From an uncultured Paracoccus sp. (GTDB taxonomy: Bacteria; Pseudomonadota; Alphaproteobacteria; Rhodobacterales; Rhodobacteraceae), in the NCBI RefSeq assembly GCF_937873615.1, contig NZ_CALMYP010000017.1, forward strand, positions 1 through 64,000: a DNA stretch of 64,000 nt. Reading direction: 5' to 3'. Positions 1 to 64,000 of this stretch are shown here, piece after piece (the stretch's first letter is position 1; the number at the start of each line of letters is the position of its first letter). Below the pieces are notes generated by a model. The model did not search any database and was not told where the DNA came from. It worked only from the letters and a program-made list of their open reading frames with translations. The translations under genes and the position numbers were made by a program.

Positions 1-749
1 CGCGCGATCTCGGCCACCATGTTCAGCGCGATGGGCTTCACCGCCGGTCCGCAATAGCCGCCATGCGCGCCCTTGCCGTCGATGGTGGGCTCGGGCGCGA
101 ACAGGTCGAGATCGACCGAGGTGATGGAATTGATGGTGTTGATCAGGCTGACCGCATCGGCGCCGCCGCGCTTCGCGGCCTCGGCCGGTTTGCGGATATC
201 GGCGATATTCGGGGTCAGCTTCACGATGCAGGGCATGCGCGAATATTGCTTCACCCAGCGGGTCACCATCTCGATATATTCCGGCACCTGACCCACCGCC
301 GCGCCCATGCCGCGCTCGCTCATCCCGTGGGGGCAGCCGAAATTGAGTTCGACCCCGTCGGCACCGGTATCCTCGATGGCGGCGAGGATGGATTTCCAGC
401 TTTCCTCATCACACGGAACCATCAGGCTGATGACAAGGGCGCGATCGGGATAGTCGCGCTTGACCTGCTTGATCTCGCGCAGGTTCACCTCCAGCGGGCG
501 ATCGGTGATGAGTTCGATATTGTTCAACCCCAGCACCCGCCGGTCGGCGCCATGAACGGCGCCGTAGCGCGGGCCGTTCACGTTCACCACCGGCGGGCCT
601 TCGGCACCGAGCGTCTTCCAGACCACGCCGCCCCAGCCGGCCTCATAGGCGCGGCGGACATTGTATTCCTTGTCGGTCGGCGGGGCCGAGGCCAGCCAGA
701 ACGGGTTCGGAGATTTGATTCCGACGAAATTCGAACGCAGATCAGCCAT
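1..749 (-). CDS. preA: NAD-dependent dihydropyrimidine dehydrogenase subunit PreA (3' partial)
   Basis: FMN-containing subunit of the NAD(H)-dependent dihydropyrimidine dehydrogenase that reduces uracil and thymine in the first step of reductive pyrimidine breakdown. The visible N-terminal half reads as a dihydroorotate-dehydrogenase-type barrel, with SPNPFWLASAPPTDK near the start, then ELNFGCPHGMSERGMG, VKLTPNIADI and INTINSI, all typical of PreA. The start ATG at 747-749 is preceded by a GGGGGA Shine-Dalgarno and overlaps the end of preT by 8 bases, so the two subunits are probably translationally coupled. The C-terminal part, which normally carries two 4Fe-4S clusters, lies beyond base 1 and cannot be assessed. 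Confidence 0.93.
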   Translation of the reverse strand, partial: MADLRSNFVGIKSPNPFWLASAPPTDKEYNVRRAYEAGWGGVVWKTLGAEGPPVVNVNGPRYGAVHGADRRVLGLNNIELITDRPLEVNLREIKQVKRDYPDRALVISLMVPCDEESWKSILAAIEDTGADGVELNFGCPHGMSERGMGAAVGQVPEYIEMVTRWVKQYSRMPCIVKLTPNIADIRKPAEAAKRGGADAVSLINTINSITSVDLDLFAPEPTIDGKGAHGGYCGPAVKPIALNMVAEIA

Positions 750-2082
750 GGTGTTCCCCCATCAGATGCGCGTGGATATCCTCGGCCGCGTCGCGGCCCT
801 GGGCGACGGCGGTCACGGTCAGGTCCTCGCCTTCGCCGGTGCAGTCGCCGCCGGCCCAGATCCCGGCAACCGAGGTTCGCCCCGGTCCCGTCACCGCGAT
901 CTTGCCGCCTTCCAGCAGCAGCCCTTCGGGCGTCAGCGCCAGCTTCTGCCCGATGGCCGACAGCACCTGATCGGCCCTGAGCCGGAAGGTCTCGGGCAGT
1001 TTCTTCAGCCCGCCGGGTCCATCCTCGGTATAGGCGAATTCGATCTCGGCACCCTGCGCGCCCCGATGGATCGCGACCGGGGCGGCATTGGTGCGGATGC
1101 GCACGCCGGCACCCGTCGCGTGGTCCTGTTCGTGATGCGAGGCCGACATCCGCGCCTGATCGCGCCGATAGACGATGGTCACGTTCTCGGCCCCCAGCAG
1201 GCGCGATTGAACGGCGGCATCCACCGCCGTCATGCCGCCGCCGATCACCACCACGTCGCGGCCGACCGGCAGGGTGGACAGATCCCCGCACTGCCGCAAT
1301 TCGGCGATGAAATCGACCGCATCGCGCAGGACACCGTTCTCGGCCCCTAGCCCCGGATCGTTCACATCGCCCAGACCAACGCCCAGAAACACCGCGTCGA
1401 AATCCGATTGCAGCGCCGCCAGCGTCACCTCGCGGCCAAGCGCCTTGCCGCATTCCAGCGCGATGCCGCCGATGCCGAGCAACCAGTCGACTTCGCGCGC
1501 GGCAAAACCCCCTGTCGCCTTATAGGCGGCAATGCCGAATTCGTTCAGACCGCCGGGCTTGGGCCGGGCCTCGAAGACGGTCACATCATGGCCGCGCATA
1601 GCCAGCCGATGCGCGCAGGCCAGACCCGCCGGCCCGGCACCGACCACGGCCACGCGCCTGCCCGAGGCCGCCGCCCGCGCAAATGGCTGCGCGGCCTGCA
1701 TCGCCACATCGGTCGCATGGCGCTGCAACCGGCCGATCTCGACCGGCTTGCCCTCAGCCGTTTCGCGCACGCAGGCGCCTTCGCAAAGTGTCTCGGTCGG
1801 GCAGACACGGGCGCACATGCCGCCAAGGATATTCGCGCTCAGGATCGTTTCCGCCGCCGCCTCGGGCGTGCCGGTGGCGATCTGGCGGATGAACAGCGGG
1901 ATGTCGATGCCGGTTGGACAGGCCTCCACACAGGGGGCGTCATGGCAGAAATAGCAGCGATCCGCGGCCACGGCGGCCTCGTGCGGGTCGAGCGGCGGGG
2001 TGTGATCGGAAAATCCCGCCGAGATCGCCTCGGCAGACAGTCTGGCGGCGGCGAGTCCGGGGGTAAGGGTCGAGTTTGTCAC
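742..2082 (-). CDS. preT: NAD-dependent dihydropyrimidine dehydrogenase subunit PreT
   Basis: Flavoprotein/iron-sulfur subunit that passes electrons from NADH to PreA. It resembles the GltD family: an N-terminal cysteine-rich segment (CYFCHDAPC, then CPTGID, CARVCP) for Fe-S clusters, a first dinucleotide fold at VVGAGPAGLACAHRLA for FAD, and a second at VVVIGGGMTAVDAA for NAD. About 446 residues. I chose GTG at 2080-2082 because GGGAG lies 6 bases upstream. A longer TTG start at 2142 would fall inside a palindrome and has no ribosome-binding site. It heads a two-gene operon with preA, which it overlaps by 8 bases. Confidence 0.92.
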   Translation of the reverse strand: MTNSTLTPGLAAARLSAEAISAGFSDHTPPLDPHEAAVAADRCYFCHDAPCVEACPTGIDIPLFIRQIATGTPEAAAETILSANILGGMCARVCPTETLCEGACVRETAEGKPVEIGRLQRHATDVAMQAAQPFARAAASGRRVAVVGAGPAGLACAHRLAMRGHDVTVFEARPKPGGLNEFGIAAYKATGGFAAREVDWLLGIGGIALECGKALGREVTLAALQSDFDAVFLGVGLGDVNDPGLGAENGVLRDAVDFIAELRQCGDLSTLPVGRDVVVIGGGMTAVDAAVQSRLLGAENVTIVYRRDQARMSASHHEQDHATGAGVRIRTNAAPVAIHRGAQGAEIEFAYTEDGPGGLKKLPETFRLRADQVLSAIGQKLALTPEGLLLEGGKIAVTGPGRTSVAGIWAGGDCTGEGEDLTVTAVAQGRDAAEDIHAHLMGEHHG

Positions 2083-2133
2083 GGCTGGCTCCCGATATGC
2101 GGTGGCTGCGATCAGGATGGCACGGGTTTTGAT

Positions 2134-2151
2134 TTTTACCAAACGGTAAAA
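2134..2151. promoter_or_regulatory. Palindromic operator candidate upstream of preTA
   Basis: Perfect inverted repeat TTTTACC-AAAC-GGTAAAA (7-base arms, 4-base spacer), 52-69 bases upstream of the preT GTG. Symmetry and position fit a TetR-family dimer site controlling pyrimidine catabolism, as RutR does in other proteobacteria, but the bases differ from the E. coli RutR consensus. The regulator is not in this window. Confidence 0.55.
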
Positions 2152-2435
2152 TTATGAAGATGCGAGAGGTCGCGACAGGAAGACGCGCATTCAGGCGAAG
2201 CGCTGAAAAAACAGGCAGCCACCGATAAGGTCGACATACCCGAGTTGTCAGACGAAGGGCTTCGTCCGAGCCGGCAGGATCAATCGAACCTCATTGCCAG
2301 GCGCGCCGCCACAGGCTTCCACGACCACAACCAAGATAGCAGCATAGAACCCGGCTGTGACCGTATCCGTCACGACCGTCTTTGACACCAAGATACCGCC
2401 GAGGGACGTCTACCGATCAGAGCCGATCGGGCCGT

Positions 2436-3509
2436 TCAATTTACCAGCACCGGCTTGATATTCGCGGTATGGCGTCTCGCCAGACGGCGCGCGCGCGGGC
2501 CCTTCACGAGCAGACGGGCTGCGGGAAGTTCCAGCGGCGGCTCGGCGAGTTCGGGGAACAGGGCAAAGATCTCTTCATGCGCGGCAGCTGGCAGCGATTT
2601 CAGCGCCTCTACCCCGGTATAAAGCGATTCAGTCGGCGCACCGTTGGCGAAGATCACCTCGTGCCGGTCGAACAGCAGATGGACATAGGTCACGCCTGTA
2701 AGATCAGTCGCAGGAGAAATCCCCTCGATCCCGGTCAGGTGAATGGCCGCGACCAGCACTTCCGGCGCGCCGAACATGCGCATCGCGATCTTTGAACGAA
2801 CCAGCATCCGGTGCTGCGGCGAGACCAGCAGATCGGCCTCGGGCAGGCCATTGCCAAGCGCGCCGGCCTCGATGCGGATCGGCACCCGTTTCTGGTGCAG
2901 ATCGTAAAGCCGACGCTGCCCGATCCAGCGCAATTCCTGAGGCCCATGATCCTGGGTCAGGATCAGGTCGCCGGGGGCCAGATCCTCGACCGGCACTTCG
3001 CCAATCAGGGTGCGGATCATCGTGCCGGCGGTGAAACAGGGATAGGCGTCGTCATTATTGACAACGACCATATCCTCGAACACGGTATCCGTGCTCGTCA
3101 TCGTGTCCAGCGTAATTGACGCGATCTTGGCCCGCGAATAGCCCATACCCTGAAGGGTGGCGATCTCGGAATCCGGCAGGCGATAATAAAGCGTGCCGTC
3201 GTCCAGCCGATAGACATGCAGCTTTACCGCCACGTCAGTGCCATCCTTCAGCAGCAATGCCGCGTCCCAGATGGTGAATTGTGCGACCTGATGGAAGGTG
3301 CCGCCAACGGTCACCCCCTCGCCCACAGGCGGTGCATTGATCGGCGTGTCGGTATCCTTGATCTTGCCGTCGTTACCGACATCATGCCAGGTGATGTCGG
3401 TCAGGCCACCAAGCGGCACGGTCGTGCCGGTCAGCGCAGCGGTGGTGATATTGCTTCCAAGGCTGCCGCCAATCCAGGCCCAGGTGGTCGTATTGATCAT
3501 ATCCCGCAC
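2436..3509 (-). CDS. Hint-domain (hedgehog/intein-like) protein
   Basis: About 357 residues in two parts. Residues 1-157 form a Gly/Thr-rich region that I do not recognise (TWAWIGGSLGSNITTA, later LHVYRLDDGTLYYRLPDSE). From Cys158 (CFTAGTMIRT) onward is a Hint_2-type domain: VEDLAPGDLILT, RWIGQRR, LVSPQHRMLV with the block-B-like histidine, VTYVHLLFDRHEVI and ESLYTGVEALKSL. Hint domains in this family are thought to carry out Cys-driven self-cleavage; that is family knowledge, not visible here. There is no signal peptide. The GTG at 3507-3509 has GGGGTG upstream; an ATG three codons later is equally possible. The C-terminal RRLARRHTAN resembles the tail of the second Hint protein at 22125-23579. 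The 284 bases between this stop and the preT operator hold only a small hairpin (2251-2266). Confidence 0.85.
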   Translation of the reverse strand: MRDMINTTTWAWIGGSLGSNITTAALTGTTVPLGGLTDITWHDVGNDGKIKDTDTPINAPPVGEGVTVGGTFHQVAQFTIWDAALLLKDGTDVAVKLHVYRLDDGTLYYRLPDSEIATLQGMGYSRAKIASITLDTMTSTDTVFEDMVVVNNDDAYPCFTAGTMIRTLIGEVPVEDLAPGDLILTQDHGPQELRWIGQRRLYDLHQKRVPIRIEAGALGNGLPEADLLVSPQHRMLVRSKIAMRMFGAPEVLVAAIHLTGIEGISPATDLTGVTYVHLLFDRHEVIFANGAPTESLYTGVEALKSLPAAAHEEIFALFPELAEPPLELPAARLLVKGPRARRLARRHTANIKPVLVN

Positions 3510-3771
3510 TCACTTTTCACCCCGACAGGCTGAGCGAATGCGTTGCAGCCGCTATTGCCGCCGGACATAATCTGAATGAGCGGCCATACATACAATTGGG
3601 ATAATATGTAAACCTTTGCATATGGCGACGCTGCGTTATACGCCCTGGATGTGACATCGTGCCACATCTGCTGGCTTGTGCCGCCGGATCGCGGCCGCTA
3701 TCCGTCGCGGGTGGACGATGTAATTCGGTGCCGCTGGACGACCCATTGACGGCGAAGGACCCAACCCCGCC

Positions 3772-4458
3772 ATGAAAGCACCCACCCTTCGCCTGACGGA
3801 AGCCCATGTTGCCCGCGCGACGCGAATCGTGGATGGCCCGCGCTATCGCGATGACTGGCATATGCTGGAAGATGACGAGCTCGATCAACTCGCGGATGAT
3901 CTGACCCGGCAGCGCGGCAAACCCGTCCCGATCTTCGCCTATGGCTCGCTGATCTGGAACCCGGGTTTTGCGGTCTCGGACCGCCGGCGCGCCACCGCGC
4001 CGGGCTGGCACCGCCAGTTCAGCATTCCCCTCGATCACTTTCGCGGTTCGCCCGAACAGCCGGGCCTGATGCTGGCGCTGGCATCCGGGGGCAGTTGCGA
4101 GGGGCTGATCCTCGACATCGCGCGGGGGACCGAGCGCGACTCGCTGCGCGCCGTGCTCAAGCGGGAACTGGTCGCGCGCGAACTGGCCGCCAATGCCCGC
4201 TGGATCGAGGTCGAGACCGCAGAGGGCCGCTTTGAAGCGCTGACCTTCTATGCCGATCCGGTCGATATTCCCCTGACCCGGCTGCCGGTCGAGGAGCAGG
4301 CGCGGCTTCTGTCGCGTGCCAATGGGGTGGCGGGATCGGGCTGCGAATACCTGCTGCGCACTGCCGAGGGGCTTGAGGCCGCCGGCATCCACGACGCCTA
4401 TATCTGGCAATTGCAGGACCTGGTCGCGGCCGAGATCGACAGTTGGCCTGCCGGGTAA
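3772..4458 (+). CDS. chaC: ChaC-like gamma-glutamylcyclotransferase
   Basis: Cytosolic enzyme of the ChaC family, which cleaves glutathione to 5-oxoproline and cysteinyl-glycine. The substrate-binding P-loop-like signature FAYGSLIWNPGF sits near residues 56-67, followed by the GWHRQFSI and DHFRGSPEQPGLMLALASGG segments usual for the family. A conserved ELVARELA motif containing the catalytic-type glutamate is near residue 130. Length (228) is normal. The gene stands alone, convergent with the PAP2 gene 3 bases downstream. A 297-codon minus-strand frame across it is an antisense shadow. Confidence 0.9.
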   Translation: MKAPTLRLTEAHVARATRIVDGPRYRDDWHMLEDDELDQLADDLTRQRGKPVPIFAYGSLIWNPGFAVSDRRRATAPGWHRQFSIPLDHFRGSPEQPGLMLALASGGSCEGLILDIARGTERDSLRAVLKRELVARELAANARWIEVETAEGRFEALTFYADPVDIPLTRLPVEEQARLLSRANGVAGSGCEYLLRTAEGLEAAGIHDAYIWQLQDLVAAEIDSWPAG

Positions 4459-4461
4459 AGT

Positions 4462-4959
4462 CTAGAATTTCAGCCCGACGCTGAACGACGCGCCGTCGGT
4501 GCCGATGCCGAAATCCGCCGCGCCGAGGCTGAAGCCGATCAGCGCGCCGGCCCAGACCTGCTGCGACGTATGTTCGCCGGCATGGACCCGGCTCCATCCG
4601 GTCAGGCCGGCGGCGCCATAGGCGAGCGCGCCGGCCTCGGGCTGATCGTCGAAGCATTTTCCGGCCAGATCCGAGGCGCCGAAAAAGGCCGCCGCCGTAT
4701 GACCGGAGGGGAACCCCTCGCCCTCGCCCGAGGGCCGGCGCGAGATCGGCTGGCCGTCGAAATAATGTTTCATGCCGAGCACGATCGCTGCCTGCAGGAC
4801 GCCACGGATGGCAAAATCCTCAGCCCGGTCCTGATCGACGGCACAGACGGCGGCGGCCAGCGGCAACCCGTATTTCATCGCCGTGCCGAAATCCTCGAAC
4901 GGGTCGGCGGCGGCAGGCAGCGCCAGCGAAAGAAGGCAGAACGGCAGCGCGAGTTTCAT
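4462..4959 (-). CDS. PAP2-family phosphatase-like protein, exported
   Basis: 165 residues starting with a cleavable signal peptide (MKLALPFCLLSLALPAAA, likely cleaved after AAA-D). The type 2 phosphatidic acid phosphatase/acid phosphatase motifs are present: RRPSGEGEGFPSGHTAAAF (C2, with SGH) and SRVHAGEHTSQQV (C3, with R-x5-H and the distal His). It is short for a PAP2 protein and has few hydrophobic segments, so it looks like a periplasmic or outer-membrane-associated form rather than a six-helix membrane enzyme. The C-terminal GADFSVGLKF-like end (ASFSVGLKF) finishes in Phe, as beta-barrel or OM-associated proteins often do. Substrate unknown. It is convergent with chaC. Confidence 0.82.
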   Translation of the reverse strand: MKLALPFCLLSLALPAAADPFEDFGTAMKYGLPLAAAVCAVDQDRAEDFAIRGVLQAAIVLGMKHYFDGQPISRRPSGEGEGFPSGHTAAAFFGASDLAGKCFDDQPEAGALAYGAAGLTGWSRVHAGEHTSQQVWAGALIGFSLGAADFGIGTDGASFSVGLKF

Positions 4960-5153
4960 GCGGCCCCTCCATGCGGTCGCGGATCGGTTCCGCCCTGTCT
5001 AATCGGCCTGCGCCCCCGGCGTAAGTCCCGAACGGAGACGTGGGCGGATGCGGCAGCTTCCATGGCGGGGGCCGGCATCGCGGATGGTCCGGCTTCGCCG
5101 GGCGGCGCCATGCCTCCCGTGCCGAAGCCCGCATCCCTCACGCCGGAAACGAC

Positions 5154-5180
5154 AAAGGCCCGGCGCAGGTCCGGGCCTTT
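5154..5180 (-). terminator. clpX terminator hairpin
   Basis: Perfect 10-base inverted repeat AAAGGCCCGG / CCGGGCCTTT with a 7-base loop, just beyond the clpX stop. Read on the minus strand it ends in CTTTGTCGTTT, so the U-tract is weak. Confidence 0.7.
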
Positions 5181-5203
5181 GGGTGCAATGCGAAAGACGC
5201 AGA

Positions 5204-6466
<1,263 letters not shown>

Positions 6467-6589
6467 GCTACGTCCTTACGTCCTCGGCGGAATATCCGCA
6501 GGGCCCCGTCTTTGGGCCTTGGCCCATGTTAGGGGCGCCCGCCCCCGGTCTCAATCCCCAATCCGCACCGGCACCGGGCCGGGGGCGGA

Positions 6590-7222
6590 TCATTTCTTCT
6601 CCGGCTCGGCCTTGCCGCGCGGGGCCAGAACCTCGTCGATCAGGCCCCAGTCCTTCGCCTCCTCGGGGGACATGAAGCGGTCGCGTTCCAGCGCTTCTTC
6701 GACATCCTTCAGCGACTGGCCGGTGTGATGGACATAGATCTCGTTCAGGCGGCGCTTCAGCTTCTCGGTCTCGCGCGCATGGATCAGGATATCGGTCGCC
6801 TGGCCCTGGAACCCGCCCGAGGGCTGGTGAACCATGATGCGGCTGTTCGGCAGCGAATGACGCTGCCCCTTCTCGCCCGCGCAAAGCAGCAGCGAGCCCA
6901 TAGAGGCCGCCTGCCCTACCACCAGCGTCGAAACCCGCGGCCGGATATATTGCATGGTGTCGTAGATCGACAGACCCGCCGTCACCACCCCGCCGGGGCT
7001 GTTGATATACATGGAAATTTCCTTGGACGGATTCTCCGCCTCAAGGAACAGAAGCTGGGCGCAGATCAGCGTCGACATGCCGTCATGGACGGGGCCGGAG
7101 ACGAAGATGATCCGTTCCTTCAGCAGCCGCGAAAAGATGTCATAGGCCCGTTCCCCGCGCGAGGTCTGTTCGACCACCATGGGGACAAGCGTGTTCATGT
7201 AGAATTCTGCCGGATCGCTCAT
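6590..7222 (-). CDS. clpP: ATP-dependent Clp protease proteolytic subunit ClpP
   Basis: Serine protease that assembles as a double heptamer and degrades proteins delivered by ClpX or ClpA. The catalytic triad is visible: Ser107 in GQAASMGS, His132 in MVHQPSGG and Asp181 in [11 protein letters not shown]. The oxyanion-hole region INSPGG is at 74-79. 210 residues, including a short N-terminal propeptide-like segment before [10 protein letters not shown]. First gene of clpP-clpX, divergent from pth across a 162-base intergenic region. Confidence 0.98.
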
Positions 7223-7384
7223 TCGTCTTCCCTGCCCGATTGTCTTTGCCCTGTCGTGATACGGTCCGATTCGAGACCCAAGGGCGGTGTTCTACCTGTC
7301 GAAGGTTGACAGAGTCTTAGTAACGCCCGATCTCATCCGCAAGGGATGCAGCGCATTTGAACTGAATGGGACGAAGGAAGAGTC

Positions 7385-7906
7385 ATGAAACTGATCGTCG
7401 GGCTGGGCAATCCGGGCGCGAAATATGCCGGGAACCGCCATAATATCGGCTTCATGGCCGTCGACCGGATCGCTGCCGATCACGGATTTCCGCCCTGGCG
7501 GGCACGCTTTCAGGGCGTCGTGTCCGAAGGCCGACTGGGGACGGAGCGCGTTATCCTTCTGAAACCTCAGACCTTCATGAACCTCTCTGGCCAGTCGGTT
7601 GGCGAGGCGATGCGTTATCTCAAGCTCGAACCTGCCGACGTGATCGTGCTGCATGATGAACTGGACCTCGCGCCCGGCAAATGCCGGCAGAAGACCGGGG
7701 GCGGCCATGCCGGGCATAATGGGCTGCGCTCGATCCACCAGCATATCGGTGCCGATTACCGCCGAGTGCGCATGGGCATCGGCCATCCCGGCCAAAAGGA
7801 ACTCGTTTCGCCTTATGTCCTGTCTGACTTTGCCAAGGCCGATGCGGATTGGCTGGACGAGGTTCTGCGCAGCGTTTCCGATGATGCCGAAGCGCTTGCG
7901 TCCTGA
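7385..7906 (+). CDS. pth: Peptidyl-tRNA hydrolase, short C-terminus
   Basis: Releases tRNA from peptidyl-tRNAs that drop off the ribosome. The catalytic and binding residues are all present: Asn9 in GLGNPG, His19 in RHNIGF, Asn66 in FMNLSG, Asp91 in LHDELD and Asn112 in HAGHNGLRS. At 173 residues it stops after DDAEALAS, about 20 residues before the end of E. coli Pth (194) and shorter than the extended Pth usual in Rhodobacteraceae; no frame downstream restores the missing part. It is not next to rplY, the common partner of pth in this group, so it may be a second copy. GAAGGAAGA lies just upstream of the ATG. Confidence 0.88.
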
Positions 7907-8019
7907 TCGGCTTGCAGTCTGAGCCAGATACCATTAGCTGCTGCCCGCCGACGACAACGGCGATCAGGGACCCGATCGGTCACACACGGGCCATTCGGGG
8001 TTGGCGGTAAGGCCCGACC

Positions 8020-9987
8020 TTACAGGTCCAGCATGTCCTCTTCCGCGAAGCGGGCGTTTTCCTGAATATATTCGAAGCGCAGTTCGGGCTTCTTGCCCAT
8101 CAGGCGCTCGACCAGATCGCCGGTCTCGCCGGCTGCGTCCTCGTCGATGGTGACCCGGATCAGCTTGCGCGAGGCCGGGTTCATCGTCGTGTCCTTCAGG
8201 TCCTTGGCATCCATCTCGCCCAGACCCTTGAAGCGCTGCACGTCGATCTTGCCGCGCCCGCCAAAGCCCTTTTCCAGCAGCCGTTCCTTTTCGGCATCGT
8301 CGGCGACATAGACGCGCTCGGCCCCCTGCGTCAGCCGATAGAGCGGCGGGCAGGCGAGATAGAGATGCCCCTTGTCGATCAGCGGTCGCATCTGGGTGAA
8401 GAAGAAGGTCATCAGCAGGCTGGCGATATGGGCGCCGTCGACATCGGCATCGGTCATGATGATGATCTTGTCGTAGCGCAGATCGTCGACGTTGAATTTC
8501 GTCCCCATGCCGACGCCGAGCGCCTGGCAGAGATCGTTGATCTCCTGGTTCGACCCGAGCTTGCCGGAGGCCGCGCCGAGCACGTTCAGTATCTTGCCCT
8601 TCAGCGGCAGAAGCGCCTGGGTATTGCGGTCGCGCGCCTGCTTGGCCGAGCCCCCGGCCGAGTCGCCCTCGACGATGAAAAGCTCGGTCCCCGACCGGTT
8701 CTTGGCCGAACAGTCGACCAGCTTGCCGGGCAGGCGCAGCTTCTGGGTGGCGGTCTTGCGCTGGGTTTCCTTTTCCTGCCGGCGGCGCAGGCGTTCCTCG
8801 GCCCGCAGGATCAGGAAATCGAGGATCGCGCCGGCCGATTTCGGATCCGCCGCCAGCCAGTTGTCGAAATGGTCGCGCACCGCGCCTTCGACCAGTCGCT
8901 GCGCCTCGACCGTGGCCAGCCGGTCCTTGGTCTGGCCGACGAATTCGGGCTCGCGGATGAAGCAGGAAACCAGCGCACAGCCGCCGGTCAGCAGGTCCTC
9001 GCGGGTGATCTGGGCGGCCTTCTTGTTATTCGCCAACTCGCCATAGGCACGCACGCCCTTCAGGATCGCCGACCAGAAGCCGGCCTCATGGGTGCCGCCC
9101 TCGGGCGTCGGCACGGTGTTACAATAGGACTGGATGAACCCGTCGCGCGAGGGCGTCCAGTTGATCGCCCAGTCGACCTTGCCGGGCACGCCGAAACGGC
9201 CCTGAAACTCGACATTGCCGGCGAAGGGACGCTCGGCATAGGTGGTGACGCCGCCCAGAGTCTCAGTCAGGTAATCGGCAAGGCCGCCGGGGAAGTGGAA
9301 GGTGGCCTCGACCGGGGTTTCGCCGTCGTCGATTTCCGATTTCCAGCGGATTTCTACGCCCGAGAACAGATAGCCCTTGGATTTCACCATCTTCAGCAGC
9401 CGCGCTGGTTTGAAGCGGTGATGGCCGAAGATCTGTTCGTCGGCATGGAAGGTCACGGTGGTGCCGCGCCGGTTCGGGGCAGCACCGATCTTTTCGACCG
9501 GACCAAGCGGGATCCCGCGCGAAAAGCACTGCTCGAACAGTTCCTTGTTGCGCGCCACCTGCACGACCATGCTGTCCGACAGCGCGTTGACGACCGAGGC
9601 GCCGACCCCGTGCAACCCGCCCGAGGTCTGATAGGCATCGCCCGAGAACTTGCCGCCGGCATGGAGCGTGCACAGGATCACCTCCAGCGCCGATTTGCCG
9701 GGGAATTTGGGGTGCGGGTCGATGGGAATGCCGCGACCGTTGTCGCGGATCACGACGCTGTAATCGGCCAGCAGTTCGACCTCGATCCGGCTGGCATGGC
9801 CGGCGACGGCCTCGTCCATCGAGTTGTCGAGGATTTCCGCGACCAGGTGATGCAGCGCTCGTTCGTCGGTGCCGCCGATATACATGCCGGGGCGCTTGCG
9901 GACCGGTTCCAGCCCTTCCAGCACCTCGATCGAGGCGGCGGAATAGCTGGTATCGTCCTGCGTGGTCGGAAAGAGATCGTCGGCCAT
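8020..9987 (-). CDS. parE: DNA topoisomerase IV subunit B
   Basis: ATPase subunit of topoisomerase IV, which decatenates daughter chromosomes with ParC. The GHKL ATPase motifs are EILDNSMDEAV (catalytic Glu and Mg-binding Asn), DNGRGIP and SGGLHGVGASVVNALS. The TOPRIM domain has FIVEGDSAGG, LPLKGKILNV and MTDADVDGAHI. The C-terminus has RFKGLGEMDAKDL. 655 residues is normal for alphaproteobacterial ParE; the short linkers and the DSMVVQVAR spacing favour ParE over GyrB. It is monocistronic, with no gene overlap on either side. Confidence 0.95.
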   Translation of the reverse strand: MADDLFPTTQDDTSYSAASIEVLEGLEPVRKRPGMYIGGTDERALHHLVAEILDNSMDEAVAGHASRIEVELLADYSVVIRDNGRGIPIDPHPKFPGKSALEVILCTLHAGGKFSGDAYQTSGGLHGVGASVVNALSDSMVVQVARNKELFEQCFSRGIPLGPVEKIGAAPNRRGTTVTFHADEQIFGHHRFKPARLLKMVKSKGYLFSGVEIRWKSEIDDGETPVEATFHFPGGLADYLTETLGGVTTYAERPFAGNVEFQGRFGVPGKVDWAINWTPSRDGFIQSYCNTVPTPEGGTHEAGFWSAILKGVRAYGELANNKKAAQITREDLLTGGCALVSCFIREPEFVGQTKDRLATVEAQRLVEGAVRDHFDNWLAADPKSAGAILDFLILRAEERLRRRQEKETQRKTATQKLRLPGKLVDCSAKNRSGTELFIVEGDSAGGSAKQARDRNTQALLPLKGKILNVLGAASGKLGSNQEINDLCQALGVGMGTKFNVDDLRYDKIIIMTDADVDGAHIASLLMTFFFTQMRPLIDKGHLYLACPPLYRLTQGAERVYVADDAEKERLLEKGFGGRGKIDVQRFKGLGEMDAKDLKDTTMNPASRKLIRVTIDEDAAGETGDLVERLMGKKPELRFEYIQENARFAEEDMLDL

Positions 9988-10085
9988 GTGCTGCTCGTTT
10001 TATCGGTTTTGCCGGTTATCTCATGAAGGGCCGGTTCGGGGCAAGGGTTTGCGGTTTCCCGGACGGATGCCGCAAGTGATAGCGG

Positions 10086-10454
10086 TCAGGGATGGGCGCG
10101 CAGCCAATCCGCCAGATCGCCATCGTCGATCTGCCCCTGGGCGAGGGCGATGATCTTCTGGCCGACTTCTTCCGTCTCGAAACGAAGACGAATCCCGTTT
10201 GCCAGCAGACATATCTGCATGGAGCGGAAGGCCGTGCGCTTGTTGCCATCATTGAAGCAATGCCCCCGGGATATTGCCATTGCATAGGCAGCGGCAAGAT
10301 CGCAGACATCGGCAATCATGCCATAGGCAAGGCGGTTCTCGACCCGCGCAAGTGCCGCCTCCAGCGACTTGTCGCGGGCGCGGCCTGCCAACTCGCCGGG
10401 GCCGATCAGATCGTCATGAATCTGCTCGACCGTGTCTGCGGTCAGGGTGAACAT
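10086..10454 (-). CDS. doc: Doc-type toxin of a Phd-Doc pair (Fic fold)
   Basis: 122-residue Fic-fold protein. The active-site motif HCFNDGNKRTAF begins at His65, matching the HxFx(D/N)(G/A)NKR signature of Doc. Doc enzymes phosphorylate elongation factor Tu and stop translation. It follows the antitoxin by 2 bases on the same strand, a textbook toxin-antitoxin layout. The motif is intact, so the toxin is predicted to be active. Start ATG at 10452-10454. Confidence 0.92.
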   Translation of the reverse strand: MFTLTADTVEQIHDDLIGPGELAGRARDKSLEAALARVENRLAYGMIADVCDLAAAYAMAISRGHCFNDGNKRTAFRSMQICLLANGIRLRFETEEVGQKIIALAQGQIDDGDLADWLRAHP

Positions 10455-10456
10455 GA

Positions 10457-10705
10457 TTATTTGTCTTGCAGATAATCGAGCACCGGCTGCGCCGCAGCCC
10501 GGCTTTCATCCAGCAATGCCTGCACCTCGTCGCGCGACAGCGCGCGATGGTCGCCGTCGCCCGTCGCCTCCTCCGGGACCAGATAGCCGACCAGTTGCGA
10601 ATTTTTCAGGATCGCCACCGGCTTGCCGCCAGAGCGTTCCAGCACCTTATGCGGCTCGCGCAGTTCGGTCATGGTGCAGATATGGTTGGTCAGCAGACGG
10701 GTCAT
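10457..10705 (-). CDS. phd: Phd/YefM-type antitoxin
   Basis: 82-residue partner of the Doc toxin. The N-terminal part (CTMTELREPHKVLERSGGKPVAILKNSQLVGYLVP) has the Phd/YefM DNA-binding fold, in which the antitoxin represses its own operon. The C-terminal helical stretch (ALLDESRAAAQPVLDYLQ) would bind and neutralise the toxin. I chose ATG at 10703-10705 because AAAGGA sits 7 bases upstream; a longer frame from 10738 has no such support. The AT-rich segment 10706-10760 is the likely self-regulated promoter. Confidence 0.88.
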   Translation of the reverse strand: MTRLLTNHICTMTELREPHKVLERSGGKPVAILKNSQLVGYLVPEEATGDGDHRALSRDEVQALLDESRAAAQPVLDYLQDK

Positions 10706-10759
10706 GGTGCGTCCTTTCAGATCACCATTATATTGCACATTTCAGTTTATATTTCAATG

Positions 10760-11419
10760 TCATTCCGGTTCGGCCAGCCGCGCCTCCCACATCTTCTGGA
10801 AGGCCGGGCGGGCCTGCGCATCCGCCAGCCACTGATGCAGGGCCGGGAACTGTTCCATCAGCGGACCATAGCCCTGCGCATAGCGGATGGTTTCGGCCAT
10901 GGCGATATCGGCCAATGTGAAGCGGGCGCCGACCAGATAGCCATGCCGGGCCAGATGATCCTCGATCACGCGGAACGGTCGGACCAGACGTTCGGCGGCA
11001 TTGGCGATCAGGGCCTGGTCCTCACCCGACTGGGCCTGGCCGCGGCCATGCAGGAACAGCAGCGTCAGCGCGTCCGGCTCGACCGCGGTGGCGGCATAGA
11101 AACACCATTGCGACATCAGCGCGTCTTCGGCTTCATCCTTGGGGCCGAGCGGCGCGCCGTGCTTGCGCCCGAGATAGAGGTTGATGGCATAGGATTCGGT
11201 CAGCACCAGCCCGTCATCCTCGATCACCGGGATGGCACCTGCGGGCGAGAGCTTCAGGAAAGACGGCGAATGCGTGTTCAGGGCGGCACCCGACGCGTCG
11301 GGATCGGCAAGGCGATAGGCCTGAATCACCGGCACCTGTTTGAAGGGCAGGCCGATCTCGTGGCAGAGCCAGATGATGCGCGAGGCGCGCGACCGGGTGA
11401 CGCCGTGAATGGTCAGCAT
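10760..11419 (-). CDS. Glutathione S-transferase family protein
   Basis: 219 residues with a thioredoxin-fold N-terminal domain (MLTIHGVTRSRASRIIWLCHE, then the cis-Pro/glutathione-binding segment GAIPVIEDDGLVLTESYAI) and an all-helical C-terminal domain ending in FTLADIAMAETIRYAQGYG. Members conjugate or reduce with glutathione; the substrate cannot be told from sequence. I chose the ATG at 11417-11419, where the thioredoxin fold begins. The open frame continues much further upstream to 12601, but that part is antisense to ppk2. Confidence 0.9.
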   Translation of the reverse strand: MLTIHGVTRSRASRIIWLCHEIGLPFKQVPVIQAYRLADPDASGAALNTHSPSFLKLSPAGAIPVIEDDGLVLTESYAINLYLGRKHGAPLGPKDEAEDALMSQWCFYAATAVEPDALTLLFLHGRGQAQSGEDQALIANAAERLVRPFRVIEDHLARHGYLVGARFTLADIAMAETIRYAQGYGPLMEQFPALHQWLADAQARPAFQKMWEARLAEPE

Positions 11420-11560
11420 AGGGGACTCCGCTTGGTTTTCGGGCAGGTTAGGGCGGTATCTTGTCGCGGAAAAGCGGGAATGACTTGATCCAGCGCAAGG
11501 TGTGACAGTTATATGTCTGTTATGCTCATTCGGTTTATTGAAGATTGAAAGGGAAATGCG

Positions 11561-12634
11561 ATGCCTGATGACAGCCCGAACCATGCCGTTCTCTCCGAAC
11601 CTGCCGCGCCGAAGGGGGCCGAAGGTGCTGGCCCCAGGCGCTTTCCGACCGTAACCCCGGATCAGGTGCGCGCGGCCTTCGAGAGCGGCAAATATCCCTA
11701 TGCCCGCCGCATCGCCCGCAAGGGCTACGAGATCGAGAAGGCGAAGCTTCAGGCCGAACTTCTGAAGGTGCAGAAATGGGCGCAGGAGACCGGGCAGAAA
11801 TTCGTCATCCTCTTCGAGGGTCGCGATGCCGCCGGCAAGGGCGGCACCATCAAGCGCTTCAACGAACATCTCAACCCGCGTTTTGCCCGGGTCGTGGCGC
11901 TGAACAAGCCCACCGACGAAGAGCGCGGGCAATGGTACTTCCAGCGCTATATCAACCATCTGCCGACCTCGGGCGAAATGACCTTCTATGATCGCAGCTG
12001 GTATAACCGCGCCGGGGTCGAGCGGGTGATGGGCTTCTGCACCCCTTCGGAATATCTGGAATTCATGCGCCAGGCGCCGGAATTCGAACGGATGCTGGCC
12101 CGTTCGGGCATCCGGCTTTACAAATACTGGTTCTCGGTTACCCGCGAGGAGCAGCGCCGCCGCTTCAAGGCGCGCGAGACCGATCCGCTGAAGCAGTGGA
12201 AGCTGAGCCCGATCGACAAGGCATCGCTGGGGAAATGGGACGAATATACCGAGGCGAAAGAGGCGATGTTCTTCTATACCGACACCGCCGACGCGCCCTG
12301 GGTCATCGTGAAGTCGAACGACAAGAAGCGGGCGCGGCTGAACTGCATGCGGCATTTCCTGTCGACGCTGGATTATCCCGGCAAGGACCCCTCTGTTGCC
12401 ACGCCGCCCGATCCGCTGATCGTCGGACAGGCCAGCCATGTCGTGCATGGCATGTCGCATATCCTCGATGCCAGCAAGCCGCCGCAGGCTGCGACAGAGG
12501 CGGAAAAGCCGCGCGGGGAAACTGCACAGAAGACCGTGAAAAAGGCCGCGCCGGAAGCGGCAAAGGATGCGAAGCCCGAGGTTAAAGCCGCAGCACCGCA
12601 AGGGGCGAATGGCGCAACGCCCAGCAAGGGATAA
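11561..12634 (+). CDS. ppk2: Polyphosphate kinase 2, one-domain type
   Basis: Transfers phosphate between polyphosphate and nucleotides. The P-loop GRDAAGKGG is at 87-95, followed by the lid/Walker B region FYDRSWYNRAGVERVMGF, then KYWFSVTREEQRRRF and DPLKQWKLSPID, all conserved in PPK2. One PPK2 domain of about 230 residues fits class I or II. The last ~60 residues are a low-complexity Ala/Lys/Pro/Glu tail (EKPRGETAQKTVKKAAPE and similar), absent from minimal PPK2 enzymes and likely disordered. Convergent with pyrD, with a strong shared hairpin between. Confidence 0.93.
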   Translation: MPDDSPNHAVLSEPAAPKGAEGAGPRRFPTVTPDQVRAAFESGKYPYARRIARKGYEIEKAKLQAELLKVQKWAQETGQKFVILFEGRDAAGKGGTIKRFNEHLNPRFARVVALNKPTDEERGQWYFQRYINHLPTSGEMTFYDRSWYNRAGVERVMGFCTPSEYLEFMRQAPEFERMLARSGIRLYKYWFSVTREEQRRRFKARETDPLKQWKLSPIDKASLGKWDEYTEAKEAMFFYTDTADAPWVIVKSNDKKRARLNCMRHFLSTLDYPGKDPSVATPPDPLIVGQASHVVHGMSHILDASKPPQAATEAEKPRGETAQKTVKKAAPEAAKDAKPEVKAAAPQGANGATPSKG

Positions 12635-12641
12635 GAAGCCG

Positions 12642-12672
12642 GGCCGGGCGGACGCGCACCGTCCGCCCGGCC
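12642..12672. terminator. Bidirectional terminator between ppk2 and pyrD
   Basis: Perfect 12-base inverted repeat GGCCGGGCGGAC / GTCCGCCCGGCC with a 7-base loop, centred in the 51-base gap between two convergent genes. There is no long T-run on either side. Confidence 0.7.
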
Positions 12673-12685
12673 TGACCGGTCATCG

Positions 12686-13747
12686 TTACAGCCAGTCCTC
12701 GACCCCGGTTCCGGTCAGTTCCGACAGGCTGGTCAGCCCTTCCTCGGCGGCGCGCTGATCGAGGCCGCGGGCGATATCCTCAGCCAGCGAAAAGCCCTGA
12801 TAGATCAGCGCCGAGTAAAGCTGGATCGCGCTCGCACCGGCGCGGAGTTTCTGCCAGGAATCATCGACCGAGCCGACGCCGCCGACACCGATCAGCGGGA
12901 TATGCCCGCCGGTCATGCGGTAAAGCCGGGCTAGAACCCGGGTCGAGCGCTCGAAAAGCGGGCGACCCGACAGCCCGCCCGCCTCGGAGGCCTGGCGATC
13001 CGACAGCCCGTCGCGCGAAAGCGTCGTATTGGTGGCGATGATCGCGTCGATGCCGGTGGCCTTGGCGACATTGGCGATATCGGCCAGACCGGCATCGTCC
13101 AGATCGGGCGCGATCTTCAGAAAGACCGGGCGTCGTGCAGGCAGGGCGTCGCGCGCGGCGATCACGCCTTTCAGCAGTTCCGCCAGTGCTTCGGCCCCCT
13201 GCAGATCGCGCAGCTTCTCGGTATTGGGAGAGGAGACGTTGACGGTCAGGAAATCGGCCGACATGCCGGCGATGCGCACGACCTCGGCAAAATCGGCGGC
13301 GCGGTCGGCGCTGTCCTTGTTGGCACCGATATTCAGCCCGACCGGAATGCCGGGGCGGCGGGCCGACAGGCGGGCGGCAATCGCCTCGGCTCCGTCATTG
13401 TTGAAGCCGAAACGGTTGATGATCGCCCGATCCGCGCTCAGCCGGAACAGGCGCGGTTTCGGATTGCCGGGCTGCGGGCGCGGGGTTGCGGCGCCGCATT
13501 CGACAAAGCCGAAACCCACCCCCATCAGCCGCCCGACAACGCGGGCATTCTTGTCGAAGCCCGCCGCCAGCCCGACCGGGTTGGGCAGGTCCAGCCCCGC
13601 CAGCCGGCACCGCAGCCGTGGCGAGGTGACCGGGCTGCCGGGCATCGGCACCAGCCCGCTGGCCAGTGCCTTCAGCGACAGGTCATGCGCGGCCTCCGGC
13701 TGCATCCGGTGCAAGAGGCCAAGGCCAAGGCGTTCGATGGGCTTCAT
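12686..13747 (-). CDS. pyrD: Dihydroorotate dehydrogenase (quinone), class 2
   Basis: Membrane-associated flavoenzyme that oxidises dihydroorotate to orotate in pyrimidine synthesis, passing electrons to quinone. The N-terminal amphipathic extension ([25 protein letters not shown]) and FMN-barrel motifs mark class 2: [60 protein letters not shown] (region of the catalytic Ser) and [12 protein letters not shown]. 353 residues. It overlaps the upstream DUF952 gene by 4 bases, so the two are probably co-translated. Confidence 0.96.
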
Positions 13748-14079
13748 GGCAGCGCTCCGATCTCGTGGCCGTTGGGGCCGTGGGGCAAGGGACGCGACCA
13801 GAGGACCTCATCCAGCCGCAAGGCCCGGTAGAGATGCGGAAACAGCGCCCCGCCGCGCGACGGCTCCCACCGCAGGGCATCGCTCAGCGCCTCGGCCTCG
13901 CAGGCCAGCAGCCATAACCCGTCTTCACCGGAAAAGTGCTTTTCCAGCGTGCCGGACAAGGTTTCGGCGGTCGAGAAATGAATATAGCCATCGGCCAGGT
14001 CGACCGGCGCGCCCGTCGTCGACCACTGGTCCTGGAATTGCCGCCATTCCGGGCCGCGAAGCACTTTATAGATCATCAT
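13744..14079 (-). CDS. DUF952-domain protein
   Basis: 111-residue protein with the DUF952 pattern: [10 protein letters not shown] at the start, [11 protein letters not shown] in the middle and [13 protein letters not shown] near the end. The fold resembles ADP-ribosyl-handling or RNA 2'-phosphotransferase-like proteins, but the biochemical role of DUF952 is unknown. It overlaps pyrD by 4 bases and is the first gene of the pair, a neighbourhood that suggests no clear function. Confidence 0.85.
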
Positions 14080-14241
14080 GGCGTGTATTTCCGCTGTTGA
14101 TGGGGCATGGTCAAGGGGGCTGCGCCTCTACACCCGTTTGCGATCACTCGCGATGCTTTCGGCGTTTGACCTGACGCGTCAAGCGCGGCAATCTGTCACC
14201 ATCGCGATGGCGCGTGCGCGTCCCCGAACATGGAGTATCCG

Positions 14242-15864
14242 ATGACCAAGACCCGCCTCATGGCCTCGGCCGCAGCCCTGGCACTTTCAGCCGGTGCGGC
14301 GCAAGCCGAATATGTGCTGCATGTGCTGCATACCAACGATGTTCACAGCCGTGTCGAGGAGATCAACAAATACGATTCCACCTGCGACGAGGAAACCTCG
14401 GCGGCGGGCGAATGCTTTGGCGGCGTGGCCCGGATCGCCACCAAGGCCAGGGAGCTGATGGATCAGATCGCAGCCGAGGGTGGCAATGTCGTCCTACTGG
14501 ACGCGGGCGATCAGTATCAGGGCAGCCTGTTCTATACGACCTACAAGGGCAAGGAAGTGGTCGAGTTCATGACCGCCATCGGCTATGACGCCATGGCCGT
14601 CGGCAACCATGAATTCGACGATGGCGATGAGGGGCTGGCGGTGCTGGCCGAGGGGGTCGCCTTTCCGGTCGTTTCGGGCAATCTCGACCTCAGCCAGAAC
14701 AACCGCCTGAAAGACATTGTCGATGGATCGGCGGTGCTGGAGGTTGGCGGCCAGAAGATCGGCATCGTCTCGGTACTCGCGACGGATACGCCGGAAACCG
14801 CCGCGCCATCGGACAGCGTGATCTTCCAGGACGAGATCGAGGCATTGACCGCCGATGCGCAGGACCTGACCGATGCCGGTGTCGACAAGATTCTGGCGCT
14901 GACCCATGTCGGCTATCTGAAGGATCAGGAACTCGCCGCGAAAGTGCCGGGCGTCGATGCCGTGATCGGCGGGCACAGCCATACGCTGCTGGGTGACATG
15001 GAAGGTGCGGCCGGCCCCTATCCGACCATGATCGCGGGCGCAGGCGGTGCCGAGGTTCCGGTCGTCACCGCTTACGCCTATTCGAAATATCTCGGCCATC
15101 TGGTCCTGACCTTCGACGATGCCGGCAATCTGGTGAAGGCCGAAGGCGCTCCGGTGCTGCTTGACGCCTCGGTCACGCCGGACGAGGCGATCACCGCGAA
15201 GATCAAGGAGCTTGGCGCCCCCATCGAGGAGTTGAAGAACAGGATCGTCGCCGAGACCAAGGCCGAGATCAATGCCGACCGCGATATCTGCCGGGCGCGC
15301 GAATGCGTCATGGGCAGCCTTGTCGCCGATGCGATGCTGGACCGGGTCAAGGATCAGGGCGTGACCATCGCCATCCAGAATGGCGGCGGGCTGCGCGCCT
15401 CGATCGATGCCGGGCCGATCTCGATGGGCGAGATCATCTCGGTCCTGCCGTTCCAGAACACGCTGGCGACCTTCAAGCTGAAGGGCGCCGATGTTGTCGC
15501 GGCGCTGGAAAACGGCGCCAGCCAGATCGAGGAACAGGCCGGCCGCTTCGCCCAGGTAGCGGGGCTGAAATACACGCTCGATCCCGCAGCCGAGCCGGGC
15601 AGCCGGATCAGCGAGGTGCTGGTGATGGACGGCGATGCCTGGGTGCCCATCGATCCAGAGGCAGAATACGGTGTGGTGTCGAACAACTACATGCGCACGG
15701 GCGGAGACGGCTATGCGATCTTCGAGACCAATGCCATCGACGCCTATGATTTCGGCCCCGACCTTGCCGATGTGCTGGTCGAATATATTGTCAACCAGGG
15801 TGCGGATTTTGCTGCCGCCACAGATGGCCGCATCACGGTGACAGAGGGGGCCGCAGCGCAGTAA
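14242..15864 (+). CDS. Periplasmic bifunctional metallophosphatase / 5'-nucleotidase
   Basis: Exported enzyme of the UshA family that dephosphorylates nucleotides outside the cytoplasm. The signal peptide ends at AGAAQA-EYVLH. The N-terminal dimetal phosphatase domain has HTNDVHSR, DAGDQYQGS, VGNHEFDDG, LTHVGY and GGHSHT; the C-terminal nucleotide-binding domain has IQNGGGLRASI, ISVLPFQNTL and NYMRTGGDGY. About 540 residues. The ATG at 14242 has GGAG 6 bases upstream; the ATG at 14230 overlaps that Shine-Dalgarno and is unlikely. The gene stands alone. Confidence 0.93.
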   Translation: MTKTRLMASAAALALSAGAAQAEYVLHVLHTNDVHSRVEEINKYDSTCDEETSAAGECFGGVARIATKARELMDQIAAEGGNVVLLDAGDQYQGSLFYTTYKGKEVVEFMTAIGYDAMAVGNHEFDDGDEGLAVLAEGVAFPVVSGNLDLSQNNRLKDIVDGSAVLEVGGQKIGIVSVLATDTPETAAPSDSVIFQDEIEALTADAQDLTDAGVDKILALTHVGYLKDQELAAKVPGVDAVIGGHSHTLLGDMEGAAGPYPTMIAGAGGAEVPVVTAYAYSKYLGHLVLTFDDAGNLVKAEGAPVLLDASVTPDEAITAKIKELGAPIEELKNRIVAETKAEINADRDICRARECVMGSLVADAMLDRVKDQGVTIAIQNGGGLRASIDAGPISMGEIISVLPFQNTLATFKLKGADVVAALENGASQIEEQAGRFAQVAGLKYTLDPAAEPGSRISEVLVMDGDAWVPIDPEAEYGVVSNNYMRTGGDGYAIFETNAIDAYDFGPDLADVLVEYIVNQGADFAAATDGRITVTEGAAAQ

Positions 15865-15930
15865 GCCTGTCCAGACCCCATGATCGCGGTATGAGGCAAC
15901 CGGGCCGGCGCCGAGCTTCGAGAATGGGGT

Positions 15931-19562
<3,632 letters not shown>

Positions 19563-19566
<4 letters not shown>

Positions 19567-20273
19567 AACTACGCGTCGCCAGCTATAACCTGCACAAGGG
19601 TCGCGGCCTGACCGGCCCGCATGCGCCCGAGCGCAATCTTGAAGTCATCGCCGGCATGGGCGCCGATATCGTCGCCCTGCAGGAGGTCGATTTCCGCTTT
19701 GGCGCCCGGCCCGAGGCGCTGCCGCGCAAGCTGATCCGCGAGATGACCGGGCTGGTGCCGGTGCAGATGCGCACCACTGGCGAGACCTCGCTTGGCTGGC
19801 ACGGCCAGCAGGTGCTGATGCGGCCCGATCTTGCCGAAACCGCCAGCATCCGCCGCCTGCCCCTGCCGGGGATCGAGCCACGGGGGGCTTTGGCGGTCCG
19901 AGTCGCCGGGCTGACCCTGATCGGGGTGCATCTGGGGCTGGCGCGCTCATCGCGTCGGGCGCAATTGGCGCGGCTGATCGCCAAGGCCTCGCGCCTGTCG
20001 GGCGATGCGGTGATGCTGATGGGCGATTTCAACGAATGGCGCGACGACCGGGGGCTGGAAGCGCTGAACACGCTTCATATCATCGCCCCCGGCCCCAGCT
20101 ATCCGGCGCCGATGCCGCGCCTGCGCCTTGACCGGGTGGCGGTATCCCAAGGCGTCGAGGTTCTGTCTACCGGGGTCGAGGACAACCGGCTGGCGCGGCA
20201 GGCCTCGGACCATCTGCCGATCTGGATCGAAATCCGCCTGCCCGCAGCCGCGCCCGAGGCGTTTGCCGGCTAA
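19563..20273 (+). CDS. Endonuclease/exonuclease/phosphatase (EEP) family protein
   Basis: 236 residues with the EEP metal-dependent hydrolase motifs in order: RVASYNLHKG (Asn), IVALQEVDFRFG (metal-binding Glu), TLIGVHLGLA, MLMGDFNEWRD (catalytic Asp-x-Asn) and RQASDHLPIWIEI (Asp-His pair). The family includes nucleases and phosphodiesterases; the substrate is unclear. The ATG at 19563 overlaps the selO stop (ATGA), implying coupled translation; the longer frame to 19332 lies inside selO. There is no signal peptide. Confidence 0.88.
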
Positions 20274-21611
<1,338 letters not shown>

Positions 21612-21633
21612 GGCAACGGCCAGGACCATCTGG

Positions 21634-21662
21634 AAAAGGGGCGCGATTTGCGCCCCTTTTTT
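21634..21662 (+). terminator. Intrinsic terminator of eno
   Basis: Perfect 11-base stem AAAAGGGGCGC / GCGCCCCTTTT with a 5-base loop, running into a T-tract (six T's), 22 bases after the eno stop. This is the most convincing rho-independent terminator in the window. Confidence 0.93.
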
Positions 21663-22124
21663 CGTTCAGGCATCGCGCCAAAGCCCGACATTCTGCCGCC
21701 GCATTCCATCCTGCGACGTTCTGCCGCAGAGCCGCCCACGCCATTCCGGCACGCCAGAACGGGCGAAAAACACTGTCGACAGCCAATCTGCATCAAAATT
21801 GTCCGGCCAATGTGTCAAGATTGTATCTGGAATCATGTTAACCGGTTTTGACGACATAAATTAACCATGATAGGTTGATTTTTGTAATGATCTCCAAGGA
21901 AATCATGCTTTTCGGCATCATCCTTTGTTAATTATTCTGTCTGGAATTCGGATCGTGTAATCCGAGGTCCAATTGCACAAATGGTTATTATCGGTGGAGC
22001 TGAATTCCTTCCGATATTTCGTTGCAACTGTTCCGTTATCTGTACATCGACATGTGATCAGGCATCCGTTTGCCCTGATCTCCTCTGCTGTTTTTCGATC
22101 AGGATTTTAATAACAGGAGCCAGC
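21663..22124 (+). promoter_or_regulatory. AT-rich regulatory stretch before the RTX-Hint gene
   Basis: About 460 bases without a gene, clearly richer in A+T than the flanks from about 21780 onward. It holds the palindrome AACCGGTT (21840-21847) and a related dyad AACC-ATGATA-GGTT (21863-21876), 16 bases apart, which could be binding sites for one regulator. AGGAG at 22115-22119 is the Shine-Dalgarno for the ATG at 22125. I cannot place a promoter with confidence. Confidence 0.45.
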
Positions 22125-23579
22125 ATGGTCACCTATAATGGGACCCCAGGGCCCGATACATTTGCGGGCGGCGGGGAAGACGATCTCATCAATGGCCTTG
22201 ACGGCAACGATTCGCTCAGTGGTGGCGGCGGGGCCGATACCATCTATGGCGGCGCGGGCGATGACAGCCTGGACGGTCTGGGGGGTGTTGACTATCTCGA
22301 CGGCGGCGACGGCAACGACCTGCTTTTTCAAAGCCTGAACGCGAGCGGCGAACCCGCTGGCGACACGATGATCGGCGGCGCCGGAAACGATACGCTTTCA
22401 ATCGCCGACAGCAGCGTTGCTGGCTACGCTTATTACGTGGACCTTTCGACTGGCACGGGGAATTTCAACAAGGTTTATGACGGTATCGAAAATGTCATCG
22501 GCGGCAATATGGATGACACGCTGACCGGCAATGACGAGGCGAATCTTCTGGATGGCGGTGCCGGAAACGACATTATCGACGGTCGCGGTGGAAATGACAC
22601 GCTGACAGGCGGGGATGGAGATGACGAATTCTTAGTCGCAACGGGCGATGATACCATTACCGATTTCGGCCTGGGCGAAAGCGGTTCGGGCGATGATGGA
22701 AATTCGGATAATAACGACTTCATTGACCTGTCCGGTTATTACAATCAGGCGAATTACGATGCCGCTGTCGCCAGCGGCGATATAGACCCGGATGTTATTG
22801 GCAACCCGCTTACCTGGATGCGGGCCGATCAGGCGGATGACGGCATTCTGAACGATACGGCAGCCGGCTGGGACGCGGATAACAGCCTGACGATCCAGAA
22901 CGGCGGCAGTGCTGTTGCGGGCGATGTCCTGACCACTGACCGGACCGGGGTGACCTGCTATGCAACTGGCACGCTGATCACCACACCTGACGGCCCGCGT
23001 CCGGTCGAGAGTCTGAAGGTCGGCGATCTGGTGATGACGCTGGACAACGGCGCCAAGCCGGTGCTCTGGATCGGGCGCCGCAAGCTGACGGCACGCGAGT
23101 TGGACAAGAAACCCAACCTGCGCCCCATTCGTATCGCCGCAGGCGCACTTGGCAAGGGGCTGCCCCGCCGCGATCTGATCGTATCGCCTCAGCACCGGAT
23201 CATGGTTGAAAGCCGGATCGTCGAACGCATGTTCGGAACCCGACAGATCCTCGCGGCCGCGAGCGCATTCCTTGCCCTCAAGGGCGTCTCCCAGATCGAG
23301 GACGCGGAAGCTGTCGAATACATCCACTTCCTGTGCGATCAGCACGAAATCGTCTTTGCCGAGGGGCTCGCGTCGGAGTCCCTCTACACCGGGGCAGAGG
23401 CGCTGAAATCGCTGTCGATCGAGGCGCGGCAGGAAGTTTTCGGACTATTTCCTGAACTGCAAGAAATGGATGCGGACAGCCTGCCCCGCGCGGCCCGCAC
23501 CTTCAGCAAGACCAGAAAGGCAGAGAAGGTCGTCGCAAGGCACATGGCGAACGGTGCCGAGTTGGTCGCCATGTACTGA
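22125..23579 (+). CDS. RTX-repeat protein with C-terminal Hint domain
   Basis: 484 residues. Positions 10-180 carry hemolysin-type calcium-binding nonapeptides (GGGGADTIYGGAGDDSL, GGDGNDLL, GGAGNDTLS, GGAGNDIIDGRGGNDTLTGGDGDDEF) that would fold as a Ca2+-stabilised beta-roll. A linker with WMRADQADDG follows. A Hint_2 domain starts at Cys278 (CYATGTLITTPDG), with VGDLVMT, WIGRRKL, IVSPQHRIMV and ESLYTGAEALKSL, closely paralleling the Hint protein at 2436-3509. There is no N-terminal signal peptide, which fits type I secretion, but no type I exporter is nearby. I chose ATG 22125 (AGGAG 5 bases upstream) over a longer frame. Confidence 0.88.
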   Translation: MVTYNGTPGPDTFAGGGEDDLINGLDGNDSLSGGGGADTIYGGAGDDSLDGLGGVDYLDGGDGNDLLFQSLNASGEPAGDTMIGGAGNDTLSIADSSVAGYAYYVDLSTGTGNFNKVYDGIENVIGGNMDDTLTGNDEANLLDGGAGNDIIDGRGGNDTLTGGDGDDEFLVATGDDTITDFGLGESGSGDDGNSDNNDFIDLSGYYNQANYDAAVASGDIDPDVIGNPLTWMRADQADDGILNDTAAGWDADNSLTIQNGGSAVAGDVLTTDRTGVTCYATGTLITTPDGPRPVESLKVGDLVMTLDNGAKPVLWIGRRKLTARELDKKPNLRPIRIAAGALGKGLPRRDLIVSPQHRIMVESRIVERMFGTRQILAAASAFLALKGVSQIEDAEAVEYIHFLCDQHEIVFAEGLASESLYTGAEALKSLSIEARQEVFGLFPELQEMDADSLPRAARTFSKTRKAEKVVARHMANGAELVAMY

Positions 23580-23678
23580 GATTACCCTCCGTCGCCCCAG
23601 AGGCGCGCGGGCCGGTCCGTTCCTCCCTCTGGGACAGCCTGCGCGCCTCGCCTGACTGACGGGTCCGATAGCTGTGCT

Positions 23679-24272
23679 TCAGCCCGCTTCCGCCAGACGG
23701 GCGACATAGCGGGCGAGCGTGTCGATTTCCAGGTTGACCCTGTCGCCCGGCTTGACGCTGCCCCAGGTTGTTACTTCCCGCGTATGCGGGATCAGATTGA
23801 TGCCAAAGCGATTGCCGCTGACCTCGTTCACCGTCAGCGAGGTGCCGTTCAATGCCACGGACCCTTTCGGCGCAATGAAGCGCGCAAGCGCCGCCGGGGC
23901 TTCGAAGCTCAACCGAAGGCTGTCGCCCTCATCCTGCGCGCCGACAATTTCCGCGAGGCCGTCGACATGACCAGAGACGATATGACCTCCCAGTTCATCC
24001 CCGACCTTCAATGCCCTTTCGAGGTTGAGCCGCTTGCCTGCCATCCAGCCGTTATGGCCGATATTCGTCTTCGAGATCGTCTCGGCAGAGATATCCACAT
24101 CGAACCAGTCCTGCCCCTTTCCGACCACGGTCAGGCAGACGCCATCGCAGGCGATGGAGGCGCCCATATCGACCCCGGCCATGTCATAGCCGGTGGCAAT
24201 CCGGGCCCGCATGTCGCCACACTGGGTGACCTCGATGACCGTGCCGATATCGGTGATGATGCCCGTGAACAT
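23679..24272 (-). CDS. ribE: Riboflavin synthase, alpha chain
   Basis: Dismutates two 6,7-dimethyl-8-ribityllumazine molecules to riboflavin. It has the two tandem barrel domains of the family: MFTGIITDIGTV with DMGASIACDGVCLTV, and GHIVSGHVDGLAEI with GSVALNGTSLTVNEV. 197 residues from the ATG at 24270-24272, preceded by CAGGAG. It is separated from ribD (28973) on the same strand by three oppositely oriented capsule genes, although the two often adjoin in related genomes. No FMN riboswitch is recognisable upstream. Confidence 0.95.
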   Translation of the reverse strand: MFTGIITDIGTVIEVTQCGDMRARIATGYDMAGVDMGASIACDGVCLTVVGKGQDWFDVDISAETISKTNIGHNGWMAGKRLNLERALKVGDELGGHIVSGHVDGLAEIVGAQDEGDSLRLSFEAPAALARFIAPKGSVALNGTSLTVNEVSGNRFGINLIPHTREVTTWGSVKPGDRVNLEIDTLARYVARLAEAG

Positions 24273-24398
24273 GCCTGTCTCCTGATGCCTGCGCATCTCT
24301 GCGCCTTGCGCGTTAAGCTATTGCTGCACGCAGAGCTTTTCAACACGGGCCGAAGCTGCGACATTAGGCAACCAGTTGTTTTGCTATGTCCGGACTTC

Positions 24399-25730
24399 AT
24401 GCCGCGCGATTCGTTACCCGAAAACTCCCCGCGAGGGGGTGGTCCGCCACCAGAGGCGCGCGTCTTCCTGTTGCTGCAAGGCCCCCACGGGCCGTTCTTC
24501 GATCACCTGGGCCGACTTCTTGGCGCAACCGGGGCGACCGTCTGGCGCGTCGCCTTCAATGCAGGTGACGCCTTTTTCTGGGGTGCGAAGGACAGGCTGA
24601 TCCTGCACAGCGATACGCCCGAGGATTGGCCCGACCATCTGGCAGAAATCGTCGCCCGGAAAGGCGTGACCGATATCGTGCTTTATGGCGATGTCCGTCC
24701 TGTCCATGCCGCAGCCCGGGCTGCGGCGGAACAGCACGGGCTGAACCTGCATGTCTTCGAAGAGGGCTATCTGCGCCCCTTCTGGATCACCTATGAACGC
24801 GGAGGTGCCAACGGGCATTCCCAATTGATGAAGATCGGGATCGAACATATGCGCGCCGCATTGCGTGGCCGCCAGCCCGACCTGCCCCGACCGCCGGCGC
24901 GTTGGGGCGACATGCGCCAGCACAAGTTTTACGGTGCGCTCTATCACTTCATGATCATGGTCGCGAATCGTCGCTTTCCCGGATACCGGACCCATCGCGA
25001 TATTTCCGTGGGCACCGAGTTTCGCCTGAACCTGCGCCGCCTGCTGATGACGCCTGTCATCGCCCTGCGCCAGCGGCTTCTGACCGCCCGGATCCGGCGC
25101 AGCGGGCATCCGTTCTCGCTGGTCCTGATGCAGTTGGAACACGATGCGAGCTTCCGGGCGCATTCCAGATACACCGCGATGTCGGAGTTCACCTCCGAAG
25201 TGCTGACTGCCTTCGCCGCACATGCCCCGCGGCATCATCATCTGGTCTTCAAGGCGCATCCGCTGGAAGACGGTCGCTCGAATCAGCGGCGCGACATTCT
25301 CGACAAGGCAGCAGAGCTAGGCATATCGGATCGCGTCCATCATGTTCCGGGCGGCAAGCTGGCCTCGCTTCTCGGGCAGGCGCGATCGGTCGTCACGGTC
25401 AATTCGACCTCGGCCCAACAGGCGCTGTGGCGCGGATTGCCGGTAAAGGCGATGGGTCGGGCTGTGTTCGATAAGCCACAGCTGGTGTCAAGGCAAAGCC
25501 TCTCGGAGTTCTTTCGCCATCCCGACAGGCCGAATACCGACCTTTATCGCAACTACAGGGACTACCTGCTTGAAACCAGTCAGATTCCCGGCGGATTCTA
25601 TGCGGCGCGATCACGCGCACCGGCACTTCGACTGGTCGTCGACATGATGCTTTCGCCCCATGATCCCTATGATGCGCTGGCTTGTGGGCAGGCCGAAACA
25701 CGGCAACAGCCCGGCTCGGATTCACGCTGA
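24399..25730 (+). CDS. kpsS: Capsular polysaccharide glycosyltransferase KpsS-like
   Basis: About 443 residues of the KpsS/LipB family, cytoplasmic beta-Kdo transferases that build the lipid-linked Kdo primer of group 2 capsules. Typical segments are LLLQGPHGPFFDHLGRLL, WRVAFNAGD, YGDVRPVHAAAR, FEEGYLRPFWITYERGG, YFRHxD-type spacing, and FKAHPLEDGR with HVPGGKLASLL near the C-terminus. The ATG at 24399 lacks a clear Shine-Dalgarno and the frame stays open upstream, so the start is uncertain. First gene of kpsS-wza-kpsC. Confidence 0.88.
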   Translation: MPRDSLPENSPRGGGPPPEARVFLLLQGPHGPFFDHLGRLLGATGATVWRVAFNAGDAFFWGAKDRLILHSDTPEDWPDHLAEIVARKGVTDIVLYGDVRPVHAAARAAAEQHGLNLHVFEEGYLRPFWITYERGGANGHSQLMKIGIEHMRAALRGRQPDLPRPPARWGDMRQHKFYGALYHFMIMVANRRFPGYRTHRDISVGTEFRLNLRRLLMTPVIALRQRLLTARIRRSGHPFSLVLMQLEHDASFRAHSRYTAMSEFTSEVLTAFAAHAPRHHHLVFKAHPLEDGRSNQRRDILDKAAELGISDRVHHVPGGKLASLLGQARSVVTVNSTSAQQALWRGLPVKAMGRAVFDKPQLVSRQSLSEFFRHPDRPNTDLYRNYRDYLLETSQIPGGFYAARSRAPALRLVVDMMLSPHDPYDALACGQAETRQQPGSDSR

Positions 25731-25858
25731 ATCGTAATGCCTTATGGAAATATGACGAATCGTGCGCTAGTCTCGCGCCGAGGCGCCGGCCCGGCTGGCA
25801 GGAAGCAGGAGTGAAGTGTTTGACCCCCACGAGAAGCAGAACCGCATCCAATCGCGGC

Positions 25859-26968
25859 ATGCGTGTGTCTTTGATTATGGCTGCTGCAGCACTCATGGCG
25901 CTCAGCGCATGCGGCCTGCCCCGCTCTGGCCCAAGCAAGGGGGAAATCCTCTCTGGCGCGGTTGAAAACGGCGGCGACGCACATGTGATCTACGTCAATA
26001 ACCACGTCAACCGAACCGCCAATTACACCCCCGCTTATGGGTTCAGCAATGAATTCCTGCGCGCGGGCACCGTCGGCGCGGATGATATTCGTCCCGGCGA
26101 CACCCTCGGGCTGATGGTCTGGGAAAACGTCGATGACGGGTTGCTGACCGGACTTGGCCAAAGCAGCACCGAACTGCAACAGCTTCAGGTCGACAGCCAG
26201 GGCTATATCTTCGTGCCCTATGCCGGTCGTATCCGCGCCGCCGGCAATACCCCGGACCAACTGCGCGAGGCGATCACCCAGCGGCTGGAAAGCCAGACCC
26301 CGGATCCGCAGGTCTCGGTGACCCGCGTCGCCGGCGACGGTGCCACCGTTTCGGTCATGGGCAAGGTCTTCGGTCAGGGCGTCTACCCGATCGAGCGTCC
26401 GACCCGCACGCTGTCCTCGATGCTGGCCAAGGCCGGCGGCGTCGCGGTCGAGCCCGAGGTTGCGGTCGTCACCGTCAAGCGCGGTCGCGAAAGCGGCAAG
26501 GTCTGGCTGACCGATCTCTATTTCAACCCGACCTATGACATCGCGCTGCGCCCCGGCGACGTGATCATGGTCGAGGAAGATCAGCGCAGCTTCACCGCGC
26601 TCGGTGCGCTTGGCGGCCAGACCAAGGTGCCGCTCGGCAACGAGCAGATCAGCGCCATCGAGGCCATCGCCATGGTCGGCGGCCTGCAGACTGTCACCGC
26701 CGACCCGACCGGCGTCTTCGTGCTGCGCGACGAGCCTGCGCAGGTCGCCTCGGCCGTGCTTGGCCAGCCGATCAGCGGCACGCAGCGCATGGCCTATGTG
26801 CTGGACCTGACCCGGCCGAACGGGCTGTTCCTGGCGCGTGACTTCCTGATCCGCGACGGCGACACGGTCTATGTGACCGAAGCGCCCTATGTGCAATGGC
26901 AGAAGATTCTCGGTGCCATTACCGGCAGCGCCAACTCTGTCCGCACGCTGGACGCACTCGCCAATTAA
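25859..26968 (+). CDS. Polysaccharide export lipoprotein (Wza/KpsD family)
   Basis: Outer-membrane polysaccharide export protein. A lipoprotein signal ends in the lipobox LSAC (Cys18), followed by the poly-export domain (DDIRPGDTLGLMVWENV, VDSQGYIFVPYAGRIRAAG) and SLBB-like domains (GDGATVSVMGKVFGQGVYPI, LRPGDVIMVEEDQRSF, RDGDTVYVTEAPY). ATG 25859 gives 369 residues with a tidy signal, but its ribosome-binding site is poor. TTG at 25820 with AGGAG 8 bases upstream would add 13 residues and is a real alternative. It lies between kpsS and kpsC; no inner-membrane ABC exporter is in the window. Confidence 0.88.
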   Translation: MRVSLIMAAAALMALSACGLPRSGPSKGEILSGAVENGGDAHVIYVNNHVNRTANYTPAYGFSNEFLRAGTVGADDIRPGDTLGLMVWENVDDGLLTGLGQSSTELQQLQVDSQGYIFVPYAGRIRAAGNTPDQLREAITQRLESQTPDPQVSVTRVAGDGATVSVMGKVFGQGVYPIERPTRTLSSMLAKAGGVAVEPEVAVVTVKRGRESGKVWLTDLYFNPTYDIALRPGDVIMVEEDQRSFTALGALGGQTKVPLGNEQISAIEAIAMVGGLQTVTADPTGVFVLRDEPAQVASAVLGQPISGTQRMAYVLDLTRPNGLFLARDFLIRDGDTVYVTEAPYVQWQKILGAITGSANSVRTLDALAN

Positions 26969-26972
26969 ACCG

Positions 26973-28976
26973 ATGCCAGCGCCTCATGACGACACCGCCG
27001 GGGATCATCCCCGGCGGCTTTTTGCATTCAATGGCGGCATGTTCCGGGGGCGCGTAAAGCGCATCCTCGATCTTGCCGGCTGGGGGCCGCGCCTGGGCCT
27101 GCCCGGGACCGGCGATCTCGTCGCCGTCTGGGGCGCGGCCGGCACCTCGGGTCGGGGCCGGGCCGTCGCTGCCCGGCGCGGTGCCGGGCTGGTCCATGTC
27201 GAGGACGCCTTCCTGCGCTCGATCCTGCCGGGGCGCGCATCCGGGAAACTGGCGCGGCGCGGCCCCATCGGGCTGATCGTCGATCCGGTCGGGCTGCATT
27301 TCGACCCGAACCGGCCCTCGCTGATCGAAACGCTGGTGACATCGGGCCGGACGGCACCGCATCACGATGCCGCCCGGGACGGGATCGCGCGGCTGATCGC
27401 GGCCGATCTGTCGAAATACAATGCCCATCTGCCGGGTACCGCCGCGCCTGAACCGGGCTATGTGCTGGTCATCGACCAGACGGCAGGCGACGCCTCGCTG
27501 ATGGGCGCCGGGCGGGCCGAATTCCTGGCCATGCTCGCCGCCGCCCGGGCCGAGAACCCCGGTGCCCGCATCCTGATCCGCAGCCATCCCGAGACCGCGC
27601 GCGGGCTTCGCCCCGGCCATCTCGGTGCCAACGACCTTCTGCCCGGCGATGAGATCAGCACCGATCCGCTGTCGCCATGGCAACTGCTCAAGGGCGCAAA
27701 GGCGGTCTATGCCGTCAGTTCGCAACTGGGCTATGAGGCGATGCTGGCCGGCCACCGCCCGCGCCTGTTCGGCCAGCCCTTCCATGCCGGCTGGGGGCTG
27801 AGCGACGATGAAACCCCGATCCCGCGTCGCGGCACAGCCACCGTCGAGGCGCTTTTCGCCGCCAGCCACCTGCTCGCGCCGATCTGGTACGATCCCTGCC
27901 GCGACCGGCTGACCGATTTCGACGGGGCCGTAAACCAGATCGAGGCCGAGGCGAAGGCCTGGCGGCAGGACCATGCCGGCCACCTCGCCTATGGCATCCG
28001 GCTGTGGAAACGCCCGACGCTGTCGCAATTCTTCGGCGCGGCGAAACCGATCCGCTTCACCGACCGCCCTTCTGCCGCTGTCACGATGGCCTGGGCCGGT
28101 CGCGCGGAGGAGGTTCCGGGCACGCCCCTGCGGGTCGAGGACGGTTTTCTGCGCTCGCGCGGGCTGGGGGCGGAACTGACGCCGCCGCTGTCCCTCGTTG
28201 CCGACGATCTGGGCATCTATTACGACCCGACCCGCCCCTCGCGGCTGGAAGCGCTGATCGCGGCCCCCCTGCCGCCGGGTGCAGCCGCTCGTGCCGCCGC
28301 GGTGCGCGACGGGCTGATCGCGGCGGGCCTGTCGAAATACAACCTGACCGGCGCGACCGACCTGCCGCCCCGCGACGGGCGCAGGCGCATTCTGGTGCCC
28401 GGTCAGGTCGAGGACGACGCCTCGATCCGCCTCGGTGCCGGGGCGGAGAAGCGCAATATCGACCTGCTGATCCGCGTGCGGGCGGAAAACCCGGATGCGA
28501 TGCTGATCTACAAGCCGCATCCCGATGTCGAGGCCGGATTGCGTCCCGGCCTGATCGCACCCGAGGATATGGCCCGGCTGGCCGATCACGTCGCCCGTCA
28601 GGCCGATCCGGTGGCCTTGCTGGCCGAGATGGACGAGCTTTGGACCATCACCTCGACCATGGGGTTCGAGGCGCTTTTGCGTGGCATCCCGGTGACCACG
28701 CTCGGCGCGCCCTTCTATGCCGGTTGGGGGCTGACGCGCGATCTCGGGCCGGTGCCGGCGCGGCGGCAGGCAAGGCCGGGCCTCGACGGGCTGACCCATG
28801 CGGTGCTGATCGCCTATCCGCGCTATGTCGATCCGCTCAGCGGCCTGCCCTGCCCGCCTGAACTGGCGCTGGATCGGCTGGCCGATCCCGGTCTGCAGCC
28901 GCGTGGCCGGCGGTTACGGCTGCTGGCCAAGATGCAGGGTGCGCTGTCCGGTCATGCCTGGATCTGGCGACGTTAA
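26973..28976 (+). CDS. kpsC: Capsular polysaccharide glycosyltransferase KpsC-like
   Basis: 667 residues made of two related halves, as in KpsC, which adds alternating beta-Kdo residues to the capsule lipid primer. The halves repeat the same landmarks: VEDAFLRSILPG and VEDGFLRSRGLG; VGLHFDPNRPSLIE and LGIYYDPTRPSRLE; DLSKYN and GLSKYN; RSHPETARGLRPG and KPHPDVEAGLRPG; QPFHAGWGL and APFYAGWGL. It starts 4 bases after the wza-like stop, so it is likely one operon. Its stop overlaps the convergent ribD stop by 4 bases, leaving no room for a separate terminator. Confidence 0.92.
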   Translation: MPAPHDDTAGDHPRRLFAFNGGMFRGRVKRILDLAGWGPRLGLPGTGDLVAVWGAAGTSGRGRAVAARRGAGLVHVEDAFLRSILPGRASGKLARRGPIGLIVDPVGLHFDPNRPSLIETLVTSGRTAPHHDAARDGIARLIAADLSKYNAHLPGTAAPEPGYVLVIDQTAGDASLMGAGRAEFLAMLAAARAENPGARILIRSHPETARGLRPGHLGANDLLPGDEISTDPLSPWQLLKGAKAVYAVSSQLGYEAMLAGHRPRLFGQPFHAGWGLSDDETPIPRRGTATVEALFAASHLLAPIWYDPCRDRLTDFDGAVNQIEAEAKAWRQDHAGHLAYGIRLWKRPTLSQFFGAAKPIRFTDRPSAAVTMAWAGRAEEVPGTPLRVEDGFLRSRGLGAELTPPLSLVADDLGIYYDPTRPSRLEALIAAPLPPGAAARAAAVRDGLIAAGLSKYNLTGATDLPPRDGRRRILVPGQVEDDASIRLGAGAEKRNIDLLIRVRAENPDAMLIYKPHPDVEAGLRPGLIAPEDMARLADHVARQADPVALLAEMDELWTITSTMGFEALLRGIPVTTLGAPFYAGWGLTRDLGPVPARRQARPGLDGLTHAVLIAYPRYVDPLSGLPCPPELALDRLADPGLQPRGRRLRLLAKMQGALSGHAWIWRR

Positions 28977-29971
28977 TTTCGCGACCAGATCTGACAGAGA
29001 TCGGGACCGAGCCGGAGAACCTTGCGCAGCTTGAAACGCGGCGCATCGGCCAGCGGGCCGAAATCCAGCGCCCCGACCGCCGGCCGCCCGGAGGCCCCGA
29101 GCACCATCCCGGCACTGTATAGCACCAGATCGTCGACCAGCCCGGCAGATAGAAGCGAGGCCGCCAGATTGCCGCCGCCTTCGCAGATGATGCGGGTCAG
29201 GCCGCGCTGCGCAAGCTCCCGCATGATCGTGACAGGATCGCCCGAAACACGGTGCAGCGGCCCGAAATCCGGCCCTTCCGGCGGCAGATCCGGCAGATCG
29301 CGCGACGACACCACGATCCGCTCGGGCTGGCGCACGGGACCGAAGCCGCGCACGTTCAACGAAGGCCGGTCCGCCCGCGCCGTGCCACCGCCGACCATGA
29401 TCGCATCATGGCGCAGCCGCAGCAGGTGGACATGGCGGCGTGCCTCGGGTCCTGTAATCCACTGGCTTTCGCCCGAAGCCGTCGCGATCCGGCCATCGAG
29501 GCTGGTGGCCAGCTTCAGCGTCACCATGGGCAGCCCCTCGGTCACGCGTTTCAGGAATCCGCGCTGCAAGCGGGCGGCTTCGACCGCACCGACGCCTTCG
29601 GTCACCTCGATCCCGGCGGCCCGCAGTTTCGCATGGCCCCTCCCGGCGGTGCGCGGATCGGGATCGGTCAGGGCCGAGACGACACGGGCCACGCCTGCCG
29701 CGATCAGGGCCTCGGAACAGGGACCGGCACGGCCCTGATGGGCGCAGGGCTCCAGCGTCACATAGGCGGTGGCGCCGTGCGCATTCTCGCCGGCCTGATC
29801 GAGCGCCATTCGTTCGGCATGGGGGCGACCGCCCGGCTGGGTCCAGCCGCGCCCGACGACGCGACCGTCACGCACCAGCACACAGCCGACCGCAGGATTC
29901 GGCCAGACATTGCCAAGCCCGCGCTGCGACAGGCGCAGCGCATGAGCCATGTGCCGGGCGTCAATGCTCAC
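28973..29971 (-). CDS. ribD: Bifunctional riboflavin biosynthesis protein RibD
   Basis: Deaminase plus reductase carrying out two consecutive steps of riboflavin synthesis. The N-terminal deaminase has NPAVGCVLV, the zinc-binding HAE in [11 protein letters not shown] and [18 protein letters not shown]. The C-terminal reductase has [37 protein letters not shown] and [12 protein letters not shown]. 332 residues, slightly short but complete. Its start overlaps the nrdR stop by 4 bases (nrdR-ribD operon). Confidence 0.96.
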
Positions 29972-30438
29972 GCGGGGTCGTCAGCGCTCGGCGGGCGCAA
30001 TTCGGAGACGAATTTGTCGAAATCGCCGGCGTCCTGGAAATTCTTGTAAACGCTGGCAAAACGGACATAGGCGACATTGTCGATCCGGGCCAGCGTTTCC
30101 ATCACGATCTCGCCGATCACCTTCGAGGGGATGTCGGTCTCGCCCATGCTTTCCAGCCGCCGGACGATGCCCGAAATCATCTGATCGATGCGCTCGGGCT
30201 CGATCGGGCGCTTCTGCATGGCGATGCGGATCGAGCGGGACATCTTGTCACGGTCGAAATCCTCGCGCCGGCCATTGGTCTTGACGACCACGAGATCGCG
30301 CAGCTGCACGCGCTCGTAAGTGGTGAAACGACCGTTGCAGGCCGGACAGAAGCGTCGCCGCCGAATTGCCGCGTTATCCTCGGCCGGGCGGGAATCCTTG
30401 ACCTGAGTATCGACATTTCCGCAGAACGGGCAGCGCAT
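29968..30438 (-). CDS. nrdR: Transcriptional repressor NrdR
   Basis: Zinc-ribbon/ATP-cone repressor of ribonucleotide reductase genes. [18 protein letters not shown] and [22 protein letters not shown] form the zinc ribbon, and [20 protein letters not shown] begins the ATP-cone that senses ATP/dATP. 156 residues. First gene of nrdR-ribD, overlapping by 4 bases. Confidence 0.97.
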
Positions 30439-30575
30439 CCTGTGTCCTTATCTGGAGCTGATGCTAGAGTTATCCACAAGCAGCGCCAAAAACGCAACAG
30501 GATTTGTGGCTTAACAGGCGTTAACCACCAGATGCGGATGAACACGGTCCAACGTCAAAGGTGCCAAGACGAAGA

Positions 30576-32054
30576 TCAGGGATCGTCTTCCGGCGGCGGC
30601 AGGCTGTCGGTCTTGTCGTGATCCATGGCCAGCCGCTTGGTCGTGCGCGCGCCCAGTTCGCGCAGCATCTCGACCTGGCGGATGACATTGCCATTGCCGC
30701 GCGACAGCCGGTCGACGGCCATGCGATGCGCATCCGTGGCCTTGCCGAGCGCGGCACCGACCCCATCCAGCGCATCGACGAAGCCGGCCACCTTGTCGTA
30801 AAGCTGACCGGCGCGCTTGGCGATCTCCAGCGCATTGGATTCGCGGCGCTCGACCATCCAGATATGTTCGACCGTGCGCAGGGTCAGCATCAAAGTCGTG
30901 GGCGTGGTCAGCCCGACGCGGCGGTCCATGGCGAAGCTGGCAAGGCTAGGATCGACGCGCAGGGCCTCGGAAAAGGCGCCCTCGATGGGGATGAACATCA
31001 GCACGTAATCGACCGCGCCTTCGTCCAGCTGGTCATAGCCCTTGGCCGAAAGCCCGGTGACATGGGCGCGGATCGCATCGACATGACGTTTCAGCGCCGC
31101 CGTCCGGGTCGCGTCATCCTCGGCATTCACGGCCTGTTCATAGGCGATCAGCGAGACCTTGCTGTCGACCACCAGCAGTTTCTTCTGCGGCATCCGCACG
31201 ACCACGTCGGGACGCCAGGTGCGGCCGTCCTCGTCGGTCCAGCTTGACTGGATATCGTAATGAATTCCGCGCTCAAGACCGGATTCCTCAAGGATCCGTT
31301 CAAGGATCATCTCCCCCCAGGCACCCTGTTTCTGCTTGTCGCCCTTCAGCGCCCGGGTCAGGGCATTGGCCTCCTGCCCGATATTGGCGATCTGGTCGCG
31401 CAGGCGCGCGCCTTCCTCGTCCAGAATGCGGTTGCGGTCGCGCAATTCGCGCTGGAAATGCTGGACCTGTTCACGGAACGGGTTCAGCAGCGCATTGAGC
31501 TGCTCGCCATGCGTCTTCTGCATGTCGGCGCCCTGCACGCGCAGGGTTTCATTGGCCATCAGCCGGAATTGGCCGGTCATTTCCTCGCGCAGTTCTCGGA
31601 TCTGGGCAAGGTCGTGTTCGGCGCGTTCGCGGTCCTTCTCGGCGGCCAGCCGGGCCTGCGCGAGGTCGGTTTCCAACCGCGCCACCGCCTGCCGCGCGGC
31701 ATAAAGCGCGTCGTTCAGCCCGTCGCGTTCCTCGGAGAGTTCGGTCAGCCGGGCCGCGCGATCCTCCAGCCGGGTTTCCGCCTGACCGGCGCGCAGCGCT
31801 TCGGTGCGGGCGGTTTCAAGCGCGCCCTCCAGCCTGGTCTGGAGCTCGGACAGGCTTCGTTCCTGTCGCGTCACCAGATCGCCCTGCTGCGCCAGTTCCC
31901 GGCCTGCCCGCTCCAGCGCGGCCCGATCCGTCGCCAGATCGCGGCGCGCGCGCCAGAACAGCAGGATGAAGATCAGCGCCAGAGCCGCAAGCCCGGCAAC
32001 GATCCGACCCGCACTCACCGGATCGGCCAGCCATGATTGCAGCAACGCGCCCAT
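30576..32054 (-). CDS. rmuC: RmuC-family DNA recombination protein
   Basis: 492 residues. An N-terminal membrane segment (VAGLAALALIFILLFW, about residues 18-35) is followed by a long Arg/Glu/Ala-rich coiled coil (residues ~40-200). The RmuC domain contains WGEMILERILEESGL, DVVVRMPQKKLLVVDSKVSL, YVLMFIPIEGAF and PTTLMLTLRTVEHIW. RmuC limits recombination between inverted repeats, and its domain belongs to the PD-(D/E)XK superfamily (D..DSK pattern visible). It is monocistronic between nrdR and rpoD on the same strand. Confidence 0.93.
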   Translation of the reverse strand: MGALLQSWLADPVSAGRIVAGLAALALIFILLFWRARRDLATDRAALERAGRELAQQGDLVTRQERSLSELQTRLEGALETARTEALRAGQAETRLEDRAARLTELSEERDGLNDALYAARQAVARLETDLAQARLAAEKDRERAEHDLAQIRELREEMTGQFRLMANETLRVQGADMQKTHGEQLNALLNPFREQVQHFQRELRDRNRILDEEGARLRDQIANIGQEANALTRALKGDKQKQGAWGEMILERILEESGLERGIHYDIQSSWTDEDGRTWRPDVVVRMPQKKLLVVDSKVSLIAYEQAVNAEDDATRTAALKRHVDAIRAHVTGLSAKGYDQLDEGAVDYVLMFIPIEGAFSEALRVDPSLASFAMDRRVGLTTPTTLMLTLRTVEHIWMVERRESNALEIAKRAGQLYDKVAGFVDALDGVGAALGKATDAHRMAVDRLSRGNGNVIRQVEMLRELGARTTKRLAMDHDKTDSLPPPEDDP

Positions 32055-32114
32055 TATCCCCCGCCTTCGTTCCTGTTTTGTGCCTAGCCGATCACGCCCG
32101 CTGCCGCAAGCAAA

Positions 32115-32146
32115 GACCCGGCGGCGCGATCAGGCGCCACCGGGTC
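32115..32146 (-). terminator. rpoD terminator hairpin
   Basis: 13-base inverted repeat with one mismatch (GACCCGGCGGCGC / GCGCCACCGGGTC), 6-base loop, just past the rpoD stop. On the minus strand it ends GGGTCTTTGCTT. Confidence 0.65.
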
Positions 32147-32166
32147 CGATCCGATTGCCAGGCCGT

Positions 32167-34140
<1,974 letters not shown>

Positions 34141-34263
34141 GGGCGTCCTGTCAGCGTAGTGATTCGGTTGGCACCGAATCAGATGGGTATCGGCACCTTT
34201 CTAAACAAGATGCGCACGGGTTCAAAGGCCGGGTGATTCGGCCTTCGGGGCGATTCGGGCGAA

Positions 34264-36159
34264 TCACCCGCCGCCACGGCTGCGGCGGGTGTCGAAATAC
34301 GAGGCCAGCCGGGCCGACAGCGCGCCCCGGTCCTCGTTCAGGTCCGAACTGTCCTCGATCTCGGGATGCTCGGCCCGGTGGCGGGCGCGGGCGGCCTCGC
34401 TGACCCGCCAGGTCAGGCCCTCGTCGACCAGCCCCTGAATCTCGGCCTCGGCCCGGGTCAGTTCGGCAAGTGCGGCCCGCCGCGCCTCGATCTTGTCGAG
34501 GATATTGGCCAGCACCGCCGCCGCCTTTTCCGTGTCGATGGGCTGGCGGATCAGGGGCGAGGCGCGGACATAGGCATCCTCCATGATCCGCGCAAGGGCA
34601 GCGCGGCCCATCTGGCTGTCCTGCCCCGACAGCAGGTCATGGCAAAGCGCCGCCCGGCCCGGATCGACCGGGGCCAGCAGTTCGAGGCGCGATTCCATGC
34701 GCGCGGCAACCCCCGGATAGGCGGCGCACAGCGCCAGTACCATGCTTTCCAGCGTCGCATCGCCCGCATCCTGCTGGCCAAGCGGGGTGGCGCGGGTCTG
34801 GGCGCGCACCGGCGCGGGCGCGGCGCGGCCCTTCCAGTCGCGCGGGCCGGGCGTCAGCCGCCCTGCCCCGCGCCGGCCCCCGAACAGCTCGAACCGGCGC
34901 TCCTTCAGGGCGGCGATATAGTGGTTGCGCGTGGTCTCGTCGGGGATCAGGGCGATGGATTTGCGCAGGCTCGCATCCAGCGCCGCGCGGCGTTCGGGAC
35001 TGTCGAAGGCGCGCCCCTCGACCTCGCGTTCCCAGAGCAGATCGACCAGCGGGCGCGCACCGTCCAGCACCTTCTGCAGCGCGCCGGCGCCATGGGCGCG
35101 GATCAGGTCGTCGGGGTCCTGCCCCGCCGGCAGCGTGGCGAAACGCAGCGCCTGACCGGGACCGGTCATCGGCAGGGCCAGGTCGATCAGGCGGCGCGCC
35201 GCGCGTTGGCCGGCGGCATCGCCATCCAGCATGATCACCGGCTCGGGGCTGATGCGCCACATCAGGCGCAACTGATCCTCGGTGATCGCGGTGCCAAGGG
35301 GGGCCACCGCGCCTTCGAATCCGGCCAGCGAAAGGGCGATCACATCCATGTAACCCTCGGCCACGACAAGCGGCGCACCTTTCGACACCGCCGCCCGTGC
35401 CGGGCCGGTATTGTAAAGATTGCGCCCCTTGTCGAAGAGCGCGGTTTCCGGGCTGTTGAGGTATTTGGCCCGCGCATTCGGGTCCATGGCGCGGCCCCCG
35501 AACGCAATGACGCGGCCGCGCGCATCGCGGATCGGGAAGATGATCCGGCCCCGGAAACGGTCATAGGGCGCGCCGCCATCGTCGGGGACAATGACCAGCC
35601 CGGCCTCGTCCATGACCTCGGGCGGGATGCCCTTTTCGCGCAAAGCCGTGAACAGGCCCTGACGCATGTCGGGGGCGAAGCCCAACTCGAACCGCTCGAT
35701 GCCGCCCGCTTCCAGCCCGCGCCGGGTCAGGTAATCGCGCGCCTCGGTCCCCTGCCCCGAGGACAGCGCCATGCGGTAATGCCGGGTCGCGGCCTCCATC
35801 GCCTCGGCCAGCGTGCTGCGCCGGTCGGCGCGCCTGGCCTCGCCCGGGTCGCGTTCAGGCATGGGCAGCCCGGCTTCCGCAGCCAGCACCTTCACCGCCT
35901 CGATGAAATCCAGGCCGTCGGATTCGCGCAGGAAGGTCAGCGCGTCGCCCTTGGCGTGACAGCCAAAGCAGTAATAGAAGCCCTTCTGGTCATCGACATG
36001 GAACGACGCGGTCTTTTCGCCATGGAAGGGGCAAGGCGCCCACCAGTCGCCCTTGGCCTGATTGGACCGGCGCAGATCCCAGGTCACCTTGCGCCCGATG
36101 ATCCGGCTGACCGGCACGCGGTTGCGCAATTCGTCCAGAAAGGCGGGTGAGATCGACAT
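34264..36159 (-). CDS. dnaG: DNA primase
   Basis: Synthesises RNA primers at the replication fork. The N-terminal zinc-binding domain has CPFHGEKTASFHVDD and YYCFGCHAKGD. The RNA polymerase core has GFAPD, FRGRIIFPIRDARGRVIAFGGR and the TOPRIM segments VVAEGYMDVIAL and MLDGDAAGQRAARR. The C-terminal helicase-interaction region is helical and poorly conserved. 631 residues. Upstream gene of the dnaG-rpoD pair. Confidence 0.97.
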   Translation of the reverse strand: MSISPAFLDELRNRVPVSRIIGRKVTWDLRRSNQAKGDWWAPCPFHGEKTASFHVDDQKGFYYCFGCHAKGDALTFLRESDGLDFIEAVKVLAAEAGLPMPERDPGEARRADRRSTLAEAMEAATRHYRMALSSGQGTEARDYLTRRGLEAGGIERFELGFAPDMRQGLFTALREKGIPPEVMDEAGLVIVPDDGGAPYDRFRGRIIFPIRDARGRVIAFGGRAMDPNARAKYLNSPETALFDKGRNLYNTGPARAAVSKGAPLVVAEGYMDVIALSLAGFEGAVAPLGTAITEDQLRLMWRISPEPVIMLDGDAAGQRAARRLIDLALPMTGPGQALRFATLPAGQDPDDLIRAHGAGALQKVLDGARPLVDLLWEREVEGRAFDSPERRAALDASLRKSIALIPDETTRNHYIAALKERRFELFGGRRGAGRLTPGPRDWKGRAAPAPVRAQTRATPLGQQDAGDATLESMVLALCAAYPGVAARMESRLELLAPVDPGRAALCHDLLSGQDSQMGRAALARIMEDAYVRASPLIRQPIDTEKAAAVLANILDKIEARRAALAELTRAEAEIQGLVDEGLTWRVSEAARARHRAEHPEIEDSSDLNEDRGALSARLASYFDTRRSRGGG

Positions 36160-36198
36160 GGGCTGAATATCGGCTGCGCGAGGGCTTCCGGCAAGGCC

Positions 36199-36783
36199 TT
36201 ACGCGCCGACCGCCCCACGCACAAGCGCGCCGTAATGGCGATAGAGCGCGGCGCGGTCCAGCCGCCCGCCCTCTCGATACCAGTTGGTGACGCCGGTCAG
36301 CATGGCGATCAGCGCCATGGTCGCCAGTCGGGCATCGCCAAGCTGCATCGCGCCGGCCGCCGCGCCGTCTTCCAGAATCGCCTGCAAGGCACCTTCATAG
36401 CGGCGGCGCAGCCCGGCGATCTCGGCATGGTTTTCGGGGTCGAGATTGCGCAACTCCATATAGGACAGGAACACGTCATCGGCACGGTCCAGGCTGGTGT
36501 CGATATGAAAGCGCACGAAACGCTCCAACCGCTCGGTGGCGGGGGCGCTCGGGTCGTCCTGCCAGTCCGCCAGCAGCCGCTCCATATGGGCGCGCATCAG
36601 ATCGGCCAGCAGCGCCTGCTTGTCCGAGGTATAGCCGTAGATGGTGCCGACCTGCACGCCGACCTCTGCCGCGATCTGCCGCATGGAGACGGCGGCAAAG
36701 CCGTGGCGCGCAAACAGCCGCCGCGCCGCATCGCGGATCAGCGGGCCGGTGATATCCGCCCGCGACCCCTGCGTGCGCGCCAT
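36199..36783 (-). CDS. TetR/AcrR-family transcriptional regulator
   Basis: 194 residues with an N-terminal TetR helix-turn-helix: IRDAARRLFARHGFAAVSMRQIAAEVGVQVGTIYGYTSDKQALL. The helical C-terminal ligand domain is divergent. The ligand and targets are unknown. The hemC stop and this start overlap by one base (TGATG), so it is probably translated from the hemC transcript, an unusual partner for a porphyrin synthesis gene. Confidence 0.9.
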   Translation of the reverse strand: MARTQGSRADITGPLIRDAARRLFARHGFAAVSMRQIAAEVGVQVGTIYGYTSDKQALLADLMRAHMERLLADWQDDPSAPATERLERFVRFHIDTSLDRADDVFLSYMELRNLDPENHAEIAGLRRRYEGALQAILEDGAAAGAMQLGDARLATMALIAMLTGVTNWYREGGRLDRAALYRHYGALVRGAVGA

Positions 36784-37760
36784 CAGCCGACGGGGCGCGC
36801 GCCGCGCCCGGCGCTGATGCCGATCAGGCGGTGGAAGTCCTTTGGCGCGGCGGCCAGAAGTTCCTCGGCCAGATCGCGGCCCATGGCCGGGCCGTCTGCC
36901 GCCGGGCCACGACGTTCGCCGCTGAACCGGGCCGAGCCGTCGGGCATCAGGATCTCGCCGCGCAGGCGCATCCGCTCGCCCTCCAGTTCCGCCAGCCCGG
37001 CAATGGGGGTCTCGCAGGACCCGTCCAGCCGGCCCAGAAAGGCGCGCTCGGCCTCGACCCGGGTCACGGTCGGCGCATCTGAAATCGCCGCCAACAGCCG
37101 CCCCACGCGGTCGTCGTCGCGGCGACGCTCGATCCCGATGGCACCCTGGGCAATGGCGGGCAGCATCTCCTCGGGCGAAATCGCGCTGCGGATCACATCG
37201 GCGCGCCCCAGCCGGTTCAAGCCGGCCATGGCCAGAAACGTCGCCTGCGCCACGCCATCGGCCAGTTTCTGCATCCGCGTCTGCACATTGCCGCGAAACT
37301 CGACCAATTCCAGATCGGGCCGGACATGGGCCAGTTGCGCCCGCCTGCGCATCGACGAGGAACCGACCACCGCCCCCTGCGGCAATTCGGCGATCGAGGC
37401 GAAATGCGGGCTGACAAAGGCATCGCGCACATCTTCGCGCGGCAGATAGCAGTCGATCACCAACCCCTCGGGTTGCAGGACCGGCATGTCCTTCGAGGAA
37501 TGGACCGCGATATCGACCCGTCCGTCCAGCAGCGCATCCTCGATCTCGCGCGTGAACAGGCCCTTGCCGCCGGCCGCCTGCAGGGACCGGTCAAGGATCC
37601 GGTCGCCGGTCGTCTTCATCGCCACGATCTCAAAGGCTGCTTCCGGCAGGCCATGGGTCGCCATCAGCCGGTCGCGGGTCTCATGCGCCTGTGCCAGCGC
37701 CAGCGGAGAGGCGCGGGTGCCGATCTTCAGGGTCGTCTCGGGATTGGGCCAGTCTGTCAT
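36783..37760 (-). CDS. hemC: Hydroxymethylbilane synthase
   Basis: Porphobilinogen deaminase, which joins four porphobilinogens into hydroxymethylbilane in haem and chlorophyll synthesis. It has [84 protein letters not shown] and the cofactor cysteine in [11 protein letters not shown]. 325 residues from the ATG at 37758-37760. The frame runs open far upstream, through hemE and the transporter in antisense, which is not coding. Divergent from hemE. Confidence 0.96.
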
Positions 37761-37838
37761 GGGCCAGCCATAGCCCTGCCACGCCGACTTGACAATGCCG
37801 GGCTGGCTGCGTTGAACGGTCGCGGAAAGCGAGGCCCC

Positions 37839-38867
37839 ATGACCAAGAAAATCCTGCGCGCACTTGCCGGAGAGCGCCTGCCCACGCCGCCGATCTGGAT
37901 GATGCGCCAGGCCGGGCGCTATCTGCCCGAATATCGCGCCACCAGGGCGCAGGCGGGCGACTTCCTGTCGCTCTGCTACAATCCCGACCTCGCGGCCGAG
38001 GTGACCCTGCAGCCGATCCGCCGCTATGGCTTCGACGCGGCGATCCTGTTTGCCGATATCCTGCTGGTGCCTCAGGCGCTCGGCGCCGATCTGTGGTTTG
38101 TCACTGGCGAGGGGCCGCGCCTGTCGACGATCACCGCGCGCGCCGGGGTCGAGGCGCTGAAGCCGGTCGATGCGATCCACGACACGCTGTCGCCGATCTA
38201 TGAAACCGTGCGCATTCTGGCCCGCGAATTGCCCGCCGAGACCACGCTGATCGGCTTTGCCGGCGCGCCCTGGACCGTCGCCACCTATATGGTCGCCGGG
38301 CGCGGCACCCCCGATCAGGGGCCCGCCCATGCCTTCAAGGATGCCGACCGCGACGCCTTCACCGCCCTGATCGGACGCATTGCCGAGGCGACCATCGAAT
38401 ATCTCTCGGCCCAGATCGAGGCCGGGGCCGAGGTGGTCAAGCTCTTCGACAGCTGGGCCGGCAGCCTGAAGGGCCGCGATTTCGACGATTTCGCCATCGC
38501 CCCCGCGCACCGGATCATTGCCGAGCTGAAGCGCCGCCACCCCGCCATCCCCGTCATCGCCTTCCCGCGCGAGGCAAAGGACCGCTACGAGGGCTTCGCC
38601 CAGGCCACCGGTGCCGATTGCGTGGCGCTCGACAATTCGGTCGATGCCGATTGGGCGGCGGCCCATGTGCAGAAGGACGGTTGCGTTCAGGGCAATCTCG
38701 ACCCGCGACACATGGTCACGGGCGGACAGGCGCTGATCGACGAAACCCGCCAGATCCTGCGCGCTTTCGGGGCCGGCCCCCATATCTTCAATCTCGGCCA
38801 TGGCATCACCCCCGATGCCGATCCCGAGAATGTCGCGCTGATGATCGAAACCGTCCGCGCCGGCTGA
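37839..38867 (+). CDS. hemE: Uroporphyrinogen decarboxylase
   Basis: Removes four carboxyl groups from uroporphyrinogen III to give coproporphyrinogen III. Signature segments are [62 protein letters not shown] and [10 protein letters not shown]. 342 residues from ATG 37839. Divergently transcribed from hemC across 78 bases, so the two haem genes may share a control region. The DMT transporter starts 6 bases after the stop. Confidence 0.97.
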
Positions 38868-38873
38868 TCGTTC

Positions 38874-39743
38874 ATGTGGATTCTTGCCACGCTGATCGCG
38901 GCCCTGGCCCAGACCGGGCGCAACGCCGCCCAGGCCGGGCTGAGCGGTCAGGTCGGCACCGTCGGCGCGACCGCCGTGCGCTTTTTCTTCGGCCTGCCCT
39001 TCGCGGCGCTGTTCCTGCTGGTCATGTCGGCCTGGCAGCCGCTGCCGGCGATTTCGGGCCCGACGCTCGGCTGGGCGGCACTTGGCGCCGCAGCCCAGAT
39101 CGCCGCCACCGCCTTCATGCTGCTGACCATGCGCGGCCAGGGTTTCGGCATCGCCACCGCGCTGATGAAGACCGAGCCGGTGACGCTGGCGATCTTCGGC
39201 GCGCTGTTTCTGGCCGAACCGCTCGGCTTCGCGCGGCTGGCGGCGATCTCGCTCGCTGTGCTCGGCGTGGTGCTGATCTCGGGCGCGGAATGGTCGCGCG
39301 CCAATGCCCGCAGCGTGGCGACCGGGCTGACGGCCGGGGCGCTGTTCGGTCTGTCCGCCATCGGCTTTCGCGGCGCCATCCTGACCCTGCCCGAGGGCGG
39401 CGTCATCCTGCGTGCCAGCGTGATCCTGGCGATCGCGCTCTGTCTGCAGACCGCGGCCATGCTGATCTGGATGATCGCCCGCGACCGCCCCGCACTGGCC
39501 GCCATCGCACGCAGCTGGCGCATCTCGCTTGCCGCCGGCGCGCTTGGCGCCTTCGCCTCGCTTTTCTGGTTCATCGGCTTCGCACTGACCTCGGCCGCCA
39601 ATGTCCGCACCCTGGCGCTGATCGAGGTGGTCTTCGCCCAGGCCCTTTCCGCGCGCCTTTTCCGAGAGGGCACCAGCCCGCGCCAACTGGCCGGCATCGC
39701 CCTGATCGTGGCCGGCGTCGCCCTGCTGATCCGCGTCGCCTGA
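38874..39743 (+). CDS. EamA/DMT-family membrane transporter
   Basis: 289 residues with about ten hydrophobic segments and two EamA-like halves: TVGATAVRFFFGLPFAALFLL, ALMKTEPVTLAIFGALFLAEPL, ISLAVLGVVLIS, then FALTSAANVRTLALIEVVFAQALSARLF and IALIVAGVALLI. These are typical of drug/metabolite or amino acid exporters; the substrate is unknown. It lies 6 bases after hemE and is probably co-transcribed with it. Confidence 0.9.
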   Translation: MWILATLIAALAQTGRNAAQAGLSGQVGTVGATAVRFFFGLPFAALFLLVMSAWQPLPAISGPTLGWAALGAAAQIAATAFMLLTMRGQGFGIATALMKTEPVTLAIFGALFLAEPLGFARLAAISLAVLGVVLISGAEWSRANARSVATGLTAGALFGLSAIGFRGAILTLPEGGVILRASVILAIALCLQTAAMLIWMIARDRPALAAIARSWRISLAAGALGAFASLFWFIGFALTSAANVRTLALIEVVFAQALSARLFREGTSPRQLAGIALIVAGVALLIRVA

Positions 39744-39812
39744 GCGCAACATCTCTCGAAACTGACATTTCCCCCTTGTGAAGGGTCGCATGGCGCTGCT
39801 AAACGCGTCGGC

Positions 39813-39902
39813 GGAGACGTGGCCGAGTGGTCGAAGGCGCTCCCCTGCTAAGGGAGTATACCAGAGATGGTATCGAGGGTTCGAATCCCTTCGTCTCCGC
39901 CA
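39813..39902 (+). tRNA. tRNA-Ser(GCU), CCA encoded
   Basis: 90 bases forming a complete type II tRNA. The acceptor stem is GGAGACG/CGTCTCC with discriminator G and encoded CCA. The anticodon loop CTGCTAA puts GCT at 39847-39849 on a CTCCC/GGGAG stem. A long variable arm (TATACCAGAGATGGTAT) and the T loop GGTTCGAATCC follow. The 3' end is the integration target for the adjoining island: the integrase gene starts 66 bases downstream. Confidence 0.98.
39889..39902 (+). repeat. Candidate left attachment site (tRNA-Ser 3' end)
   Basis: CTTCGTCTCCGCCA, the last 14 bases of the tRNA, recurs in direct orientation at 49425-49438. Tyrosine integrases of this type usually recombine within tRNA 3' ends. 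Confidence 0.55.
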
Positions 39903-39968
39903 TAACACGCTAAAACAATGACTTAGGCCTTGGACAGGCAAGTGCGACACAAAGTGGAGCATACGCCC

Positions 39969-41573
39969 ATGAAACTGTCCGCCTACCTGTCACCGTCACG
40001 GCACGGGGTTTTCTATTTCCGTTGGCCATTGCCCTGTGGCGACCGGCAAACCCGCAGAACCATTAGGATATCGTTAAGAACCAAGTGTCCAGATAAGGCT
40101 GGCGATCTTGCTCGCCATCTCGCATCTTGTGGGCGATTGGTTCGGGATAACAAGACATTGGCACGGCTGAGACAAGACGAAATGCGCGAAATGGTGCGCG
40201 CTTACTTCGCTGCATCACTGGATCGGTATTTGGAGCGGTTAAACGATACCGGGCTATCTGAGCGGTCGCTTGAAGCATTGCAGCAAGAGTTGGACGTGCA
40301 TGAGGACGCCATAGGCGGCTTTGACGACCTGTCAGACCTTTACCTTGATGCTGGTACCTTGGACAGCTTCCGCGCCTCAGCGGGCCTCACAGAGGCTCAA
40401 TGGGCCGAAAATGAAGGCGACCTGCGCCGCGAACTGCGAAAGGCTCGTCGGGGTCAGATAACGGAACTTCTGAGCCGGGTGGAGGCGCTGGAAGGCTACT
40501 CCTTCGCCCAACCCGCCACAGTCTCGCTAGAAACCGGCAAGGCCCCGCAGAGGCCCTCTGCGTCACTCGCGGACGTGTATGAGGATTTCATAGCCGAGAA
40601 CAGTCCGCGTTGGACGACGCAAATGGAAAACCGGGCCAAGGCCTTCCTTGCCGTCATGCTTGAGTTTTTTGACCATGACCGTCCATTCGCGGATATTACC
40701 CGAGAAGACGCTGCCGACTTCAAAAAAGTAGTCATGGCATTGCCGGTCAACCGAAACACCAAGCCGGAAACCAAAGGCCTACCGCTCTTGGAGGCGGTGG
40801 AGGTGGCAGGTGTCAAAAAGATATCCCTTGAGCACTTTAACAATCACATGGCGATGTTCGAGCGGCTTGGTGACTGGGCCAAACGCCACGGGCGCGCATC
40901 CGAGAATGTCTTCGAAGGTATGAAGATCAAAAAACCCAAGGGGGCGAAGACAGACCGAAAGCCTTACAGCTATGCCCAAACAACACGCCTATTCATAGAG
41001 TTGACACAAAACACGTCCGGGCTGGTTAAAAAAGAAGACCAAAAGTGGGGTGGGTTGCTGGGCCTCTTTACAGGGGCGCGGTTGAACGAGATTGCGCAGC
41101 TTCAACCCAGCGACATAGGGGAAGAAGACGGTATTTGGTTTATCGACATCTCGGATGAAGGTGATGACAAGAAGAAACTCAAGGCAGAGGCAAGCAAGCG
41201 CAGGGTGCCGCTTCATTCTGAACTCATCAAGCTGGGTTTTCTTGATTTTGTGCAAACTCAATCAGGCAAACCGCGTCTGTTTATGTCGTTCAGCTACAAC
41301 GAAAAAGACGGTTATGGGCGTAATCTGGGCCGATGGTTCCGCGATACCCTTTTGCCGGGATTGGATATGAAAAAGGAAGGCTTGGTCTTCCATAGCTTGC
41401 GGCACACGATGATTGAGCGATTGGCAAAAGCCGATGTGCAAGAACCCTTGTATCAGGATATCGTGGGACATGAGCGGCAAGGCGTCACGCAAAAGTACTA
41501 TAACAAGGGCGGGCATACACTGGCACAGAAGAAAGAGGCGATAGACCGTTTCACCATCGGCCAAGCCAAATAG
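39969..41573 (+). CDS. Tyrosine-type site-specific integrase
   Basis: 534 residues. An N-terminal DUF6538-like segment (MKLSAYLSPSRHGVFYFRWP) is followed by a helical arm/core-binding region and the catalytic domain with Arg371 in FTGARLNEIAQL, His475 and Arg478 in HSLRHT, His501 in VGHE and the Tyr nucleophile at 510/511 (KYYNKGG). All catalytic residues are present, so it is probably active. I chose ATG 39969 (GGAG upstream) over a TTG at 39930. Its place right after the tRNA and its lower G+C mark it as the integrase of this island. Confidence 0.93.
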   Translation: MKLSAYLSPSRHGVFYFRWPLPCGDRQTRRTIRISLRTKCPDKAGDLARHLASCGRLVRDNKTLARLRQDEMREMVRAYFAASLDRYLERLNDTGLSERSLEALQQELDVHEDAIGGFDDLSDLYLDAGTLDSFRASAGLTEAQWAENEGDLRRELRKARRGQITELLSRVEALEGYSFAQPATVSLETGKAPQRPSASLADVYEDFIAENSPRWTTQMENRAKAFLAVMLEFFDHDRPFADITREDAADFKKVVMALPVNRNTKPETKGLPLLEAVEVAGVKKISLEHFNNHMAMFERLGDWAKRHGRASENVFEGMKIKKPKGAKTDRKPYSYAQTTRLFIELTQNTSGLVKKEDQKWGGLLGLFTGARLNEIAQLQPSDIGEEDGIWFIDISDEGDDKKKLKAEASKRRVPLHSELIKLGFLDFVQTQSGKPRLFMSFSYNEKDGYGRNLGRWFRDTLLPGLDMKKEGLVFHSLRHTMIERLAKADVQEPLYQDIVGHERQGVTQKYYNKGGHTLAQKKEAIDRFTIGQAK

Positions 41574-41651
41574 TCGGTCAGGTGGGTGGGGCCATCCCGC
41601 ATGGCCCCCTTCATCGGTCAGGCGAAGCGGTCAGCCACATCCGACGCAAGA

Positions 41652-42380
41652 TCATTCCACCACGGCCATGCAATCATTGAACATCGCAACGTCTTTTTGC
41701 TGTTCAAAACGGGCAAAGCAGTGGTCGAAAATAGGCGTGCAAGAAAGGTGGTTCGCGGGTGTGCATCTGTTCATACCGCTAATCGCCACTGCTGCTCTTA
41801 ACTCATGCCATGCTTGATCCTCGCGTGACACGGTAGCCGTGATTTGCAGTGCGTCCTCAACGGCGCTGTGCAGATCGGACAAATCCCAGCAAGCATTCTG
41901 CTGGCCGGTGAATGTGACAAACCGAGCGCATAGCGTTTGACTGTTCAGAATGTCGCGAAACGTCCCGGCATATGCTGTCGGGCCGTCGCCGTGCCAGATG
42001 CTGCCAGTGACGGTTCGGCCATCCGTGAAGCCCGTTTCCCTCGGGTTCAGCGTATCAGGCAGTTTGATGTCTGAGCCGCGTCCTTCATCCCCACGATACA
42101 CGACTACCAAGCCCGCACTTATCAAGCGTTCTGGGCTTTCCTCGGGAAGCGCAAAGTAGATACTAACTCGGCGGTCAACGTCTCGATAAAACCCGGCGAC
42201 AAATCCGTCTGGATTTTGACTGATCGCGATGGTTGTTCGGTGGTCGGAAGGTGGCACAGGCCAGTTGTGAACCGATAGCCATTCATCAGCACTCGCACCT
42301 GTAGCAAAAACGGACACGAGAAATGCTGAACAAAACGAAAGTGTTAACCCGCGCGCGGTCTGTTTGGCGTGCCTGAACAT
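41652..42380 (-). CDS. Hypothetical exported protein
   Basis: 242 residues not resembling a family I know. A likely Sec signal peptide spans residues ~8-31 (LTLSFCSAFLVSVFATGASA, cleaved before DEWLS). The mature part has IYFALPEESPERL, GRTVTGSIWHGDG and six cysteines after residue 145 (LCARF, NACWD, NRCTP, LSCTP, DHCFA, NDCMA), which could form disulphides in the periplasm. It sits between the integrase (convergent) and the divergent XRE regulator, so it is island cargo. Function unknown. Confidence 0.65.
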   Translation of the reverse strand: MFRHAKQTARGLTLSFCSAFLVSVFATGASADEWLSVHNWPVPPSDHRTTIAISQNPDGFVAGFYRDVDRRVSIYFALPEESPERLISAGLVVVYRGDEGRGSDIKLPDTLNPRETGFTDGRTVTGSIWHGDGPTAYAGTFRDILNSQTLCARFVTFTGQQNACWDLSDLHSAVEDALQITATVSREDQAWHELRAAVAISGMNRCTPANHLSCTPIFDHCFARFEQQKDVAMFNDCMAVVE

Positions 42381-42460
42381 AGTCTAAGGAACTCCTGGAC
42401 TTTTAGATACCTAGATTTAAGATATGGTCAACGCGCCCAGTGCAACAGCATGGGGCGTTC

Positions 42461-42703
42461 ATGCCTAAAACTCTTGGGGATCATAGGCATGATGCTCTTG
42501 TCCGCTACCTCATCGAGAAACGCGGACAGGCAGGCTTGAAGCAGGTCGAACTTGCGGAGCGGATGAAGGTCTATCAGTCCTTCATCGCGCGGCTGGAAAG
42601 CGGGCAACGCCGGGTGGATGTGGTGGAGCTGGTCAAGCTGGGCGAGGTGCTTGGCTTCGATCCGACCGAGATCGTGGACCGGCTCGCAAAGATGTCGGAC
42701 TGA
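42461..42703 (+). CDS. XRE-family helix-turn-helix regulator
   Basis: 80 residues, nearly all one Cro/CI-type domain: GLKQVELAERMKVYQSFIARLESGQRRVDVVELVKLGEVLGFDP. The start ATG at 42461 follows GGGGCG. It is divergent from the exported-protein gene across an AT-rich 80-base gap and convergent with the Res chimera. Such small regulators often control an integrase, a restriction enzyme or their own gene. The domain is intact. Confidence 0.88.
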   Translation: MPKTLGDHRHDALVRYLIEKRGQAGLKQVELAERMKVYQSFIARLESGQRRVDVVELVKLGEVLGFDPTEIVDRLAKMSD

Positions 42704-42810
42704 GCCTGCACCGACCCCGGCTTATTTGCCCCAGTAATGGGGAACCATTCCTTAGACCGTCAATCCCGCACACATAGGCAGGTCCAGACATATAGACAGG
42801 CAAGATCAGA

Positions 42811-45504
42811 CTATACGTCCAGCGCCTCAGTCTCGAATGCGGCTTTGAAGTCGGTATTGGTCTGCCCCGTCTCATTGAAAAATGGCAATCCAAGAACCGT
42901 ATAATCCCTGCCTTGGAATACCGTCTCAAGTCGGGCCTTGTCTTTCACTTGCTCAAGGAAGTCCTGCTTCCAGTCATCTTGCGGGCGCAACTGTTCGCCC
43001 TTGGGTTCGATGAATAGCTGCAAGATCGTGCTGGCTTCTTCGCCCTTCTTCCTAAGAAACAGAACGAAGTCAGGTTCAAAGGCGCGTCCAGTGTTGAAGT
43101 CGTATAACTTCACCGCCTTCTCGTTTCGCAGCAGGTAGAAGTCATCATACACGCCCCGCAACCGGGCTTCCTGATCGTGCATGTACTTGATGAAGTGCTT
43201 TTCCTGATCGGTCCCGTAGCTGTCGTCATAGGCGTGCCAGTCCTTGCCGCTCAGGTCGATCTGGTCCAACCCCGGCACGTTGCTTTCGGTCCAGCTTAGC
43301 CCGGTCTCGCCTTCGATCCGCAGTTTCAGCACCTTGTCGGTGAAACGGTCCTTGATGGGATAGGGCTTGAAGTCCTTGGTGCCAATATACTCGACGCTTT
43401 CACGTTTCACGCCGCTTTCGATCTGGTGCAGAACGTACTGCGCGATGTCCAGCTTTTGCCGTGCGGTCAGGTTGTCCAAGTCATCCGGCAAGCCGCGCAC
43501 GCTTACTGTCGCGCCGCCAAGATAGGTGTCAGAGGCGACAAACTGCGAGGCGCTGGCGAGTTGCGGGAAATAGGTCCGCAAGTTGGCGAAGTGGAAGAAG
43601 TCGTTGGCGTCCATCGCAAAGCCCAGAATGGCCCTGCCGAAATCGGCCAGCTTGAAGTCGCGGGACACGGGTTCCTTGCTCGACGGTTTCAGCGTCAACT
43701 GCCCACCGCCAAAGGCAGAGGCTTCCGTCACCCGGCCTGTCATCAGGTTAGGATAGGTGAAAGTGCTTTCGATCTTGTAGGCGTCCAGCCCTGCCACACC
43801 GTCGCGCGGGTTGCGCACCCGATCATTCACCCAGACATGATCCCGCTTATAGAGGTCAGTCTGCTTGAAGCTGTCTTTGAGCCGCAGCCGCACCGTCCGG
43901 GCGGTGTCGTCCAACATCCCAGTTTCGCGCAGGGCGTTGCGGATGTCTTGGATGTACTTGGGATTGTGGGAACAGTGGTAGTGCAGTTCTTCCAAGATGC
44001 GCAGGGGCACGTCCACGGCGCTGTCGTATTTGCGCTTTTCCCGCGCCGCGTCGGGCTGTTCCGGGGCAATGAAGGGAAAGTATCGCGCCCCGCGCCCGAT
44101 CAACTGCGCCTCGGCCATCGTGGTCTTGCCAACCTTGTTGGCCTTGCCGTCGCGGGTGTCATAGAGGCGCACAATGTCGAACAGGTTAAGCACGTCCCAG
44201 CCTTCGTTCAGCTTATCGACGGCAAAGATCACCCGTATCTCGTTGTCGCGGTCCTCCAAGGCGTTGAGTTCTATCTGTCTGTTTTCCAAATCCTTGGGGT
44301 TGTTGACGTTCACCACCTTCTCGGGGGCAAAATCGCCCTGTAGCTCACGGGCGAAATCCGCGCCGCTCATGGCTCTTTCATCCATGATGAAGGCAAAGGC
44401 CCGCGAAAGCGTCTCATCGCCCTCAGAGGTTGCCCTGAGCGCGCCCAGCGCCTCACCTGTCAGCCCAGCGACCATCGCCGTGAAAGCCGCTTCGTTGTCG
44501 GCGCTTTCCTTGATCGTCTTGGACTTCATCAGGATCACCGGCTTGCAGTGCAGCCCATGCGCCTCGGCCACCTTGCGGCGATACTGGCTCAGAACCATCG
44601 CCTGCATCATCCGTTCCGCAGGGGGCAAATCGGCCTGCCGCAACTCGATGTCCTTGGAATAACCGTCTTCCCGAAACTGCCGCAGCGAATAGTCGTAGAG
44701 TATCTTGTCGGCATACTTCGCCCGGATCGCGTCGTGGGTCAGGTCCACGGTCGCGGTAAACTCCAACAGCATATTCTCGGGGTGCTGGCGGAAAATCTCC
44801 GACACCGTGCCTTCCCAACTGGCCTTCTCTGCCTTCTCGCCTTCTGTCAGCGTCTTCTTGGTCTCGGCGTTCAGGTGGTGCGCTTCGTCCGAGATCATCA
44901 CCACCTTGTAGTCGCGGAAGTCTTCGATGGTGACGGCGTTCTCCTTCGGGTTCTGCATCCGGGTGTGCAGCCCTTGAATTGTGGTGAAATGAATGTTGAT
45001 TGCATCACCCGACACCGCGTCGAACGTGTCCACCGCGCGAATGTCCACGGGCTTGTCGTCAATCCGCACAGTAGGTGCGAACAGGTGCTTGGCCGATGCG
45101 GGGTTGAGGAAGTTTTCCTTGGTCTTCTCAATGATCTGGGCGGAGTTCACGAAGAACAGGAAGTTGCGATAGCCGAGCTTGCGGAGGAACTTGCCGATCG
45201 CATTCGGGCGCGCGCGTACGCCGGTTGCGTCATGCAAGGCAGATGCCAGCTCCGGCATCGTGATGTCACCGTCCTGCGCGATGATTTCCGCGAAGAAGCT
45301 ACGATGCGGATCGAGCTTTCCCTTGCCCCTGGGCCGACCTTGACGTGCCGCGCGGGCCTGTCCGGTGTGACGGATCGCAAGCCCCCAACGCGCCCCGGTG
45401 GCAGGCGAAAGCTTCAAGCGCAGCGCCGCCGCGCGCCCGCTTAACCCTTCCTCAATCAACTTCTGAAACCGCGCCCGAAGCGCATCCGGCAAAGGTGCTG
45501 ACAT
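42811..45504 (-). CDS. Chimera: IS630-type transposase N-terminus fused to type III restriction Res helicase/nuclease
   Basis: 897 codons, uninterrupted. Residues 1 to ~112 (MSAPLPDALRARFQKLIEEG, LRLKLSPATGARWGL, GRPRGKGKLDPHRSFFAEII, ITMPELASALHDATG) are the helix-turn-helix N-terminus of an IS630-family transposase. At GYR (45166-45174) the protein switches to a Res-type subunit: NFLFFVNSAQIIEKTKENFL, DEAH at 206-209, EFTATVDLTHD, NEGWDVLNLFD, LIGRGARYFP, and a C-terminal PD..EPK nuclease motif (about 811-835). The Walker A part, which should lie N-terminal of NFLFF, is missing, so ATPase activity is doubtful. No Mod methylase is nearby. The start has GGGAGG 8 bases upstream. Confidence 0.85.
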   Translation of the reverse strand: MSAPLPDALRARFQKLIEEGLSGRAAALRLKLSPATGARWGLAIRHTGQARAARQGRPRGKGKLDPHRSFFAEIIAQDGDITMPELASALHDATGVRARPNAIGKFLRKLGYRNFLFFVNSAQIIEKTKENFLNPASAKHLFAPTVRIDDKPVDIRAVDTFDAVSGDAINIHFTTIQGLHTRMQNPKENAVTIEDFRDYKVVMISDEAHHLNAETKKTLTEGEKAEKASWEGTVSEIFRQHPENMLLEFTATVDLTHDAIRAKYADKILYDYSLRQFREDGYSKDIELRQADLPPAERMMQAMVLSQYRRKVAEAHGLHCKPVILMKSKTIKESADNEAAFTAMVAGLTGEALGALRATSEGDETLSRAFAFIMDERAMSGADFARELQGDFAPEKVVNVNNPKDLENRQIELNALEDRDNEIRVIFAVDKLNEGWDVLNLFDIVRLYDTRDGKANKVGKTTMAEAQLIGRGARYFPFIAPEQPDAAREKRKYDSAVDVPLRILEELHYHCSHNPKYIQDIRNALRETGMLDDTARTVRLRLKDSFKQTDLYKRDHVWVNDRVRNPRDGVAGLDAYKIESTFTYPNLMTGRVTEASAFGGGQLTLKPSSKEPVSRDFKLADFGRAILGFAMDANDFFHFANLRTYFPQLASASQFVASDTYLGGATVSVRGLPDDLDNLTARQKLDIAQYVLHQIESGVKRESVEYIGTKDFKPYPIKDRFTDKVLKLRIEGETGLSWTESNVPGLDQIDLSGKDWHAYDDSYGTDQEKHFIKYMHDQEARLRGVYDDFYLLRNEKAVKLYDFNTGRAFEPDFVLFLRKKGEEASTILQLFIEPKGEQLRPQDDWKQDFLEQVKDKARLETVFQGRDYTVLGLPFFNETGQTNTDFKAAFETEALDV

Positions 45505-45660
45505 GAACCATCCTCCCAAACAGGACGAATCACAGATCAGGCCTCAAGGGAATCCCTACGATTCAGGTTTTCGGCGGAAGGCTTTATCGCCACGCTAGAT
45601 CCGATGCCCATGACCTGTGGGCCGGATACACCCTTGAAATGACTGCCTGAAAGACGCCGC

Positions 45661-46504
45661 TCAGGCCGAATTCGCGCGCATCAGAACAAGTTGGCAATCC
45701 CCGCGCAACCCATCGGCAAAGTAGCGCTCGCCTTGGCGGCGCAGGCGGGTGATCCGATGTGGTGGTACGTCGGCCAGAATGTCCGGTGAGAGGTCCAATT
45801 CTTGTAAAAATTCCAACCGATCCAGAAGTCGCGATGCTCCAGCCGAGTTGCTACCCGCCTCGAAACGGCAAAGCCAGATGAACCGGGTGACATTGCCATC
45901 CACGATCTCGGTCAACAGCGCATCCAGGCGTTCTTTCGTTCCATCGTCGATCCTGTTGGTGATCCGGCTTTCGGTCTGGCGCTCGGTCGACACCAGAGCA
46001 TCTGCGCATAACCGTTCGATGACAGAGATGCCGGGCAGGATCACCTGCGACTGGCGGCACTCTTCGACAAATCGGAGCGCCAGGTCTTCGTTGGATCGGG
46101 CAGTTTCAGCCTCATTCTCAAGCCAGGCCTTCAGACTCCGCGCGCCTTTGGCCCGAGAACATCTTGAAGCCATAAATCTGGCGAAGGGCGTGCAGGTGCT
46201 GCTGACGGGTTTGCCGGCGTGCGGCATAGGGTAAGACATGGTCGCCGGTCAGACCCAACTGGGCTGCGATGAAGCGCAAGACCTTTTCCGGGATGACTTC
46301 GCCAGATGACAACAGCCGCCCAGGATAGCGTAGGGCACAGAGCTGTAGGGCAAAACCGATCTTGTTCTCCGGTCGTCGCCGTTCGTTGATGTGTTCGATA
46401 TCGTCGTCTGCCAGCGTGTAATGCCGCAACATTAAGGTCTCGTCAGTCGGCAAGTCGAAAAGCGCCGCACGCTGGCGCTCGGTCAGAATGGACCGTCTTG
46501 GCAT
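45661..46504 (-). pseudogene. Tn3-family transposase, N-terminal fragment with frameshift
   Basis: Two overlapping frames together give the N-terminal DUF4158 region of a Tn3 transposase. The first (46504-46118) reads MPRRSILTERQRAALFDLP to YGFKMFSG. The second continues GARSLKAWLENEAETARSNE to GERYFADGLR and then loses family resemblance near 45702. One extra base in the AAA run (46147-46149 on the plus strand) breaks the frame. The catalytic DDE region, several hundred residues, is absent. The truncation point faces the IS630-derived start of the chimera, so IS insertion or deletion probably removed the rest. Confidence 0.85.
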
Positions 46505-46568
46505 GTTGGTTTGTCCTTGTTAATCAGATGTCTGTTCGGGACACATCTCGCACCAGCAAAGTGAACGA

Positions 46569-46577
46569 CACACCGGC
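46569..46577 (+). repeat. Target-site duplication, left copy
   Basis: CACACCGGC directly abuts the left end of the IS256-family element; the identical right copy is at 47908-47916. Confidence 0.82.
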
Positions 46578-47907
46578 GAGAGTGTCCGACCTTTTGTGTA
46601 TGAGTGATCCGGTCCATGCTTCACCGAAAGGAAGCATGAATGACCATCTCGAAAGAAATCCTGGATGAACTGCTGAAGGGCTGCAAGCGGCCTGAGGATC
46701 TGCTTGGCGATGCCGGGCTGATGAAGGAGCTGAAGATCAAGCTCATGGAGCGGATGCTGGGAGCCGAGCTGACCGCGCATCTTGGTTACGAGGAGGGCAA
46801 GGACGCCCCGCCGGGCCAAACCAACCGGCGCAACGGCACATCGGCCAAGGTGCTGAAGGCCAGGACGGCGAGGTGCCGCTGGCCGGGCCGCGCGACCGGG
46901 AAGGCAGCTTCGAGCCTGAGCTGGTGAAGAAGGCCAGACCCGGATCGACAGGGTGGATGACAAGATCATCGTGCTCTATGCCGCTGGCTTGTCGGTGCGC
47001 GACATCCAGGCTCACCTGGAAGATCTTTACGGCTTGCGGGTTTCACCCGACCTGATCAGCCGCGTGACCGATGCCGTGCTGGACGAGGTCCGGGAATGGC
47101 AGCACCGGGCGCTGGACCGAATGTATCCGATCGTCATTTTCGACGCCCTGCGCGTGAAGATCCGCGATGCCGACAGCCGGATGGTGAAAAACAAGGCCGT
47201 TTACATCGCCTTGGGCGTCACCCGCGAGGGGGAACGGGAAGTTCTGGGCCTCTGGATCGCCGACAACGAGGGGGCCAAGTTCTGGCTGTCGGTGATGAAC
47301 GAGCTGCGCAACAGGGGCGTCCAGGACATCCTGATCGCCGTCGTGGACGGGCTGAAGGGCTTCCCCGAGGCGATCACCGCGACCTTCCCTGAGACCATGG
47401 TCCAGACCTGTATCGTCCATCTGATCCGGCATTCGATGAACTTCTGCAGCTGGAAGGACCGCAAGGCGGTGGCCGCCCACCTGCGCCCGATCTATCAGGC
47501 TCCGACCGCCGAGGAGGCCGCCCGCCAGTTGGACACCTTCGAGGAGAAATGGGGCGCGAAATACCCGTCCATCGCTCCGGCCTGGCGCCGGGCTTGGGCC
47601 GAGGTCACACCGTTCTATGCCTTCAGCGCAGCGATCCGGAAAATCATCTACACCACCAACGCCGTGGAATCGCTGAACCGGGTGCTGCGGAAGACGCTGA
47701 AAACCAAGGGCTCCTTCCCGACCGAGGAGGCCGCGACCAAGCTGATCTTCTTGGCCATCCGCAACTTCGAGAAAGGCGGTCGCGCCGTCCGGGAATGGGT
47801 TGCGGCTCGCAATCAGCTGGCCATAATGTTCGCCGGGCGCTTCGACGCCTGAACGTGTCTGAAAACCGCATGGGCCCGGTCAGATACACAGAGTTTCGGA
47901 TACTCCC
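46578..47907 (+). mobile_element. IS256-family insertion sequence, complete, 1330 bp
   Basis: Both ends are visible as imperfect inverted repeats of about 25 bases: left GAGAGTGTCCGACCTTTTGT, and right (reverse complement) starting GGGAGTATCCGAAACTCTGT. They are flanked by 9-base direct repeats, a duplication length usual for IS256. A single transposase gene fills the interior but is frameshifted. The element split a segment that includes an IS1380 transposase tail. Confidence 0.85.
46640..47852 (+). pseudogene. IS256-family (mutator-type) transposase, two frameshifts
   Basis: Opens normally (MTISKEILDELLKGCKRPED, HLGYEEGKDAPPGQTNRRNG) up to SAKVLK, then shifts frame at 46856-46863. The middle piece (GEVPLAGPRDREGSFEPELVKK) is in another frame until 46930-46937. 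The third piece from MDDKIIVLYAAGLSVRDIQ runs intact to the end with the DDE residues in VIFDALRVKIRD, VVDGLKGFPEAI and NAVESLNRVLRK. Both lesions are a single G missing from the same context (AAGGCCAG for expected AAGGGCCAG). With the two bases restored, the protein would be about 404 residues, normal for the family. Confidence 0.88.
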
Positions 47908-47916
47908 CACACCGGC
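47908..47916 (+). repeat. Target-site duplication, right copy
   Basis: CACACCGGC, identical to 46569-46577, directly after the IS256-family right end. Confidence 0.82.
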
Positions 47917-48274
47917 TGACGCCGTTGACAAGAAGCTCTATTCCGCGCGCGGCCAGGCCGAGAACCACATCAAAGCGTGGAAAACCCATCTCGCATCAGA
48001 CCGGACGTCATGCTCGAAGGCCAACGCCAACCAGATGCGCCTGATACTGCACGGTTGCGCCTGCTGGCTTTGGTGGACGCTCCGCGCGGCCTGCCCGAAG
48101 CGTTCACCGTGGCACCGCGCACAGTTCGATACGTTGCGCCTGCACCTTGTCAAACTGGCCGCCACCATCGTCGAGAAAAAAACACGGATCATCATCACAT
48201 TGCCGGCGTCCTGCCCGCGACAGGGACTTCTCAGCCTCCTCTTCGACGCCCTCGCCCCACCGAAAGCAGCCTGA
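47917..48274 (+). pseudogene. IS1380-family transposase, C-terminal fragment
   Basis: About 118 codons matching the tail of IS1380 transposases: LYSARGQAENHIKAWKTHLA, SDRTSCSKANANQMRLILHG, CWLWWTLRAACPK and FDTLRLHLVKLAATIVEKKT. The N-terminal and catalytic parts are missing. It begins right after the IS256 element's right target repeat. The IS1380 right-end sequence follows within 48329-48399. Confidence 0.8.
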
Positions 48275-49084
48275 CGCAAGCGCCCCGATAACCCCGAAAC
48301 ATTAATCCACACGACCCAGGACACAAGCCACCGACCGGGTCACCAACCGGACGCCGACATCAGCTGTGTGCAACAAACCCGACGCGAGAGAAACCGATCC
48401 CTGAGCAGAAGCCTGTGGCTTCATGAATTATACGGGTTAAGATTTAAACGGCAGCGCCAGGAGTTTCCATCGCTATTTCTGCCCTGTACGGCACGTACTA
48501 CGAAATCAAGATCGATCGATTGAATCGGGAACCTTTCCTTCAACCTTTGGGCTTACCGATGAGTGGCAGACCCGCGGCTTTCACGAGGACTCTGGCCGAT
48601 TAGCAGCTGCTACTTCCAGATAGTTGTCATCCCAAACGCGGTTCGTGTCCTGTGTCAGCCGCCTTTGTTCAATCCGGCTCGGATGACGCCGAGCTGCGGC
48701 GGCATCATGATTGCGGAGCAATAACGCCCAGCGGCAGGCGCGCAGCGCGGAATGCGCGAACCACAACAGGACCACTGACGTACAAAGCCAGCCGCAAGGC
48801 CGTTCAAAACCGAAACCAATAAAAAAGCGGGCTTTCGTGGCACGATCAAGAAGCTCAGCTCAGTCACCGGCTGGCCAGCCAACGGTACGCCAACATCAAG
48901 TGCGCGCAGAAAACCCAACGCCGGAGAAACTGATCTCAGCCTGCGACTGATCTGCCATGCAGGGGCAAGCCATCATTCTCGGGTCGTGAACTGAGATCGG
49001 GGCGGTGCGGTTCAGAGGGTGCGGTCTGCCGGACGGGAGGAATCGGTCACCTCTGGGAACTTGCTGTTTCCCACCTTCATCGTT
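48275..49084. other. Gene-poor IS debris
   Basis: About 800 bases with no convincing gene; short frames here (for example 48581-48775) have no recognisable product. It contains two diverged copies of an IS1380-like right end in the same orientation: 48329-48399 and 48865-48935 align without gaps over 71 bases, with roughly 52 matches by hand count. Confidence 0.6.
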
Positions 49085-49149
49085 GCGACATCAGCGACAT
49101 TCGCGACAAATGGGCCTTGCGGGACTGTCGCGGTTGTCGCGATTGTCGC
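49085..49149. repeat. Two triplets of 9-bp iterated repeats in inverted orientation
   Basis: GCGACA occurs at 49085, 49094 and 49103, and its complement TGTCGC at 49126, 49135 and 49144, each spaced exactly 9 bases. The triplets form an imperfect palindrome around a 17-base centre. Spacing and symmetry resemble iterons of a replication or recombination site, or a large hairpin. Confidence 0.75.
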
Positions 49150-49190
49150 AAGGGTGGTCCTTCATGATTTCGGACAGCGCGCCTTGAACA

Positions 49191-49439
49191 TCAAAGAGCA
49201 TGGCTCCCCCTCACGATCTGAAACGCTTCCTTCCGGACCATGCCGCGCACTGTCGTGCCCTCGGGTAGCCGAATGAGCCATCCGTGCTTTTCGAGCATGG
49301 TGATTGTGGTCCGTGCGGCCTTGCTCTCGCGCAGCCGGTTCGGACCCATACGGACCACTTCGCGCACCGTGATCTCCGGGTGCTGCCAGCTTTCGATAAG
49401 CCATTTGCGCAATGCTTCGGCCGTCTTCGTCTCCGCCAC
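49191..49439 (-). pseudogene. C-terminal fragment of a mobile-element replication protein (DUF3987/primase-like)
   Basis: 82 codons reading TAEALRKWLIESWQHPEITV, VVRMGPNRLRESKAARTTIT, MLEKHGWLIRLPEGTTVRG and KEAFQIVRG. The pattern resembles the C-terminal winged-helix tail of DUF3987-type proteins carried by phages and integrative elements. The homologous reading begins at the very edge of the 14-bp tRNA-like repeat; further upstream the frame enters AT-rich sequence and meets a stop after 8 codons. So it is a fragment whose N-terminal part is gone. Family assignment is from memory of the pattern and is moderate. Confidence 0.5.
49425..49438 (+). repeat. Candidate right attachment site (tRNA-Ser 3'-end copy)
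   Basis: CTTCGTCTCCGCCA, identical to the last 14 bases of tRNA-Ser(GCU) and in the same orientation. An AT-rich stretch begins immediately to its right. Confidence 0.5.
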
Positions 49440-49750
49440 AATACCTGTATTTTTCGTTGAAAATCAGTGTGTTGCGGCCTGATCGCTTTATTCGGACCCA
49501 CATTCCACCCCACTTATTTTTCTGGATTGCGTTGTTCTTCCTTGAGTTAGGCTGGACATGTCCCTCGACGACCGATGGCTTTTGCCCTCGCCTGCGATTA
49601 CGGTTGTTCTTTACCCCCGAGACAAGGTGCGCGCAGACTGTCATGACTGTCGGCGTCGACGGGACCGTGCAGAATGCGCTGCGGCCCAATACCCTGCTTG
49701 ACTGACCAGAATCACCATCGTCCGCGAGGCACTGAAATTTGTCGACAGGA
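49440..49750. other. Intergenic stretch, no gene seen
   Basis: About 310 bases. The left 60 are AT-rich and could be a former tRNA downstream flank. Frames on both strands lack recognisable products. No clear terminator or promoter. Confidence 0.5.
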
Positions 49751-51250
49751 CTACACCCATTTCCCTTGTCTCGGGGTGGTGACCGGGACGTCCGAGGCTG
49801 TGCGGATTGTGATGGGTTCGGCTCCAGCGCGTTGCGGCATGATGTATTCCATTGTCGTCACCTGCAATGATATCGCGGAACCGCCTGCACCAAAATCCCT
49901 GCAGGCAGCAAGCACTGGCTTGATGGTTACCCACTGCAGCATCCGGCCCAGATCCGAGTCGACGGCTAGGCCGGCTTCCTGCGGCAGGCCGGAGATCCAT
50001 TCGCGGATTTCGCGGGCCTCCCGACGCAGCTCAATGATCTGCCGGAGGTGAGAGAGTCGCGTCTCCTCGCGTTTGAGGCGGGCCTGTGCGAGCTGTCGCC
50101 GGTGCTGCAGGATTTTCCACTGCCTCTCGCGCTCCTCACGCTCCTCGCGGCGCACGCGAATGGTCTCTATGCCGGCGACTATTTCGGGGACCATCCGTTC
50201 CACGCGTTGCGTCTTGCCGTCACCCCACGTCTTCCGCAGGTCGTCCGCCCACGCATCGATCGAGAATACGAGTTCGCCGGTCCACGCAGTCACATATTCC
50301 GGCCAAGGCGGTCGGCTGCCGAACGAAATGCTGTCCCAATCGTTGCGCCGAAGGGACCGTGCCTGCTTCTCTTTCCTCTTCTCCTCCCGAGCGATTTCTT
50401 CTGGGGTCGGTATGTATTTCAGCCTTCTCGTTCGTTCGAGCAGGGTAAAGCTGATCTTGTCCGCGCCCTTCTGAACGGACATCTTCTCTCCGTCCGCTGT
50501 CAGGCTCAGGCTGACCTCGTCGAGCGTCCGCGCCAACGCGTCGAGGACGAAGCAAGCACGTTCGACGGACGCAGCGCCGAGGATCACGCCACACTGGCCT
50601 GGCGCCGTGGCGCTGAGGACGCCCTCCTTGTCCGGCTTCCTGGTCCGAAGGAACTTCACCGTTTTCGCCACCGAGGCGTGTGGATTTTCTACCAGAGGCA
50701 TTGGGGATTCTGGCGTCGCCCTGGTGGTAGCGGCCCGGACTTCCCGCTCAGCCTTTCGCTTGCGGGCAAGTTCGGCGACGCCGTCAGGAAGAGCTGAGGT
50801 GGCCCCGCGAATGCTTACCCGATCGAGGCTTCGATCCCTCAGTTCGAGGAATGGCGGCACTTTCGGTTGTTCTCCGGCAGCAACCTTGGCCCAGTACCCC
50901 CGGGGCGGTACGGGAATACGATGGCGACCGCAGACCTTCGCGAGCCCCCGATCCGATATCCCGAATTCCTGTGCAAGCGCTGTCATCGGTTTGCTCCAGA
51001 CAAGGTCGTAGAGGTCCCGACGGCTAAGTATCTGTGAAGGCGACAATTCTTGAACTCTCCGTAATACAGCTTCGCGCGGAAGCAATATCCCGCAGCGCCA
51101 TTTTAGCTGTCCTCGCCACCAGGGTGAAACGTGGAGAAGGTTGGATATCAGGCCCATCCCCTCCGCCAGATACTCATACGACGAATATGTTAGCTGATAT
51201 CGTGAAGCGAACCAGTCCTGACTTCGGATCACAAAAGCATGTCGCAACAT
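49751..51250 (-). CDS. Uncharacterised protein with N-terminal HTH-like motif and coiled coil
   Basis: Up to 499 residues. From about residue 70, SRRDLYDLVWSKPMTALAQEFGISDRGLAKVCGRHRIPVPPRGYWAK looks like a DNA-binding helix-turn-helix module that I recall from hypothetical proteins in proteobacterial accessory regions. A middle domain (FVLDALARTLDEVSLSLTADGEKMSVQKGADKISFTLLER) is followed by an Arg/Glu-rich coiled coil (residues ~345-430, with IRVRREEREERERQWKILQ). The first ~65 codons may be untranslated; GTG or TTG starts near SPSQILSRRD are possible. It is lower in G+C than the backbone. Function unknown. Confidence 0.65.
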   Translation of the reverse strand: MLRHAFVIRSQDWFASRYQLTYSSYEYLAEGMGLISNLLHVSPWWRGQLKWRCGILLPREAVLRRVQELSPSQILSRRDLYDLVWSKPMTALAQEFGISDRGLAKVCGRHRIPVPPRGYWAKVAAGEQPKVPPFLELRDRSLDRVSIRGATSALPDGVAELARKRKAEREVRAATTRATPESPMPLVENPHASVAKTVKFLRTRKPDKEGVLSATAPGQCGVILGAASVERACFVLDALARTLDEVSLSLTADGEKMSVQKGADKISFTLLERTRRLKYIPTPEEIAREEKRKEKQARSLRRNDWDSISFGSRPPWPEYVTAWTGELVFSIDAWADDLRKTWGDGKTQRVERMVPEIVAGIETIRVRREEREERERQWKILQHRRQLAQARLKREETRLSHLRQIIELRREAREIREWISGLPQEAGLAVDSDLGRMLQWVTIKPVLAACRDFGAGGSAISLQVTTMEYIMPQRAGAEPITIRTASDVPVTTPRQGKWV

Positions 51251-51419
51251 GAATGGTGGTGTTGAATATCAACCTTAAAAGATCCGAGTTTGACCGTCAG
51301 CGCCCTCCTATCCATTTGCCGCTGGCAAATACACCCTGACCAGCCCTAGGATCGACCCCGACCCGGCGCACGGTATTCCTGTCATCGGGCAGCCTCTATG
51401 CTTTCAATTTCTGGCTCGC

Positions 51420-52091
51420 ATGACCGCAACTGCCCTCGACATCAGCCACCTGCGCAAAAGCTATGCCCGTCCCGGCGGCGCGACCGAGGTGCTGTCGGAT
51501 GTCACCCTCGCGCTGAATCCCGGCGAGACGCTGGCGCTGACCGGCGAGAGCGGCTCGGGCAAAAGCACGCTGCTGCATCTCGTGGCCGGGCTGGACCGCG
51601 CCGATGGCGGGCGGATCGCCGTGGCCGGGCAGGAGATCACCGCCCTGCCCGACCGCGCGCTGGCGCGCATCCGGCGGCAGCATACGGCGCTGATCTTCCA
51701 GCAATACAACCTGATCCCCAGCCTGAATGTCGCCGAGAACCTGGCCTTCCATGCCCGCATGGCCGGGCGTCACGACCCCGCATGGGTGCAGGACCTTGCC
51801 GAACGCCTCGGGCTGGCCGGGCTGATCGACCGGATGCCCGACGAGATTTCGGGCGGGCAGCGCCAGCGTGTCGCCATCGGCCGGGCAATGGCGCTGCGCC
51901 CGGCGCTGCTGCTGGCCGATGAACCGACCGGCAATCTCGACGAGGAGACCTCGGATCAGGTCATCGCCGTCATGCAGGATCTGGTGACGGAAACCGGCTG
52001 CGCGCTGCTTTTCGTCACCCATTCCGACCGCATCGCCTGCCGGATGCAGCGCCACCTGCACCTTCGCCATGGACGGGTCGCGCCGGCATGA
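51420..52091 (+). CDS. ABC transporter ATP-binding protein (LolD/MacB type)
   Basis: 223-residue ATPase. Walker A GESGSGKST is near residues 42-50, the Q-loop FQQYNLIPSLNVAENL follows, then the ABC signature ISGGQRQRVAIGRAMAL, Walker B ALLLADEPTGNLD and the H-loop VTHSDRIA. The sequence is typical of ATPases that power MacB/LolCDE-like mechanotransmission transporters. It overlaps the permease gene by 4 bases. First backbone gene after the island. Confidence 0.94.
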   Translation: MTATALDISHLRKSYARPGGATEVLSDVTLALNPGETLALTGESGSGKSTLLHLVAGLDRADGGRIAVAGQEITALPDRALARIRRQHTALIFQQYNLIPSLNVAENLAFHARMAGRHDPAWVQDLAERLGLAGLIDRMPDEISGGQRQRVAIGRAMALRPALLLADEPTGNLDEETSDQVIAVMQDLVTETGCALLFVTHSDRIACRMQRHLHLRHGRVAPA

Positions 52092-54412
52092 TCGGGGCGA
52101 TCCTTCACGCCTTCTGGTCGCATTGGCGTCAGAACCGGCTGCAACTGGCGACGCTGGTGGCCGGGATCGCGCTCGCAACCGCGCTCTGGACCGGGGTGCA
52201 GGCGATCAATGCCGAGGCCCGTGCCAGCATGGCCAGCGCCGCCGACGCTGGCCGGATCGCCGCCCTGCCGCGTCTGGAACGGGCCGGCGGCACGCCGATC
52301 GCCATGGCGGAGTTCGTTGCCCTGCGCCGCGCCGGCATCATGGTCAGCCCGCTGATCCGGGGCGAGATCGAACCGATGCCGGGGCTGCATCTGACGCTGA
52401 CCGGCATCGACCCGCTGACCGCGCCCGAAGACCTGTGGCCGCCGGGCGATTTCATGGCTGCGACCACCCCAGCGAACGAAGTCTTCTATAACGCGCCCGG
52501 CCCCCAGCCGCCCAGCTTCTCACCCATGGCCGCGCTGCCCGAGGGGCAGGCCGTCGCCGATATCGAGACCGCGCAGCGCCAGCTTGGCCGTGACGGCTTC
52601 GACGCGCTGCTGCTGGTGCCGCCGCAACCGCTTGGCGCGCCGGATCCGCTCAGCGTTGTCCCGGGCCTGCAATATGTCCTGCCCGCCGCCGCCACCGCAC
52701 CGGGGGCGCTGACCGAAAGCTTCCAGATGAACCTCAGCGCCTTCGGCGCGCTCTGCTTCATCGTCGGGCTGTTCATCGTGCGCGGCACGGTCGGGCTGGC
52801 CATGGCGCAGCGTCGGCGCAGCATGGCGGTCCTGCGCGCGCTCGGCGCACCGGCGCAAAGCCTTGGCGCGCTGATGCTGGCCGAGATCGCATTGATCGCG
52901 CTCGTCTCGGGGCTTTTGGGGGTGGTGCTGGGCTATGTGCTGGCCATCTGGCTGATGCCGGGGATCTCGGTCACCCTGCAAGGCATCTATGGGGCCGAGG
53001 TCGGATCGCAGGTGGCCTTGCGCCCGATCTGGTGGCTGGGCGGGATCGGCATGGCTCTGGCGGGCACACTGGCCAGTGCGGCGGGACCGATGCTGGGTGC
53101 ATCGGGCCGCGCCGTATTTGCCGAAACTCAGCGGCGGCGGGGGGTATGGCCGGCGCTGGCAGGCGTAGCCATGCTGATCGTTTCCGCCGGACTGGTCATC
53201 TGGGGCGCGGGGCTTCTGGCCGGTTTCGCCGCCATCGGGACGCTGCTTCTGGGCGGCGCGGCGCTGATGCCCGGGCTGCTGGCCGGCACCCTGGGCACCG
53301 CGCGCCGGCTGGCCCGCACCCCGATCACCGAATGGACCCTGGCCGAGGCCCGTGCCCAGATCCCGCAGATCTCGCTGGCCATGACCGCGCTGATGATGGC
53401 GCTTGCCGCGAATATCGGTGTCACCACCATGGTCGGCAGCTTTCGGACCAGCTTTTCGGATTTCATCGCACAACGGCTGGCGGCGGAAATCTATGTCGCC
53501 ACGCCGGACGGGGGCGACATGCTGAAGGACCTTCTCGACCCGGGCGAGCATTTGCTGCCGCTGCGCTCGGTCGAGACGACAGTTGCCGGCCAACCGTCCG
53601 AGATCAACGGCATCGTCGACGACCCGATCTATCGCGGCTGGTCACTGCTTGACGGGTCGCCCGAGGCCTGGGCGCAGGTGCCCCAAGGCGGCGCGATCAT
53701 CAATGAGCAACTGGCCCATCGCGCCGGGCTTTCCCCCGGCGACATGATCGCCCTGCCCGACGGTCCGGCCCGGATCGCCGGGGTGATCGCCGATTACGGC
53801 AACCCGCTGGGAAAGGTCTATGTCTCGGCAACGCGGCTGGATCGCATCGCGCCCGGCCTGAAAGCCCCCCGCCATGCCATCCGCAGCAATGACCCGGCGG
53901 CCCTGCGCACCCGCCTGATCGCCGGCGGCATCGCGCCCGAGCGGATCATCATGCAGCCCGAAATGAAGGCGGCCTCGCTGGAGATCTTCGAGCGCACCTT
54001 CGCCGTGACCGCCGCGCTGAACGCGCTGACCCTGGCGGTGGCGGGTTTCGCCGTGCTGACCTCGCTTCTGGCCGCCGCCGATGCCCGCCTGCCCCGGCTG
54101 ACCCCGCTCTGGGCGATGGGCGTGGACCGGCGGCAACTGGCGGCGCTGGAGTTGGCGCGGGTCACGCTGACGGCGGCGGCGACGGCCCTGCTGGCCCTGC
54201 CGCTTGGTCTGGCGCTGTCCTGGCTGCTGCTGGCGGTGGTCAATGTCGAGGCTTTCGGCTGGCGCCTGCCCTTCCGCGCCGATCCGGCGGGCTGGCTGCT
54301 GCTGATCGGCTTCGGCATCGGGGCGGCGCTGCTGGCCGCGCTCTGGCCGGCGCGGCGGCTGGCGCGGATCTCGCCCCGCGCCCTCAGCGAGGTGCTGAGC
54401 CGCGATGGATAG
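52088..54412 (+). CDS. FtsX-like ABC transporter permease
   Basis: 774 residues with an N-terminal membrane helix (LQLATLVAGIALATALW), a periplasmic domain, and FtsX-type membrane segments (LCFIVGLFIVRGTVGLAMAQ, IALIALVSGLLGVVLGYVLA, MLIVSAGLVIWGAG). A second periplasmic portion and C-terminal helices (LNALTLAVAGFAVLTSLLAA, AALLALPLGLALSWLLLAVV) follow, so both FtsX halves are present. It works with the ATPase upstream, probably moving lipids or lipoproteins at the envelope. It overlaps the next gene by 8 bases. Confidence 0.92.
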   Translation: MIGAILHAFWSHWRQNRLQLATLVAGIALATALWTGVQAINAEARASMASAADAGRIAALPRLERAGGTPIAMAEFVALRRAGIMVSPLIRGEIEPMPGLHLTLTGIDPLTAPEDLWPPGDFMAATTPANEVFYNAPGPQPPSFSPMAALPEGQAVADIETAQRQLGRDGFDALLLVPPQPLGAPDPLSVVPGLQYVLPAAATAPGALTESFQMNLSAFGALCFIVGLFIVRGTVGLAMAQRRRSMAVLRALGAPAQSLGALMLAEIALIALVSGLLGVVLGYVLAIWLMPGISVTLQGIYGAEVGSQVALRPIWWLGGIGMALAGTLASAAGPMLGASGRAVFAETQRRRGVWPALAGVAMLIVSAGLVIWGAGLLAGFAAIGTLLLGGAALMPGLLAGTLGTARRLARTPITEWTLAEARAQIPQISLAMTALMMALAANIGVTTMVGSFRTSFSDFIAQRLAAEIYVATPDGGDMLKDLLDPGEHLLPLRSVETTVAGQPSEINGIVDDPIYRGWSLLDGSPEAWAQVPQGGAIINEQLAHRAGLSPGDMIALPDGPARIAGVIADYGNPLGKVYVSATRLDRIAPGLKAPRHAIRSNDPAALRTRLIAGGIAPERIIMQPEMKAASLEIFERTFAVTAALNALTLAVAGFAVLTSLLAAADARLPRLTPLWAMGVDRRQLAALELARVTLTAAATALLALPLGLALSWLLLAVVNVEAFGWRLPFRADPAGWLLLIGFGIGAALLAALWPARRLARISPRALSEVLSRDG

Positions 54413-55436
54413 GCGCGCCTTCATCCTGGCCCTGCTGGCGGCAAGCGGTGCCCGCGCGCAGGGCTTTGCCGGCCTCGGCGCCGATGCCCAAGGCTTTGCC
54501 CTGCCCGATCCGGCGCGCCCGATCCTGTTCCCGCGCGATCACGGCCCGCATCCGGATTTCCGCATCGAATGGTGGTATCTGACCGCGCCCCTGCAATTCG
54601 AGGACGGCACGCCGCTTGGCATCCAGTGGACGCTGTTCCGCTTCGCGCTTGCGCCCCCGGACGGGAACACCCCGCCGCCCGCCGTCTGGATGGGCCATGC
54701 CGCCGTCACCACCGCGACGCGGCATCTGTCAACCGAACGCTTCGCCCGGGGCGGCACCGGGCAGGCCGGCGCGACCGGCGCACCCTTCGCCGCATGGATC
54801 GACGAATGGCAGATGGCCGGCGAAACGCCCGAGGCGATCACGCTCAGCGCCAGCGGGCCGGGTTTCCGCTATGCGCTGGATCTGCAGGCCCAAGGCCCGC
54901 TGATCCGCCACGGCGCACAGGGCTTTTCGCTGAAATCGGCCTCCGGTCAGGCCAGCTATTACTATTCGCAGCCCTTCTATCGGGCGCGGGGCAGCGTCGA
55001 TCTGGGCGACGGTCCGCGCGCCGTGACCGGAGAGGGCTGGCTGGATCGCGAATGGTCCAGCCAGCCGCTTTCCGCCGACCAGCAGGGCTGGGATTGGTTC
55101 TCGCTGGCGCTGGATGACGGGCGCAGGCTGATGGCCTTCCGGCTGCGCGGGACGACCGACTTCCGATCCGGCACGCTGATCGCCGCCGATGGGACGGCAC
55201 GCGCGCTGTCGGATGGTGAGATCGTGGCAAAGCCGGACGCGCAGCGGCGCGGCATCCCGACCGAATGGCACCTTCAGATCCCGACCGAGGGGCTGGACCT
55301 GCGGATCGCGGCGCTGAACCCCGATGCCTGGATGGAGACGCGGGTGTCCTACTGGGAAGGTCCGGTCGCTGTCACCGGCAGCGCCACCGGGCGCGGATAT
55401 CTGGAGATGACCGGCTATGCCCGGTCAGCCCCCTAG
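54405..55436 (+). CDS. AttH-like lipocalin-domain protein, exported
   Basis: 343 residues with an N-terminal signal (MDRRAFILALLAASGARAQG, possibly twin-arginine-like with DRRAF). The AttH/carotenoid 1,2-hydratase-like domain shows FPRDHGPHPDFRIEWWYLTAPL, GIQWTLFRFAL, YYYSQPFYRARG, GEGWLDREWSSQPL and GWDWFSLALDDGRRLMAFRLR. In several bacteria AttH is encoded with an ABC ATPase and FtsX permease, as here, and is thought to act with them in the periplasm. Enzyme activity is not established. It is convergent with glpK, with a small hairpin (55441-55463) between. Confidence 0.9.
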   Translation: MDRRAFILALLAASGARAQGFAGLGADAQGFALPDPARPILFPRDHGPHPDFRIEWWYLTAPLQFEDGTPLGIQWTLFRFALAPPDGNTPPPAVWMGHAAVTTATRHLSTERFARGGTGQAGATGAPFAAWIDEWQMAGETPEAITLSASGPGFRYALDLQAQGPLIRHGAQGFSLKSASGQASYYYSQPFYRARGSVDLGDGPRAVTGEGWLDREWSSQPLSADQQGWDWFSLALDDGRRLMAFRLRGTTDFRSGTLIAADGTARALSDGEIVAKPDAQRRGIPTEWHLQIPTEGLDLRIAALNPDAWMETRVSYWEGPVAVTGSATGRGYLEMTGYARSAP

Positions 55437-55468
55437 TCGTCAGGCGGCGCCCGGTTCCGCCTGCTCGA

Positions 55469-56956
55469 TCAGGTGACCGAGATCGTCGCCTGCACCGCCC
55501 TTTGCCAGCGCGCGTATTTCGCCGCCCGGACCTCTTCGCCCATCGTGGGGGCAAAGCGGCGCTCCAGCGCCCAGCTTTCGCCGAAACCCTCCGGCCCCGG
55601 ACAGATCTCGGCGCGCATCCCGGCCAGCCAGGCCGCGCCAAGCGCCGTGGTCTCGGTCACCACCGGACGATCCACAGGCGCGCCGAGGATATCCGACAGG
55701 AACTGCATCGCCCAGTCCGAGGCCGCCATGCCGCCATCGACGCGCAACACGCCCCCGACCTCGGTCGCCCAGTCGGCGCGCATGGCTTCCAGCAGGTCGC
55801 GGGTCTGGAAGCCGACGCTTTCCAGCGCCGCGCGGGCCAGCTCCGCCGGGCCGGAATTGCGCGTCAGCCCGTAAACCGCGCCCCGGCTTTCCGGCTGCCA
55901 ATAGGGCGCGCCAAGGCCGGTGAAGGCCGGCACCAATACCAGATCCTGACCCGGATCGGCGGCCTCTGCCAGCCCCTGCGTTTCCCCCGCCGCGCGGATG
56001 ATCTTCAACCCGTCGCGCAGCCATTGCACCACCGCGCCGGCGATGAAGATCGAGCCTTCCAGCGCATAGGTCGTCCGCCCGTCCAGCCGATAGGCGATGG
56101 TCGTCAGCAGCCGGTTGGTCGAGGGCACCATGCTCTCGCCGGTATTCAGCAGCGCGAAACAGCCGGTGCCATAGGTCGATTTCATCATCCCGGGCCGGAA
56201 ACAGGCCTGCCCCATCGTCGCCGCCTGCTGGTCGCCGGCCACGCCGAGGATCGGGATCTCGCGCCCGAACAGATCGGCGCGGGTGCTGCCGAAATCATCG
56301 GCGCAATCGCGCACCTCGGGCAGAAGCGAAGCCGGAATGTCCAGCAGCGCAAGGATGTCCGCGTCCCAGCGGTTCTCGGCGATATTGTAAAGCATGGTCC
56401 GTGCGGCATTGGTCGCGTCGGTGACATGGGACTTGCCGCCGGTCAGGTTCCAGATCAGCCAGCTGTCCACCGTGCCGAAGGCCAGTTCCCCCTTCGCCGC
56501 ACGACCCCGCGCGCCGGGGATGCTGTCGAGCAGCCATTTCAGCTTGGTGGCCGAGAAATAGGGGTCCAAGAGCAGCCCGGTGCGGGCCGTGATCATCGCC
56601 TCGTGCCCCTGCGCCTTCAGATCGGCGCAGATCGGGGCGGTGCGGCGGTCCTGCCAGACAATCGCATTGGCCAAGGGCTGGCCGGTGGCGCGGTCCCAGA
56701 GCAGCGTGGTCTCGCGCTGATTGGTAATCCCGATGGCGGCGATGGAGGCCGCCGCGATCCCCGCCTTCTCGATCACCGCGCGCGCGGTGCCGGCAACCGT
56801 GGTCCACAGATCCGCCGGCACATGCTCGACCCAGCCCGATTGCGGGAAATGCTGGGTGAACTCGGCCTGCGCCGTGGCGACGGGGCGCAGACCCGCATCG
56901 AACAGGATCGCGCGGGACGAGGTCGTGCCCTGGTCGATGGCGAGGATATGGGTCAT
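55469..56956 (-). CDS. glpK: Glycerol kinase
   Basis: Phosphorylates glycerol to glycerol 3-phosphate. The FGGY-kinase signatures are [33 protein letters not shown], the [11 protein letters not shown] segment, [36 protein letters not shown] and [14 protein letters not shown]. 495 residues. It lies 59 bases downstream of glpD on the same strand. No glpF facilitator is adjacent. Confidence 0.97.
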
Positions 56957-57015
56957 GGCAACTCTCTCGTCTGGGCGTTTCGGGATCGGGCGCGGCGGGG
57001 CCCGCCTGCCCCTTC

Positions 57016-58638
57016 TTAACCTGTGCCGGCGATTTCGGGCAAATCTTCGGCCAGGAAGTCCTCAAGTGCCCGGACCTGATCGGCGCTCAGATGCAGCCCC
57101 ATCCGGCTGCGCCGCCACAGGATGTCCTGCGCGCTGCGGGCATATTCGTGGCGGATCAGCCAGCGGATTTCGGCCTCGGTCAGCCCGGCACCGAAATCGC
57201 GGCCCAGATCGGCCATCGTGGTCGCCTGCCCGAGAAGCGCGAAGGCCTCGGTCCCGTAGGCCCGCAGCAGCCGGGTGGCAAGTTTCGGGGGAAGGAAGGG
57301 ATAGGCCGCGACCAGCCTTGCCTTCAGCGCCGGCACCCCATCGACCGGAAAATCGCCGCCCGGCAGGGCCACGCCCGCCGTCCATGGCCCGCCCATCTGC
57401 GGAAAGAAGGGCGCAAGCTTTGCCAGCGCGCTTTCCGCCAGCCGCCGATAGGTGGTGATCTTGCCGCCGAAGACATTGAGCAGCGGCGCGCCCTCGTCGT
57501 GCAGGCTGAGCACGTAATCCCGCGTTGCCGCCGTGGCCGATTTCGCCCCGTCGTCGTAAAGCGGCCGCACCCCGGAATAGGTCCAGACAACCTGATCGGG
57601 CGTCACCGGCGCGGCGAAATACTGACTGGCGAAGGCGCACAGATAATCGCGCTCCTCCTCGGTGCAGTGGACTTCGCCCGGCGCGCCGTGATGGTCCTTG
57701 TCGGTGGTGCCGATCAGGGTGAAATCCTGCTCATAGGGGAGGGCGAAAACGATCCGCCCGTCGCTGCCCTGAAAGAAATAGCAGCGGTCGTGATCGTAAA
57801 GCTTCGGCACCACGATATGACTGCCGCGCACCAGCCGCACCCCCTCGGTCGAGGGGATATGGGCGACATTGCGGATCACATCCTCGACCCAGGGACCGCC
57901 GGCATTGACAAGCGCGCGGGCCTGCCAGATCCGGGGGCCGTCCGGTCCTTCGCATGTGATCTGCCAGAACTCGCCCTGCCGCTCGGCATGGGTGACGCGG
58001 GTCCGGGTCAGGATGCGCGCGCCCCGCGCCTCGGCATCGCGGGCGTTCAGCACCACCAGCCGCGAATCCTGCACCCAGCAATCGGAATATTCGTAAGCCA
58101 GCCGGAAGCCAGGTTTCAGCGGCCTGCCGGCAGGATCGCTCGTAAGATCCAGCCGCGCGGTCCCCGGCAGGATCCTGCGCCCCCCCAGACGGTCGTAAAG
58201 AAACAGCCCCAGCCGGATCAGCCAGGCCGGCCGCCGCCCGCGCATCCAGGGCATGACGAAGGACAGGATCCGCGAGGTCGGCGTATCGCTGTCGAAGCGC
58301 ATATCCGGCGCATAGGGCAGCACGAAACGCATCGGCCAGCTGATATGGGGCATGGCGCGCAGCAGCGTCTCGCGTTCGTGCAGCGCCTCGCGGACCAGCC
58401 GGAACTCGAAATATTCGAGATAGCGCAGCCCGCCATGAAACAGCTTGGTCGAGGCCGACGAGGTTCCCTGCGCCAGATCGCCCTGCTCGGCCAGCACCAC
58501 CGACAGCCCGCGCCCGGCGGCGTCGCGGGCAATGCCGCACCCGTTCACCCCGCCGCCGATGACGAACAGATCGACCGGCGCGGAAGATGCCGGTTGCGGC
58601 AGGCTGTCCTTGTGATGGGTCTTCACGGAATCGCTCAT
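57016..58638 (-). CDS. glpD: Glycerol-3-phosphate dehydrogenase (aerobic)
   Basis: Membrane-associated FAD enzyme that oxidises glycerol 3-phosphate to dihydroxyacetone phosphate and reduces quinone. The FAD fold is [23 protein letters not shown], followed by [67 protein letters not shown] and [13 protein letters not shown]. 540 residues from the ATG at 58636-58638; the open frame extends upstream only antisense to glpR. There is no strong Shine-Dalgarno, and the operator candidate lies 5 bases from the start. First gene of glpD-glpK. Confidence 0.95.
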
Positions 58639-58642
58639 CAGG

Positions 58643-58662
58643 TATTTTCGTTTATATTCGTT
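58643..58662. promoter_or_regulatory. GlpR operator candidate at the glpD start
   Basis: Two adjoining 10-base direct repeats, TATTTTCGTT and TATATTCGTT, between glpD and glpR and 5 bases before the glpD ATG. The first matches the E. coli GlpR half-site pattern (WATKYTCGWW) and the second misses it by one base, but here they are direct rather than inverted. Confidence 0.6.
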
Positions 58663-58725
58663 ATCTGCTAAAAGGAACGTAATGCAACATCCTTTCCGCT
58701 TTTCAACGCCCGGCAGGTCCCCGTC

Positions 58726-59499
58726 ATGACGCTGAGCATCCGCCAATCCGAAATCCTGGAACTGGCCCGGGCCGAGGGCCGGGTCGGCGTCGATGCCCTG
58801 GCGCAGCGGTTCGATGTCACCCTGCAGACCATCCGCCGCGATCTGGGAGAGTTGGCCGAGGCTGGGCTGGTCGAACGCGTGCATGGCGGCGCGGTGCCGC
58901 GCATGGGCATGGTCAATCTGGGTTACGAGGCCCGGCGGCGGCTGAACGCCGATGCCAAGGCCGCCATCGGTGCCGCCTGCGCGGCCATGATCCCGGACAA
59001 TTCCAGCCTGATCCTGAATCTCGGTACCACCACCGAAGCCGTGGCGCAGGCGCTGATCCATCACGCCAATATCACCGTCATCACCAATAACATGAATGTC
59101 GCCAATATCCTCGCCGCCAATCCGGGCTGCGAGATCATGGTGGCGGGCGGTGCGCTGCGGCGCTCGGATGGCGGGCTGGTGGGCGATCTGGCCACGCAGT
59201 TCATCGAACAGTTCAAGGTCGATTACGCCATCATCGGCAGCTCGGCGCTGGATCTGGACGGGGACCTGCTGGATTACGATCTGGCCGAGGTCCGCGTCAG
59301 CCGGGCCATCCTGCGGCAGGCGCGGCGCAGCTTTCTGGTCAGCGATCACTCGAAGTTCCGGCGTTCGGCCCCGGCCCGCATCGCCAGCCTGTCCGAGATC
59401 GACGCCTTCTTCACCGACCTTCCCCTGCCCGCGCCATTGGCAGGGCTTTGCCGCGACTGGGGCACGGATGTGCATCTTTGCGGCGAAACGGCGGGGTGA
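58726..59499 (+). CDS. glpR: DeoR-family repressor of glycerol catabolism
   Basis: 257 residues. The DeoR helix-turn-helix is at the N-terminus: RQSEILELARAEGRVGVDALAQRFDVTLQTIRRDLGELAEAGLVERVHGGA. The C-terminal sugar-phosphate sensing domain follows, with LILNLGTTTEAVAQAL, TVITNNMNVANIL, VAGGALRRSDGGLVG and FLVSDHSKFRR. It is divergent from glpD and most likely represses glpD-glpK until glycerol 3-phosphate binds. It ends in a strong hairpin shared with gntK. Confidence 0.94.
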   Translation: MTLSIRQSEILELARAEGRVGVDALAQRFDVTLQTIRRDLGELAEAGLVERVHGGAVPRMGMVNLGYEARRRLNADAKAAIGAACAAMIPDNSSLILNLGTTTEAVAQALIHHANITVITNNMNVANILAANPGCEIMVAGGALRRSDGGLVGDLATQFIEQFKVDYAIIGSSALDLDGDLLDYDLAEVRVSRAILRQARRSFLVSDHSKFRRSAPARIASLSEIDAFFTDLPLPAPLAGLCRDWGTDVHLCGETAG

Positions 59500-59537
59500 G
59501 GCCTGCCGGGCCGCGGGGGGCGGCCCGGCAGCGGCCT
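59499..59537. terminator. Bidirectional terminator between glpR and gntK
   Basis: Perfect 11-base stem TGCCGGGCCGC / GCGGCCCGGCA (59504-59514, 59520-59530) with a five-G loop, extended by AGGCC/GGCCT across a 1-2 base bulge. It is very GC-rich and has no T-run. Confidence 0.65.
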
Positions 59538-60045
59538 ATTGCAGATCGAGGAGCCGCAGCGCTTGCGCCACCTGATCCTCGATGGACAGGCTCATGTCGA
59601 TGATCTTGCCGTCTTCGTCGGGCTGCAACGGCTCCAGCGCCGCCAGTTGCGAATCCAGCAGTTCGGGGGCAAAGAAATGCCCCTGCCGACCGGCCAGACG
59701 CGCCACCAGCACCTCGCGCGAGCCATGCACCATCAGGAAGCGCACCCGTGGCGCGCCGCCGCGCAGGATGTCTCGATAGGCGCGCTTCAGCGAGGAACAG
59801 CCCATGACCGAGCTTTGTCCTTGCGCCTCGAACCGGCCCAGTTCCTGTGCCAGCGCATGAAGCCAGGGGTCGCGATCCGCGTCGTTCAGCGGAATGCCGC
59901 CATGCATCTTCTCGACATTGGCGGCGGGGTGGAAGGCATCGCCCTCGATGAAGGGCCAGCCAAGATGGCGGGCAAGCGCCTCGCCCGTGGTCGATTTGCC
60001 GGCACCCGAGACGCCCATCACGACAATATGCTGAGCGCCGCTCAT
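59536..60045 (-). CDS. gntK: Gluconokinase
   Basis: 169-residue P-loop kinase that phosphorylates gluconate to 6-phosphogluconate. It has VVMGVSGAGKSTTGEALARHLGWPFIEGDAFHP, KMHGGIPLNDADRDPWL, CSSLKRAYRDILRGG and GHFFAPELLDSQLAALEPL. I chose the ATG at 60043-60045; a GTG three codons upstream is possible. It is convergent with glpR and shares its terminator. No gluconate transporter is adjacent. Confidence 0.94.
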   Translation of the reverse strand: MSGAQHIVVMGVSGAGKSTTGEALARHLGWPFIEGDAFHPAANVEKMHGGIPLNDADRDPWLHALAQELGRFEAQGQSSVMGCSSLKRAYRDILRGGAPRVRFLMVHGSREVLVARLAGRQGHFFAPELLDSQLAALEPLQPDEDGKIIDMSLSIEDQVAQALRLLDLQ

Positions 60046-60182
60046 GGCTGCCACCGGCCAAGGCTATCCACAGGCTGCACGGTCAAACTCCGCATTCTCG
60101 CCATCCGTTCTTCCTCGCCCTCCAACCCCGACCCGGGATGATCGCACAAGGCGCCCGATCCCGGCGTCATCACTGAAAGAGA

Positions 60183-62153
60183 TCACCGCGCAGCTTTGGG
60201 CCGACGCGGCGGCGCGCTGCCACCTTTCGCGGTTTTCGCACGATCCGCCGCCTTCGGCTTCTTTCCCTTCGCCCAGCCTGCCGGCTTCGCGGCGTTCCCC
60301 GACTTGGTCTTGTCCTTCTTCCAGCGTGGCTTTTTCGGCGGTGCTTCCGTCACCTCGCCCGAATCCACGGGCGACCAGGCCTCGGCTTTCCTTTCCGCCT
60401 TGCGTCCCGCAGGCTTCCTTGGTGCCGCAGCAGCCTTGGGGGAAGGCGAAGTCGGCGGGGCGGCGCGTTCCTCAACCTCGCGACCAACCGCAGGCTTGCC
60501 GGCAGGACCGCCCTTGCCCTTGCGCGGGGCCCGAGCCGGACGCGCCGGACGGGGGGCAGCCGGCCCGCGTTCCAGCGACGGCTCGCCGTCCAGCCGGCGC
60601 ATCGTCAGGCCCGGTTCCAGCTCCGTCGCCTCGCCGAATTTCGGGGCCGAGCCGGTCGCGATCTGCACGAAGGTCTCGTGCTCGCGCACCCGGATCGCGC
60701 CGATGGCGTCGCGGGTGATGCCGCCGGCCTCGCAGATCTTGGGCAGCAGCCAGCGCGCCTCGGCCCGGCCGCTATGGCCGACCGACAGCGTGAACCAGAC
60801 CGCCGGTCCGAATTCGCGCGGCGGGCGCGGCGCGGCATCGGAAGGCGCCACGCTCTCGCTCAACTCCTCGGGCGCCGGGCGACCGTCGCGCCACAGCTGG
60901 ACAAAGGCCGCCGCCACCTGCTCGGGCCCGACGCGGGCCAGCAACTCGCGCACGATCCCCATATCCTCAAGCTCAGCCGACAGCGCCGGATGCTCCAGCA
61001 TCCGCTGATCGTCGCGGGCGCCGACCTCCTCGGCCGAGGGCGGCTTGCCCCATTCGGCGACGACCTTGGCCCCCTGCAACAGCCGCTGCGCCTTCTTGAA
61101 CGAAGACGGCGGCACGATCAGCGCCGAGACCCCCTTCGCCCCCGCCCGCCCGGTCCGGCCCGAGCGGTGCAGAAGGGTTTCGGGATTGGTCGGCAGATCG
61201 GCATGGATGACCAGTTCCAGCCCCGGCAGGTCGATGCCGCGCGCGGCGACATCGGTGGCGATGCAGACCTGCGCGCGCCCGTCGCGCAACGCCTGCAGGG
61301 CATGGGTGCGTTCCTGCTGCGAGAGTTCGCCCGACAGCGCCACGACCCGGAAGCCGCGATTGCCCATGCGGGCCAGCAGGTGATTCACCTCGGCCCGGGT
61401 CTTGCAGAAGACGATGGCGGTGCGCGCCTCGTAGAAGCGCAGCAGGTTCAGGATCGCGTTCTCGCGGTCGCGGGCGGCCACCGACAGCGCGCGATAGGTG
61501 ATGTCGCCATGCTGGCGCGACTCGCCCTGGGTGGCCAGCCGCAGCGCGTCGCGCTGGAAATCGCGGGCCAGCTTCTCGATCGCCGGCGGCACCGTGGCCG
61601 AGAACATCAGCGTGCGGCGGCTTTCGGGCGCGGCCTGAAGGATGAATTCCAGATCCTCGCGGAAACCCAGATCGAGCATCTCGTCGGCCTCGTCCAGCAC
61701 CGCGACGCGCAGTTCCGCCAGATCGAGCGCCCCGCGCTCGATATGATCGCGCAGCCGGCCCGGGGTGCCTACGACGATGGCCGGGGCGCGGGCAAGCGCG
61801 CGACGCTCGGTCCGGTAATCCATGCCGCCGACGCAGGTCGCGATCTGGGCGCCGGTGCCGGCATAAAGCCAGCGCAGTTCCACCGCGACCTGAAGCGCCA
61901 GCTCGCGCGTCGGTGCCACGACAAGCGCCAAGGGCGCATTGCCCTGCGGCAGCGTGCCATCCGCGTTCAGCACGTCCGAGGCGGCGGCGATGCCGAAAGC
62001 CACGGTCTTGCCAGAGCCGGTCTGGGCCGAGACCAGCAGGTCGCGGCCGGGCGCCTCGGGGGTCAGCATCGCCTGCTGCACGGCGGTCAGGGTATCATAG
62101 CCTCGTTCGGCCAGTGCCGCAGCCAAAGGCGCGGCGATAAGTTCATGGGTCAT
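60183..62153 (-). CDS. DEAD-box ATP-dependent RNA helicase with DbpA-like C-terminus
   Basis: 656 residues. All helicase motifs are present in order: Q-motif GYDTLTAVQQAML, SAQTGSGKT, PTRELALQV, TPGRLRDHI, DEADEML, SATVPP, FCKTRAEV, ATDVAARGIDLPGL and HRSGRTGRAG. A DbpA-type RNA-binding domain (WFTLSVGHSGRAEARWLLP, AIRVREHETFVQIA) follows, then a ~130-residue Lys/Ala/Pro/Arg-rich tail that is probably disordered and RNA-binding. Likely works in ribosome assembly or RNA turnover. I chose ATG 62151-62153 where homology begins. Confidence 0.92.
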   Translation of the reverse strand: MTHELIAAPLAAALAERGYDTLTAVQQAMLTPEAPGRDLLVSAQTGSGKTVAFGIAAASDVLNADGTLPQGNAPLALVVAPTRELALQVAVELRWLYAGTGAQIATCVGGMDYRTERRALARAPAIVVGTPGRLRDHIERGALDLAELRVAVLDEADEMLDLGFREDLEFILQAAPESRRTLMFSATVPPAIEKLARDFQRDALRLATQGESRQHGDITYRALSVAARDRENAILNLLRFYEARTAIVFCKTRAEVNHLLARMGNRGFRVVALSGELSQQERTHALQALRDGRAQVCIATDVAARGIDLPGLELVIHADLPTNPETLLHRSGRTGRAGAKGVSALIVPPSSFKKAQRLLQGAKVVAEWGKPPSAEEVGARDDQRMLEHPALSAELEDMGIVRELLARVGPEQVAAAFVQLWRDGRPAPEELSESVAPSDAAPRPPREFGPAVWFTLSVGHSGRAEARWLLPKICEAGGITRDAIGAIRVREHETFVQIATGSAPKFGEATELEPGLTMRRLDGEPSLERGPAAPRPARPARAPRKGKGGPAGKPAVGREVEERAAPPTSPSPKAAAAPRKPAGRKAERKAEAWSPVDSGEVTEAPPKKPRWKKDKTKSGNAAKPAGWAKGKKPKAADRAKTAKGGSAPPRRPKAAR

Positions 62154-62285
62154 GTTTCTGCCTGGATGGCCGCTCGGGCCGGGTTTGACGGCCCGATCCT
62201 GCCTCCACACGCCGCCTCGACGCGGCGCAACCAGAACAGCCGATCCGCTGACCTATCGCCATGCGCCGGCGAAGTCAAAGCCGGA

Positions 62286-63230
62286 TTACTGCGCCCCCTG
62301 ATAATAGGCGACGATATCGCGCGGCGAGATCGGCGTATCGGCCTTGCGACCATAGAAGAAGACGCCGCTGGCCGCATCCTGCGCGTAATCGGGTGGGATA
62401 ATCCGGTCGAGATACTGGGTCCAGAAAAATGCCAGCTTCGCCGCCTTGCCGGCCTTGCGCGACCGAAAGACGCTGCGCGCCAGATAATCGACCGACCACA
62501 TGAACTGCACGCCCGGCCCCCCGCTCGCCCCCGAGGCCAGCACGTCGAAATTCCGGAACAGATAGCGATGCCCGCTTTCGGTGAAACGGGTGAAATCGTA
62601 AGGCCCTTCATGGACCTGCTGCATGAAGGGGGTCTCGGCATAGACCAGCCCGCCGGGGCGCAGCACCCGCCAGATCTCGGCCACGACCTGCGCCGGTTGC
62701 AGCACATGTTCCAGCACCGCCTGAATGATCACCGCGTCGAACAGGTCATCGGGCAGCGGCAGGTGATGGCCGTCGGCGATGAACTGCACATTCGGGGTGT
62801 CGTAGATGTCGAAGGCGTAGATCTCGATCCCGGGATGGTCATAGATCGGGGCCATGCCCTGCCCGACGCTGCCGCCGCCGATCACCAGCAGCCGCGCCGG
62901 CCGGCCAAGCGCCTCAAGATCGGCGATCAGCCGGGCCACGTTTCGCGCCGTCGCCTTCTTCTCGGGCGAGACCAGCCGTTTGATCCGCGCCGTCAACCCG
63001 TTGTAATTCTTGCGGGCGATCTGGCTATGGGCCTTCGTGGCCATCACCGCCTCCTCGGACAGGACCGAGTCGCTGAAATCGACCAGAACCGGCTTGCCGC
63101 GCAGCACCGGATAGACCCGCCCCGAGGCCGTCCGCAGCCGGTCGGACCCGTCCCGAACCAGTGCCTCGCCACTGAGCGGGCAGCGCAGGATCGTCAAACA
63201 GTCTTCACTACTCACCAACATCGCAGTCAT
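62286..63230 (-). CDS. SAM-dependent methyltransferase with Trm112-like N-terminus
   Basis: 314 residues. The N-terminal ~55 residues (LTILRCPLSGEALVRDGSDR, GRVYPVLRGKPVLVDFSDS) resemble a Trm112-type module. The class I methyltransferase fold follows: LLVIGGGSVGQGM (SAM-binding), EIYAFDIYDT, DGHHLPLPDDLFDAVIIQAVLEHVLQP and VLRPGGLVYAETPFMQQVHEGPYDFTRFT. The acceptor substrate is unknown; similar proteins occur in polysaccharide or lipid gene clusters. It is a single gene between the helicase and the aldolase. Confidence 0.86.
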   Translation of the reverse strand: MTAMLVSSEDCLTILRCPLSGEALVRDGSDRLRTASGRVYPVLRGKPVLVDFSDSVLSEEAVMATKAHSQIARKNYNGLTARIKRLVSPEKKATARNVARLIADLEALGRPARLLVIGGGSVGQGMAPIYDHPGIEIYAFDIYDTPNVQFIADGHHLPLPDDLFDAVIIQAVLEHVLQPAQVVAEIWRVLRPGGLVYAETPFMQQVHEGPYDFTRFTESGHRYLFRNFDVLASGASGGPGVQFMWSVDYLARSVFRSRKAGKAAKLAFFWTQYLDRIIPPDYAQDAASGVFFYGRKADTPISPRDIVAYYQGAQ

Positions 63231-63349
63231 TCCTGAACATGCGGTCTATACGAGTGAAGCCAAATGCCGCCCGAATTTCAAGCCAAATCCCTGAAAATGG
63301 CGATGCGGCATCGTGAAAGCACGCTGCGACAGGTGCCTCGCAGACAGGC

Positions 63350-64000
63350 TTACCGTCGCCTTGCCTGTGCCAGAAACTCCTGCGCCAGCCGGTCGGCGCC
63401 GCTGAACAGCAACCCGCAATCGCTGCCGACCGAGACGAAATCGAGCCCCGCCGACAGGAACAACCGCGCCTGATCGGCGCTTGCCGCCAATGCGCCGGCG
63501 AACTTGCCTGCGGCCTGGACCTGTCTTGCCCCCCGGACGATGGCCTCGCTGATCTCGGGATCGGCGGGATGGCCCAGCTTGCCCATATGGGCCGACAGAT
63601 CGCCCGGCCCGAAGAAAACCGCATCCATGCCCTCGACCGCTGCGATCTCGGAGACCTGCGACAGCGCCGCCGGCGTTTCCACCTGACCGATCAGGAACAG
63701 CCCCTCGCCTGCGCGCTGCACATAGTCGCGGATATGGCCATAGCGGCTGGCGCGATGCATGGCGGCGAATCCACGCTGACCGGCACCGGGATAGCGCATG
63801 GCCTGCACCGCCGAAGCCGCTTCCCCCGCTGACTGGATCATCGGCACCATGATGGTGCGCGCGCCGATATCGAGATGGCGCTTGAACAGCACCGGGTCGT
63901 TATCCGCGATCCGGGTGATCGCCACCGTGGGCGAGGCTTCCATGGCGCGCAGATGCGACAGCACGTCGCCAAGCTCGACCGGGGAATGCTCGCCGTCGAT
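63350..64000 (-). CDS. HpcH/HpaI-family aldolase (5' partial)
   Basis: 217 codons, open at the right edge of the window. It reads IDGEHSPVELGDVLSHLRAM (metal/pyruvate-binding DxEH region), then GARTIMVPMIQSAGEA (PMV-type segment), GFAAMHRASRYG, LIGQVETPAALSQVSEI (metal-binding Glu), VFFGPGDLSAHMG (Asp) and FVSVGSDCGLLF. This is the class II pyruvate aldolase family (4-hydroxy-2-oxoheptanedioate aldolase and relatives). The N-terminal ~30-40 residues lie beyond base 64000; substrate preference cannot be assigned. Confidence 0.9.
   Translation of the reverse strand: MDGEHSPVELGDVLSHLRAMEASPTVAITRIADNDPVLFKRHLDIGARTIMVPMIQSAGEAASAVQAMRYPGAGQRGFAAMHRASRYGHIRDYVQRAGEGLFLIGQVETPAALSQVSEIAAVEGMDAVFFGPGDLSAHMGKLGHPADPEISEAIVRGARQVQAAGKFAGALAASADQARLFLSAGLDFVSVGSDCGLLFSGADRLAQEFLAQARRR

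Follow-up and report, generated by a model that had tools for sequence, protein, structure and literature searches.

An open reading frame joining an IS630-family left end to a truncated type III res gene, probably a young pseudogene

An uninterrupted frame of 897 codons in the window (the whole 64,000-nt stretch analysed here, from an uncultured Paracoccus sp.) begins as the first open reading frame of an IS630-family insertion sequence and continues as a type III restriction subunit (Res) that has lost its native N-terminus. We read it as the outcome of a recent microhomology deletion that ran from an IS630 element into a res gene and left a young fused pseudogene, and place the probability of this reading at about 0.88.

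Results

Two parents in one frame

The chimeric frame (Table 1) starts in the ORF listing at an ATG at 45504, an in-frame TTG also being present 15 nt upstream. An earlier note on this DNA had proposed, from the sequence alone, that it is an in-frame IS630-res chimera, and this is borne out by family matches to both parents and by copies of the IS part in the same genome. Residues 10-113 correspond to positions 2-111 of the 299 in the NCBIfam IS630 transposase model NF033545 (E 1.1e-7); the score of 31.6 bits falls short of the curated threshold of 100, which is normal for a fragment. A Pfam search returned no family for this part. Beyond it, residues 103-253 match positions 44-162 of the 164 in Pfam ResIII, and residues 107-879 match positions 93-847 of the 873 in the PADLOC REase_III profile PDLC03651 (E 2.7e-138). 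The DEAH, GRG and PD..EPK motifs that the note had read as intact are all there: DEAHH at residue 206, GRGAR at 470, EPDFV at 810 and FIEPKG at 831, together with TAT at 250. In an alignment of 40 sequences the nuclease positions E810, P811, D812, E833, K835 and G836 are invariant, and the chimera keeps the C-terminal PD-(D/E)xK nuclease motif.

The P-loop GSGKT that marks a type III Res is absent from the chimera. Residues 1-112 contain neither [AG]x4GK[ST] nor GK[ST], and none of the 80 relatives fetched for comparison, from 188 matching loci in a scan of genome contigs, starts with the sequence of these residues; a Walker A in this region and Res homologues with this beginning had both been named beforehand as evidence against a chimera. 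In 78 of the 80 res loci GSGKT lies exactly 20 residues before the junction, in a frame that continues upstream; of the two loci with no GSGKT call, L043 aligns from query residue 200 and L051 from residue 398, where its contig ends. The invariance of GSGKT in alignment A2 (39/39) provides no independent support, because the rows were selected for GSGKT. In the model of one intact relative, the L031 protein, the lost native part comprises the first helices, the Q motif, the first strand, and the P-loop with its helix. A DNA match to the region was obtained in 46 of the 80 loci, none of them extending into the IS part past 45187, near the joint. The nearest islands reach 92% DNA identity over res plus some sequence beyond, and at seven loci similarity continues downstream of res to 42401 or further.

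Table 1. Features of the chimeric frame and its surroundings, in window coordinates.
Feature	Coordinates	Strand	Remarks
tRNA-Ser(gct)	39813..39902	+	presumed integration site, judged from its position
Island integrase	39930..41573	+	relatives start at an in-frame ATG about 39 nt further in
Cro/C1-type HTH gene	42440..42703	+	downstream of res in related islands too
Chimeric ORF: IS630 orfA (aa 1-112) and C-terminal 785 aa of type III Res	42811..45504	-	897 aa
5'-truncated res	42811..45168	-	DEAHH, TAT, GRGAR, PD-ExK kept; native residues 1 to about 86 lost
Deletion junction	45169..45175	-	7-nt block CGGCTAT common to both parents
Left 418 nt of IS630-family element	45169..45586	-	terminal TAAAGCC..., leader, orfA to codon 112
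Tn3-family transposase gene remnant	45661..46569	-	frameshifted, cut short; left of IS630 end
IS256-family transposase gene	46640..47852	+	two frames; beyond Tn3 remnant

The IS part is nearly identical to copies in the same genome: it differs at 1 of 418 nt from the copy on contig C51, at 3 of 418 from that on C68 and at 0 of 361 from that on C4, and has one base not common to the C51 and C68 copies. At the protein level the N-terminal part of the chimera recurs in its own genome with identities of 98% (two places), 96% and 69%. The family match and this near-identity identify it as the IS630 N-terminal ORF, which in this family presumably carries a helix-turn-helix. The left ends of the three copies all begin TAAAGCC, and their flanks are unlike each other. 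The C68 copy aligns over about 1000 nt with a congeneric element and continues as far as the end of its contig, at 1061; the C51 copy sits less than 2 kb from a contig end. A complete IS630 element would have a DDE catalytic ORF and two ends; the chimera retains just the left 418 nt, and since the catalytic ORF and right end are missing the fragment should not transpose by itself.

Left-end fragments of IS630 recur in this genome: the copies on C4 (L107) and C51 (L105) part from the C68 copy after 361 and 606 nt respectively. In L105 and L106 a run of seven A, some 425-431 nt in from the left end of the IS, stands just past the point equivalent to the joint. The IS630 reading frame passes there from the first to the second ORF, and the run resembles a programmed frameshift site of the kind known in this family.

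The joint

At the joint the closest IS parent reads ...AAGCTCGGCTAT followed by ACGCAT, the closest res parent ...CGGCGCGGCTAT followed by CGCAAC, and the window ...AAGCTCGGCTATCGCAAC. The two parents share the block CGGCTAT, overlapping the GYR codons at 45174-45166 where a microhomology deletion had been suspected. When the C68 copy and the L044 res take the place of the real parents, 1.04e-4 of all distinct IS/res breakpoint pairs (about 1 in 10,000) share a block of at least 7 nt, a P value of about 1e-4 that agrees with the suspicion; the in-frame outcome by itself has a chance of 1 in 3.

An adjacent deletion made by the IS630 transposase at the res end, rather than microhomology repair, would give the same dead fusion. 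The two other genome copies that have lost their right part, after 361 nt and 606 nt respectively, would suit such an origin, but the breakpoint is inside the element rather than at its terminus, and within the 7-nt shared block; we consider it unlikely. We think it very unlikely that the joint is an assembly chimera of an IS630 copy and a res gene: the element is indeed repeated in the genome, and its C68 and C51 copies lie, respectively, at a contig end and less than 2 kb away from one, but the parents share only 7 nt at the joint, far under usual assembly word sizes, and this is the sole res of its kind found in the genome, so that no intact donor res was seen.

On the microhomology reading, a type III restriction-modification island (integrase, small genes, res, mod) would have lain beside a tRNA-Ser gene, with an IS630-family element upstream of res, adjoining a Tn3-transposase remnant. 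A deletion at CGGCTAT would then have fused the IS630 first ORF, at its codon 112, with res at about codon 87-90, taking with it the right part of the IS, the intervening DNA (probably including mod) and some 86 codons from the start of res. Comparison with intact relatives establishes the loss of these ~86 codons; the order of events we infer. Because the reading frame is preserved across the joint, the 897-codon frame now has the start codon and leader of IS630 at its head.

The island and its missing mod

In four related islands (L026, L028, L031, L044) res is preceded by genes of 625-645 and about 443-467 codons, with an integrase-like gene (split in L044) further downstream; in L031 the neighbours were identified by Pfam and PADLOC as a type III mod and an integrase. 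A mod is recognisable in 73 of the 80 loci, and in five of the seven loci that lack it, under 1400 nt precede the match. No cognate mod stands beside the chimera: tblastn gave no mod match in the window at 1e-10. The two best mod matches in its own genome are partial, covering residues 176-556 (47%) and 177-549 (46%) of 645, and four more are weaker. The gene of about 443-467 aa that precedes mod in the nearest islands (L031:2283-3686, with counterparts in L025, L026, L028, L029, L032, L044 and L049), possibly an accessory gene, is recognisable in 9 of the 80 loci, L042 having it on the opposite flank of res; neither Pfam nor PADLOC gave a match for its L031 copy. It is absent from the window, and was not found in the window's own genome in a search run without a positive control.

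The integrase frame begins 28 nt after tRNA-Ser(gct), a position that suggests integration at the tRNA gene; no att repeat of the tRNA-Ser end of at least 15 nt occurs in the window. On the other side of the chimera, the IS256-family transposase is probably inactive.

Occurrence elsewhere and decay of res

A search for the same fusion elsewhere, one of the checks proposed in the earlier note, was negative across the genomes, plasmids and viral contigs covered. No other genome among the 125 of the genus set has both parts in one frame, and when the 394 genomes of the family set and the 385 of the class set were searched with Res, the window's own match was the only one to begin close to the joint; the three sets overlap. 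Six plasmid records gave a match, in no case with the two parts spanning the joint, and viral contigs held no exact copy of the 21-base junction string. Conservation in more than one lineage, as domestication calls for, was thus not seen in the sets searched. None of the titles of the matches listed in a literature search concerned an IS630-Res fusion, which is not proof of absence.

Decay of res, on the other hand, is common, as judged from the family set, in which four of the eight copies matching at E 1e-50 are broken inside contigs, and from a split copy in the class set. Three of the eight are whole (G411, G350, G142). Those broken (G000, G217, G158, G378) include that of the window's genome; the G217 copy has a frame change near residue 329, the G158 copy ends at 467, and the G378 copy starts at 322 and also changes frame. 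The eighth, in G154, stops 74 nt from its contig end and is cut by it; its contig is probably the same as that of L051, both having a length of 228919. In the class set the res of G553 is nearly whole, and that of G769 is split in two frames near residue 199.

A second 5'-truncated res was found in another genome of the genus (G008, contig C1; L109:4989-7380). It is 87% identical to the chimera over residues 107-897, has no GSGKT, is open to its end, and shows native homology from about residue 80. At its joint, where there is an in-frame ATG, it adjoins the 3' portion of an oppositely oriented phage terminase gpA gene; this fragment lacks most of the ATPase domain and has an open frame of 411 codons, still unbroken, which suggests that the G008 joint is recent too. 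The res breakpoints in the two genomes lie only a few codons apart, these being two cases. That a Res without P-loop has been kept for an ATP-independent role in these two congeneric species, here with an IS630 DNA-binding head, is to our minds very unlikely.

Selection and age

The note had ascribed the open frame to recency or selection and had suggested comparing dN/dS of the Res part. We fitted a GY94 branch model to 783 codons of 16 sequences: the window plus 15 relatives, chosen out of 81 because they are close and have an unbroken frame, which tilts the background towards intact genes; left out among others were the broken L039 and L049 and the partial L043, L050 and L051. The one-ratio omega is 0.079 and that of the window branch 0.062, with omega = 1 rejected (2dlnL 131). 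Tested each alone, other terminal branches give 0.070 (L109), 0.067 (L032), 0.054 (L030), 0.053 (L028), 0.052 (L044) and 0.031 (L031); against one ratio, 2dlnL is 0.86 for the window and 0.63 for L109.

The window branch carries 0.134 substitutions per codon, or about 105 changes over the 783 codons. Given one unshared base in the IS part, simple scaling indicates that few of these ~105 Res changes would postdate the fusion. The branch being thus mostly older than the fusion, neither the open frame nor omega is a test of the fusion's function, and omega, which cannot address the time after fusion, was dropped as evidence of it. The low value, mostly built up before the fusion, and a frame open over 785 Res codons are compatible with function and explained by youth. 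Recency is therefore the half of the proposal that stands, with the IS part 0-3 bases from its copies; selection gains nothing from an omega of largely pre-fusion origin.

Structure models and activity

The AlphaFold2 model of the fusion reaches a mean pLDDT of 76.9 but a pTM of 0.49; for the native L031 protein the values are 78.9 and 0.45. In the fusion the ten-residue block means over residues 1-90 are 29-65; the alignments held no IS630 relatives, so that the columns used to model the IS part came from unrelated native N-termini. Foldseek matched both models mostly to SF2 helicases, HsdR included, with TM-scores (query length) of at most 0.26 among the 50 matches listed for each; 4ZCF was not among these. 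A single-sequence search of solved structures gave clamp-loader P-loop matches only, near E 0.005. The models thus support an SF2 helicase core, and show no confident rebuilt ATP site such as the note had asked to look for, residues 1-90 being of low pLDDT.

Published work on EcoP15I states that ATP hydrolysis is absolutely required for cleavage, that RecA1 carries motifs Q and I, and that the Mod CTD contacts Res (PMC4490356); Mod serves DNA recognition and is reported to stabilise Res (PMC4490356, PMC3874151). On that published need for ATP and Mod, and with no replacement for the P-loop lysine, DNA cleavage by the chimera is very unlikely. Neither ATP hydrolysis nor site finding is to be expected, because the Q motif, first RecA1 strand, P-loop with its helix, and cognate Mod are gone; the fusion product should be inert or degraded.

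We weighed against this a working fusion, in which the IS630 helix-turn-helix would bring the PD-ExK nuclease or the DNA-binding Res core, free of ATP, to IS630 ends or elsewhere. The nuclease motif and several SF2 motifs are retained, as is the IS630 start region, and in the models one helix of the IS part stops at the joint in much the way that the native P-loop helix does, a slight hint that the RecA1 sheet may perhaps be partly kept. Residues 1-112, however, are without a P-loop, and 1-90 have pLDDT of only 29-65; the cognate Mod is absent and EcoP15I, in the source cited above, needs ATP hydrolysis; and the fusion was found once among the genomes, plasmids and viral contigs searched. We hold a working fusion to be very unlikely. 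The note's suggestion of a nuclease with a new DNA-targeting domain accordingly finds no support: the P-loop side of the ATP site and Mod are lost, the putative targeting domain is modelled with low confidence, and no second genome with the fusion turned up in the sets searched.

Discussion

The note's alternative suggestion, a young pseudogene, is supported by the near-identical IS part, the loss of the P-loop and the missing mod. The case is most likely one of ordinary genome decay, in which the hybrid gene is readable but dead. It provides a base-level example of an IS fragment and a defence gene turned into one open frame, and a caution that a dead gene may show a long open frame, intact motifs and a low dN/dS inherited from its history before the break. 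Were the fusion to work, a transposase-headed nuclease would have been created in one step.

Among known systems, the chimera shares with type III Res (PDLC03651; prototype EcoP15I) the DEAHH, TAT, GRGAR and PD-ExK motifs, but differs in having no Q motif, GSGKT or cognate mod. The link to EcoP15I is based on the family models and a common architecture, since the REase_III family profile matches no solved structure at E 0.001. With IS630-family elements it has in common the left end and leader, near-identical to the genome copies, but being cut inside the element it lacks the catalytic ORF and right end. The truncated res of G008 has lost nearly the same part of the gene as the chimera, but is joined to a phage terminase gpA fragment instead of to IS630.
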